From positions 1 to 32,903 of the IMG/VR virus record IMGVR_UViG_3300031269_000053: DNA of 32,903 nucleotides. One strand, 5' to 3'. Of the stretch, positions 1 to 32,903 are shown in pieces. The stretch is from a virus. The notes beneath the pieces were generated by a model that had not been told where the DNA came from, did no database searches, and worked only from the letters and a program-made list of their open reading frames with translations. The stretch's first letter is position 1. Each line of letters begins with the position of its first letter. The translations under genes were made by a program, and so were the position numbers.

Positions 1-127
1 CTGAAGGCGCGCCAACCTTAACGGGACGCATTAGAGCAGTTAAACTCGGCGACACACTACGCACAACGGGGGCGGCTACGTCCCCATATGCTGCCATTTT
101 TGAGGGGCGCGCCTCAGCTGAGGAGCG
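1..127. repeat. Terminal direct repeat (circular-assembly overlap), left copy
   Basis: Bases 1-127 are identical to 32777-32903. The repeat lies inside a protein-coding gene that reads continuously when the ends are joined. The simplest reading is a circular contig opened at an arbitrary point; 127 is also a common maximum assembler k-mer size. A genuine short terminal repeat is unlikely, because a physical end inside a tail gene would be odd. Confidence 0.95.
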
Positions 128-482
128 AAAAAACCTCATACCCGCCTACACAGATGACCCCGAGGGTTTTGAGTCTTACATCAGCACGGGTAAACGGATA
201 AGCGAGGCAAACCTCGTACTGGGTATTTATGACTTACGTGACGCCGAGACGGGCGAAGAGGTTACTCTCACGTTTAGCTTCGTCGACGAAGGCGTTAACG
301 AAGACGCTGTCACCCTAACAGACCTTAGACAAATCTACGATCAGAGGGACCTCGAGACCATCGAGAACTCTATTTTTAAACTGAGCAATGGCGCGGCAAA
401 ACCTGGGGTGATAGTCGACTCGGATACGTTTCGCAAATCGGCTCGTGGAGTTGCACCACCTAGCGAAAACTTACGGAATTAA
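1..482 (+). CDS. Tail assembly chaperone (gpG-like), 3' part after the circular junction
   Basis: This continues the gene that starts at 32713; the first full codon here is at 3 and the TAA is at 480-482. The short form ends with the residues SENLRN. Chaperones of this class are made as a short form and a longer frameshifted form that bridge tail-tube protein and tape measure during siphovirus tail assembly. The open +1 frame at 415-621 supports that. The N-terminal part looks like a soluble mixed alpha/beta protein with no membrane segment. Confidence 0.7.
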   Translation, partial: EGAPTLTGRIRAVKLGDTLRTTGAATSPYAAIFEGRASAEERKNLIPAYTDDPEGFESYISTGKRISEANLVLGIYDLRDAETGEEVTLTFSFVDEGVNEDAVTLTDLRQIYDQRDLETIENSIFKLSNGAAKPGVIVDSDTFRKSARGVAPPSENLRN

Positions 483-621
483 CCCGCTAGACATCTGGCG
501 TTTACCCGTTGGCGAGGCTGCGTTATTGTTTGATATCTATAGGCATGGCGTAGACGACGAGATAAGCAGACAAAACGAGCAGGAGTCACGGCGACAAAGC
601 GCCAAATTGCGGCGCGCCTAA
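415..621 (+). CDS. Frameshift extension of the tail chaperone (gpT-like)
   Basis: In the frame one base ahead of the upstream gene, the sequence is open from the TAG at 412-414 to the TAA at 619-621. It encodes a helical, charged tail containing YGINPLDIWRLPVGEAALL, a style common in the C-terminal parts of tail chaperones. There is no good start codon with a ribosome site. The product is probably reached by a +1 (or -2) ribosomal shift somewhere in 415-482, giving a fusion of about 227 residues. TTT-C at 429-432 is the best slip candidate, because tRNA-Phe can re-pair from UUU to UUC. The shift itself is inferred. Confidence 0.6.
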   Translation, partial: STRIRFANRLVELHHLAKTYGINPLDIWRLPVGEAALLFDIYRHGVDDEISRQNEQESRRQSAKLRRA

Positions 622-642
622 GACACAACTAACGACTTGACT

Positions 643-675
643 ACCCCACTAGGCATATAGTCTAGTGGGGTTTTT
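643..675 (+). terminator. Rho-independent terminator between chaperone and tape measure
   Basis: A perfect 10-bp stem, ACCCCACTAG (643-652) with CTAGTGGGGT (662-671), has a 9-base loop and is followed by TTTTT. It sits only a few bases before the tape-measure start and overlaps an alternative GTG start. It probably attenuates transcription so that the giant tape-measure gene is made at lower levels than the tail tube. Confidence 0.8.
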
Positions 676-682
676 AAGTGGT

Positions 683-3600
683 ATGGGTAACCGTGATCTA
701 GAGTTTGTCATTGGCGTTATTGACCAGGCAACGCAGCCGCTAAGAGATATCGAGCAAAACGTCTCAAGTATGGGCGACGGCGTCAAGCGTACTGCCGCGC
801 TAATGGCAACATCGGTTGCCACGGCTGGGGTAGCACTGGCTGGCGTAGCTGCTAAGGCGACAGCCAGTGCGGTTGCCTTCGAGAGTGACATGGGCGAAGT
901 TTTTACTTTGTTGCCCAGCGCCACCGAGCAAGCCATGGGACAAATGACAGACGACGTGCTCGCGTTTTCCGCGGCGGCGGGTGTTGTACCCAGCGATGTC
1001 ATCACACCGCTCTATAACGCCATATCTGCGGGTGTACCACCTGATAACGTATTTACATTTTTAGAGACCGCCAACCAAGCAGCCGTAGGCGGCGTTACCG
1101 ACTTAAATACAGCAGTAGACGGGCTCACATCTGTAGTTAACGCTTACGGCACAGACATCCTCAGCGTACAAGAGGCGAGTGACGCCGTTTTTACGACAAT
1201 TCGAGGCGGCAAAACCACTTTTGACGAGCTATCTGCAAGCCTGTTCAACGTTATCCCCGCCGCGGCGAGCCTAGGTATTGGCATAGACGAAGTGGGCGCC
1301 GCGCTGGCGGCGATGACCGCACAAGGCACGCCCACAAGCGTCGCCACAACTCAGTTACGGCAGTTATTTGTCAAGCTTGCCGACTCTGGCAGCGAGGTGG
1401 GTAAGCAATTCGGGGCAGTGTCTGGGCAGGCGTTTCCGGACTTTGTCGCCGCAGGCGGTACAGTACAAGGCGCTCTGGAACTACTAGAAGATGACGCAGA
1501 CGCTAATGGCGTGGCGTTTAGATCGCTTTTCTCTGACGTCGAGAGTATGAACGCGGCGCTATTGCTGACCGGCACCGGTAGCGAGATATTTGCTGCCCAG
1601 CTAGAAGAGCAAGCGAACGCAGCCGGGGCAACGGCGGCAGCCTACGAGACAATGCAACAGACTGTAGGTCGTGCGCTCGAGACACTACGCGCCAATGTTG
1701 ACGTGGTGTTAATCCAGCTTGGGCAACAGTTTTTACCCGTCTTGGCTGACTTTTCCGACTGGGTTGTGGGCAATCTGCCTACAATCCAAAAGACAATACA
1801 ACAAGCGTTTGACGCCATCGGCACAGCCATCAGCGCAGGGCGTCAAGCATGGCAAGATCTGCAGACGGGATTCGAGGGTGGTAACGCCGCCAACCTCGTG
1901 CAAGCGTTTGGCGTTGGTATCGCTAAGACGCTCGACGCTACTCGTGCGGTCATCGAGGCATTTGGGGACACGTGGCAATCGCTCAGCGACTTACCCGCCA
2001 TCAAGGCAAGCGCGGCGCTTGCCGTCGAGATAGGCGGCGTGGCTTGGGAACTTGTGCAAGAGGTATGGGCGTGGCTCGACAGCCAACCCGTGCAAAGTGC
2101 CATACAGGGCGCCGTTAAATTCGGGGCTGACATAGCTGAGGGCGCGTTTAGGTTGGCACAAGATGCTTGGGCGTGGCTCGACAGCATCGCAGGGGAAACG
2201 ATAGCCGAGGCTCGAGCTGTCTTTGCCGCTGACATCCCAGACATGGACAAACTGGCAACCGTTGGCGGCGAAATGGTTGCGAGTATCCTCGACGGCATAG
2301 CCAACAAACTGCCCAGCCTGCTAGCCAGCGGTACACAGATGATCGCTCAGGTTTTGGAGGGGCTCGCCACTAAACTGCCCACAATGATAGACGCCGCCAC
2401 CGCCACCGTTGCTAACTTTATCGACGGTTTGGGGCAAGGTGCGCAGTCGAGTGGGATAATCGACGCGGCGCGTAACCTTGTGTCGGTTGTTTTGACAAGC
2501 ATTTTGCAGGCGTCGCCAAAAATGCTTACGGCAGGCGTTAATCTCGTGGCTGCTCTGGCGACGTCGCTCATTAACGGCGTGGCGTCAGTAGCCAAAGCAG
2601 CCGCCACCGTAGCGGGTGCGGCTACCGCTGAGTTTTTGGGGTTACCCGGCTGGGTTACTGAGGCGTGGACTAACGCCATGACCGACCTGGAAACCGTCGT
2701 TACAACCTCGTCGGCGACGGTTATCGGTATAGGTAAGGACTTTGTTAACTGGATATTAGAGGGACTGGCTACCCTTGGGCAGGCGATGGCAGACAGCGGC
2801 GTCGAGGCTATCAACAAATTTATTGACGACACACTGGGACAGATACAAGCTCGAGCCGCCCAAGTTACTAACGCCATTACTGACTTGTTTGGCGGTGGTG
2901 AAGCTGAGATTGCCCAACGCGGGTCTAGCGTCACGGAGGAATACAACAGGGCGCTCGAGCAGGGCTTAAGCGGCGGCGAGGCTAGGACCGCCGCCGCCCT
3001 CAGGCTGATGTTACAAGGCGCGTTTGTTGAGGGTGAACAGGTTGCGGCGTTTATCGGGAATAATATCGGCGTTGAGACCGTCGCTGGCATGGAAATGGGC
3101 ATGTTAGGGCAGTTACAAGGCGCTATTGACGCGGGGTTAGTCGTCGCTGACGGCGTCGAAGACGCTGTTAAGAGTCGTCTAGGCATTCAGTCGCCCTCGC
3201 GTGTGTTCGCCGAAATTGGCGAACACACCATGGCGGGTTTTATAAACAGCGTCAGGGACAAGGCTGCTGACGCTGGCACGGCAGCACGTGAGGCTGCTGA
3301 CGCTGCCGCAAACGCATTTCGGGACACCCTCACAGCGATGTCCCTAGAGCTCGACTTACGACTCGTAGAGCCCGAGCAGCTTAATGCCGACCTCACTGTT
3401 ATATCTGAGAGGCTACGCGAGCAGATTGTAGCCATGCAAGCGGCTGGGGAGTCGGGCTCAACGGCTTATATCGAGGTTGGTAGGCAACTGCAAGCCGTCG
3501 AGAGCCAGTTGGGCAACGTAAACCGGGCTATACAGCATAATGCAGACACTGAGGCTGCCGCGCTCGAGCGTCAACGTGAGCAGCGTCAACGGTGGGCAGA

Positions 3601-6600
3601 CTGGGCAACACAGTTACATGACGAGATGGCGGCGACTGAACAGGCGCGTTATGAGTCAGCCGTGCGCATGGGGCAAGTTAGTCTCGACGAGCAACTCAGA
3701 TATATACAAACACGCCTCGACGACGAGCGTGTGTCAGCGCGAGCCCGTATCACCTTAGAAGAAGACGTGTTTAACCTACAAAGCCAGATAGCCGACAGAC
3801 TACAAGAGCAACAAAGGGTAGTGCATGACGAGCGGCTCAACCAATGGCGCGAACGTTTGCAAGTTGAAGCACAAGCGGCTGGGGAGTCACAACGCTACCA
3901 AGAGGCGCTGTATGATTTTGGGCTCGAGCAAGGTGATATCTCACTCGCTCAGCACTTGGATGCTCTACGCGAGCGATTAGCAGCCACCGAGGCTGGCACG
4001 CTTGACGAGATTGCATTGTTGCGACAGGTAGCCGACACGGAGACGGAAATAAACAGCGAGCGCCTCGCAACACAAGAGGCAACACAAGAACGCTTACAGG
4101 CTATGCACGCCGAGGGCGAGAATGCATGGCGCGAGCGTCTGCAAGCCGAGACGGCAGCACGTGAGCAGGCAGCCGCCCAAGCCCAGGCAATAGCCCGGGC
4201 GCAGTATGATTTTGACAGGCACACGGGCGCAGTATCCTTACAGCAGCATCTCGACAACTTAGCGCAGCGCTTACAAGGTGAGCAGCTAAGCGGCGAACAG
4301 ATCATTGCCATACAACGCGAGATATATGACGGCGAGCAACAGTTAGCACAAGAGGCGTTAGCGCGGCAGCAAGCTATACACGCCGAGCGCGCTAACGCAT
4401 GGGCTGGGCAGTTACAAGCCGAGACGGCAGCACGTGAGCAGGCAGCCGAGCAGGCAGCCGAGATAGCCGCAAATCAGTACGCTTTTGAGCTCGAGCAAGG
4501 TGATATATCCCTGCAAAGCCACCTTGACAACCTCAACGCTCAACTTGCTGGCACTGAGCAATACAGTAGCCAGTGGGTGTCGATTATGGGCGATATCGCC
4601 TCGACTCAAGAGCAGATGGCAGCCGACGAAGAGGCGCGTATAGACGCCATACGCGACGCCAATATGGACATGCTAGGTACGATAGCCGACGGCGTTGGCA
4701 GCCTCGCACCTGTGTTTGAGGATATGGGCGGGTTTGCTTCAACTGCGTTTGATGTGGTCTCGGGTGGCGTTGACAACATGCTAACAGCGCTCAAAACCAG
4801 CGAGACTGGCACGCTATCACTCGCCGACGGTTTTGGCGCGATGGCTGGCGCGGCTGCGTCAAGTAGTGACATCGCCATATCTGCTCTTGGCGGGTTGGCA
4901 CAAGCTGCGATGTCGTTTGCCACGGGCGACATTGTGGGCGGCGTGACGGGCGTCGTTACTACTGCTATAAGTGCTATTAGCGGACTGTTTTCGCGTGCTA
5001 GACGGCGCGCCGAGAAATACCGCAAAGCTGTCGAGACGTCAACTCAAGCGCTCACAGAAGCAACAGAACAACAATGGGAAAATCAACGCAGTAACCAAGA
5101 GCGGATACTAGAGCTACAGTACAGCAGCGGACTTGTGAGCACTGCCGAGTATAACGCCGCGCGCCTTGACCTCAACGAGGCTGCTCGTGAACAAGAGTAT
5201 CGCAGCCGCCGACGCGAGTTAGGACAACAATTTGAGGCAAACGCTGCCGAGGCTGCTGACGAGCAGTTCGCGCAGTCGTTGCGTTTACAGTACCGATATG
5301 ACGCCTTCAACCTTAGTCAGGCTATGCAACTCGACGAGATAACCGCAACCAGTGATCACCTCGCCACTTTGCAGGGCATGGAGACGGACGCGGGTGCGGC
5401 AAAAATCGCCACATATGAGGCTATGGGCGCTCGCGTGCTTGAGCTATCACGGCAAGCATTTGACGCTCGCCACGCTGGCGAATTTGAGTTAGCGCGGCAG
5501 TTAGAAACCGAGCGCGACGAAGTTAGTGCGCAGCTTGACGCGTTCGCGCTCGATTTGTCGGCGGGTTTTACTGGGCTTGTCACCACAATTACCGTCAGTC
5601 AAGAACAAATCGACGGCGCTACCCAACGCCTTACTAATGACTTTGTTGACTCGCTCAGCAAATTAAGCGGCACAGACGCAACCTTTGCTGAGACTGCCGA
5701 GTTTTTAGACTCACGTTTTGAGTCTTACATCACCACAACCATATACAACATGGCTGTCGAGGCTGCCCTGGCTAATAGCGTCGTAGCGCAAAACATGGCA
5801 CAACTTAGCGTGCTCATAGATGAGGCTGTTAGAACTGGTGACTGGGCAGCAGTTACGGCAGGCGTGGCAGATGTTGGCGCACAGCTACAAGACACGCTTG
5901 GGCAGTTATCCATCACAGTAGGTGGCGCGCTTGAGGCGGTTTTTGACGAAACTATCGCCACAAGCGCTGAGGGGGCTGAGGCTACGACAGACGCCCTTGG
6001 TCAGTCGGGCGAGACAATGGCAGGGGCTGCTACTGACGCATTTAGTAGCGCAGGGGACGCGATAACGGCGGGTGCGCATGGGGCTAACGATCAACTTAAT
6101 AGCAGCACAAGCGAGCTCGAGCTAGCCATTAACGCCAGCGCCGCCCTAATCGAGTCGCAAATGCAGCTCGCCGAGGGGACGATGGGGGCAAGTGCTGACG
6201 CCACATATACCGCGCTAATGGCGGAGATTGACGCAGGTACACTCACCACAGCCGACGCCCTCAACATGTCAAGCGCCGAGCTACAAGCGCGCATAGCCGA
6301 GCAAGAGCAAAACATAGCCGACGAGTTTGCGGCATCTGAGGCTCACATGTCGGGCGCAGCTGAGGGCGCATTTGCCACAACAGAGGGCGCGGTGGTTACC
6401 GGCGCCGCAAACATCACGGCAGCGTTAGACGTTAGCCAAAGCGAGATTGCGGCGGGTGTCGAGGCGTCCATATCTGCCACTAACGCGGCATGGGAGGCAA
6501 GCGGTGGGCAGCTTGACGCCACAATTAACAGCACGCTAACGACGGCGCAAACAAGCCTACAAACACAGGGGCAGGCGCTCGTAGGTGAGGCGAACGCCCT

Positions 6601-7183
6601 CAGCAGTAGCCTATCGGCGGCTGCCAACACGCTAGGTGCTGCCGTCGCTGGTTTGGGCGGCGCTATCACTAATGCTAACGCCACACAAGAGGCTGCCGAG
6701 GCTGCGGCGGCGGCAGCCTCGGCAGCCGTTGACGCCATAGAAGAAGAGCTCGACATAAACAGCCCCTCGCGTGTGTTTGCCGATATTGGCGAGATGACGA
6801 TGCTAGGTTTTGGCGAGGGGATTGTAGAGGCTGCCAACGTGCCAGTTAGTGCCATGCAAAGCATCACGAGCGCACTATCAGACGCAGCTAACGTCAATTT
6901 GTCACGCGACTTAGACATGGGCATAAGGGCGCAGGCGTCCATATCTGCCACCATGCCAAGTGCGCAAATGAACCTACTAGAAGCTGAGCAGGCAAGCCGC
7001 GAAGACTGGCTTAACCGGCAAGCCGACATAGCCCAGCGCATGGCGGCGGCTGCCGAGAAATTTGACACGGCAAGTAACACCCTTAGCTCTGGCACTGTGA
7101 GGGCGGCTGTGTCTAATGAGCGCGCCGCTAACGAGTTCGCAGGGGCAGCCCGGCAATTTGACTGGAGTCGGATACGGAAATGA
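683..7183 (+). CDS. Tail tape measure protein
   Basis: This 2,166-residue protein sets tail length and is ejected through the tail. The N-terminal ~350 residues resemble the TP901-type tape-measure core, rich in Ala/Gly helices (for example FESDMGEVFTLLPSATEQ). Hydrophobic helices follow in the middle. Residues ~950-1330 are coiled coil with about four diverged ~90-residue repeats, and the C-terminus is low-complexity Ala-rich. The motif SPSRVF occurs twice, at ~837 and ~2028. I chose the ATG at 683 because the in-frame GTG at 665 lies inside the terminator stem; the ribosome site is weak either way. At about 1.5 angstroms per residue the tail would be roughly 325 nm. The gene fills about 20% of the genome and overlaps the next gene by ATGA. 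Confidence 0.92.
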   Translation: MGNRDLEFVIGVIDQATQPLRDIEQNVSSMGDGVKRTAALMATSVATAGVALAGVAAKATASAVAFESDMGEVFTLLPSATEQAMGQMTDDVLAFSAAAGVVPSDVITPLYNAISAGVPPDNVFTFLETANQAAVGGVTDLNTAVDGLTSVVNAYGTDILSVQEASDAVFTTIRGGKTTFDELSASLFNVIPAAASLGIGIDEVGAALAAMTAQGTPTSVATTQLRQLFVKLADSGSEVGKQFGAVSGQAFPDFVAAGGTVQGALELLEDDADANGVAFRSLFSDVESMNAALLLTGTGSEIFAAQLEEQANAAGATAAAYETMQQTVGRALETLRANVDVVLIQLGQQFLPVLADFSDWVVGNLPTIQKTIQQAFDAIGTAISAGRQAWQDLQTGFEGGNAANLVQAFGVGIAKTLDATRAVIEAFGDTWQSLSDLPAIKASAALAVEIGGVAWELVQEVWAWLDSQPVQSAIQGAVKFGADIAEGAFRLAQDAWAWLDSIAGETIAEARAVFAADIPDMDKLATVGGEMVASILDGIANKLPSLLASGTQMIAQVLEGLATKLPTMIDAATATVANFIDGLGQGAQSSGIIDAARNLVSVVLTSILQASPKMLTAGVNLVAALATSLINGVASVAKAAATVAGAATAEFLGLPGWVTEAWTNAMTDLETVVTTSSATVIGIGKDFVNWILEGLATLGQAMADSGVEAINKFIDDTLGQIQARAAQVTNAITDLFGGGEAEIAQRGSSVTEEYNRALEQGLSGGEARTAAALRLMLQGAFVEGEQVAAFIGNNIGVETVAGMEMGMLGQLQGAIDAGLVVADGVEDAVKSRLGIQSPSRVFAEIGEHTMAGFINSVRDKAADAGTAAREAADAAANAFRDTLTAMSLELDLRLVEPEQLNADLTVISERLREQIVAMQAAGESGSTAYIEVGRQLQAVESQLGNVNRAIQHNADTEAAALERQREQRQRWADWATQLHDEMAATEQARYESAVRMGQVSLDEQLRYIQTRLDDERVSARARITLEEDVFNLQSQIADRLQEQQRVVHDERLNQWRERLQVEAQAAGESQRYQEALYDFGLEQGDISLAQHLDALRERLAATEAGTLDEIALLRQVADTETEINSERLATQEATQERLQAMHAEGENAWRERLQAETAAREQAAAQAQAIARAQYDFDRHTGAVSLQQHLDNLAQRLQGEQLSGEQIIAIQREIYDGEQQLAQEALARQQAIHAERANAWAGQLQAETAAREQAAEQAAEIAANQYAFELEQGDISLQSHLDNLNAQLAGTEQYSSQWVSIMGDIASTQEQMAADEEARIDAIRDANMDMLGTIADGVGSLAPVFEDMGGFASTAFDVVSGGVDNMLTALKTSETGTLSLADGFGAMAGAAASSSDIAISALGGLAQAAMSFATGDIVGGVTGVVTTAISAISGLFSRARRRAEKYRKAVETSTQALTEATEQQWENQRSNQERILELQYSSGLVSTAEYNAARLDLNEAAREQEYRSRRRELGQQFEANAAEAADEQFAQSLRLQYRYDAFNLSQAMQLDEITATSDHLATLQGMETDAGAAKIATYEAMGARVLELSRQAFDARHAGEFELARQLETERDEVSAQLDAFALDLSAGFTGLVTTITVSQEQIDGATQRLTNDFVDSLSKLSGTDATFAETAEFLDSRFESYITTTIYNMAVEAALANSVVAQNMAQLSVLIDEAVRTGDWAAVTAGVADVGAQLQDTLGQLSITVGGALEAVFDETIATSAEGAEATTDALGQSGETMAGAATDAFSSAGDAITAGAHGANDQLNSSTSELELAINASAALIESQMQLAEGTMGASADATYTALMAEIDAGTLTTADALNMSSAELQARIAEQEQNIADEFAASEAHMSGAAEGAFATTEGAVVTGAANITAALDVSQSEIAAGVEASISATNAAWEASGGQLDATINSTLTTAQTSLQTQGQALVGEANALSSSLSAAANTLGAAVAGLGGAITNANATQEAAEAAAAAASAAVDAIEEELDINSPSRVFADIGEMTMLGFGEGIVEAANVPVSAMQSITSALSDAANVNLSRDLDMGIRAQASISATMPSAQMNLLEAEQASREDWLNRQADIAQRMAAAAEKFDTASNTLSSGTVRAAVSNERAANEFAGAARQFDWSRIRK
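3590..4670 (+). repeat. Internal ~90-residue coiled-coil repeats in the tape measure
   Basis: Repeated protein blocks follow a pattern of W-x-x-x-L-Q-x-E, then QYDFELEQGDISLxxHLDNL-like, then a Glu/Gln/Arg-rich helix. Copies begin near 3595, 3845, 4125 and 4400. DNA identity is high between the copies at about 4140 and 4415 (AGCCGAGACGGCAGCACGTG in both), so the last duplication is fairly recent. Gain or loss of units would change tail length. Confidence 0.7.
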
Positions 7184-8838
7184 TCAGTTATATAGCCAGT
7201 GCTACCGTAAGCGACACCGCACCCCATTTTCTGCTTGGCAGCGTTGAGCTACCGGTGCCGGTGGGTAGCCTTATCGGTGACGTGCTTGTCGCGTGCGTTG
7301 TTATCCCCTCAGCTGAGTTTGCGAGTAGTGGTAGTAGTGGGCGTTTTTACCGTTTGCAGGCTGACGGGTGGCAAGTGCTCGAGCTCGTAGAGTTTAGACA
7401 AGGCGACGATAAAGCCGTTTTGCTGAGCTGTTACCGCGTACTCAATAGCGTGCCAACGTCGTTTACGATCACAGTCACACGTGAGGTTATCGGCGTGGCT
7501 GACGCTATTGACAACATCTCCGTGTTTGCTGCCGCGTCTTGCTACAGGGGGGTGGACAACGGTAACCCCATACAGGCTCACGATGCCGCCAAAAGTGATG
7601 ACGGTATCGCGCTTGTAGTAATCCGCCCAACGGCTACAATCATTAGCGCGACATATGGCGTTAACGTTACGGACGCCCTCACAGAGCGGGTTACGGTTGG
7701 CGATTTGCGAGTTGCTGAGGATAGCGTAGCCGTACAGGGACGCACAGCTCCCTACACACTTACGAGTGATAGTGACGACTTGGGACGGGTGGTGCTTGCC
7801 CTAAATCCGTTTTTAGCTGCGCCCGGCATTGACCCACCCCCAACGGCTGGCACGGGCGTGGGGAAACTTATTACAGACATTAATAATCCCCTCGTAGCAC
7901 AAGCCTATCGCGTGACAGGCTCAACGCTCAGCGAGGTAGCCACGCCGCGGCTGCTAGCTGTTGACGCTGCGTTCGACGCGGTGGGCGGGTGTGTGGGTGG
8001 GCTTGCAACGTTCGCACGCGACCCGCTATGGCAGCCATACACGCGGCTGTTACGAGTGAGCTACACCACAACAGCTAGCAGCCCCGTGCTGTGGTTTTCG
8101 GGCGTTTGTACGACTATTACCGACGTAGACGGGCTGTATGACGTTGAGCTGCTGCCGTTATCCGATTTGTGGCTAGACGACGCTGTGGCGTTGGCGGACT
8201 ACCCCAGCCATGCAACTATCTCAGAGACGCTAAACCTTAATAGTGGGCTCGTAGTCGACAGGCTCGCAGGCACTGTAGACGAGTGGCAGACGTGGCGGAC
8301 GTATCTTAAAAAACGTTTCGAAGGCGTAAGCGAGGTGACATATGGGGTAGGTGCTGATGGGCGATACATACAGGGGCGCCCACAAGACGCCGTGCCGTTA
8401 GTGCTAGACGCTCGACGTTACCCAGATAGCCAACCCAAAGGCATAAATCTCACACCCTACGTCTCGGCATGGTTTGGCACGCCAACCGATACAACCGACC
8501 CCGTAACGAGCAGTGCCGAGCGTGATGACCTGCCAGCGCTAGCACCGCGCCGGGTTGAGTCTGCCGGCGAAGGGGGTAGTGGCTACATAGCCCCCGACGG
8601 GTTTGGGTTGCCCTTTTCCGAACCAAGCTCATACGTCATCAACATCCCGGACGCGCTCATTATCCCCCCCTTGCAAGTTGCGAACCTACCCAACGGCGAG
8701 ACCCAGTATGTAGCAGGCAGCCGTGTCAAAATAGAGGTGGATAGTGGGGGTGGCGCGAGCCTTATGAGTAGCATCCGGACGCGTACAATACCCTATGCAG
8801 GGACGCGACAGCGTGACAGATTAGGGAGGTTTGTGTAA
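7180..8838 (+). CDS. Tail-tip / baseplate-hub-like protein
   Basis: This 552-residue protein lies directly downstream of the tape measure, where siphoviruses encode distal-tail and hub proteins. Residues ~1-215 form a beta-rich domain containing GDVLVACVVI and SCYRGVDNGNPI, the layout of a beta-sandwich seen in various phage and surface proteins. A Pro-rich linker (PPPTAGTGVG) near 225 leads to a second beta-rich half with LLRVSYTT, WFSGVCTTITDVDGLYDVEL and a beta tail. No catalytic motif was seen. It starts within the ATGA overlap. Hub function is inferred from position and architecture only. Confidence 0.55.
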   Translation: MISYIASATVSDTAPHFLLGSVELPVPVGSLIGDVLVACVVIPSAEFASSGSSGRFYRLQADGWQVLELVEFRQGDDKAVLLSCYRVLNSVPTSFTITVTREVIGVADAIDNISVFAAASCYRGVDNGNPIQAHDAAKSDDGIALVVIRPTATIISATYGVNVTDALTERVTVGDLRVAEDSVAVQGRTAPYTLTSDSDDLGRVVLALNPFLAAPGIDPPPTAGTGVGKLITDINNPLVAQAYRVTGSTLSEVATPRLLAVDAAFDAVGGCVGGLATFARDPLWQPYTRLLRVSYTTTASSPVLWFSGVCTTITDVDGLYDVELLPLSDLWLDDAVALADYPSHATISETLNLNSGLVVDRLAGTVDEWQTWRTYLKKRFEGVSEVTYGVGADGRYIQGRPQDAVPLVLDARRYPDSQPKGINLTPYVSAWFGTPTDTTDPVTSSAERDDLPALAPRRVESAGEGGSGYIAPDGFGLPFSEPSSYVINIPDALIIPPLQVANLPNGETQYVAGSRVKIEVDSGGGASLMSSIRTRTIPYAGTRQRDRLGRFV

Positions 8839-9308
8839 TGGCTGGGTATTTCGTGCTTATTGACGGGTATGGTCAAATTTTTGACCTTGGGTTGCTCTAC
8901 CCTACACAAATGGTACCGGGGGGAGAGGCAAGCTCGAGCGGTTTTCGCCCCTATGGCTCACGAGACTGGACATGGGCAGGTGACAAGCTGCCCAGCCCCG
9001 AGCCCTGGATATGGCAAGGGCGCATACAGTGCGATACCTTTGGTGCATTGCAATCATTTTTGTCGAGCCTGGAGAGTGCCGTATCCAACGCTATTAACGT
9101 GAGACGCGAGTCGGATAACGCCATGCTGTCCCTAGTGGGTGGCAGCCGTCCGCTCCCCACCCTTATAAGTAGCAATCAAGCTGACGTCACGCTCGCCTTA
9201 TATCCCACGACTGACGCTTGGGCGGTGCCAAACCTGCGTGACTGGGGTGAGGGTGACTGGGGTGAGGGCGAGTGGGGTGACGGTAGTGGACTCGAAAGGA
9301 GTTACTAA
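8838..9308 (+). CDS. Tail-tip protein, small (unknown family)
   Basis: This 156-residue soluble protein overlaps the preceding stop (TAATG) and has a GGGAGG ribosome site. It is beta-rich with many Trp and Gly, and ends in repeated DWGEG/EWGDG units. The position between the hub-like protein and the fibre suggests a distal tail or baseplate component. No family was recognised with confidence. Confidence 0.5.
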   Translation: MAGYFVLIDGYGQIFDLGLLYPTQMVPGGEASSSGFRPYGSRDWTWAGDKLPSPEPWIWQGRIQCDTFGALQSFLSSLESAVSNAINVRRESDNAMLSLVGGSRPLPTLISSNQADVTLALYPTTDAWAVPNLRDWGEGDWGEGEWGDGSGLERSY

Positions 9309-11092
9309 TGCCACAAGATTTAATCGAAACTAGTACATTTTCAGCGCCAGTAACTAAACCCGAGCCCGTTGTAGACAGGGGGGTATGGTTCCCAATAGCT
9401 GACGCCGCTTTGCAGGCGCTCACAAATCGCACGCGGTTTTTATTAAACGGACTCGAAGCGCTTACGGGTGCGACGGGTAGCATTGGCAACATTACCGACG
9501 TAGACGACGCGGATAAGTCGAACGGGTTTGTATTGAGCTATAACAGCGCGACGGAACTCTGGGAGGCTGTCCCTCTTGAGTCGGGGGTGCTTGCTCTACG
9601 TAGTGGCTCGGGTTTACTCGACGAACTACTTGCAACCAACCAGCGCACGTTTGAGGGTGGTACGACAGGCTGGACGGCTGGCGCTAACGCCACTATTACC
9701 CAAAGTGCTACCCAAGCGCGGACGGGGGCGAATAGTTTGAGGCTTGAGAGCGGCGCGGCTGGCGATATGAGCGCGTCAACACTAACGGGCGCGTCTGGCT
9801 ACCCTGTCACTGCTGAGTCAAGTTACACGGTGACTATCTATAGCCGGGCGCAGTCAACGGGACGTGACGCCACAGTTGGATTAGCGTTTTACGACGCCGC
9901 TGGCACGCTTATAGGCACGATAGCCGAGGGCGCGGCAGCGGCAAACAATAATAGCGGCTGGACACAGCACACCCTACAAGCGACAGCCCCCGCCCTCGCT
10001 GTTACGGCTGCCGTGATTGCTACCGTTAAGGCAACGGGCGCGGCGGGTGAGCAGGTCTATTTTGACGACGCCACCACCCAGCCCGTCATTGTGTCACGTC
10101 AAAAAATCAACTTACGCGGCGCGGTTATTGACACCCCAGCCAGTAACAGCGTCACGTATTACCCGGGCGGGGGTCGCATTAAACAGGTGGCAGCCGACTA
10201 CACTGTCCAACAGAACGACGACGGCGCCACCCTCGAAATTGACGCCACAGCCGCAGCGCGTGCGATAACGCTACTCAACGGCGTGGCGGCTGAAACGTCC
10301 ATAAACCTACTCAAGACGGCAGGGGGTAACGACGTGACCGTTACTGCCGAGGGGACACTCGTTGGCGCGGCTGGCACGATCAGCGGCGTGTATAGCGGAT
10401 TGCGAGTCTACAAACGCGACGCCACGACGTGGGTGGCGCTCCCTTTTAGTGGGGGGAGCGTCGGATCAATCGTGCAAGCCGCGACAGCCCCCACGGATGG
10501 TACTTGGCTTGCAACTGATGGCGGTGTGTACTTACAGGCTACATATGCCGCCCTGTATGAGAAAATTGGGCTGATTTTTGACGGTTTAGGCGCGGATGTT
10601 GCCACAACACCCGCTAATGCGTTATCGGGCGGGGATAGTGGCGCAAGTATTAAAGATAGGGCGTTTGATAACAACCCCTCATTTTTTTGGATATCGCAAC
10701 AATTTGGCGCGGCGATTATCGATACGGCGTGGATTGGCTACGACCTTGGCGCGGCTGTTGGAATTATGCAAGTTAGGATACAGAATTTAGGAGTGTCTAG
10801 GATACCCTCATCCTTTGATATCCAGTTTGCAGATGATGCGGCATTTACAACTAATGTAATAACGTTTAGCGTAACGCCAATATCCGAAGCGGATAACGCT
10901 TGGAATGATTATAACGTGTTTGCAAATCAGCGTTATTTTAGGGCGATAGCAAGAGCACAAACGGGCGCGGCTGGCAACTGGGGAGTACGAGAAATTGAAC
11001 TCTTACCGGGTGTGTACACATACAACGACGCCACAGAATTTGTCACGCCAAACATCACAGGCGCAAACATGTTCATCAAGGCGGCTAACTAA
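9308..11092 (+). CDS. Tail fibre / receptor-binding protein with collar and discoidin-like domains
   Basis: This 594-residue protein has a strong AAAGGAG ribosome site and overlaps both neighbours by one base. Residues ~1-100 are an attachment region (VWFPIADAALQALTNRTRFL). About 108-258 resembles a carbohydrate-binding beta-sandwich (GGTTGWTAGANATITQS through YFDDATTQPV). About 383-425 matches the start of a phage tail-collar domain (APTDGTWLATDGGVYLQATY). About 435-568 looks like an F5/8 type C (discoidin) domain (NPSFFWISQQFG, WIGYDLGAAVGIMQVRI, YFRAIARAQTGAAGNWGVRE). The last residues, EFVTPNITGANMFIKA, complete the collar, so the discoidin-like domain appears inserted in it. The likely role is binding host surface glycans. 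Confidence 0.75.
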   Translation: MPQDLIETSTFSAPVTKPEPVVDRGVWFPIADAALQALTNRTRFLLNGLEALTGATGSIGNITDVDDADKSNGFVLSYNSATELWEAVPLESGVLALRSGSGLLDELLATNQRTFEGGTTGWTAGANATITQSATQARTGANSLRLESGAAGDMSASTLTGASGYPVTAESSYTVTIYSRAQSTGRDATVGLAFYDAAGTLIGTIAEGAAAANNNSGWTQHTLQATAPALAVTAAVIATVKATGAAGEQVYFDDATTQPVIVSRQKINLRGAVIDTPASNSVTYYPGGGRIKQVAADYTVQQNDDGATLEIDATAAARAITLLNGVAAETSINLLKTAGGNDVTVTAEGTLVGAAGTISGVYSGLRVYKRDATTWVALPFSGGSVGSIVQAATAPTDGTWLATDGGVYLQATYAALYEKIGLIFDGLGADVATTPANALSGGDSGASIKDRAFDNNPSFFWISQQFGAAIIDTAWIGYDLGAAVGIMQVRIQNLGVSRIPSSFDIQFADDAAFTTNVITFSVTPISEADNAWNDYNVFANQRYFRAIARAQTGAAGNWGVREIELLPGVYTYNDATEFVTPNITGANMFIKAAN

Positions 11093-11799
11093 TGTGGGCA
11101 TTTGCTATCCGCGACGGCTACTGGTTCCCTGCCGGCGATGTTGAAGTGAACCCCAAACAGGGCGCGCCGTCTGGCTACACATTTAGTGACCCCCGTCCGC
11201 TAGGTCCGAATAAAGACCAATGGGTGCGTAGGACAGGGCAAAACGCGCCATTTTGGAAACTAACAGGCGTCATGCCATCGTGGGATGTTGTGACGTACAA
11301 CAGGCGTTTAGACACTGCCAAGGTTATCGCCATCGCTGATGTGGAGTTTCTTTTTGACTGCGTTTGCGCACTAGGTATGTGCTACGACTTTGGGGCAACG
11401 GGCATCGCCGCCAAAGCAAATGACGCCCGTACACAAGGTGGCACAGTGAGTTTTGAGGCAACGCTCGAGCACCCCCACAGCGACGTCATTATCGCTGTGG
11501 GGCATGATGACGGTTTTTTGCATACCCAAGCCCGTGCTAAAGACCGGGGCAACCTAAGCGACGTAGCTAGGCATATGGTGCGGCGTGTGAGTCGAGGCGA
11601 CGTGTCACCGCTCGCGTGGCAGTGTACTGAGAATATGCTCATACCCCTAGACCTTGCAGGGTTTGACCAGCTATCGTTTGCCCTCGGCGAGTGGTACTCG
11701 ACGAAATTCTACGAGCTACAAGTGCATAAGCTGACAATCCGCAACATGACCAGCATTCAGGAGGTAGTTGATTATGAGCCAGCGTTTAGCGCCAATTAA
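11092..11799 (+). CDS. Conserved-looking tail-region protein, function unknown
   Basis: This 235-residue protein begins within the fibre stop (TAATG). It contains a Cys-containing patch (FDCVCALGMCYDFG) near residues 84-97 and many aromatic residues, with no membrane segment or signal. Its place between the fibre and the Cys-rich/lysis genes suggests a minor tail-tip or fibre-accessory protein, or a fibre chaperone. I do not recognise the family. Confidence 0.5.
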   Translation: MWAFAIRDGYWFPAGDVEVNPKQGAPSGYTFSDPRPLGPNKDQWVRRTGQNAPFWKLTGVMPSWDVVTYNRRLDTAKVIAIADVEFLFDCVCALGMCYDFGATGIAAKANDARTQGGTVSFEATLEHPHSDVIIAVGHDDGFLHTQARAKDRGNLSDVARHMVRRVSRGDVSPLAWQCTENMLIPLDLAGFDQLSFALGEWYSTKFYELQVHKLTIRNMTSIQEVVDYEPAFSAN

Positions 11800-12046
11800 A
11801 GCAGACGCTAACCAGGTTTTGTGCATGATGTGCAACGAGTGGCGATATAGCCCAGCCGCGTGCGCTCGTGCCAACTGCCCATACAAACGGGCGCACTTAA
11901 GGGGAGTGACCATGACAGAAAACGAGCCACAAACAGTCGTAGACGAGTTTGATGAAGAGTTAAGCCTCGACGCATGCCAAGTCACCGAGACTACCGCCAG
12001 CGCGTGCCAGATTAACCCCGAGGGAGGTTGCGAGAGTTGCCAGTAG
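11774..12046 (+). CDS. Small Cys-rich protein with a zinc-ribbon-like N-terminus
   Basis: This 90-residue protein overlaps the preceding gene by 26 bases and starts at the ATG 9 bases after AGGAGG; a TTG at 11768 is too close to that site. C17-x2-C20 and C30-x4-C35 form a possible zinc site. An acidic stretch follows, and a C-terminus with more Cys (DACQ, SACQ, CESC). An in-frame ATG at 11912 has its own AAGGGGAG ribosome site and could give a 44-residue C-terminal product. Function unknown. Confidence 0.6.
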   Translation: MSQRLAPIKADANQVLCMMCNEWRYSPAACARANCPYKRAHLRGVTMTENEPQTVVDEFDEELSLDACQVTETTASACQINPEGGCESCQ

Positions 12047-12621
12047 CATTAGATATTGACGAGATCATGGGCGCGTATCCGATACGTCCCTGGCAGTCGT
12101 GCAAAGTTGACGCGGGCTTTTTGGACGCTGGCTATTATCGGGCATTTGGACGCTGGCATAAGGGCGTAGACATTAATCTCAAGTCGGGCGGTGATAGCGA
12201 CTTAGGCTACCCGGTGCAAAACATGTTCGCCGGTAAGGTTGTTTTTGCCGAGCGTGTTGTCGGCTCGTGGGGTGGCATTGTGTTAGTAAGGGCAGGCATC
12301 GTAAGCGTGCAACATGCTGCCGATATGACAGGTCTTGTCATGGACGTGCTTGATGTGCAATACGCCCACCTGCACCACGTCACCGTTAAGACTGGTGACA
12401 TCGTGCGCGCTGGTGACCATGTTGGCAGCATCGGCAAGGGGACACGCAACCAATACACGGCACATTTGCACTTAGAAATGCGCCGCACTATCCGCCCGGC
12501 AGCTGAGGGACAAGGCGGCGGCGATGAAGCCAAGCGAATCGCAAAAGTCCACTACTTAGACCCGCTAGCGATGATGACAGCGATAAGGCTGTCGAACTAT
12601 GGACGCGCTCATGAAGCTTAG
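12037..12621 (+). CDS. M23-family endopeptidase (endolysin-like)
   Basis: This 194-residue peptidase is of the LytM/M23 type and cuts peptide cross-links in peptidoglycan with a catalytic zinc. H41-x3-D45 (WHKGVDIN) and H143-x-H145 (AHLHLEM) are the expected zinc-ligand motifs, with YAH at 109-111 and the usual Gly-rich strands (GDIVRAGDHVGSIG) between. I chose the TTG at 12037 because it lies 9 bases after AGGGAGG; the TTG at 12028 abuts that site. It heads the lysis gene cluster, but tail-associated cell-wall entry is an alternative role. It has no signal peptide, so holin-dependent release is expected. Confidence 0.85.
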   Translation: MPVALDIDEIMGAYPIRPWQSCKVDAGFLDAGYYRAFGRWHKGVDINLKSGGDSDLGYPVQNMFAGKVVFAERVVGSWGGIVLVRAGIVSVQHAADMTGLVMDVLDVQYAHLHHVTVKTGDIVRAGDHVGSIGKGTRNQYTAHLHLEMRRTIRPAAEGQGGGDEAKRIAKVHYLDPLAMMTAIRLSNYGRAHEA

Positions 12622-12793
12622 GGCGCTTTTTTGGCTTATCACGCTGACCGTGTTTCTGAATGGATGTGCGGTTTTTTTTGCGCAACTAAATCCTTGTGAA
12701 ACCGAATACGACGTTGTGCTCGAGCGCACAGGCAGCTATCGAGCCGCGTTTGACGCCTATATGGACTGCCTAGAAAGAGAAGAAAATGAGTGA
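12599..12793 (+). CDS. Small lipoprotein, possible outer-membrane spanin (Rz1-like)
   Basis: This 64-residue protein starts with a short positive N-terminus (MKLR), a hydrophobic core (ALFWLITLTVFL) and NGC, a plausible lipobox, followed by a short mature part with Cys and acidic residues. A small lipoprotein embedded in a lysis cassette fits an o-spanin or u-spanin that disrupts the outer membrane, which would imply a diderm host. The alternative ATG at 12611 gives a more standard signal peptide. It overlaps the peptidase end. The mature part is Pro-poor, unlike classical Rz1, so the call is tentative. Confidence 0.5.
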   Translation: MDALMKLRALFWLITLTVFLNGCAVFFAQLNPCETEYDVVLERTGSYRAAFDAYMDCLEREENE

Positions 12794-13307
12794 TTTTGTG
12801 ATGCCGATTGTTGTTTCTGCGTTGGGACTACTAGCTACTGCCATCAGCCGTTATGGGTTGCAAGTGGCAAGGGAGTTAGTTGGCTCGCGCAGGCTAGCCG
12901 AATTCGCTAGCCACACCGTGGTGCTTGCCCTGCGTCGGGGCGTGGTCATCCTCAAAGAGGAAATCAGTGTTGATGGCTGGCAACCCGAAGACGCTGCTAA
13001 GGCGCTGCGCGAATCAGGACGGGTCATTTTGGGCGCAGCCCTCAGCCAAGACGCTATCAACATGTACTTAAATGAACTGCCCGACTGGGTCAAACGGCAG
13101 GCGTTTGGTACAGACGTTGATGCCAACATCACCCTAGACCCACGTAACCTCGAGGCAATTGAAGCACAACTGGCGGGGGCGGCTGAAGGGTTGATTGACG
13201 GGGGTGGTAAGCAACTCGCGCTGGCTGATACATGGTTTAGGGCTAGGGATGTCGAGCCAACGTTAACGGCTCGCATCAAAACAGAGGCGGGACGCGTTAG
13301 CCGCTAG
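12786..13307 (+). CDS. Membrane-associated lysis-cassette protein (holin-like)
   Basis: This 173-residue protein overlaps the lipoprotein stop and has a GAGAAGA-type ribosome site. Residues ~4-20 (FVMPIVVSALGLLATAI) form one hydrophobic segment. They are followed by amphipathic helices (RELVGSRRLAEFASHTVVLA) and a soluble C-terminus. This layout resembles LL-H/phage_holin_6-type proteins, which are usually shorter. The next gene begins in its stop codon. Holin function is inferred from context. Confidence 0.45.
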   Translation: MSDFVMPIVVSALGLLATAISRYGLQVARELVGSRRLAEFASHTVVLALRRGVVILKEEISVDGWQPEDAAKALRESGRVILGAALSQDAINMYLNELPDWVKRQAFGTDVDANITLDPRNLEAIEAQLAGAAEGLIDGGGKQLALADTWFRARDVEPTLTARIKTEAGRVSR

Positions 13308-13666
13308 TGGACGTACTGGCGACAATCGCCCAAGTATTCCTCGAGGATGGCGTGCCAACGTGGGCATTGTTGCTAGTAAGTATTTTTGCATTTATTTACA
13401 TTTTGTACGCCAAACGCTCGGCAAACAGTAACGTTATCCGCGCCCAACTCGACAGCCAATACCAACGCTTTGTCGACGACATCCAAGAGCAGTTAGCACG
13501 TGAGCGTAAGTTTGGGGTGGATGCCGCCCACCGGGTTGACAAGTTGAGTGAAGACCTTGCCTACCTACGAGGGCAAAATCAAGTGCTTGGCACCCATATA
13601 CGTATGTTTGTGGCGTGCGACAAGCAAGATTGCCCTTTTCGAGATGTGCGCAAAACGCTCGCGTGA
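13307..13666 (+). CDS. Membrane-anchored coiled-coil protein (lysis cassette)
   Basis: This 119-residue protein starts with GTG in the TAGTGG overlap. It has one transmembrane helix at ~19-35 (WALLLVSIFAFIYILYA), then a charged coiled coil to ~95, and ends with two Cys (CDKQDC). Architecture and location could fit an inner-membrane spanin partner of the lipoprotein. However, the AKR just after the helix favours a cytoplasmic C-terminus, which would fit an XhlA-like or holin-regulator role better. The function is undecided. Confidence 0.5.
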   Translation: MDVLATIAQVFLEDGVPTWALLLVSIFAFIYILYAKRSANSNVIRAQLDSQYQRFVDDIQEQLARERKFGVDAAHRVDKLSEDLAYLRGQNQVLGTHIRMFVACDKQDCPFRDVRKTLA

Positions 13667-13983
13667 TTTTACTAGTGGTGCTGATGTTGGTGGTGTTACA
13701 CGCGGCATTCTGGAGTCTCGAGCAGCACACACGATTAGAAGCCGTTTTGCTCATTTGCCTTACTTTGCTCGCACTTACACTGATCGCTGGGGTCGCGATA
13801 TGTCGGGGCGCCGCAACCCCAGAACCACCCAACACAACCCGCGATCTAATTGCTGTCGTTTCTGCAGGTTGCTTTCATACTGCCATCCTCTCGCAGACGC
13901 CACCCCCGGTGGTGTTATTTTTTGCCCCAAAAGTTGCCATAAACCAAGGCGCTTTTAGGGCGTTTTTGCCCTACCCAAACTAA
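13663..13983 (+). CDS. Small two-helix membrane protein (holin candidate)
   Basis: Starting at the GTG that overlaps the preceding stop (GTGA), the product is about 106 residues. It has two hydrophobic segments, ILLVVLMLVVLHAAFW (~2-17) and AVLLICLTLLALTLIAGVAI (~26-45), joined by a short polar turn, which is the shape of a class II holin. The C-terminal half is Pro-rich and ends in the repeat region, so the true stop may be recent. A GTG at 13615 would add 16 polar residues. Confidence 0.5.
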   Translation: MILLVVLMLVVLHAAFWSLEQHTRLEAVLLICLTLLALTLIAGVAICRGAATPEPPNTTRDLIAVVSAGCFHTAILSQTPPPVVLFFAPKVAINQGAFRAFLPYPN

Positions 13984-14140
13984 CACAGTTTCACTAACCC
14001 AAACTAACACTGTGTCACTAACCCAAACTAACACAGGTTTACTAACCCAAACTAATCCTGTGTTAGGGGGGGGATAATCCTGCGTTAGGGGGGGGGTAAT
14101 CCTGTGTTAGTTAGGGGGGTAATCCTCTGTTAGTTAGGGT
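13973..14140. repeat. Iteron-like array with inverted G-run units; candidate replication origin
   Basis: ACCCAAACTAACAC or a close variant starts at 13973, 13997, 14021 and 14045, an exact 24-bp period. It is followed by four units starting TAATCCTNNGTTAG at 14053, 14075, 14097 and 14120, with G runs of 8, 9, 6 and 3. CTAACACAGG and CCTGTGTTAG are inverse, so the two halves can pair, and one more inverted copy lies at about 14202-14216. Iterons next to early replication genes are typical of phage origins; the role is inferred. Confidence 0.55.
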
Positions 14141-14726
14141 ATTTTAGACAAATTGCCATTTGGCACGTGACAGACGACAAAAACCCCAAATAGCCTAAGT
14201 GACACAGGATTACCCTAATGGAAGTACTTAATTACCAGTCTATTGAATTACCAGTTGAATAGAGATCCGATTCGCTACAGAGTCAGGGGGAAATTTTGGT
14301 TTTGCCCTCGGGGGAAATTTTGGTTTTGCCCTCGGGGGTATGCTCGGTTTGCCCTCGGGGGAAATTTTGGTTTTGCCCTCGTAGGTATGCTCGGTTTGCT
14401 AGCGATTTGGCTAACGTTTGCCGTCACTGATTTTGAGATGTTCCGCGGCGTTTCACAAAAAGCAATAATTAGCAACGCGTCAATTGTGGGTAGGTTATCG
14501 GCTGCTATTTTGGCGTATGCGCATTGTGAGCCGTTTTAAGGCACGCCCAAACTCGCAAACGTGCAGATATACCCAAAAGCATCTTACAAGCCCGTTTATG
14601 GGGCTTGTGGTTTAAATGGCGGCATATTGTGGGGGTGCTCGTGTGGCGAGTTTGTGGGTGTTGGCTTGGTTAGGTTTGCCAAAACAGACAATAAGCCCGT
14701 GCTAGACGCTCGACATCCCAAAGGGC
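14141..14726. other. Long intergenic stretch without a convincing gene
   Basis: Apart from the 24-bp repeats, this holds only doubtful ORFs. One is 98 codons from a TTG at 14243 that reads through the repeats, giving GKFWFCPRGKFWFCPRG then a hydrophobic stretch. Another is 63 codons from a GTG at 14561. Neither has a ribosome site. A hairpin ACAAGCCC/GGGCTTGT lies at 14586-14608 without a following T run. The stretch ends at the first early promoter. Confidence 0.5.
14286..14403. repeat. 24-bp tandem repeat (GGGGGAAATTTTGG type)
   Basis: Five units run head to tail: three nearly identical 24-bp units starting GGGGGAAATTTTGG and ending TTTTGCCCTC (14286, 14310, 14357), and two 23-bp variants with TATGCTCGG (14334, 14381). 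The mixed 24/23 lengths break any single reading frame, so this is probably not coding. It may be part of the origin region or a protein-binding array. Confidence 0.85.
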
Positions 14727-14755
14727 TTGACAGACCAGTAGAGAGATGTTAAGAT
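14727..14755 (+). promoter_or_regulatory. Sigma70-type extended -10 promoter, early block, copy 1
   Basis: TTGACA (14727-14732), a 17-base spacer and TAAGAT (14750-14755) preceded by TGT make a consensus -35 with an extended -10. The core and flanks match copies at 15099 and 15869 almost base for base, starting from AAGGGCTTGACAGACCAG. It drives the first small gene at 14858. Confidence 0.8.
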
Positions 14756-14857
14756 TAGCCAATACCAAGTAGGGAGAACGGGTATTAGATTGAGAGGTTG
14801 GTTTTGCAAGTTTATGCGCCAGATGCGAAAAATATTCATGAAGACAAGGGAGATAAT

Positions 14858-15079
14858 GTGATCGAGTGGCGTAGCCCAACAACTAACGACTGGCAAAGTT
14901 TGCTCGAGCCGCTGAAAGACCGTCCCAACGTATGGGCAGCCGTGGCAAAGTATGGGACATCAGGCAGCGCACGTTCTACTGCGCATCAGTTACGTAACGG
15001 CGCATACCGTACCCCGGCCGGGCGCTATCAGTACCGCTCGAGTAAGGGCGAAGTCTTCGCCCGTTACCTAGGCGAGTAA
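14858..15079 (+). CDS. Small basic protein, unknown (possible DNA-binding)
   Basis: The chosen GTG at 14858 follows AAGGGAGAT, matching the AAAGGAGAT ribosome site used by the following genes, and gives 73 residues. Upstream TTG starts (14798) would add 20 residues without such a site. The sequence has Trp-rich helices (WQSLLEPLKDRPNVWAAVAKY) and a basic C-terminal half (QLRNGAYRTPAGRYQYRSSK). The pattern resembles small proteins common in phage early regions. No function is assigned. Confidence 0.6.
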   Translation: MIEWRSPTTNDWQSLLEPLKDRPNVWAAVAKYGTSGSARSTAHQLRNGAYRTPAGRYQYRSSKGEVFARYLGE

Positions 15080-15098
15080 GTCAAAAGTAAAAAAGGGC

Positions 15099-15127
15099 TT
15101 GACAGACCAGCAAAGATATGTTAGGAT
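15099..15127 (+). promoter_or_regulatory. Sigma70-type extended -10 promoter, early block, copy 2
   Basis: TTGACA (15099-15104), 17 bases, then TAGGAT (15122-15127) with TG-T just before. The transcript would start near 15134 and carry a short leader with the GGGCTG/CAGCCC hairpin and an AAAGGAGAT ribosome site. Confidence 0.8.
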
Positions 15128-15144
15128 TAGTCAATACCAAATAA

Positions 15145-15162
15145 GGGCTGCATTAACAGCCC
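15145..15162. promoter_or_regulatory. Leader hairpin, copy 1
   Basis: GGGCTG-CATTAA-CAGCCC lies 5-6 bases upstream of the AAAGGAG ribosome site. The same 18 bases recur at 15583, 15915 and 16299 in front of four consecutive genes. A leader hairpin next to a ribosome site may stabilise the mRNA or modulate translation. Confidence 0.7.
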
Positions 15163-15180
15163 ACCCAAAGGAGATTTACC

Positions 15181-15525
15181 ATGAAAAGCCACAACCCGAA
15201 CAACTACGAAGTAACACACGGCAGCCTGCTACATACTGGGTCTCGCCGTACCCACAACCCGAACGATTACGAAGTAACTGCGAAAGATCACCTTGTCAGT
15301 CTTGACAAGCAATCCAACCTAGAGGCGTGGACTATTACCACCCCCGACGGCGACAAGCTGGTCATATCCGTTGCCGTGAACCACATGAGAGGGATCGGCT
15401 TTAGCACCACCGACTGGCGGGGTCCGCAGCCGCGGACGTTTGACGAGATCCGGAATTACGACTGGGTAAGCTTTGATGGTCAGGGCGTCATCTTACCCTT
15501 TGGGATGTCGACCTTGTTTGTGTAG
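15181..15525 (+). CDS. Early paralogous family protein 1 (N-terminal duplication)
   Basis: This 114-residue product belongs to a three-gene tandem family whose core is HNPNDYEVTAKD, LEAWTITTPDGDKL, GFSTTDW and a final DY-x-W pair. In this copy the opening block HNPN[N/D]YEVT is duplicated (residues 4-11 and 25-32). It has a strong ribosome site and its own promoter and leader hairpin. The proteins are small, acidic and soluble with no known motif. The early location suggests host takeover or anti-defence, which is only inference. Confidence 0.75.
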   Translation: MKSHNPNNYEVTHGSLLHTGSRRTHNPNDYEVTAKDHLVSLDKQSNLEAWTITTPDGDKLVISVAVNHMRGIGFSTTDWRGPQPRTFDEIRNYDWVSFDGQGVILPFGMSTLFV

Positions 15526-15537
15526 ACCTACCCGCAC

Positions 15538-15561
15538 AGCCGGGGGCTCCCCCCCCCGGCT
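15538..15561. terminator. GC-rich hairpin module, copy 1
   Basis: AGCCGGGGG (15538-15546) pairs with CCCCCGGCT (15553-15561) over a C-rich loop. No T run follows on the + strand, so classical termination is doubtful. It may instead act as a pause or processing site. A near copy is at 16256-16277. Confidence 0.5.
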
Positions 15562-15582
15562 CAACCGAACAAAAATAAAAAA

Positions 15583-15600
15583 GGGCTGCATTAACAGCCC
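15583..15600 (-). terminator. Leader hairpin copy 2; intrinsic terminator on the - strand
   Basis: GGGCTG-CATTAA-CAGCCC is preceded on the + strand by AAAAATAAAAAA. Read on the - strand, the hairpin is followed by TTTTTTATTTTT, a textbook terminator tail. On the + strand it is the leader of the gene at 15619. Confidence 0.65.
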
Positions 15601-15618
15601 ACCCAAAGGAGATTTACC

Positions 15619-15858
15619 ATGAAAAGCCACAACCCGAACGACTACGAAGTAACCGCGAAAGATCGCCTTGCTAGTCTTGACGGGCAATCCAGCCTAGAGG
15701 CATGGACTATCACCACCCCCGACGGCGACAAGCTGATCATATCCGTTATCATGGACCACATGAGCGGGGTCGGCTTTAGCACCAGAGACTGGCAAGAAGC
15801 GCAACCGCAAACGGTTGGCGAGATCCAGGATTACGGCTGGGTCGGCTTTTTCCTGTAG
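15619..15858 (+). CDS. Early paralogous family protein 2 (minimal copy)
   Basis: This is a 79-residue copy of the family, with one HNPNDYEVTAKD block, LEAWTITTPDGDKLIISV and GFSTRDWQ, and a shortened C-terminus (GWVGFFL). Its DNA is highly similar to 15235-15440 of copy 1, pointing to recent duplication. It has no TTGACA promoter of its own but carries the GC-hairpin plus leader-hairpin module and AAAGGAGAT. Confidence 0.75.
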   Translation: MKSHNPNDYEVTAKDRLASLDGQSSLEAWTITTPDGDKLIISVIMDHMSGVGFSTRDWQEAQPQTVGEIQDYGWVGFFL

Positions 15859-15868
15859 ACCAAAGGGC

Positions 15869-15897
15869 TTGACAGACCAGCAAAGATATGTTAGGAT
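15869..15897 (+). promoter_or_regulatory. Sigma70-type extended -10 promoter, early block, copy 3
   Basis: TTGACA (15869-15874), 17 bases, TAGGAT (15892-15897). About 80 bases from AAGGGCTTGACAG to the ribosome site are essentially identical to the 15095-15175 copy, so promoter, leader and gene were duplicated as one unit. Confidence 0.8.
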
Positions 15898-15914
15898 TAG
15901 TCAATACCAAATAA

Positions 15915-15932
15915 GGGCTGCATTAACAGCCC
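15915..15932. promoter_or_regulatory. Leader hairpin, copy 3
   Basis: The same GGGCTG-CATTAA-CAGCCC hairpin lies in the leader downstream of promoter copy 3, ahead of the ATG at 15950. Confidence 0.7.
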
Positions 15933-15949
15933 ACCCAAAGGAGATTCAT

Positions 15950-16234
15950 ATGAAAAGCTACAACCGCCACAACCCGAACAACTACGAAATAATCGCGAAA
16001 GATTGTCTCGCTAGCGTTAACGACCAAGTCAGCCTAGAGGCGTGGACCATTATCACCCCTGACGGCGAGACACCGACCATATCCGTCGTTATGTACCATA
16101 AGGACGAGATCGGCTTTAGCACCACCGACTGGCAAGGGTGGCAGCCGCGGACGGTTGACGAGATTCAGGATTGCTACTGGGTAGATTTTGATGGCGGGTC
16201 AGCCGTCTGGTCAGAAGAAGGCTTACCCACCTAG
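15950..16234 (+). CDS. Early paralogous family protein 3 (most diverged copy)
   Basis: This is a 94-residue family member with HNPNNYEIIAKD, LEAWTIITPDGETP, IGFSTTDWQGWQPRTVDEIQD and an acidic tail (SAVWSEEGLPT). It is more diverged than the other two, and the changes keep the Trp, Gly and DW positions, so the protein seems to be under selection. The ATG at 15950 follows GGAGATTCAT. Function unknown. Confidence 0.75.
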   Translation: MKSYNRHNPNNYEIIAKDCLASVNDQVSLEAWTIITPDGETPTISVVMYHKDEIGFSTTDWQGWQPRTVDEIQDCYWVDFDGGSAVWSEEGLPT

Positions 16235-16255
16235 TTTGCATAGGTCTACCCGCAC

Positions 16256-16277
16256 AGCCGGGGGCTCCCCCCCGGCT
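16256..16277. terminator. GC-rich hairpin module, copy 2
   Basis: AGCCGGGGG (16256-16264) pairs with CCCCCGGCT (16269-16277). Flanking bases CTACCCGCAC and CAACCGAACAAAAATAAAAA match the module at 15528-15582. The copies differ by two C residues in the loop. Confidence 0.5.
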
Positions 16278-16298
16278 CAACCGAACAAAAATAAAAAA

Positions 16299-16316
16299 GG
16301 GCTGCATTAACAGCCC
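16299..16316 (-). terminator. Leader hairpin copy 4; intrinsic terminator on the - strand
   Basis: The same hairpin with AAAATAAAAAA before it gives a T-rich tail on the - strand. On the + strand it sits just before the ribosome site of the gene at 16336. Confidence 0.65.
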
Positions 16317-16335
16317 ACCCAAAGGAGATAACGTG

Positions 16336-16524
16336 ATGTTAACACAACCCGCCTCACAACATACGAACCTACCCTGGCAACGCGTCCGCAACCGCATCAA
16401 TGGGCGCGAAGGGATGGTACTCGCGGTGACACAAGACGCAGTCCGCGTGTTATGGGATGATGCCAAAAACGTCGAAGACGTTGCCTCAAGCATCCTAGAT
16501 ATCGTCAACGAGGTACGCCCGTAA
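16336..16524 (+). CDS. Small SH3/KOW-like protein, unknown
   Basis: A 62-residue product, starting at the ATG 8 bases after AAGGAG (the GTG at 16333 is slightly too close). The central part, VRNRINGREGMVLAVTQDAVRVLWDD, has the Gly-Val-hydrophobic strand pattern of a small SH3/KOW-like barrel, followed by a short helix. Such barrels bind nucleic acid or protein. It shares the leader module of the paralogous family but not its sequence. Confidence 0.6.
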   Translation: MLTQPASQHTNLPWQRVRNRINGREGMVLAVTQDAVRVLWDDAKNVEDVASSILDIVNEVRP

Positions 16525-16534
16525 CAAAAACGAA

Positions 16535-16554
16535 CGCGCATATACACATGCGCG
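16535..16554. promoter_or_regulatory. Hairpin upstream of the gene at 16589
   Basis: CGCGCAT (16535-16541) pairs with ATGCGCG (16548-16554) over a 6-base loop. It occupies the place held by the GGGCTG hairpin in the previous genes, ahead of AAAAGGAGATAACCC. It has a different sequence but the same layout. Confidence 0.5.
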
Positions 16555-16588
16555 CCGTCAGTAGTCACCCACCAAAAGGAGATAACCC

Positions 16589-16915
16589 ATGTTAATACAT
16601 TCGCGGATTAAAGGCAAGCTCATCACCCAACTCATTAACGCGCTCGACAGCGCCGACATGGCAGATTTTGACGTAGCAGCCGCCAATATCGCAGCGCAGT
16701 TTGTCGACTACGACACGCCAATAGTAGGCGTGGCGCTCAGCATCCCCCAACAGCTCACTAACGCTGCGATATTGTTGCGTAACACGTGGGGTATATCACT
16801 GGGTACAACACGCGCAAAGCAAGGCGCTCGACATGTGTTTATCTGCGCCGAGTTAATGCCAGACGCACCCCAGTTAGACGCAGCCGAGGCAAAACGCGAG
16901 CTCACTTATGCCTGA
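16589..16915 (+). CDS. Early small protein, unknown
   Basis: A 108-residue soluble protein with a strong AAAAGGAGAT ribosome site. It is helical with Ala-rich segments and contains a probable strand (HVFICAELMPD) near residue 85. It overlaps the next gene by 8 bases. No family recognised. Confidence 0.6.
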   Translation: MLIHSRIKGKLITQLINALDSADMADFDVAAANIAAQFVDYDTPIVGVALSIPQQLTNAAILLRNTWGISLGTTRAKQGARHVFICAELMPDAPQLDAAEAKRELTYA

Positions 16916-18044
16916 GTGGGATGCTGTACGTATCTGTGACTATCCGCTCGACCCACCCGAGTATCACGAGAGTGTTTATGACTATATCCCAGAGGGGGCA
17001 GAAATGACCGAAACGACAACCACACAAGACGCGCTCGTAATACTAGAGCAGTCCGAAACTTACGACAAGCACACGGAGCTCAACCTCGTAGCAACCCGCC
17101 CCAACGCTGCCCAAGCCCTCAACGCTGCCCTCGAAATCTTTCACGAAAACGAAGGGCGCGACATCACCGCCAACGACTTTTTGCGCATTACCACGCCCAA
17201 GGCTGCCGCATGGGAGATCCCAGACAGCAGCAAACCCGCAGGCGTGCGCTATGAAGAGGCAATCGAGGGCGTGCCGGTGTTCTGGAAATCGTCGCGCACG
17301 TATTACCCCGGTGAATACGGTGAAAATCCCGTACCCTCATGCGTAAGCGTTGACGGTAAAACGGGCATCGGAAACCCCGGGGGCAACTGCGCTACCTGCC
17401 CCAAGTCTCAGTTTGGTAACGACGGCGAGACACCCTCATGCCGTCTGCGCACTGAGGTTTATGTGCTTGTGCCGGGCGCTTTGTTGCCTATCGTGCTTGT
17501 GTTTTCGCCGGCAAACAACAAGATGTGGAGCGAATTCAGACGCGAGATGTTTCACGCGCACTACTTACCGCTGCACCGGGCGATGGTGCGTTTTGAGTTG
17601 GCACCCGAAAAGAGCGCCAACAAACGCGAGTATATGCGCATTGTGCCTAATTTTTTAGGCGCTATCCCAGACGAGTTTGAGGATAACCTTGTCACGTACA
17701 AACGCGCGCTGGCTGCCGTGCTGCTTGAGCAAAACGCTGGCAACGTGCTAGAGGAGGAGGCGCTCGACCTTGCTGACACAATCTCAAAAGCTACCGCGAG
17801 CTGGTTTGTGGCGGTACGAGGTACGGTTTTAGACGGCGATGACATGCGTTCGTACTTTTTGGAGAAAAAGACGGGTATGCCATCACTTGGCGACGTAGTG
17901 CGCACGCTCAGCGCTAGCCAGTATCGCGAGTTGCTCATTGAGGCGAAGCATTTTGCTCGCATCCGCGACGGCATGACCATTGAGCAGGTTGTGGCTAACG
18001 CCGCGCCCGTTAGTGACGATGAAGCTGGCGAGTGGCTCGAGTGA
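16908..18044 (+). CDS. Replication-region four-Cys protein, possible ssDNA-binding/annealing role
   Basis: A 378-residue protein. Cys at ~145, 161, 164 and 178 (NCATCPKSQFG, then C) form a likely zinc site of a type seen in conserved phage replication-region proteins. The N-terminal part is helical and the region around 180-260 is beta-rich (VYVLVPGALLPIVLVFSP). It ends in an acidic tail (SDDEAGEWLE), as do many ssDNA-binding proteins. The ATG at 17004, after GAGGGGGC, would give a 346-residue form starting MTETTTTQ and may be the true start. ssDNA binding is inferred from position and tail, not from a recognised fold. Confidence 0.6.
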   Translation: MPEWDAVRICDYPLDPPEYHESVYDYIPEGAEMTETTTTQDALVILEQSETYDKHTELNLVATRPNAAQALNAALEIFHENEGRDITANDFLRITTPKAAAWEIPDSSKPAGVRYEEAIEGVPVFWKSSRTYYPGEYGENPVPSCVSVDGKTGIGNPGGNCATCPKSQFGNDGETPSCRLRTEVYVLVPGALLPIVLVFSPANNKMWSEFRREMFHAHYLPLHRAMVRFELAPEKSANKREYMRIVPNFLGAIPDEFEDNLVTYKRALAAVLLEQNAGNVLEEEALDLADTISKATASWFVAVRGTVLDGDDMRSYFLEKKTGMPSLGDVVRTLSASQYRELLIEAKHFARIRDGMTIEQVVANAAPVSDDEAGEWLE

Positions 18045-18244
18045 CGCACCTTGTTATTTTTAGTTCCAACGCCGATTACTTGACCGACGCCGTTGCTAGC
18101 CTTAATAAGCATTATGATGACTGGGCAAACGACACCATTAACGTCGTGAGCGTACAAACCACCCACCAAACCGTTATTAATTCCGCTGGTAACGTGGAAT
18201 ATCATTTTTTGACCCTTACAATTACCTACACCCTTGTCGGCTGA
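18041..18244 (+). CDS. Small protein, unknown
   Basis: 67 residues from the GTG that overlaps the previous stop (GTGA). It is mostly beta with TITYTLVG at the end. The last bases (CACCCTTGTCGGCTGA) are repeated at the end of the truncated HTH gene at 18682, because the module duplication begins here. Confidence 0.55.
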   Translation: MTHLVIFSSNADYLTDAVASLNKHYDDWANDTINVVSVQTTHQTVINSAGNVEYHFLTLTITYTLVG

Positions 18245-18666
18245 CAAAACCAAGCGGCTCGTGCGCTGCGATTACTGCGCAGCACGAGCCGCCCTAGAGC
18301 TTGATGGGGAGTTAACCACCCGTCAGTACTATGAGTAGCCAACCCAATACCAACCCACTAAACCGAAAAGGTGAGAATGTTTACACACATAAAAATCGCG
18401 TTTGATCTCGACATCCCCAGCAGCGAAAAACTCGTACTCATTGCCCTTTCCTGCCACGCAGACGCCGAGGGGGCATGTTACCCAAGTATCAGTCGGCTGG
18501 CACAAGACACGAGCCTCACGACTCGCACCGTTACCCGTTGCGTTGGGATGTTATCACGGCGAGGGCTTATAGAAAAGCGCGCCCGCTCAACACCGCAAGG
18601 GCGCACGAGTAACAGTTACACTTTGCGTTTAGGACAGCAAAGTGTAACTGACGACACCCAAACCGT
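18229..18666 (+). repeat. Tandem duplication, unit A (zinc ribbon + HTH N-terminus, decayed)
   Basis: Unit A matches unit B (18667-19215) at high identity but is 111 bp shorter, through a deletion in the zinc-ribbon gene. Both start CACCCTTGTCGGCTGACAAA and both end in GACGACACCCAAACCGT. The CACC at the junction is shared microhomology. Confidence 0.85.
18234..18338 (+). pseudogene. Truncated zinc-ribbon gene copy
   Basis: A 34-codon remnant whose first 31 residues nearly equal those of the intact gene at 18672 (CDYC motif kept). It then hits TAG after a 111-bp deletion that removed the second Cys cluster. It cannot form the four-Cys site and is probably a non-functional leftover of the duplication. 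Confidence 0.7.
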
Positions 18667-18682
18667 CACCCTTGTCGGCTGA
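18377..18682 (+). CDS. Truncated HTH replication-initiator-like paralogue
   Basis: 101 residues from the ATG after AAAAGGTGAGA. It is nearly identical to the N-terminal ~95 residues of the gene at 18926 (FDLDIPSSEKLVL, ACYPSISRLAQDTSLTTRTV, LSRRGLIEK), a winged HTH of the HTH_36 kind. It ends with LVG copied from the upstream gene's end. It keeps the DNA-binding domain and lacks the C-terminal region, so it could act as a competitor or regulator at the same sites, or be a by-product. Confidence 0.65.
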   Translation: MFTHIKIAFDLDIPSSEKLVLIALSCHADAEGACYPSISRLAQDTSLTTRTVTRCVGMLSRRGLIEKRARSTPQGRTSNSYTLRLGQQSVTDDTQTVTLVG

Positions 18683-19215
18683 CAAAACCAAGCGGCTCGT
18701 GCGCTGCGATTACTGCGCAGCACGAGCCACCCTAGAGCTTGCTGGGGAGTTAACCACCCGTCAGATTTTCGAGACATACGGCTGGGATGTGTATGTAACC
18801 CTACGTTGCCGCAGCCTATGCCCAGACTGCGCCCGAGGCGCGATAGCTGGTGGATACGTGCGTGCCGAGTTTCGTAACGGGCGTAAGTTTGGCGAACGCC
18901 AACCCACTAAACCGAAAAGGTGAGTATGTTCACACACATGAAAATCGCGTTTGATCTCGACATCCCCAGCAGCGAAAAACTCGTACTCGTTGCCCTTTCC
19001 CGCTACGCAGACGCCGAGGGGGCATGTTACCCGAGTATCGCCCGATTGGCACGAGACACGAGCTTCACGACTAACACCGTTACCCGTTGCGTTGGGATGT
19101 TATCACGGCGAGGGCTTATAGAAAAGTGCGCCCGCTCAACATCGCGAGGGCGCACGAGTAACAGTTACACTTTGCGTTTAGGACAGCAAAGTGTAACTGA
19201 CGACACCCAAACCGT
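18667..19215 (+). repeat. Tandem duplication, unit B (intact)
   Basis: This is the intact copy: the whole zinc-ribbon gene plus the HTH domain of the full-length initiator-like gene. See unit A at 18229-18666. Confidence 0.85.
18672..18923 (+). CDS. Zinc-ribbon protein
   Basis: 83 residues from a TTG at 18672 that overlaps the preceding stop; GTG 18699 is an alternative start. CDYC (~12-15) and CRSLCPDC (~46-53) give a four- to five-Cys zinc ribbon. The C-terminus is basic (RNGRKFGERQPTKPKR), fitting nucleic-acid binding. It overlaps the spacer of the next gene and is probably translationally coupled to it. Confidence 0.6.
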   Translation: MSADKTKRLVRCDYCAARATLELAGELTTRQIFETYGWDVYVTLRCRSLCPDCARGAIAGGYVRAEFRNGRKFGERQPTKPKR

Positions 19216-19702
19216 CACCGACACACATAGCCGTCTACCACGCGAAAACAACGAGTTAGCCATCCTAGAGACAAAACCCGTTGAACGTCAACGGAAACCC
19301 GATTATGACGCGTTTAAAGATTACTGGAATGCAGTCATACCGCCTCACTGGTCTCAGTGCATACAAATCACAGACACTCGCCAGCGCCTTATTAAACAGC
19401 TCTATGAAGATGTTGGCGTTGAGGCTGCGTTTGGCGTGTTTACGGCTGGTGTCGGTTTTTGTGTCAATGACAGATGGTGGCGCGGAAAGGACGGCATAAG
19501 CATCGAAAACATCATGAGCAACGGCAAACTCGTAGGTTTGGCGGAAAGACAGCAAACAAAACAAGCAAAAGACGCACGTGCACCATCTACCGACCTAGCC
19601 GCCTTGTTAGCAGATGACGTGACTGGGCAGCAAGGCGCACGTGTTACCGCTCCATCTAACGACCTAGCCGCCTTGTTAGCAGATGACTATGGACACAACT
19701 AA
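18926..19702 (+). CDS. HTH replication-initiator-like protein
   Basis: 258 residues from the ATG after AAAAGGTGAGT. Residues ~1-95 form a winged HTH of the HTH_36 type found in DnaD/O-like phage replication proteins. A linker follows, then a helical domain (~125-210: YDAFKDYWNAVIPPHW through KDGISIENIMSNG) as in primosomal proteins. The C-terminus repeats DLAALLADD twice. Placed ahead of a DnaC-like loader, it likely binds the origin and recruits the loader and host helicase. The HTH assignment is fairly sure; the initiator role is inferred. Confidence 0.7.
   Translation: MFTHMKIAFDLDIPSSEKLVLVALSRYADAEGACYPSIARLARDTSFTTNTVTRCVGMLSRRGLIEKCARSTSRGRTSNSYTLRLGQQSVTDDTQTVTDTHSRLPRENNELAILETKPVERQRKPDYDAFKDYWNAVIPPHWSQCIQITDTRQRLIKQLYEDVGVEAAFGVFTAGVGFCVNDRWWRGKDGISIENIMSNGKLVGLAERQQTKQAKDARAPSTDLAALLADDVTGQQGARVTAPSNDLAALLADDYGHN
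19583..19687 (+). repeat. 36-bp direct repeat at the end of the initiator-like gene
   Basis: 19583-19618 and 19652-19687 are 36-bp copies with one mismatch, 69 bp apart in frame. They encode PS[T/N]DLAALLADD twice. The second copy supplies the start codon of the next gene (GCAGATGACTATG). Confidence 0.85.
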
Positions 19703-20123
19703 GGGTTTGGGACGCGTTTCCCGAGGTAGCCGCGTGAGCATTGTTGGGGACGACATGAACCGCGAAAGGCGCATTGAGCACGCCAACGCGTTGGTTGGGT
19801 GCATTGCTAGTTGTGGTCGTAGATTCCTTGACGGTGACCCCGTTGCTCGCATCTACTGTGATAACCGGGGTCATCCGTGGTTTGTGGACGGATACACACA
19901 AAAACATATTTATTTGTATTACCCCAGATGGGGAGGTCAGCAGGGGTTTTCGCAAGGTGGGACTTTGAGGGAGTTGGTCAATCAGTTGAAAGAATGGATT
20001 ATTGGCAATCGTGCGTTCGTTAGTCGTGGAGTGTTTCAACACTGGGGTTACGGCGCTGACATGCAGATTGTGCTTGATGAAGCCGTTCGACTAGGCATTT
20101 TGGGGGATGACAGTGGGAATTAG
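19683..20123 (+). CDS. Conserved-looking phage protein, unknown
   Basis: 146 residues from the ATG at 19683, which overlaps the previous gene by 20 bases. MNRERRIEHANALVGCIASC at 19755 may be the real start, since the conserved-looking part begins there. It contains GRRFLDGDPVARIYCDNRG, WFVDGYTQKHIYLYY and WGYGADM. It is probably a small alpha/beta domain in the replication operon. No catalytic motif was recognised. Confidence 0.6.
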   Translation: MTMDTTKGLGRVSRGSRVSIVGDDMNRERRIEHANALVGCIASCGRRFLDGDPVARIYCDNRGHPWFVDGYTQKHIYLYYPRWGGQQGFSQGGTLRELVNQLKEWIIGNRAFVSRGVFQHWGYGADMQIVLDEAVRLGILGDDSGN

Positions 20124-20424
20124 TAAGCGAGAACGCAAACGCTTTGAGAGATGGTACGTGCGCCGCCACTGCCCAGATGAAGGCAGTGACCCACTCAAGC
20201 GCAGTGTCAACTACCCTTACCAGTATCCACGTGAATCAACCCGGCGCGCTTGGACAGCATGGCGAGCGCAGCACAAACGCCATAAACCCATTATTGAAGC
20301 TGCCAAAAAGCTCACAGAAGCTGTTGACCTTGAAGACCTCGAGCGCTACCTTGACGACCTCAAAACCACTATTGCCGACCTTGAGAAGGAGGCTACCCAT
20401 GACCACAACCAAGACACTGATTAA
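20107..20424 (+). CDS. Small basic/coiled-coil protein, unknown
   Basis: 105 residues from the ATG after TTTTGGGGG. The N-terminal half is very basic (KRERKRFERWYVRRH) and the C-terminal half is a predicted coiled coil (DLEDLERYLDDLKTTIADLE). It could be a loader or replication accessory that binds DNA. It overlaps the start of the DnaC-like gene. Confidence 0.55.
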   Translation: MTVGISKRERKRFERWYVRRHCPDEGSDPLKRSVNYPYQYPRESTRRAWTAWRAQHKRHKPIIEAAKKLTEAVDLEDLERYLDDLKTTIADLEKEATHDHNQDTD

Positions 20425-21118
20425 CGATGTCATCAAACCACTCGAGCAGTTCACGCTTGAGGATATATGGCTCGAGCACCCGGACGGCAGCGTGTCGCGT
20501 AGCCCCGAATACGAACGCGCTCTGAATGCTGACAAGGCGCGTAAAGAACTTGTAAACGCGGGGGTTGGCGAGCGTTACTGGCATATGCACTCGAGCCAAC
20601 TGACGCCAACTGACGCCCTTAAGCGCGTGCTGACGGGTATCAAGCGGTATCACGAGATAAAGGGTCACAACCTCATTTTGAGCGGCGGGCTGGGCACAGG
20701 CAAAACGCAGGCGGCTATCTTAATCCTCAAAAAGGCTTTGCACGAAGGCGACACTGCCTTGCTACAAAATCTCGGTTTGCTAGCTGTCACGGTGCGTGAT
20801 GGTTATAGCGCCGGGTTTGACCAAGACAAACTTACCGAGCATGGCGCTATCACTCGCATGACAACCCCCGACGTGCTGATACTAGACGATTTAGGCGCGG
20901 GGGAAACAAGCAATGCCGCCGTTGAACAGCGATTGCTTTATTTGGTACTCGAGCAGCGTTGCAACAACAAAAAAACCACCATTATCACTAGCAACCTAAC
21001 GCTAGCAGAGCTGATAAACGCTTACGGCAAACGCATCCTCAACCGCTTGCAACCAACCACCACCATTACCTTCGAGGGTACTAACTGGCGGCTCGAGCAG
21101 AGCGGGGGCGGTTGGTGA
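20399..21118 (+). CDS. DnaC-like AAA+ helicase loader
   Basis: 239 residues. The ATG at 20399 is chosen because AAGGAGG lies 7 bases upstream; the frame is open further up only as a shadow of the previous gene. The Walker A motif is GGLGTGKT at ~96-103, Walker B is LILDD at ~160-164, and a sensor-like TIITSNLT follows. This is the standard IstB/DnaC family layout with a shorter N-terminal helicase-binding region. It loads the replicative helicase at the origin. The last residues, WRLEQSGGGW, resemble the end of the winged-helix protein at 21956. Confidence 0.85.
   Translation: MTTTKTLINDVIKPLEQFTLEDIWLEHPDGSVSRSPEYERALNADKARKELVNAGVGERYWHMHSSQLTPTDALKRVLTGIKRYHEIKGHNLILSGGLGTGKTQAAILILKKALHEGDTALLQNLGLLAVTVRDGYSAGFDQDKLTEHGAITRMTTPDVLILDDLGAGETSNAAVEQRLLYLVLEQRCNNKKTTIITSNLTLAELINAYGKRILNRLQPTTTITFEGTNWRLEQSGGGW
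21086..21110 (+). repeat. 25-bp repeat encoding WRLEQSGG, copy 1
   Basis: This stretch is identical to 21924-21948. It includes GGCGGCTCGAGCAGAGCG and codes for the C-terminal residues of the helicase loader. Confidence 0.85.
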
Positions 21119-21140
21119 GGCGTATAGGCATACGCCCGGA
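21119..21140. promoter_or_regulatory. Short hairpin after the loader gene
   Basis: GGCGTAT and ATACGCC pair across AGGC, just after the loader stop. There is no T run. It could be a processing or weak regulatory hairpin within the operon. Confidence 0.4.
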
Positions 21141-21212
21141 ATGAAGAAGAAGATCCAGAAACGCGACGTTAGAGCTGGCGGCGCTAGCTGCCCCAAAGGA
21201 GTGGGAAAATGA
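21141..21212 (+). CDS. Possible 23-residue basic micro-ORF
   Basis: ATG at 21141 reads MKKKIQKRDVRAGGASCPKG and ends in the ATGA overlap of the next gene. The ribosome site is weak (CGGA). The overlap and strongly basic start suggest a coupled leader peptide or tiny DNA-binding protein. It could also be chance. Confidence 0.3.
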   Translation: MKKKIQKRDVRAGGASCPKGVGK

Positions 21213-21373
21213 CAGGTAAAGAACGTGTAACAGCCGTGCTAGACGCTGCCAAGACCCTCACAGCAGACGACCCCGAACAACTTAACGACAGAGCTGTTAT
21301 CGTCTCGACTCTTGAGTGGCTAGCGTTACGTGAGGCTGTGCAAGCCTACGCCCGACTCGAAGAAGAAGGGTGA
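21209..21373 (+). CDS. Small helical protein, unknown
   Basis: 54 residues with an AAAGGAG ribosome site. Helical and acidic (AVLDAAKTLTADDPEQL, LEWLALREAVQAYARLEEE). It overlaps the next gene by GTGA. No family recognised. Confidence 0.6.
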   Translation: MTGKERVTAVLDAAKTLTADDPEQLNDRAVIVSTLEWLALREAVQAYARLEEEG

Positions 21374-21558
21374 GCGGGTTTTCGCCGCTCGATAACCCCG
21401 ACAGGGTCGAGCTAGAAATGCAACGCGAAAACCTCGCCGGTATGCTGTGGGGGTTACGTCAAGAGTTACAACGCGCCCACGATGACAATGACGGTGGGCA
21501 GGCGTTAACCGTCGAGACGGAGATACGCGAGACGATGTTAGAGATGGCTGCGCTATGA
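21370..21558 (+). CDS. Small helical protein, unknown
   Basis: 62 residues from GTG in the GTGA overlap. Mostly one or two amphipathic helices (LEMQRENLAGMLWGLRQELQ), perhaps a dimeric coiled coil. It overlaps the next ATG by 4 bases. No family recognised. Confidence 0.55.
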   Translation: MSGFSPLDNPDRVELEMQRENLAGMLWGLRQELQRAHDDNDGGQALTVETEIRETMLEMAAL

Positions 21559-21956
21559 TTTTCCGACCCATTTACAGCCCCCATCATGCAGACCAACTTT
21601 CGGAGCTGGCACAAACCCCTGGCATGACCCTGCAAGATTATGACCGCCGCCGGGCTGAGATATTACAAAGCACGCCCGACCCTGTCGAGTTTGGGCGCGA
21701 GTATGAGGAAGTAATGACTAGGCATCACGAGAGGCACGCTAGGCTACGCGCTACCATCGTGGACCTACTACAAGAGCATGGCGAGCTTAATACTGCACAA
21801 GTCGCTCGCCACCTAGGCGTTACTTCGTCATACACGTTGCAAAAACATCTCTATTACTTAACAGATAGAGCCGCTATCAAGTACCGCTCCGAATCACCAA
21901 CCACAGGCGGACATAAGCTTTTTTGGCGGCTCGAGCAGAGCGGGGGCGCGTCATGA
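21555..21956 (+). CDS. Winged-helix DNA-binding protein
   Basis: 133 residues. The C-terminal half (~68-120) reads as a winged helix: RLRATIVDLLQEHGELNTAQ, VARHLGVTSSYTLQKHLYYL, then a basic wing (KYRSESPTTGG). The N-terminal half is helical. It ends in WRLEQSGG, encoded by a 25-bp stretch identical to the end of the DnaC-like gene. It is likely a transcription regulator or replication accessory. Confidence 0.65.
   Translation: MIFRPIYSPHHADQLSELAQTPGMTLQDYDRRRAEILQSTPDPVEFGREYEEVMTRHHERHARLRATIVDLLQEHGELNTAQVARHLGVTSSYTLQKHLYYLTDRAAIKYRSESPTTGGHKLFWRLEQSGGAS
21924..21948 (+). repeat. 25-bp repeat encoding WRLEQSGG, copy 2
   Basis: This is the second copy, in the same reading frame, at the C-terminus of the winged-helix protein. 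Confidence 0.85.
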
Positions 21957-22336
21957 GTTGGCGTGTTGAAGACATGAGCGCACGCCAACGCCAACTCGTA
22001 GCCGCGTCACACGGGCGCGCTAGTTGGTTTGCAGACAAGCGCGTCAAAAACGACATGCCCGAGGCGGACTTTCAAACCGTCATCATAGAGCTCGCCACCC
22101 TCCGCGGGTGGCGCTACATATGGCACGATAACGACAGCCGCAAAAACATCGCCGGCAAACCCGACCTAGAGCTCGCTTGCCCAAGCCGTGGTTACCTACA
22201 GGCTGAACTAAAAACCAAAAACAACAAACCACGTCCCGAGCAACAACGCGTTATAGACATCCTACGTAACGCAGGTGTGACGGTATACGTCTGGACGCCA
22301 ACAAATTGGCGCGAGATCGTTAACGTATTATGGTGA
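21953..22336 (+). CDS. VRR-NUC domain endonuclease
   Basis: 127 residues from the ATG in the ATGA overlap. Residues ~38-127 fit the VRR-NUC (PD-(D/E)XK) pattern: EADFQTVIIELATLRGW, WHDNDSRKN, GKPDLELACP with the catalytic Asp, and AELKTKN with the Glu-x-Lys pair. RPEQQRVIDILRNAG, VYVWTP and a C-terminal helix follow. In phages this family often resolves branched DNA during recombination or before packaging. Confidence 0.85.
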   Translation: MSWRVEDMSARQRQLVAASHGRASWFADKRVKNDMPEADFQTVIIELATLRGWRYIWHDNDSRKNIAGKPDLELACPSRGYLQAELKTKNNKPRPEQQRVIDILRNAGVTVYVWTPTNWREIVNVLW

Positions 22337-22346
22337 GGGGGGCAGT

Positions 22347-22808
22347 GTGAGTATATCTGAGGCATTAACGCCAACCACCCAAGCGGAAAAAACACTTATA
22401 AGATACCGCAGTGATTACATTTGCCGTACGTTGTATCGCGTGTTTCATGCTCAGCGATCGTGGCAGACTATGGCGACGCATTACCGTTATGATGGCAGCA
22501 CGGTCGAAGACCCCAAGGGCAGCGTGGCTAAGGGCGCCAAGTACCTATACGTGGGCATAGACGCCGAGGCGAGCCTAGGCATCGCTCGCCACGCCGTCAT
22601 CCTTTGGCAAGGCGACCTCAAGGCGGCGTTTAAAGCCATGCGATTAGATGAGCAAGACGCGTGGCAAGAGATGTTACTTAGAGATCGTTGGGCGGCTATA
22701 TGGCACGTTAGGCGCAGCCGCCGCGAGCTAGAACGCGCCCCCACGACGCGCGTCGAGTTATCGGCAGCGTGTTACAAGATTGCTAAATTGGCGCGTGTGG
22801 CAGCGTGA
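22347..22808 (+). CDS. Helical protein, unknown
   Basis: 153 residues from GTG after GAGGGGGGCA. Entirely helical and rich in Arg and Trp (WQTMATHYRY, WQEMLLRDRWAAIWHVRRSRRE). It lies at the end of the replication block. It could be a late-gene regulator or DNA-binding protein. No family recognised. Confidence 0.55.
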   Translation: MSISEALTPTTQAEKTLIRYRSDYICRTLYRVFHAQRSWQTMATHYRYDGSTVEDPKGSVAKGAKYLYVGIDAEASLGIARHAVILWQGDLKAAFKAMRLDEQDAWQEMLLRDRWAAIWHVRRSRRELERAPTTRVELSAACYKIAKLARVAA

Positions 22809-22984
22809 GCACAACCTACAGACTAGACCACGCCGACGCTAAGCAATGGCTCACACAGCAGCCCGATGACAGTGTTGACTTTTTTTCTGACAGACCACAC
22901 GCCTACAACAAGTTGCACTTTAGGAGGAAAAAATGCCCTTTGAAATCAAAGAAAACGACTCAGGAATGCCTTACGAACAACTGA
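22805..22984 (+). pseudogene. Truncated DNA-methyltransferase-like remnant
   Basis: The GTG in the GTGA overlap opens 59 codons. The first ~40 residues (YRLDHADAKQWLTQQPDDSV, then DFFSDRPHAYN) resemble the N-terminus of phage N6/N4 DNA methyltransferases, where HGD, a WL..LPD.SVD stretch and DPPY occur in this order. Here DPPY is replaced by DRPH and the rest of the enzyme is missing. The frame then runs into the next gene. It may be a dead remnant or a repurposed micro-protein. Confidence 0.4.
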
Positions 22985-23211
22985 CCCTGCCAAGTGACGG
23001 CAGCGTGCGCGTTGAAATTGACGGAGACTGCACGTGGGGTGGACTCACGCCGCGCACGTTTTACTACAACAAAGACTATAACGGCAGTGCACCAACGGAG
23101 TACCAAGCCAGACGTGCTGTGTTGCTGTCGGTGCTCGAGCACCTTACTAAGGACACGGCAGCAATCAAGCAAGAATTGTTTTCTCTCGAGGGAGAAAACC
23201 ATGTTTGCTGA
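22933..23211 (+). CDS. Small protein, unknown
   Basis: 92 residues with a strong TTTAGGAGG ribosome site. Mostly beta in the first half (RVEIDGDCTWGGLTPRTFYY) and a helix at the end (RRAVLLSVLEHLTKDTAAIK). It is the last gene before the late promoter. No family recognised. Confidence 0.65.
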   Translation: MPFEIKENDSGMPYEQLTLPSDGSVRVEIDGDCTWGGLTPRTFYYNKDYNGSAPTEYQARRAVLLSVLEHLTKDTAAIKQELFSLEGENHVC

Positions 23212-23222
23212 GGTGTGACAAT

Positions 23223-23251
23223 TTGACAAACCCCGCACAAACGTACACAAT
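23223..23251 (+). promoter_or_regulatory. Sigma70-like promoter upstream of packaging/structural genes
   Basis: TTGACA (23223-23228), 17 bases, then CACAAT (23246-23251): a perfect -35 and a weak -10, lacking the extended TG of the early promoters. It is the only good promoter seen before the terminase-to-tail operon. A weak -10 could make it depend on an activator. Confidence 0.6.
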
Positions 23252-23289
23252 GACAGTTAGCATCCCGTGTAATCAATACGCTATTTTTT

Positions 23290-23323
23290 GCCACTTACGC
23301 CCTGCCTTTGGGGTGTAAGTGGC
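23290..23323 (+). terminator. Strong hairpin between the late promoter and the small terminase gene
   Basis: GCCACTTACGCCC pairs with the GGGTGTAAGTGGC side over about 13 bp including one G-T wobble. It is followed by TGTTATTTGTGAGTTTT, an imperfect T-rich tail. It may end early transcription. As it lies ~40 bases after the promoter start site, it may also attenuate late transcription. Confidence 0.6.
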
Positions 23324-23350
23324 TGTTATTTGTGAGTTTTGTCTATAACT

Positions 23351-23977
23351 ATGGGATTACGGGGATATACGGGGAGAGATGAGGTGGGCGACGTCGAGGA
23401 TACAACGAGAGCAACTATGGACACATCCGGATATGCCGCCTTCGCGCCTCACGCCAGTCGCTGCACCGTCTGCAGGCACCCCAACGCCGTGCAAATAGAC
23501 TTAATGCTACTAGGGTATGAGTGTCACCCCAAAACACACAAACGCATGACACACGCGGATATTGTAGAGTTTGCCAAACCAATGGGCTCGATTAAACCAT
23601 CTGCGCTGGGTCGCCACTACAATAATCACACGCTGCCATCATGGCGCACCTATGCCGAGGTTAGAGAGCAGATGCGCGTTCTCGGTAACCCCACAGGGCG
23701 CCGCCTTGGTTTGCACGGCGCGTTCGCGAGTATCGTGACTGCCAAGATACTGGGTCAGGTCAGCAAGCTGGGTGATGACGCATTCAAAGACGCAGATATC
23801 ACGCAACTGTTACGGGTGGCGTTACTCGCAGGACAAAACAGCATAAGCATCGAAAAAACAGAATCCGAGTTAGCTCGAGAAATAGTAGCCGAGCGCGTTG
23901 GGGTTGGTATGAAAAACAAAGGGCTGAGTCCTGAAGCCATCGAAATAGCCCAGCGCGAAATACTGGGGATGGAATGA
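23351..23977 (+). CDS. Terminase small-subunit-like protein
   Basis: 208 residues from the ATG at 23351; the ATG at 23419 (MDTSGYAAFAPHASRC) is an alternative, as neither has a good ribosome site. It has a Cys pair plus His (CTVCRHPN), a helical segment and a conserved-looking HYNNHTLP. A helical C-terminus follows. It overlaps the large terminase gene by ATGA and sits where Mu-like heads encode the small subunit that recognises phage DNA. Confidence 0.65.
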   Translation: MGLRGYTGRDEVGDVEDTTRATMDTSGYAAFAPHASRCTVCRHPNAVQIDLMLLGYECHPKTHKRMTHADIVEFAKPMGSIKPSALGRHYNNHTLPSWRTYAEVREQMRVLGNPTGRRLGLHGAFASIVTAKILGQVSKLGDDAFKDADITQLLRVALLAGQNSISIEKTESELAREIVAERVGVGMKNKGLSPEAIEIAQREILGME

Positions 23978-25392
23978 CGCGCCCGTATTTCTTGCGCTAC
24001 CAAGAGGCTTGGTTACGTGACACTAACCGCCTCAAGGTGGCGGAAAAATCACGCCGTATTGGCTGGACTTACGTGCAAGCGTATGAGGATGTGCGCGACG
24101 CCGCCAAAGCTAAAGAGCATGGCGGTATGGACGTGTGGTTTACCTCGGCAGATATCTCGGCAGCTCGTGAGTATATCGGATATTGCGAGCAATGGGCGCG
24201 GTTGTTGCAGATAGCTGCCACAACCATTAACGAGAGCGTTATCGACAAAGATGCCAACTTGAAAGTGCTTACTATTGACTTTTCATCCGGTTTTCGGATC
24301 ACCGCCCTCAGCAGCAATCCGAAAAATTTCCGATCAAAAGGTGGCAAAGTCGTTATTGACGAGTTTGCTTTCCACGAGCACGGCGAGGATCTGTGGAGGG
24401 CGGCTGCCCCAAGCATCCTATGGGGTTATCCCATGAGGGTATTTAGCAGCCACAACGGGAAAAACACACTATTTTACCGCCTCGTAGAAGAGGCAAAACA
24501 GGACGGCGGTCGGTGGAATGCCCACCGTGTAACTATATTTGACGCTATTAGGGACGGGTTAGTCGGGCGTATCCTTAACAAGCCCGACGACGTCGCCACA
24601 GACACAGAGATAGCCGAGTTTCTACAAGAAACCCGAGACATTGTTGGTGATGAGGAAACATTTGAGCAGGAGTTTAACTGCAACCCTCAAGATGACAAGA
24701 GCGCATACATAGGCTATGGGCTTATATATGGCTGTGAGGACAGAGGTGTCCCCTCGCCCGTCTCAATATCAGGCGACGATGTAAACAGCATCCCCATAGA
24801 CGACTACAACCCTCATCACCCCATACCCGAGACAGATAACCCGCTGTATGTGGGTGTCGACATCGGGCGCAGCCGTGATTTAACTGTCGTTTGGCTGCTT
24901 GAGCAAGTCGGCGACGTCTTATGGACACGGTTTGTGCTCGAGCTTAGCGGCATGAAATTCCGGCACCAAGCCAAACACCTCGCCGTGTTTTTGCCACGTG
25001 CTACGAGGGCATGCATAGACGAGACGGGGCTAGGCAAACAACTTGCCGAGGATGCACGCGACGATCACGGCGCCAAAGTCGAGCCAATAAACTTCACAAA
25101 CACCATTAAACAAGACTTAGCAGTTAGGCTCAAGCGTAATTTTGAAGACAGAGCGCTGCGTAATCCAGCTAGCGAGCAAGTCCGTAAAGATATAAATAAG
25201 ATTAAAAAGACAACCACGGCAGCCGGTAACGTGCGCTTTGAGGGCGAGCGTGATAAAGACGGACATGCAGATAGATTTTGGGCGCTCGCACTCGCCACAC
25301 ATGCCACTAACATCGTGCCTTATGGGGACTATGTCTCGAGCGGCAAAACACTAGCCAGCCGCTCATTTGCTAACGGCAGGGGGAGATTCTAA
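23974..25392 (+). CDS. Terminase large subunit (Mu gp28-like)
   Basis: 472 residues. The ATPase N-terminus has KSRRIGWT at 25-32, a variant Walker A, and VVIDEFAFHE with D128-E129 as Walker B, plus the coupling-type LSSNPKNFRSKGG. The nuclease half has an RNase H fold with D296 (VGVDIGRSRDLTVVW), D349 (CIDETGLGK) and D433 (HADRFWALALA). It pumps DNA into the prohead and cuts it. The family match is to Mu gp28/FluMu-type terminases. It ends two bases before the portal ATG. Confidence 0.93.
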   Translation: MTRPYFLRYQEAWLRDTNRLKVAEKSRRIGWTYVQAYEDVRDAAKAKEHGGMDVWFTSADISAAREYIGYCEQWARLLQIAATTINESVIDKDANLKVLTIDFSSGFRITALSSNPKNFRSKGGKVVIDEFAFHEHGEDLWRAAAPSILWGYPMRVFSSHNGKNTLFYRLVEEAKQDGGRWNAHRVTIFDAIRDGLVGRILNKPDDVATDTEIAEFLQETRDIVGDEETFEQEFNCNPQDDKSAYIGYGLIYGCEDRGVPSPVSISGDDVNSIPIDDYNPHHPIPETDNPLYVGVDIGRSRDLTVVWLLEQVGDVLWTRFVLELSGMKFRHQAKHLAVFLPRATRACIDETGLGKQLAEDARDDHGAKVEPINFTNTIKQDLAVRLKRNFEDRALRNPASEQVRKDINKIKKTTTAAGNVRFEGERDKDGHADRFWALALATHATNIVPYGDYVSSGKTLASRSFANGRGRF

Positions 25393-25394
25393 CA

Positions 25395-26987
25395 ATGTTG
25401 AGAACCGAAATGCGCAAAACCTACACCCTCCCCCCCACTCGCGTGCTATCCCAATGGACACCCTCGGCAGTACGCAACGCACTACGAGATTTGCAGGTGG
25501 GCAACTTTGACCGCGCCGCCTATCTGTGGGATGCAATCATGGGCGATGATCGTGCTACCGCTGTTATGAGCACACGTGTTAACGGGTTACTCGGCTGCCC
25601 CTTGGATTTTGAGCCAGGCAGCCTCTACAATCCCCTCGCCAAAAAGGTAAGTGAAACGCTCGAGCTCGACTACTGGGATATATGCCCAGAGTCCCAAATG
25701 GACGCCCTCATGAGTTACGGGCGTGGTTTAGGCGTGGCATTAGCTGAGCTACGTTGGTCACGTCGCGATAGTCGCGTTGTGCCTAGCCTATACATTTGGC
25801 ACCCTAGCCATATCCGCTATGACGAGTTTCGCGACGCGTGGCACGTCATGACGCGTGAGGGTGAAACACAGATCGAACCCAACGGCGGCAAGTGGGTGCT
25901 GTATCGTCCCTATGGCTCACAGTTTGCAGGCGCGCGCACCCTTGTACGCGCCCTTGCCATCCCCTGGCTTGTAAAAACGTACGCCATACAAGACTGGGCA
26001 AGGCATAGCGAAAAACTAGCGGGTGTTATTAAGGGCAAAACACCACCCCAAGTGACAGATGACCAACGCGATGAGTTTATCGGTGACCTCGCAAACCTAG
26101 GCAATAGCGGCGTGGTGGTACTACCCGAGGGCTGGGATGCCGAGCTATTAGAGGCGAGTGCCCACTCATACGAAGCGTTTGAAGGACTCGTTAGCTGGGC
26201 AAACACCGCCATGGCTGTGGCAGTCTTGGGGCAAAATCTCGCCACCGAGACAACGGGCGGTAGCCTCGCCGCCGCCAAAGCACAAGAGCTTGTAAGACAG
26301 GATTACAAACAGGCAGACGCCGAGGGGATTGCCACCCTGTTACATGACGGCGTTTTTGGGCACTGGACGCGGCTCAACTTTGGCGACGTCACGCTCACAC
26401 CGTGGGCAACTTACAACACAATCCCAGAGACCGAGCAAATGGCAGGCGCCGAGACGCTACTCACACAAGCCGACGCTCTCAGCAAACTCAAGGCGTTAGG
26501 CGCTGGGGTAGACGTGAGTGCCATGCTCGAGCGTTTTGGCATCCCTTGGTCAAGAGTCGAGACGCTACCTCCACCCGTTGAGCCACAGCCCCCAGTTACT
26601 GAGGATGGTGACGCCGGGGAGCTCGAGCCCGGCGATATACCCGGCGAAGATGAGCAACCCGTTACCCAGTCCGTTACCCTTGCAAGCAATGACAACGCAG
26701 TCGGCGCGGCAGGGTTTGTTACTGGGCAGTTATATGTAGACAGTCTCGGCGACGTGGCAGCCAAACAAGGCGCTGCGGTGTTTGCTGGCTACACTCAACA
26801 GGTACTTGCAACTATCGCCAGCGCACAAGATTATGACGATCTGCGCCGTAAGCTGCGTAACTTATACCGAGACAGCGAGCCTAGCGAGTTTGCTCAACTT
26901 ATAGAGCGCGCCCTCATCCTTAGTGCGATGGCTGGGCAGCTAGCAGTACGCGACGACGCGCCCGAGGTTAATAATGTGGGCAGCTAG
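25395..26987 (+). CDS. Portal protein (Mu gp29-like, DUF935)
   Basis: 530 residues with GGGGGAGA upstream. DUF935 features are visible: RNALRDLQVGNFDRAAYLWD, MGDDRATAVMSTRVNGLLG, YGRGLGVALAELRW and LVKTYAIQDWARHSEKLAG. FATETTGGS-like sequence appears as LGQNLATETTGGSLAAAKAQ. An acidic Pro-rich segment (~395-420) precedes a helical end. It forms the dodecameric DNA channel at the head vertex. It overlaps the minor head gene. Confidence 0.92.
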   Translation: MLRTEMRKTYTLPPTRVLSQWTPSAVRNALRDLQVGNFDRAAYLWDAIMGDDRATAVMSTRVNGLLGCPLDFEPGSLYNPLAKKVSETLELDYWDICPESQMDALMSYGRGLGVALAELRWSRRDSRVVPSLYIWHPSHIRYDEFRDAWHVMTREGETQIEPNGGKWVLYRPYGSQFAGARTLVRALAIPWLVKTYAIQDWARHSEKLAGVIKGKTPPQVTDDQRDEFIGDLANLGNSGVVVLPEGWDAELLEASAHSYEAFEGLVSWANTAMAVAVLGQNLATETTGGSLAAAKAQELVRQDYKQADAEGIATLLHDGVFGHWTRLNFGDVTLTPWATYNTIPETEQMAGAETLLTQADALSKLKALGAGVDVSAMLERFGIPWSRVETLPPPVEPQPPVTEDGDAGELEPGDIPGEDEQPVTQSVTLASNDNAVGAAGFVTGQLYVDSLGDVAAKQGAAVFAGYTQQVLATIASAQDYDDLRRKLRNLYRDSEPSEFAQLIERALILSAMAGQLAVRDDAPEVNNVGS

Positions 26988-27663
26988 CTTTGACCCCGTT
27001 GATTTTGAGCAGGCATTCTCATTTTTCCGCGCCCGTGTGGTTATGTCCCGTGAGGCTGCCGATCAACTTACGCTCGAGGCTAGACAAAGGGCATTTTGGG
27101 TTAGTCACATCGCCGAGGCTGACGTTATTCAAGACGTTTACGGCTCGCTCGAGCGTGCCTTAACGGACGGCACAACTTTCGAGCAGTTCCAAGATGACGT
27201 AGCAGCCGACTTGTTAACGCGCTGGGTAGACGATGAGCGCGTGCCAAACCCGTTATGGCGCCTTGAGACGATATTTCGAACAAACCTACAAACGGCATAC
27301 GGGGCAGGTAGGCTCGAGCAACTTAACGACGCTGCCATCTTACGAGCACGTCCGTATTGGATGTATGACGCGCTTATCGACGGGCGTACGTCTAGCATCT
27401 GCCAAGAGTTTAGCGGTACGATACTGCCAGCCGACAGCCCGTGGTGGTTTAGTCGATTTCCCCCTAACCATTACAACTGTCGCAGCAGCGTGCGCAGCCT
27501 AACCCAGTCGCAGGTTGACGCGAGGGGTGGCATAACGCAGACACCCACAGCAGGCAACCCAAACAGCGACTGGCGTGCCATGCCCAGCCTCGAGCCTTTT
27601 GAGCTAAAGACGTACTCACCCGAGATAGCCGCTATCGTTGAGGATAAAGTGACACGCCCGTGA
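26974..27663 (+). CDS. Minor head / head morphogenesis protein (Mu gpF-like)
   Basis: 229 residues, overlapping the portal gene. The SPP1 gp7/Mu F family signature is clear: WRLETIFRTNLQTAYGAGRL, MYDALIDGRTSSICQEFSGT and FPPNHYNCRSSVRSLT. It is bound to the portal or injected with DNA in related phages. The following genes lack Mu gpG at this place; the gpG-like gene is further downstream. Confidence 0.9.
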   Translation: MWAASFDPVDFEQAFSFFRARVVMSREAADQLTLEARQRAFWVSHIAEADVIQDVYGSLERALTDGTTFEQFQDDVAADLLTRWVDDERVPNPLWRLETIFRTNLQTAYGAGRLEQLNDAAILRARPYWMYDALIDGRTSSICQEFSGTILPADSPWWFSRFPPNHYNCRSSVRSLTQSQVDARGGITQTPTAGNPNSDWRAMPSLEPFELKTYSPEIAAIVEDKVTRP

Positions 27664-27725
27664 GGGTGTGTATTAAGGCGGTGCAAGATAAGCACATGCC
27701 CAGACTGTTTGCCGCTGCCGACTAG
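27660..27725 (+). CDS. Possible 21-residue micro-ORF
   Basis: GTG in a GTGA overlap after the minor head gene opens 21 codons (RVCIKAVQDKHMPRLFAAAD) ending in TAG before the terminator. No ribosome site beyond coupling. It may be the remnant of a lost gene. Confidence 0.25.
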   Translation: MRVCIKAVQDKHMPRLFAAAD

Positions 27726-27750
27726 CCACACAACCCGAACACATCACCCC

Positions 27751-27778
27751 AGCCCACTCACCCGAGACGGGCTTTTTT
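27751..27778 (+). terminator. Short hairpin with T run before the protease gene
   Basis: CCCG-AGA-CGGG (27761-27771), or alternatively AGCCC (27751-27755) with GGGCT (27769-27773), is followed by TTTTTT. The stem is short, so termination is probably partial. It would lower the level of protease and capsid mRNA from upstream, yet no new promoter was seen after it. Confidence 0.5.
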
Positions 27779-27795
27779 ACGGAGGTACAGTACAT

Positions 27796-28746
27796 ATGCA
27801 AAAAATCAATGCTCGAGCTATAGATCTAACCACAGCACGCGAGCCACCTGATGAGTTCCGGATACTCCCCCTGGGGGAATATCCCACGGAAAAGGGGATA
27901 TTCCACTTAGACGCGGCAGCAGCCGAGCGCGTGCTTGAGGATTTTAAGCGGCGTGGTACTGACTTAAGCATCGATTACGAACACGAAAGCGTACTCGGCA
28001 AAGCGCTAGGGGCAACCCCTGCGGCTGGGTGGATTAGCGAACTCGAGCTGCGTGCTGACGGACTCTGGGCAACGTCCGTGACGTGGACAGACAAGGCAGC
28101 CGAGTACCTACGTAACCGAGAGTATCGCTATCACAGCCCGTCATTTTTCGCCGACGAGCAGGGCAATGTCCTAAGCATCACAAGCCCTGCCCTAACCAAC
28201 CGCCCAGCATCTCACAACATCGTCCCACTTGTGGCGAGTAGAGAGGATAAACCCATGCCAGACAATCAGCTCGCGCCCATTATGACGGCGCTATCGCTCA
28301 ACACGGCAGCGTCAGCAGATGACGCGATCGCACGTATTACCGAATTGCACACCCTACGACAAGACGTACTCACCCTTACCGGCGTTGAAACCCTAAACGC
28401 TGCGAGGGGAGTGCTAACAGCATGGCAGGCAGCGCACGAGCAACTGCCTACCGTTACATCTGAGCGTGACGCATTGGCGACGCGGCTCGAGCAAGGCAAA
28501 CGTGAGACGCTTATCACGGCAGCACTTGACGCAGGTACGCTTAGTCCAGCACAAGCAGCTGAGGGCGGGTTTGCTCGCGTCGTACCACTTGAGACGCTCG
28601 AGACATTTCTTAAGACCGCGCCCAAAGTTGTAAGCCTTGAGACAGCAAAACCCCCAGCCAAAAATCAAACCACCCTTAGCGACGATGAAGCCCTTGTCGC
28701 TAAAATGTTAGGCGTTAACGCCGGCGTATTTAAGGAGACAAACTAA
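27796..28746 (+). CDS. I: Prohead protease with scaffold region (Mu gpI-like)
   Basis: 316 residues with GGAGG upstream. The N-terminal half matches the Mu I-like protease: GIFHLDAAAAERVLEDFKRR, DLSIDYEHESVLGKALGATP, AAGWISELELR, REYRYHSPSFFADEQGNVLS and ALTNRPASHNIVPL. The C-terminal half, after ~153, is helical and serves as scaffold. An internal in-frame start at 28255 can make the scaffold alone. It processes the prohead around the Mu gpT-like capsid encoded two genes downstream. Confidence 0.9.
   Translation: MQKINARAIDLTTAREPPDEFRILPLGEYPTEKGIFHLDAAAAERVLEDFKRRGTDLSIDYEHESVLGKALGATPAAGWISELELRADGLWATSVTWTDKAAEYLRNREYRYHSPSFFADEQGNVLSITSPALTNRPASHNIVPLVASREDKPMPDNQLAPIMTALSLNTAASADDAIARITELHTLRQDVLTLTGVETLNAARGVLTAWQAAHEQLPTVTSERDALATRLEQGKRETLITAALDAGTLSPAQAAEGGFARVVPLETLETFLKTAPKVVSLETAKPPAKNQTTLSDDEALVAKMLGVNAGVFKETN
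28255..28746 (+). CDS. Nested scaffold protein (Mu gpZ-like internal start)
   Basis: In-frame ATG at 28255 has an AGAGGATAAACCC ribosome site. It begins exactly where the protease domain ends, giving a 163-residue helical acidic protein (MPDNQLAPIMTALSLNTAAS, then coiled coil). In Mu, gpZ scaffold arises by the same kind of internal start in gene I. The function follows from that analogy. Confidence 0.65.
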   Translation: MPDNQLAPIMTALSLNTAASADDAIARITELHTLRQDVLTLTGVETLNAARGVLTAWQAAHEQLPTVTSERDALATRLEQGKRETLITAALDAGTLSPAQAAEGGFARVVPLETLETFLKTAPKVVSLETAKPPAKNQTTLSDDEALVAKMLGVNAGVFKETN

Positions 28747-29171
28747 TGGCAGCATTATCCGCAGCCCGTAACACCCCACAACAAGGCGAGGGCGCACGCC
28801 CTGACTACTTAGACCTCGGCGTAAGTGCGGACACGACCTGTTACCAAGGTGGCATCGCCGTCCTTAATGGGGGCTTTTTGGAGCCTGCCACTACTGCCAC
28901 CGGCTTAATCCCAGTCGGGCGATTCGATGAAACCGTCGTTAACAGCGGTGCAGATGGCGCAGTAACTGCAAAGGTTGCCTGTGGCGTGTTTCACTTCGCC
29001 AACAGCACCGCCGCTGACGCCATTGCAGACGCAGACCGTGGCGCAACCTGTTACATCGTAGACGATCAAACCGTAGCTAAAACCGACGGCACGGCAAGCC
29101 GCTCGGCTGCTGGCATTGTTGCAAATGTGGACTCAGACGGCGTTTGGGTGCTCATTGGATTAGGAGTCTAA
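28746..29171 (+). CDS. Head decoration-like protein
   Basis: 141 residues, TAATG overlap with the protease gene and AAGGAGA ribosome site. It is a beta-rich Ala/Gly/Asp protein (GGIAVLNGGFLEPATTATGL, ATCYIVDDQTVAKTDG). Its place between scaffold and capsid matches small capsid-decoration proteins (DUF2190-like and similar). It is probably a head-stabilising protein. Confidence 0.65.
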   Translation: MAALSAARNTPQQGEGARPDYLDLGVSADTTCYQGGIAVLNGGFLEPATTATGLIPVGRFDETVVNSGADGAVTAKVACGVFHFANSTAADAIADADRGATCYIVDDQTVAKTDGTASRSAAGIVANVDSDGVWVLIGLGV

Positions 29172-29173
29172 TC

Positions 29174-30097
29174 ATGCAAGTTACCCCAAGTGCTCTGAGA
29201 GCAATCAGCAAAGGATTCGAAGGGCGTTTCCGTGGGGCTTATGACGCTGCCACGCCAATATTGGCTGGACGTGTTGCCACCGACGTACCTAGTTCGACCC
29301 GTAGCAACGTCTACGGTTGGATGACCAAGTTACCCCGGATGCGTGAGTGGGTTGGCGAGCGCGTGCTACAAAACCTGTCGGCTCGTAGCTACGAGATCAC
29401 TAACCGCTCTTTCGAGCTCACCATCAGCGTAGATCGCGACGATATCGAAGACGATGTGTTAGGCGTATACGCCCCTTGGCTCGATGAAATGGGTGCGCAG
29501 GCGCGTATGTGGGGTGATGATCTGCTTGTTGAGTTGCTCGAGGCTGGCATCACTAACCCCTGCTGGGATGGGCAACTGTTTTTTGACACAGACCACCCCG
29601 TTAACCCAGACGATAGCGGCGCAGGGACGTATACCAACCGCTTCGTCGGCGCGCTAACAGAAGACAACCTCTGGGCAGTACGTCAGCGCATGATGGGCGT
29701 CAAGGGTGAAGACGGGCGCTCGCTGCGCATTATGCCTAATCTGCTGATCGTCCCTCCCGCGCTCGAGAAAACCGCTCGCCAAATTATCGACGCCACTATC
29801 GACGCCGCGGGTGCTACCAATATCAGTGCAGGGCTTGTGCAATACAGCGTTAACCCCGACCTCAGCAGCGACACGCGTTGGTATCTTATGGACGTGGCTC
29901 GCCCTATCCGTCCCTTTGTTCTACAAACACGCCGCGCGCCTGAGTTTGTGAGTCGCGATATGCCAGACGACGAGCGTGTGTTTAACGCCAAACAGTTTGT
30001 GTATGGCGTTGACAATCGCGGTAACGCTGGCTATGCATTGCCATTCTTGGCAGCCACGGCAGCCACGGCAGACGGCGGCGGGACTGCTCTGTCATGA
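29174..30097 (+). CDS. T: Major capsid protein (Mu gpT-like)
   Basis: 307 residues; the ATG at 29174 follows TTAGGAG. Mu gpT family features: ALRAISKGFEGRFRGAYDAA, LPRMREWVGERVLQNLSARS, IDRDDIED-like SVDRDDIEDDVLGVY, FFDTDHPV, LIVPPALEKTARQII and WYLMDVARPIRPFVLQTRR. It has an HK97-like fold by family knowledge. It builds the icosahedral shell. Confidence 0.92.
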   Translation: MQVTPSALRAISKGFEGRFRGAYDAATPILAGRVATDVPSSTRSNVYGWMTKLPRMREWVGERVLQNLSARSYEITNRSFELTISVDRDDIEDDVLGVYAPWLDEMGAQARMWGDDLLVELLEAGITNPCWDGQLFFDTDHPVNPDDSGAGTYTNRFVGALTEDNLWAVRQRMMGVKGEDGRSLRIMPNLLIVPPALEKTARQIIDATIDAAGATNISAGLVQYSVNPDLSSDTRWYLMDVARPIRPFVLQTRRAPEFVSRDMPDDERVFNAKQFVYGVDNRGNAGYALPFLAATAATADGGGTALS

Positions 30098-30294
30098 GCA
30101 AAACCGTAGAGGTACGGGTTACGGCGTTACGCCCTGAGGGACGTTGGCGAGCGGGACGGCATTTTGCGCCCCAGCCTACTACTGTGTCTGTCTTAGATGA
30201 TGAGCTGAGGCTACTCGAGCACGACCCCCTTTTGCTAGTCGAGCGCGAGCAGCCAAAACGCAAAGCTAAACCCACAACAGGCGACACAGATTAG
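30094..30294 (+). CDS. Mu gp35-like head-tail region protein
   Basis: 66 residues, ATGA overlap. VRVTALRPEGRWRAGRHFAP and LLEHDPLLLVE match the HI1506/Mu gp35-type small protein found right after the capsid gene. Exact role unknown; probably head completion. Confidence 0.75.
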   Translation: MSKTVEVRVTALRPEGRWRAGRHFAPQPTTVSVLDDELRLLEHDPLLLVEREQPKRKAKPTTGDTD

Positions 30295-30692
30295 TGAGCT
30301 ACGCCACGCCCGCCCAACTTGACAGCCTCGCGTTACCGGCAGACGTGCAAAACGCCACAACCGAGGCGCAAAAACAAGACGCTCTAGACGCTGCGCAGGG
30401 GGTGATCCATTCATACCTGTCTCAGGGGGGCTATACTGTCCCCTTGCCTGCCCCGGGTGACGATTTGCTTGAAGCCGAGGTCGCCATCGCTGCCTGGCGT
30501 TTGGCAGTTACGGCAAACCTTGCCCCAGAGGGTGGCGCACAAAGCAACTTGTACCTTAGGAATAAAGACGCCTCACGATGGCTCGAGGCTATTGCTATGG
30601 GCAAAGCGCGCCCAACAGGGGCTCAAGAGTCGCAAACAGGCAGCGCATACAGCCCACCCAAGGTGACAAGCGCAGACGGGCGGGGGTGGTAG
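30294..30692 (+). CDS. Head-tail connector (Mu gp36-like, DUF1320)
   Basis: 132 residues from GTG in the TTAGTGAG overlap. YATPAQLDSLALP, DALDAAQGVIHSYLSQGGY, LLEAEVAIAAWRLAVTANLA and RNKDASRWLEAIAMGKA match the helical DUF1320 adaptor. It joins portal to tail. Confidence 0.88.
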   Translation: MSYATPAQLDSLALPADVQNATTEAQKQDALDAAQGVIHSYLSQGGYTVPLPAPGDDLLEAEVAIAAWRLAVTANLAPEGGAQSNLYLRNKDASRWLEAIAMGKARPTGAQESQTGSAYSPPKVTSADGRGW

Positions 30693-30695
30693 ATC

Positions 30696-31166
30696 ATGCC
30701 TGTAGGTTTGCGTGTTGAGCTGCGAGATATTGGCGGCGTTAAATCCAAGCTGCTAAAACTCGCAGCCATAAATCCTAAAGAATCACTCCCTGTCATTGGC
30801 GAAACGATAGTGGATCATGTCCGTGAGGGTTTCGATAAAGAGCAAGACCCGTATGGCTCACCCTGGAAACCGCTCGCGGCGTCAACGCTTGCAGCCCGAC
30901 GAGGCAACGGTGGCGCTCGGATACTGCGTGACACTAACAGGCTATACAACTCGATTAACTCACAGGTGAGGGGTGACGGGGTAGCCATTGGCACCAACGT
31001 TACAGGCGGGAAAAAAGTCGAGTATGGCGCTGCTCACCAATTCGGCTTGGGCGGTATCCCAGCGCGTCCTTTTTTACCTTGGAAATCACCAACCGCACCC
31101 CCAGAGTTGCCCAGCGACTGGCTCGACGACGTCACTAGCATTTTAGAAAAACTGTTCGATGTCTAA
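30696..31166 (+). CDS. G: Virion morphogenesis protein (Mu gpG-like)
   Basis: 156 residues. The family (Phage_tail_S) shows PVIGETIVDHVREGFDKEQD, PYGSPWKPLAAST, ILRDTNRLYNSINSQV, VEYGAAHQFGLGGIPARPFL and a C-terminal helix. It works at tail completion or head-tail joining. It overlaps the next gene by 8 bases. Confidence 0.88.
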   Translation: MPVGLRVELRDIGGVKSKLLKLAAINPKESLPVIGETIVDHVREGFDKEQDPYGSPWKPLAASTLAARRGNGGARILRDTNRLYNSINSQVRGDGVAIGTNVTGGKKVEYGAAHQFGLGGIPARPFLPWKSPTAPPELPSDWLDDVTSILEKLFDV

Positions 31167-31584
31167 CCCACTTAACGACATAGCCGTGGCTCTGTTATCC
31201 AAGGCGACAGCGTTACCCGCCATTGTTGACGGTCGTACTGGCGAGGGTGGCAATATCCCCAGAGTCCCTTACGTCGAGGTTGGCGACGGGCGCGGCAGTA
31301 TCACACCCTACACAGCAGGTGCGGGAGGGCTCGATGAAATAACCGTGCAATTTTACGTGATCGTCTACGAGCGTTTTAACGGTGCCAACCCAGCCACGCA
31401 AAAAGAACTACTTCGCGGAGTCGCTTGGGATTATTACACGGCGTTAAAAACCGACCCCAGCCTCGGCGGGTTATGTGACGAGGCGCGTGTCAATAGTTTT
31501 GACGCAGACCTAACTAAGCGCAACAATGTAGATTACTGGTTTATGGCGCTCGAGCTCGCCGTAAGATTAGAGGCAAACGCATGA
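31159..31584 (+). CDS. Tail terminator-like protein
   Basis: 141 residues; alpha/beta small protein with VPYVEVGDGRGSITPYTAG, ITVQFYVIVYERFNG and YWFMALELAVRLEA. The order connector - gpG - this - tail tube is typical of siphoviral tail terminators (lambda gpU / gp37-like). Assignment by position and style. Confidence 0.65.
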   Translation: MSNPLNDIAVALLSKATALPAIVDGRTGEGGNIPRVPYVEVGDGRGSITPYTAGAGGLDEITVQFYVIVYERFNGANPATQKELLRGVAWDYYTALKTDPSLGGLCDEARVNSFDADLTKRNNVDYWFMALELAVRLEANA

Positions 31585-31760
31585 AAACAGTCAAATACCA
31601 ACCCCGGGAGGGTTACATGGTACCCAGTTGGCGAGTAGGCGAAAAGCGCGAAGTCACAGACGAACGCGCCGAGACTCTACTTCTGACTGGGCACTTTCTT
31701 GACGTCTCGGAAAAAGTCAAGGCAAAACCTAAAAAGACAGAAGTGGAGAGTGACAGCTAA
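31581..31760 (+). CDS. Small basic protein before the tail tube, unknown
   Basis: 59 residues from the ATG in the ATGA overlap with AGAGG upstream: KYQPREGYMVPSWRVGEKRE, VTDERAETLLLTGHFLDV and a Lys-rich end. It resembles the many short proteins encoded between tail terminator and tube. Coupled to the tube gene by TAATG. Function unknown. Confidence 0.65.
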   Translation: MKTVKYQPREGYMVPSWRVGEKREVTDERAETLLLTGHFLDVSEKVKAKPKKTEVESDS

Positions 31761-32704
31761 TGGCAACGGGTGCAACTGGACATATTGGGTTAGGCAAAGA
31801 GACAACGTGGGGTACAGGCGTAGTACCAACTGTATTTGTGCCAGCGACAGAAGATTTTAGCGCAGACTTTCCTGAAATCGAGGTAGACGTCCCCTATGGT
31901 GGGCGTAACGCACCCCGTAGCGACAGGGGTCGACCCTCGTTTGCGGGTAGCTTGAGCGGCATTTTAGCCAAACCTAACCTACTTGGGCATATCTTCGCCG
32001 CGAGCCTTGACGCCCCAACCACGACAGGCGCTGGACCTTATACGCATGAGTTTGTCGCACGCGCCGCGCCTCTTAGTAGCACCGTGGCAGTTACGCCATA
32101 CAGCGCACAGGTTACGGCTGGGGCTGAAACAACACGTTGGAATGGTGGGCAGTGTAACGAGTTTACAATCAACGCCGCGGCAGACGGGCGCGTAACCCTA
32201 GACTCATCTTGGTTGTTTAAGGGCTGGACGACTACGGGCTTGACGGCTGCCACACCTGCGCTCGAGACGGGTGCGACTTTTATGCATCGCCACGCCGCAC
32301 ATCAAAAGGGCGGCACACCTGCGCCGTTTGATGATATTAAGACGCTCACTATTAGCTACGCAAACAATTTGGAGGGCGACATGACTCAAGACGGCACGGA
32401 CGAGATGCGAGCTGTGTATCTCGGTACGTCACGCCTTACTGTCGATATGACTGTCACGAGCAGCTCGAGCCCTGCTTTACTTGCCGAGGCGTTAGCTGAG
32501 ACAGATGATGCGTGGGTATTCCGCTGGGAAATTGACACCGATACGTTTGTCGAGTTTGTTGTCCCCAACCTGAGCATCAAAAACGACCCCCGCCCACGTT
32601 TGTCTACGCGTGGTATTTTGGAGGCTAACGTCGTAGCGGCTGCCGAGGATGCAGGCAGTGGGCTGTTTACCATCAACCTAGGCAACACCACAGCGACTTA
32701 TTAG
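31760..32704 (+). CDS. Major tail tube protein
   Basis: 314 residues with GGAGAG upstream. Tail-tube features: GHIGLGKETTWGTGVVPTVF, FVPATEDFSADFPEIEVDVP, a long beta-rich core (CNEFTINAAADGRVTLDSSW) and a final NDPRPRLSTRGILEANVVAA. It polymerises into the non-contractile tube around the tape measure. It sits immediately before the chaperone gene. Confidence 0.85.
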   Translation: MATGATGHIGLGKETTWGTGVVPTVFVPATEDFSADFPEIEVDVPYGGRNAPRSDRGRPSFAGSLSGILAKPNLLGHIFAASLDAPTTTGAGPYTHEFVARAAPLSSTVAVTPYSAQVTAGAETTRWNGGQCNEFTINAAADGRVTLDSSWLFKGWTTTGLTAATPALETGATFMHRHAAHQKGGTPAPFDDIKTLTISYANNLEGDMTQDGTDEMRAVYLGTSRLTVDMTVTSSSSPALLAEALAETDDAWVFRWEIDTDTFVEFVVPNLSIKNDPRPRLSTRGILEANVVAAAEDAGSGLFTINLGNTTATY

Positions 32705-32712
32705 GGGAGATT

Positions 32713-32903
32713 ATGGGATCACTAGCACGTACACTCAAGCGGACTGTCCAAAAGCGGCAGACATTTTTGCTCGAGGCTGAAGGCGCGCCAACCTTAACGG
32801 GACGCATTAGAGCAGTTAAACTCGGCGACACACTACGCACAACGGGGGCGGCTACGTCCCCATATGCTGCCATTTTTGAGGGGCGCGCCTCAGCTGAGGA
32901 GCG
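32713..32903 (+). CDS. Tail assembly chaperone (gpG-like), 5' part before the circular junction
   Basis: This is the beginning of the gene finished at 1-482; bases 32777-32903 are the duplicated overlap. The ATG at 32713 follows a GGGGAG ribosome site 9 bases after the tail-tube stop codon. Joined, the product is 181 residues, starting MGSLARTLKRTVQKRQTFLL. The assignment rests on position (directly after the tail tube, before the tape measure) and on the overlapping downstream frame typical of lambda G/GT-type chaperones. No sequence-level family match was recognised. Confidence 0.7.
   Translation, partial: MGSLARTLKRTVQKRQTFLLEAEGAPTLTGRIRAVKLGDTLRTTGAATSPYAAIFEGRASAEE
32777..32903. repeat. 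Terminal direct repeat (circular-assembly overlap), right copy
   Basis: This is an exact copy of bases 1-127. Removing one copy gives a circle of about 32,776 bp and restores a 181-codon reading frame across the junction. Confidence 0.95.

Follow-up and report, generated by a model that had tools for sequence, protein, structure and literature searches.

What does a stretch of about 2 kb, in which near-identical promoters and leader hairpins alternate with small genes, do for a phage, and how did it arise? We addressed this in the virus contig IMGVR_UViG_3300031269_000053, whose 32,903 bases make up the window throughout. The first and last 127 bases are identical (1-127 = 32777-32903); therefore, the contig is a complete genome with a circular map of 32,776 bp. 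The phage is unclassified. Its head genes are of the Mu/B3 type, with the major head protein, protease and portal families present, and its large terminase is 37-39% identical to those of Sinorhizobium, Microcystis and B3 phages. The genome also encodes a tape-measure gene, an O-like replication initiator and a DnaC-type helicase loader, and the Rfam and tRNA scans are empty. Just upstream of the block lie two iteron-like arrays of 22-24-bp repeats (13973-14136 and 14286-14399), which may be a replication origin or a control region.

The order within the block (14720-16915) is P1-a-[P2-L1]-b1-[GC-L2]-b2-[P3-L3]-b3-[GC-L4]-c-[L5]-d (Table 1). The initial annotation had counted six small genes, and for each of the six ORFs, only its own frame scores as coding; the middle three are paralogues, so that the genes belong to four families (a, b, c and d). 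It had also described unrelated genes as sharing the same control modules, which holds in part: gene a (14858) has the promoter P1 upstream and lacks a leader hairpin, gene c (16336) has the leader L4 and lacks a promoter of its own, and neither has the full module.

Table 1. Promoters, leaders, hairpins and genes of the block, in positions of the window.
Feature	Position	Strand	Remarks
Promoter unit P1	14720-14768	+	-35 at 14727-14732, -10 at 14750-14755, extended TG; 44/49 identical to P2/P3
Gene a	14858-15079	+	73 aa, basic (pI 10.0), phrog_2660 (unknown function)
Module P2+L1	15092-15176	+	-35 at 15099, -10 at 15122-15127, leader hairpin 15145-15162, Shine-Dalgarno
Borders of P2 promoter unit	15093 and 15143	+	AAGGGCT
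Gene b1	15181-15525	+	114 aa, b family
GC hairpin 1	15538-15561	+	9-bp stem, then A-rich linker CAACCGAACAAAAATAAAAAAG
Leader L2	15581-15613	+	no promoter; hairpin 15583-15600 and Shine-Dalgarno
Gene b2	15619-15858	+	79 aa, acidic (pI 4.4), b family
Module P3+L3	15862-15946	+	identical to P2+L1 over 85 nt
Gene b3	15950-16234	+	94 aa, acidic (pI 4.1), b family
GC hairpin 2	16256-16277	+	9-bp stem, then A-rich linker as after GC hairpin 1
Leader L4	16297-16329	+	no promoter; hairpin 16299-16316 and Shine-Dalgarno
Gene c	16336-16524	+	62 aa, unrelated to b; weak phrog_23375 match (E 0.005)
Leader L5	16535-16583	+	different hairpin 16535-16554, then CCCACCAAAAGGAGAT
Gene d	16589-16915	+	108 aa; phrog_35517 (unknown function, E 0.001)

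The three near-identical TTGACA/17/extended -10 promoters reported previously are indeed present. They read TTGACA-17-TAAGAT/TAGGAT with TGn before each -10 and start at 14727, 15099 and 15869, and the pattern TTGACA-N14-TGNTANGAT occurs three times at up to one mismatch against 0.05 occurrences expected from shuffling. P2 and P3 are identical over 49/49 nt, including the 17-nt spacer and flanks, whereas P1 matches both at 44/49 and is an older copy. Since the promoters arose by duplication, their resemblance adds no independent support for promoter activity. We take P1-P3 to be host-sigma-type promoters, with the sigma specificity assumed. The reading that we favor, at a probability of roughly 60%, is that the block forms the promoter-proximal end of an early operon, in which such promoters are combined with 5' leader hairpins serving mRNA stability or translation and which was enlarged by tandem duplication. 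The extended -10 promoters would then fire at phage entry, with transcripts from P2 and P3 starting near 15134 and 15904, about 12 nt before the leader hairpin, and that from P1 near 14762. The block probably serves as an early control array, and early timing fits its position, directly behind the iteron-like region and ahead of the O-like initiator and the DnaC-type loader. Also in favor of this reading, a promoter-like TTGACA/17 site lies ahead of the terminase small subunit and is shared by the near relative L006 described below.

The leader is the second repeated part. The 33-mer AAGGGCTGCATTAACAGCCCACCCAAAGGAGAT, which comprises the hairpin and the Shine-Dalgarno sequence, is found without mismatch at 15143, 15581, 15913 and 16297 (0 expected), confirming the four leader-hairpin copies noted before; the two GC hairpins noted with them are also found. 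A fifth, partial copy, L5, precedes gene d (16589); it is homologous to the 3' part of L1-L4 and retains the CCCACC(C/A)AAAGGAGAT half, while its hairpin differs. The leader hairpin is GC-rich, has 6 bp and folds at -11.4 kcal/mol (z about -2.5), with the Shine-Dalgarno and AUG open; the two joints of GC hairpin and leader are more stable than shuffled sequences, with z values of -3.7 and -3.2. The hairpin may shield the 5' end from decay and support uniform, strong translation by leaving the Shine-Dalgarno and start codon single-stranded. Before b2 and c, where the 9-bp GC hairpin and a single-stranded A-rich linker precede an internal leader, the arrangement could be a processing or stability joint of the mRNA (3' protector, cut site and 5' protector) or a partial terminator. 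The former reading draws on phage mRNAs that have structured leaders and are processed by RNase E: in T4 gene 32, a structured leader lies upstream of the ribosome site, and intercistronic processing sites set mRNA stability (PMC3014915). The block would share the structured leader before the ribosome site and the processing joints between cistrons; however, it has neither the pseudoknot nor gp32 autoregulation, and a role of RNase E is suggested by the A-rich linker only.

Read on the minus strand, the leader hairpin has a 7-bp stem; two of the four sites, where TTTTTTATTT comes next, resemble good intrinsic terminators, so the role of the hairpin may differ from the one proposed above. The main rival for the hairpin itself is that the leader hairpins mainly terminate leftward (antisense) transcription and insulate the early operon, and the gene d hairpin likewise reads as a minus-strand terminator (16556-16533). 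However, the two promoter-linked copies have the weak tail TTATTTGGTA, the recognized genes of the window are all on the plus strand, and the conservation continues through ACCCAAAGGAGAT up to the Shine-Dalgarno, which makes sense on the plus strand only. We regard antisense termination as the main role as very unlikely. A further candidate, in which the leader hairpins act as N4-type hairpin promoters, was rejected: no phage RNA polymerase is recognized, and a complete sigma-70 consensus is found upstream of the hairpin.

Regarding the origin of the array, the duplication in the block is real. Paralogous genes and repeated flanks stand in direct orientation, as in tandem gene amplification: P2 and P3 are 770 bp apart, P2-L1 and P3-L3 are identical at 85/85 positions, and protein identity to b2 is 71% for b1 and 62% for b3. 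The cassette amplification proposed in the initial annotation is thus supported. Of nine plus-strand AAGGGCT copies in the record, seven fall inside the block, where they lie at the head of every promoter unit and all four full leaders; thus, P2 is a 50-bp unit between two AAGGGCT repeats, and P3 is a 50-bp unit with the same direct repeats as borders. In silico removal of the P2 unit with one repeat yields CAAAAGTAAAAAAGGGCTGCATTAACAGCCC, and the promoterless L2/L4 read CAAAAATAAAAAAGGGCTGCATTAACAGCCC, a match of 17/18 in the linker; no other 18-mer in the genome matches this linker at 15/18 or better. With its direct repeats as borders, the promoter unit would be cleanly removable. At the other end, module identity stops at the Shine-Dalgarno and the gene sequence diverges directly after it (GGAGATTTACCATG, GGAGATTCATATG and GGAGATAACGTGATG), which would place the junction of gene and module just past this site.

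The modules and the genes differ markedly in divergence. Between b1 and b3, 5/19 fourfold sites differ and 169/222 core bases are shared, and fourfold-site divergence among the b genes ranges from 3/23 to 6/18 (13-33%). At the b1-b3 fourfold rate, 85 neutral sites would all remain unchanged with a probability of about 5e-12. Thus, the modules are strongly constrained or homogenized by recombination, apart from the genes, and recent copying is favored, since the promoter spacer and the hairpin-to-Shine-Dalgarno spacer, where point constraint is usually weak, are also identical. The block would have grown as tandem copies arose and the repeated modules recombined. A bolder version, which we consider distinctly unlikely, is that the promoter-leader module is a gene-capture device of the phage lineage, with recombination-homogenized modules as homology arms, exchange just past the Shine-Dalgarno and the promoter as a removable 50-bp unit; if true, any small gene could be swapped under an optimized early promoter and leader.

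Are the duplicated genes themselves under selection? The b proteins share invariant positions (W, HNPN and a TTPDG-type motif), and dN/dS among the b genes is about 0.4-0.9, depending on pair and method. This weak constraint fits fast-evolving host-interaction genes and relaxed duplicates equally. For b1-b2, dN/dS is 0.6-0.9 and the mismatches are spread evenly over codon positions (11/13/13), so these duplicated genes may be under little selection. The array may then be debris, that is, recent and nearly neutral tandem copies of a promoter-leader-gene unit, with b1 and b2 dispensable and nothing to be learnt from them about host takeover. Elsewhere in the genome, a second partial tandem duplication (18350-18649 versus 18899-19198) includes a truncated copy of the initiator, and the tape-measure gene has internal repeats, both consistent with this explanation. 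Against it, all b ORFs are open with coding bias in their own frame, b1 keeps its reading frame through a net insertion of 63 nt, dN/dS is below 1 for b2-b3 and b1-b3, and the invariant positions are retained. On balance, we consider debris unlikely and keep the early operon as the preferred reading.

Within the early operon, the small acidic b proteins would most probably act on a host target, which is the weakest step of the proposal. The b family has no match above cut-off in PHROGs, Pfam, NCBIfam or PADLOC. Its AlphaFold model has a mean pLDDT of 66.5 (low confidence), and the best PDB matches of this low-confidence model are to portions of Nudix enzymes (E 0.09; none below E 0.001). We describe b as an orphan small-protein family and a candidate for host interaction. 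The role in host takeover or anti-defence that the initial annotation had suggested is possible but unsupported: known defence and anti-defence families give no PADLOC, NCBIfam or Pfam match above cut-off, a comparison that would miss a new family; b1-b3 have no homologues among the phages, plasmids and viral contigs searched, and the predicted fold has no match. Lytic phages such as SPO1 carry early host-takeover modules, which are arrays of small genes with strong promoters and ribosome sites. The block resembles these modules as an array of small, presumably early genes with strong promoters and ribosome sites, but it is much smaller and no homologous proteins were found. The search of other phages that had been suggested for the module gave no relative of the module, the leader or the block proteins, b1-b3 included, in the viral contigs, phage records and plasmids searched, a set that may omit very near records. 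No orthologous block was found in any relative.

The closest known system in kind is the ESAS/SAS of Cluster K mycobacteriophages. These are repeated intergenic elements of ~50 bp with a SigA-like promoter of 17-18 bp spacing; they precede unrelated non-structural genes, and the SAS start-site sequence also occurs without the promoter (PMC3203893, PMC11373665). The block likewise has a repeated sigma-70-like promoter with a spacing in this range that adjoins a conserved start element containing the Shine-Dalgarno. It is also confined to non-structural genes, is common to unrelated families and has some genes with the start sequence alone. However, the 13-bp SAS GGGATAGGAGCCC has no match at up to two mismatches, and the 17-bp imperfect inverted repeats of ESAS are absent from the block, which has only the 6-bp leader hairpin. 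In ESAS, the 17-bp repeat overlaps the promoter, whereas in the block the inverted repeat forms a perfect RNA hairpin within the transcribed leader; its copies are clustered within 2 kb by tandem duplication, whereas ESAS/SAS are dispersed. The module would work in a similar manner to ESAS/SAS and appears convergent with it, but it is unrelated in sequence and not a member. The inverted repeats of the ESAS promoter are thought to bind a regulator (PMC11373665). By analogy, P1-P3 could be a co-ordinately repressed regulon in which the conserved flanks, identical together with the 17-nt spacer in P2 and P3, serve as operators for a phage repressor. The promoter units contain no inverted repeat of at least 7 nt and no integrase or repressor is recognized among the ORFs scanned, and we consider this reading very unlikely. 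If the early operon works as proposed, the module would be a compact natural expression cassette of promoter, stabilizing leader and ribosome site, and its DNA could be used to find early accessory genes in relatives. It would also illustrate an evolutionary route by which phages could collect small early genes under one control unit.

Separately from the duplication, the genome contains short inverted tracts. Positions 15216-15249 of the b1 insert are an inverted copy (33/34) of 8693-8726, in gene 7180-8838 of the tail region; the tract keeps the reading frame, is flanked by two copies of the b start motif and does not occur in b2 or b3. Over these 34 nt, an early b1 transcript would run antisense to gene 7180-8838. 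In the portal gene, 25617-25644 is an exact 28-nt inverted copy of 6808-6835 in the tape-measure gene. The near relatives by terminase are short fragments only, L006 and L007 (from metagenomes IMG 3300031216 and 3300031215; 95-96% DNA identity), and at the portal tract they have nine different bases between the same 8-9-nt flanks and lack the 28-nt copy. Thus, in this lineage, a distant template in inverted orientation probably served to replace a short stretch of the portal gene. Among 12 clusters of at least three mismatches between the window and L006/L007, four have an exact ectopic match of at least 13 nt that contains the whole cluster (28, 16, 14 and 13 nt), against ~0.4 expected from random spans, and inverted matches in order-3 Markov genomes did not exceed 16 nt. 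Short-patch illegitimate recombination and template switching are known in bacteria, and the tracts resemble their products. No further templated tracts were found among the paralogue differences, and a 16-nt inverted match of 15496-15511 to 14710-14725 (E 0.02) was set aside as too weak to build on.

The partial tandem duplication at the initiator (18224-18764 and 18350-19219) gives a truncated 103-aa copy of the O-like initiator ahead of the full 260-aa gene, and each copy contains a long hairpin. At 23198-23201 of the window, L006 has an additional ~1 kb ahead of the terminase small subunit (L006:719-1761); this stretch includes a homologue of window gene 19683-20123 in a new location, together with an internal repeat, and is an accessory-gene site.

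Follow-up and report, generated by a model that had tools for sequence, protein, structure and literature searches.

The window analyzed here spans all 32,903 bases of an IMG/VR virus record, in which three small paralogous genes, A, B, and C, stand in an array with two further small genes, U and D, and with repeated regulatory DNA (Table 1). The first and last 127 nt of the record (1-127 and 32777-32903) are identical, and owing to this terminal direct repeat the phage genome is probably complete and circular, with a length of ca. 32,776 bp (32.8 kb). By gene content and by matches to Pfam and PHROGs, the plus strand throughout encodes a small and a large terminase subunit, a portal, a Mu gpF-like protein, a head protease, Mu-like gpT and gp36 proteins, a tail tube, a tape measure, an M23 peptidase, and a possible tail fiber. 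The terminase matches listed had less than 40% identity and came from varied phages. Comparison of 30 window ORFs with Pfam and of 20 with PHROGs revealed no integrase, repressor, transposase, or reverse transcriptase. The tape measure part at 2807-7180 contains an internal 119-nt repeat, the copies of which are 74% identical.

The M23 region is followed by a repeat-rich, gene-poor region (13.97-14.40 kb), then by U, A, B, C, and D, and then by Rep-like and DnaC-like genes, an order which indicates that the A-C array probably lies at the opening of the early region. At 13973-14215, repeats of 24 and 22 nt around CTAACACAG occur in both orientations (four exact copies, with 0.32 expected) and perhaps form an origin or operator array. 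The remainder of the gene-poor region includes 24-nt tandem repeats (GGGGGAAATTTTGGTTTTGCCCTC) at 14286-14399.

Table 1. Genes and regulatory modules of the array, in window positions.
Feature	Position	Strand	Description
Putative promoter module P(U)	14720-14774	+	TTGACA-17-TAAGAT, TG ahead of -10; 48/55 sites match P(A) ungapped
ORF U	14798-15079	+	93 aa, TTG start; matches C-terminal part of phrog_2660 (unknown function)
Putative promoter module P(A)	15092-15144	+	TTGACA-17-TAGGAT, extended -10
Module h before A	15145-15175	+	Hairpin GGGCTGCATTAACAGCCC and RBS AAAGGAGAT
Paralogue A	15181-15525	+	114 aa, duplicated N-terminal block; coding by codon usage
Spacer R(A)	15526-15582	+	GC hairpin at ca. 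15538-15561, A-rich stretch after
Module h before B	15583-15613	+	31/31 identical to other h copies
Paralogue B	15619-15858	+	79 aa, C-terminus shortened; coding by codon usage
Putative promoter module P(C)	15862-15914	+	Same P-h block as P(A)
Module h before C	15915-15945	+	31/31 identical to other h copies
Paralogue C	15950-16234	+	94 aa, ATG at 15950; coding by codon usage
Spacer R(C)	16235-16298	+	Last part and next h = 58 nt identical to R(A) and h
Module h before D	16299-16329	+	31/31 identical to other h copies
ORF D	16333-16524	+	63 aa, behind the same R-h module as B

An earlier, sequence-only reading of this DNA had proposed that A, B, and C form a three-copy paralogous family. Open reading frames were found at all three of the starts that it gave, and the relationship was borne out: a search of the window with copy B recovered the other two copies (E=8e-37 for A and E=7e-29 for C), far beyond chance. 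Over the gapless 223-nt core, DNA identity to A was 85% for B and 76% for C, and protein identity among the three ranged from 61 to 72% over a common 74-codon core. Two of the motifs named in that reading, LEAWTI[TI]TPDG and GFST[TR]DW, are present in A, B, and C; the first motif that it took to be shared by all is found as HNPNDYEVTAKD in A and B, whereas C reads HNPNNYEIIAKD. The structural differences that it described among the copies were likewise recovered. A carries two versions of its N-terminal block (HNPNNYEVT, then HNPNDYEVT), the end of B is shortened, and the tail of C is altered, with an in-frame TAG three codons ahead of A's stop position. The description of the proteins as acidic fits B (pI 4.35, net charge -7.3) and C (pI 4.13, net charge -11.3) and hardly A (pI 6.01, net charge -3). 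Acidic DNA-mimic anti-restriction proteins of the Ocr type carry a strong net negative charge, and such a mimic was set aside for the family as a whole, given a pI of 6.0 and a net charge of -3 in A.

The DNA between the genes, absent from that reading, is itself repeated and is conserved better than the genes. In order, the array consists of P-U, P-h-A-R, h-B, P-h-C-R, and h-D, where P is a putative sigma-70-type promoter, h combines a hairpin with the RBS, and R, found after A and C, is a 9-pair GC hairpin with an A-rich tract. U and D showed no homology to A-C in sequence comparison. The P pattern (TTGACA, a 17-base spacer, TG, and TA[AG]GAT) occurs without mismatch at three sites, against 0.24 expected, and no other site within 13-20 kb agrees with the consensus at 10 of 12 positions; promoter-like sites in the region numbered seven, not far above shuffled sequences (4.3, SD 1.8). 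Module h has exactly four copies in the window with up to three mismatches allowed (0.05 expected by chance), and all four, ahead of A, B, C, and the unrelated D, are identical over the 31 nt of hairpin and RBS. It is predicted to fold as a lone stem-loop, leaving the RBS mostly free. On the minus strand, h has the form of an intrinsic terminator, T-run included, and for that reason it might also stop antisense transcripts.

Units A and C align from P through the h of the next gene, and the degree of identity changes sharply along them. P and h of A (to 15176) match those of C at 85 of 85 sites, whereas the coding blocks of the two genes differ at 53 of 222 (Fisher p=1e-8). R and the following h show no differences over 58 nt, as against five in the 26 nt where the genes end. 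A and B differ at one of 71 sites in the stretch that starts with h and closes with the first of A's two N-terminal blocks; B ends early, and the P of unit C follows directly. From these comparisons, we lean modestly towards the reading that copying or exchange of P, h, and R among the units postdates the divergence of the coding sequences, and that these modules act as portable regulatory cassettes, present also before U and D. It is the more recent date of this exchange, relative to coding divergence, that suggests cassette behavior, and the copying is read from one genome, since no relative with the array was found. The doubled N-terminus of A may have arisen when a 5' module was added to a gene already in place.

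A rather unlikely alternative is that A-C are ordinary tandem duplicates under weak purifying selection, with promoter, hairpin, and RBS identical since every base matters. Regulatory elements are plausible targets of constraint, and weak purifying selection would agree with the omega of 0.62 for the three genes and of 0.44 for B-C described below. However, P(U) departs from P(A) at 7 of 55 sites, as compared with none between P(A) and P(C) (p=0.013), and yet it keeps the -35, the TG, and the -10. Many positions in P therefore tolerate change, and recent copying seems to account for the identity of P(A) and P(C) better than base-by-base constraint does. The identity of R and h ahead of B and D, which are unrelated genes, also argues against such constraint and agrees better with the copying of cassettes.

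The A, B, and C frames are coding. Codon usage, trained on 14 other phage genes, was positive in the annotated frame and negative in the five other frames for each gene, and the score was reached by none of 500 base shuffles. The 33-nt linker within A's duplicated N-terminus, which is very short, gave a score reached by 47% of 500 shuffles and is not coding-like alone. Differences at codon positions 1, 2, and 3 numbered 10, 12, and 12 for A-B, 16, 18, and 19 for A-C, and 12, 18, and 20 for B-C. Nei-Gojobori ratios were 0.57 (A-B), 0.58 (A-C), and 0.44 (B-C) over all alignable codons and 0.62, 0.52, and 0.37, respectively, in the gapless block. These ratios look purifying, but the differences are transition-rich (27:7 for A-B, 41:12 for A-C, and 37:13 for B-C), and neutral simulation with a 3:1 transition bias gave median ratios of ca. 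0.64 (P = 0.46, 0.30, and 0.066; joint 0.17).

The sequence-only reading had taken the retention of Trp and Gly amid other changes as a sign of selection and diversification. That argument did not hold up, as at least five invariant Trp and Gly residues arose in 47% of 1000 neutral simulations, and at least 40 invariant residues arose in 28%. It had also put forward dN/dS among the copies as a check. A three-taxon maximum-likelihood codon model returned an omega of 0.62 (kappa 7.6), which was not distinguishable from 1 in likelihood ratio tests (p=0.115 with F3x4, 0.53 with equal, and 0.20 with phage codon frequencies), so that a ratio near 1 is neither established nor excluded; an omega of 0.3 or lower, or of 1.3 or higher, fitted significantly worse. 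The pairwise omega for B-C (0.44, p=0.03, uncorrected for three pairs) pointed in the opposite direction to the other selection results. As a yardstick, terminase compared with that of a 98% relative, L005, gave an omega of 0.083, third positions accounting for 43 of the 54 differences, and part of the tape measure compared with locus L035 gave 0.54. The A-C family is far less constrained than terminase, and neutrality, relaxed constraint, and mixed diversification are inseparable with three sequences.

Because omega is indistinguishable from 1, the A-C proteins may be decaying. An account in which recombination left the copies behind as duplicates that are selectively neutral or in decay, as may also hold for the truncated Rep duplicate downstream, would accommodate this omega, the flat pattern over codon positions, and the invariant residues that neutral simulation reproduces. 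It would not lead one to expect that A, B, and C all have uninterrupted frames (P=0.073 without selection), that the RBS and codon usage are kept in A, B, and C, or that the N-terminal length changes are in frame, and we regard it as distinctly unlikely. Targets of diversity-generating retroelements show adenine-specific changes and are accompanied by a reverse transcriptase; this candidate was rejected, as the changes extend over all bases and are transition-rich, and the 30 ORFs compared with Pfam include no reverse transcriptase.

Tandem duplication is also found at the Rep locus (18224-18649 and 18662-19198), where the repeat blocks are 96% identical in 103 nt and 94% identical in 300 nt, an even divergence unlike that of units A and C. 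A truncated copy of the Rep N-terminal (HTH) domain (18371-18682) precedes the full Rep gene (18920-19702), and the truncated protein is possibly a replication competitor. The window gene at 19683-20123 has a homologue in the close relative L005 (positions 1175-1642 of L005) that lies upstream of terS and adjoins an imperfect repeat, ca. 80 nt long, in which the homologue's 5' region is included. The Rep duplication and this relocation suggest that the lineage duplicates and moves small genes. Metagenome misassembly, in which alleles of one locus from several strains were joined via P, h, and R, would suit an IMG/VR virus contig with shared blocks of 85-103 nt and a 127-nt terminal overlap that may resemble an assembly word length, but it is very improbable in view of the unique junction that fuses B's own 3' end to P(C) and of the tandem duplication at the Rep locus.

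The family had been described as one of unknown proteins, and no relative was detectable in the collections searched. Pfam, PHROGs, and PADLOC yielded nothing above cut-off for A, B, or C, and the best profile match in the PDB was at E=0.11. Searches by tblastn of A against phages and of B against plasmids returned no matches, nor did blastn of 13900-16650 against phages. In the viral contig collection, none of five candidate stretches for A and none of 30 for profile A1 proved to be related, and the genome contig collection gave 0 of 27 for profile A1; these contig scans were seeded by short peptides, so distant relatives can be missed. The family profile placed only the three copies above threshold among 5959 six-frame segments from the window and the collected loci, and among 15 records or genomes it gave one match at E<=1 (0.49, taken as chance). 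Scans of public collections for exact copies of h gave 1 viral and 17 genome stretches, none followed by the RBS block; these were set aside as chance or unrelated repeats, and the P pattern was found nowhere in the viral contig collection. As anchors, the genes at 16908-18041 and 20144-21115 brought no relatives, terminase brought 12 loci, and the tape measure brought one; when L005, L006, L007, and L035 were aligned to the window, none covered 14-17 kb. Proteins without a database match are common among phage early genes.

The predicted folds, with a pLDDT of 66.5 for copy C and 67.0 for copy B, showed a three-stranded beta-meander and no confident fold. Foldseek found no match for copy C in BFVD or the PDB at E<=0.001, and VIA-align found none of 1000 chains at Z>=5 for copy B. 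With a NUDT5-type Nudix hydrolase, the alignment covered only the N-terminal beta-meander of the low-confidence model, at Z 4.5 and rmsd 1.6 over 41 residues. The interpretation makes no use of the rows for Nudix, Pur-alpha, and other structures. A literature search on tandem small acidic early genes and repeated promoters held nothing pertinent among the matches listed.

The simplest history would be that a gene between h elements was duplicated in tandem, followed by renewed copying or exchange of P-h and R-h, with recombination at short stretches of identity as the likely means of cassette exchange. Transcription by the host RNA polymerase would begin at P shortly after infection, and h, located ca. 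10-12 nt from the putative RNA 5' end, could stabilize the transcript and leave the RBS accessible, allowing each unit to yield a small beta-rich accessory protein. By their position, orphan status, and copy number, the A-C proteins could be dispensable and host-directed, for example in counter-defense, with copies kept for dose or divergent targets; this is a guess, and a rather unlikely one, to which the PADLOC, Pfam, and PHROGs comparisons of A, B, and C lent no direct support. The fuller proposal, that P, h, and R are mobile and capture unrelated small genes and that A-C represent the amplification series of an early counter-defense protein diverging towards different targets, seems unlikely. 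If the portable-cassette reading is true, the reuse of regulatory cassettes, reported from T4-like phages, mycobacteriophages, and a haloarchaeal virus, would extend to a 32.8-kb Mu-headed phage. The orphan A-C family would be worth testing against host defenses, and identical switches beside diverged genes could serve as a simple mark by which accessory early genes are recognized.

Several known systems resemble parts of this array. T4 is reported to gain tandem copies of tifA when under pressure from a defense, through recombination between microhomologies that are typically 6-10 bp long (PMC9391042). The likeness would lie in the tandem amplification of a small early-promoter gene via short repeats; tifA copies, however, are fresh and have a known target, whereas the copies here differ by 15-24% in DNA. 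The PeSL of T4-type phages (Arbiol 2010, Comeau 2014, as cited in PMC4503421 and PMC3950731) join an early promoter to a stem-loop among shuffled ORFs and were proposed as mediators of shuffling. Similarly, an early-type promoter appears to lie between variable ORFs here, in the form of three TTGACA-17-TA[AG]GAT sites with TG and putative early timing. In PeSL, however, the stem-loop is a terminator, whereas h and R, although strongly folded, lack a T-run on the plus strand, and the present genome is small, has a Mu-like head, and contains three such promoters only.

The SAS/ESAS element of cluster K mycobacteriophages is a conserved RBS-proximal sequence repeated before unrelated non-structural genes, and some copies have an upstream inverted repeat and a SigA-like promoter (PMC3203893, PMC11373665). 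The role of these elements is given as unproven (PMC3203893, PMC7302621, PMC11373665, PMC12699233). The array resembles SAS/ESAS in placing a near-identical RBS motif ahead of several unrelated genes, here with h and RBS the same at 31 of 31 positions. In contrast to SAS/ESAS, the inverted repeat here lies between promoter and RBS and forms a perfect RNA hairpin, and there are four copies as opposed to 11-19. The SAS consensus (GGGATAGGAGCCC) had no match in the window with up to two mismatches. Since neither this consensus nor the terminator part of PeSL is present, the array appears to be a member of neither group and analogous to both PeSL and ESAS.
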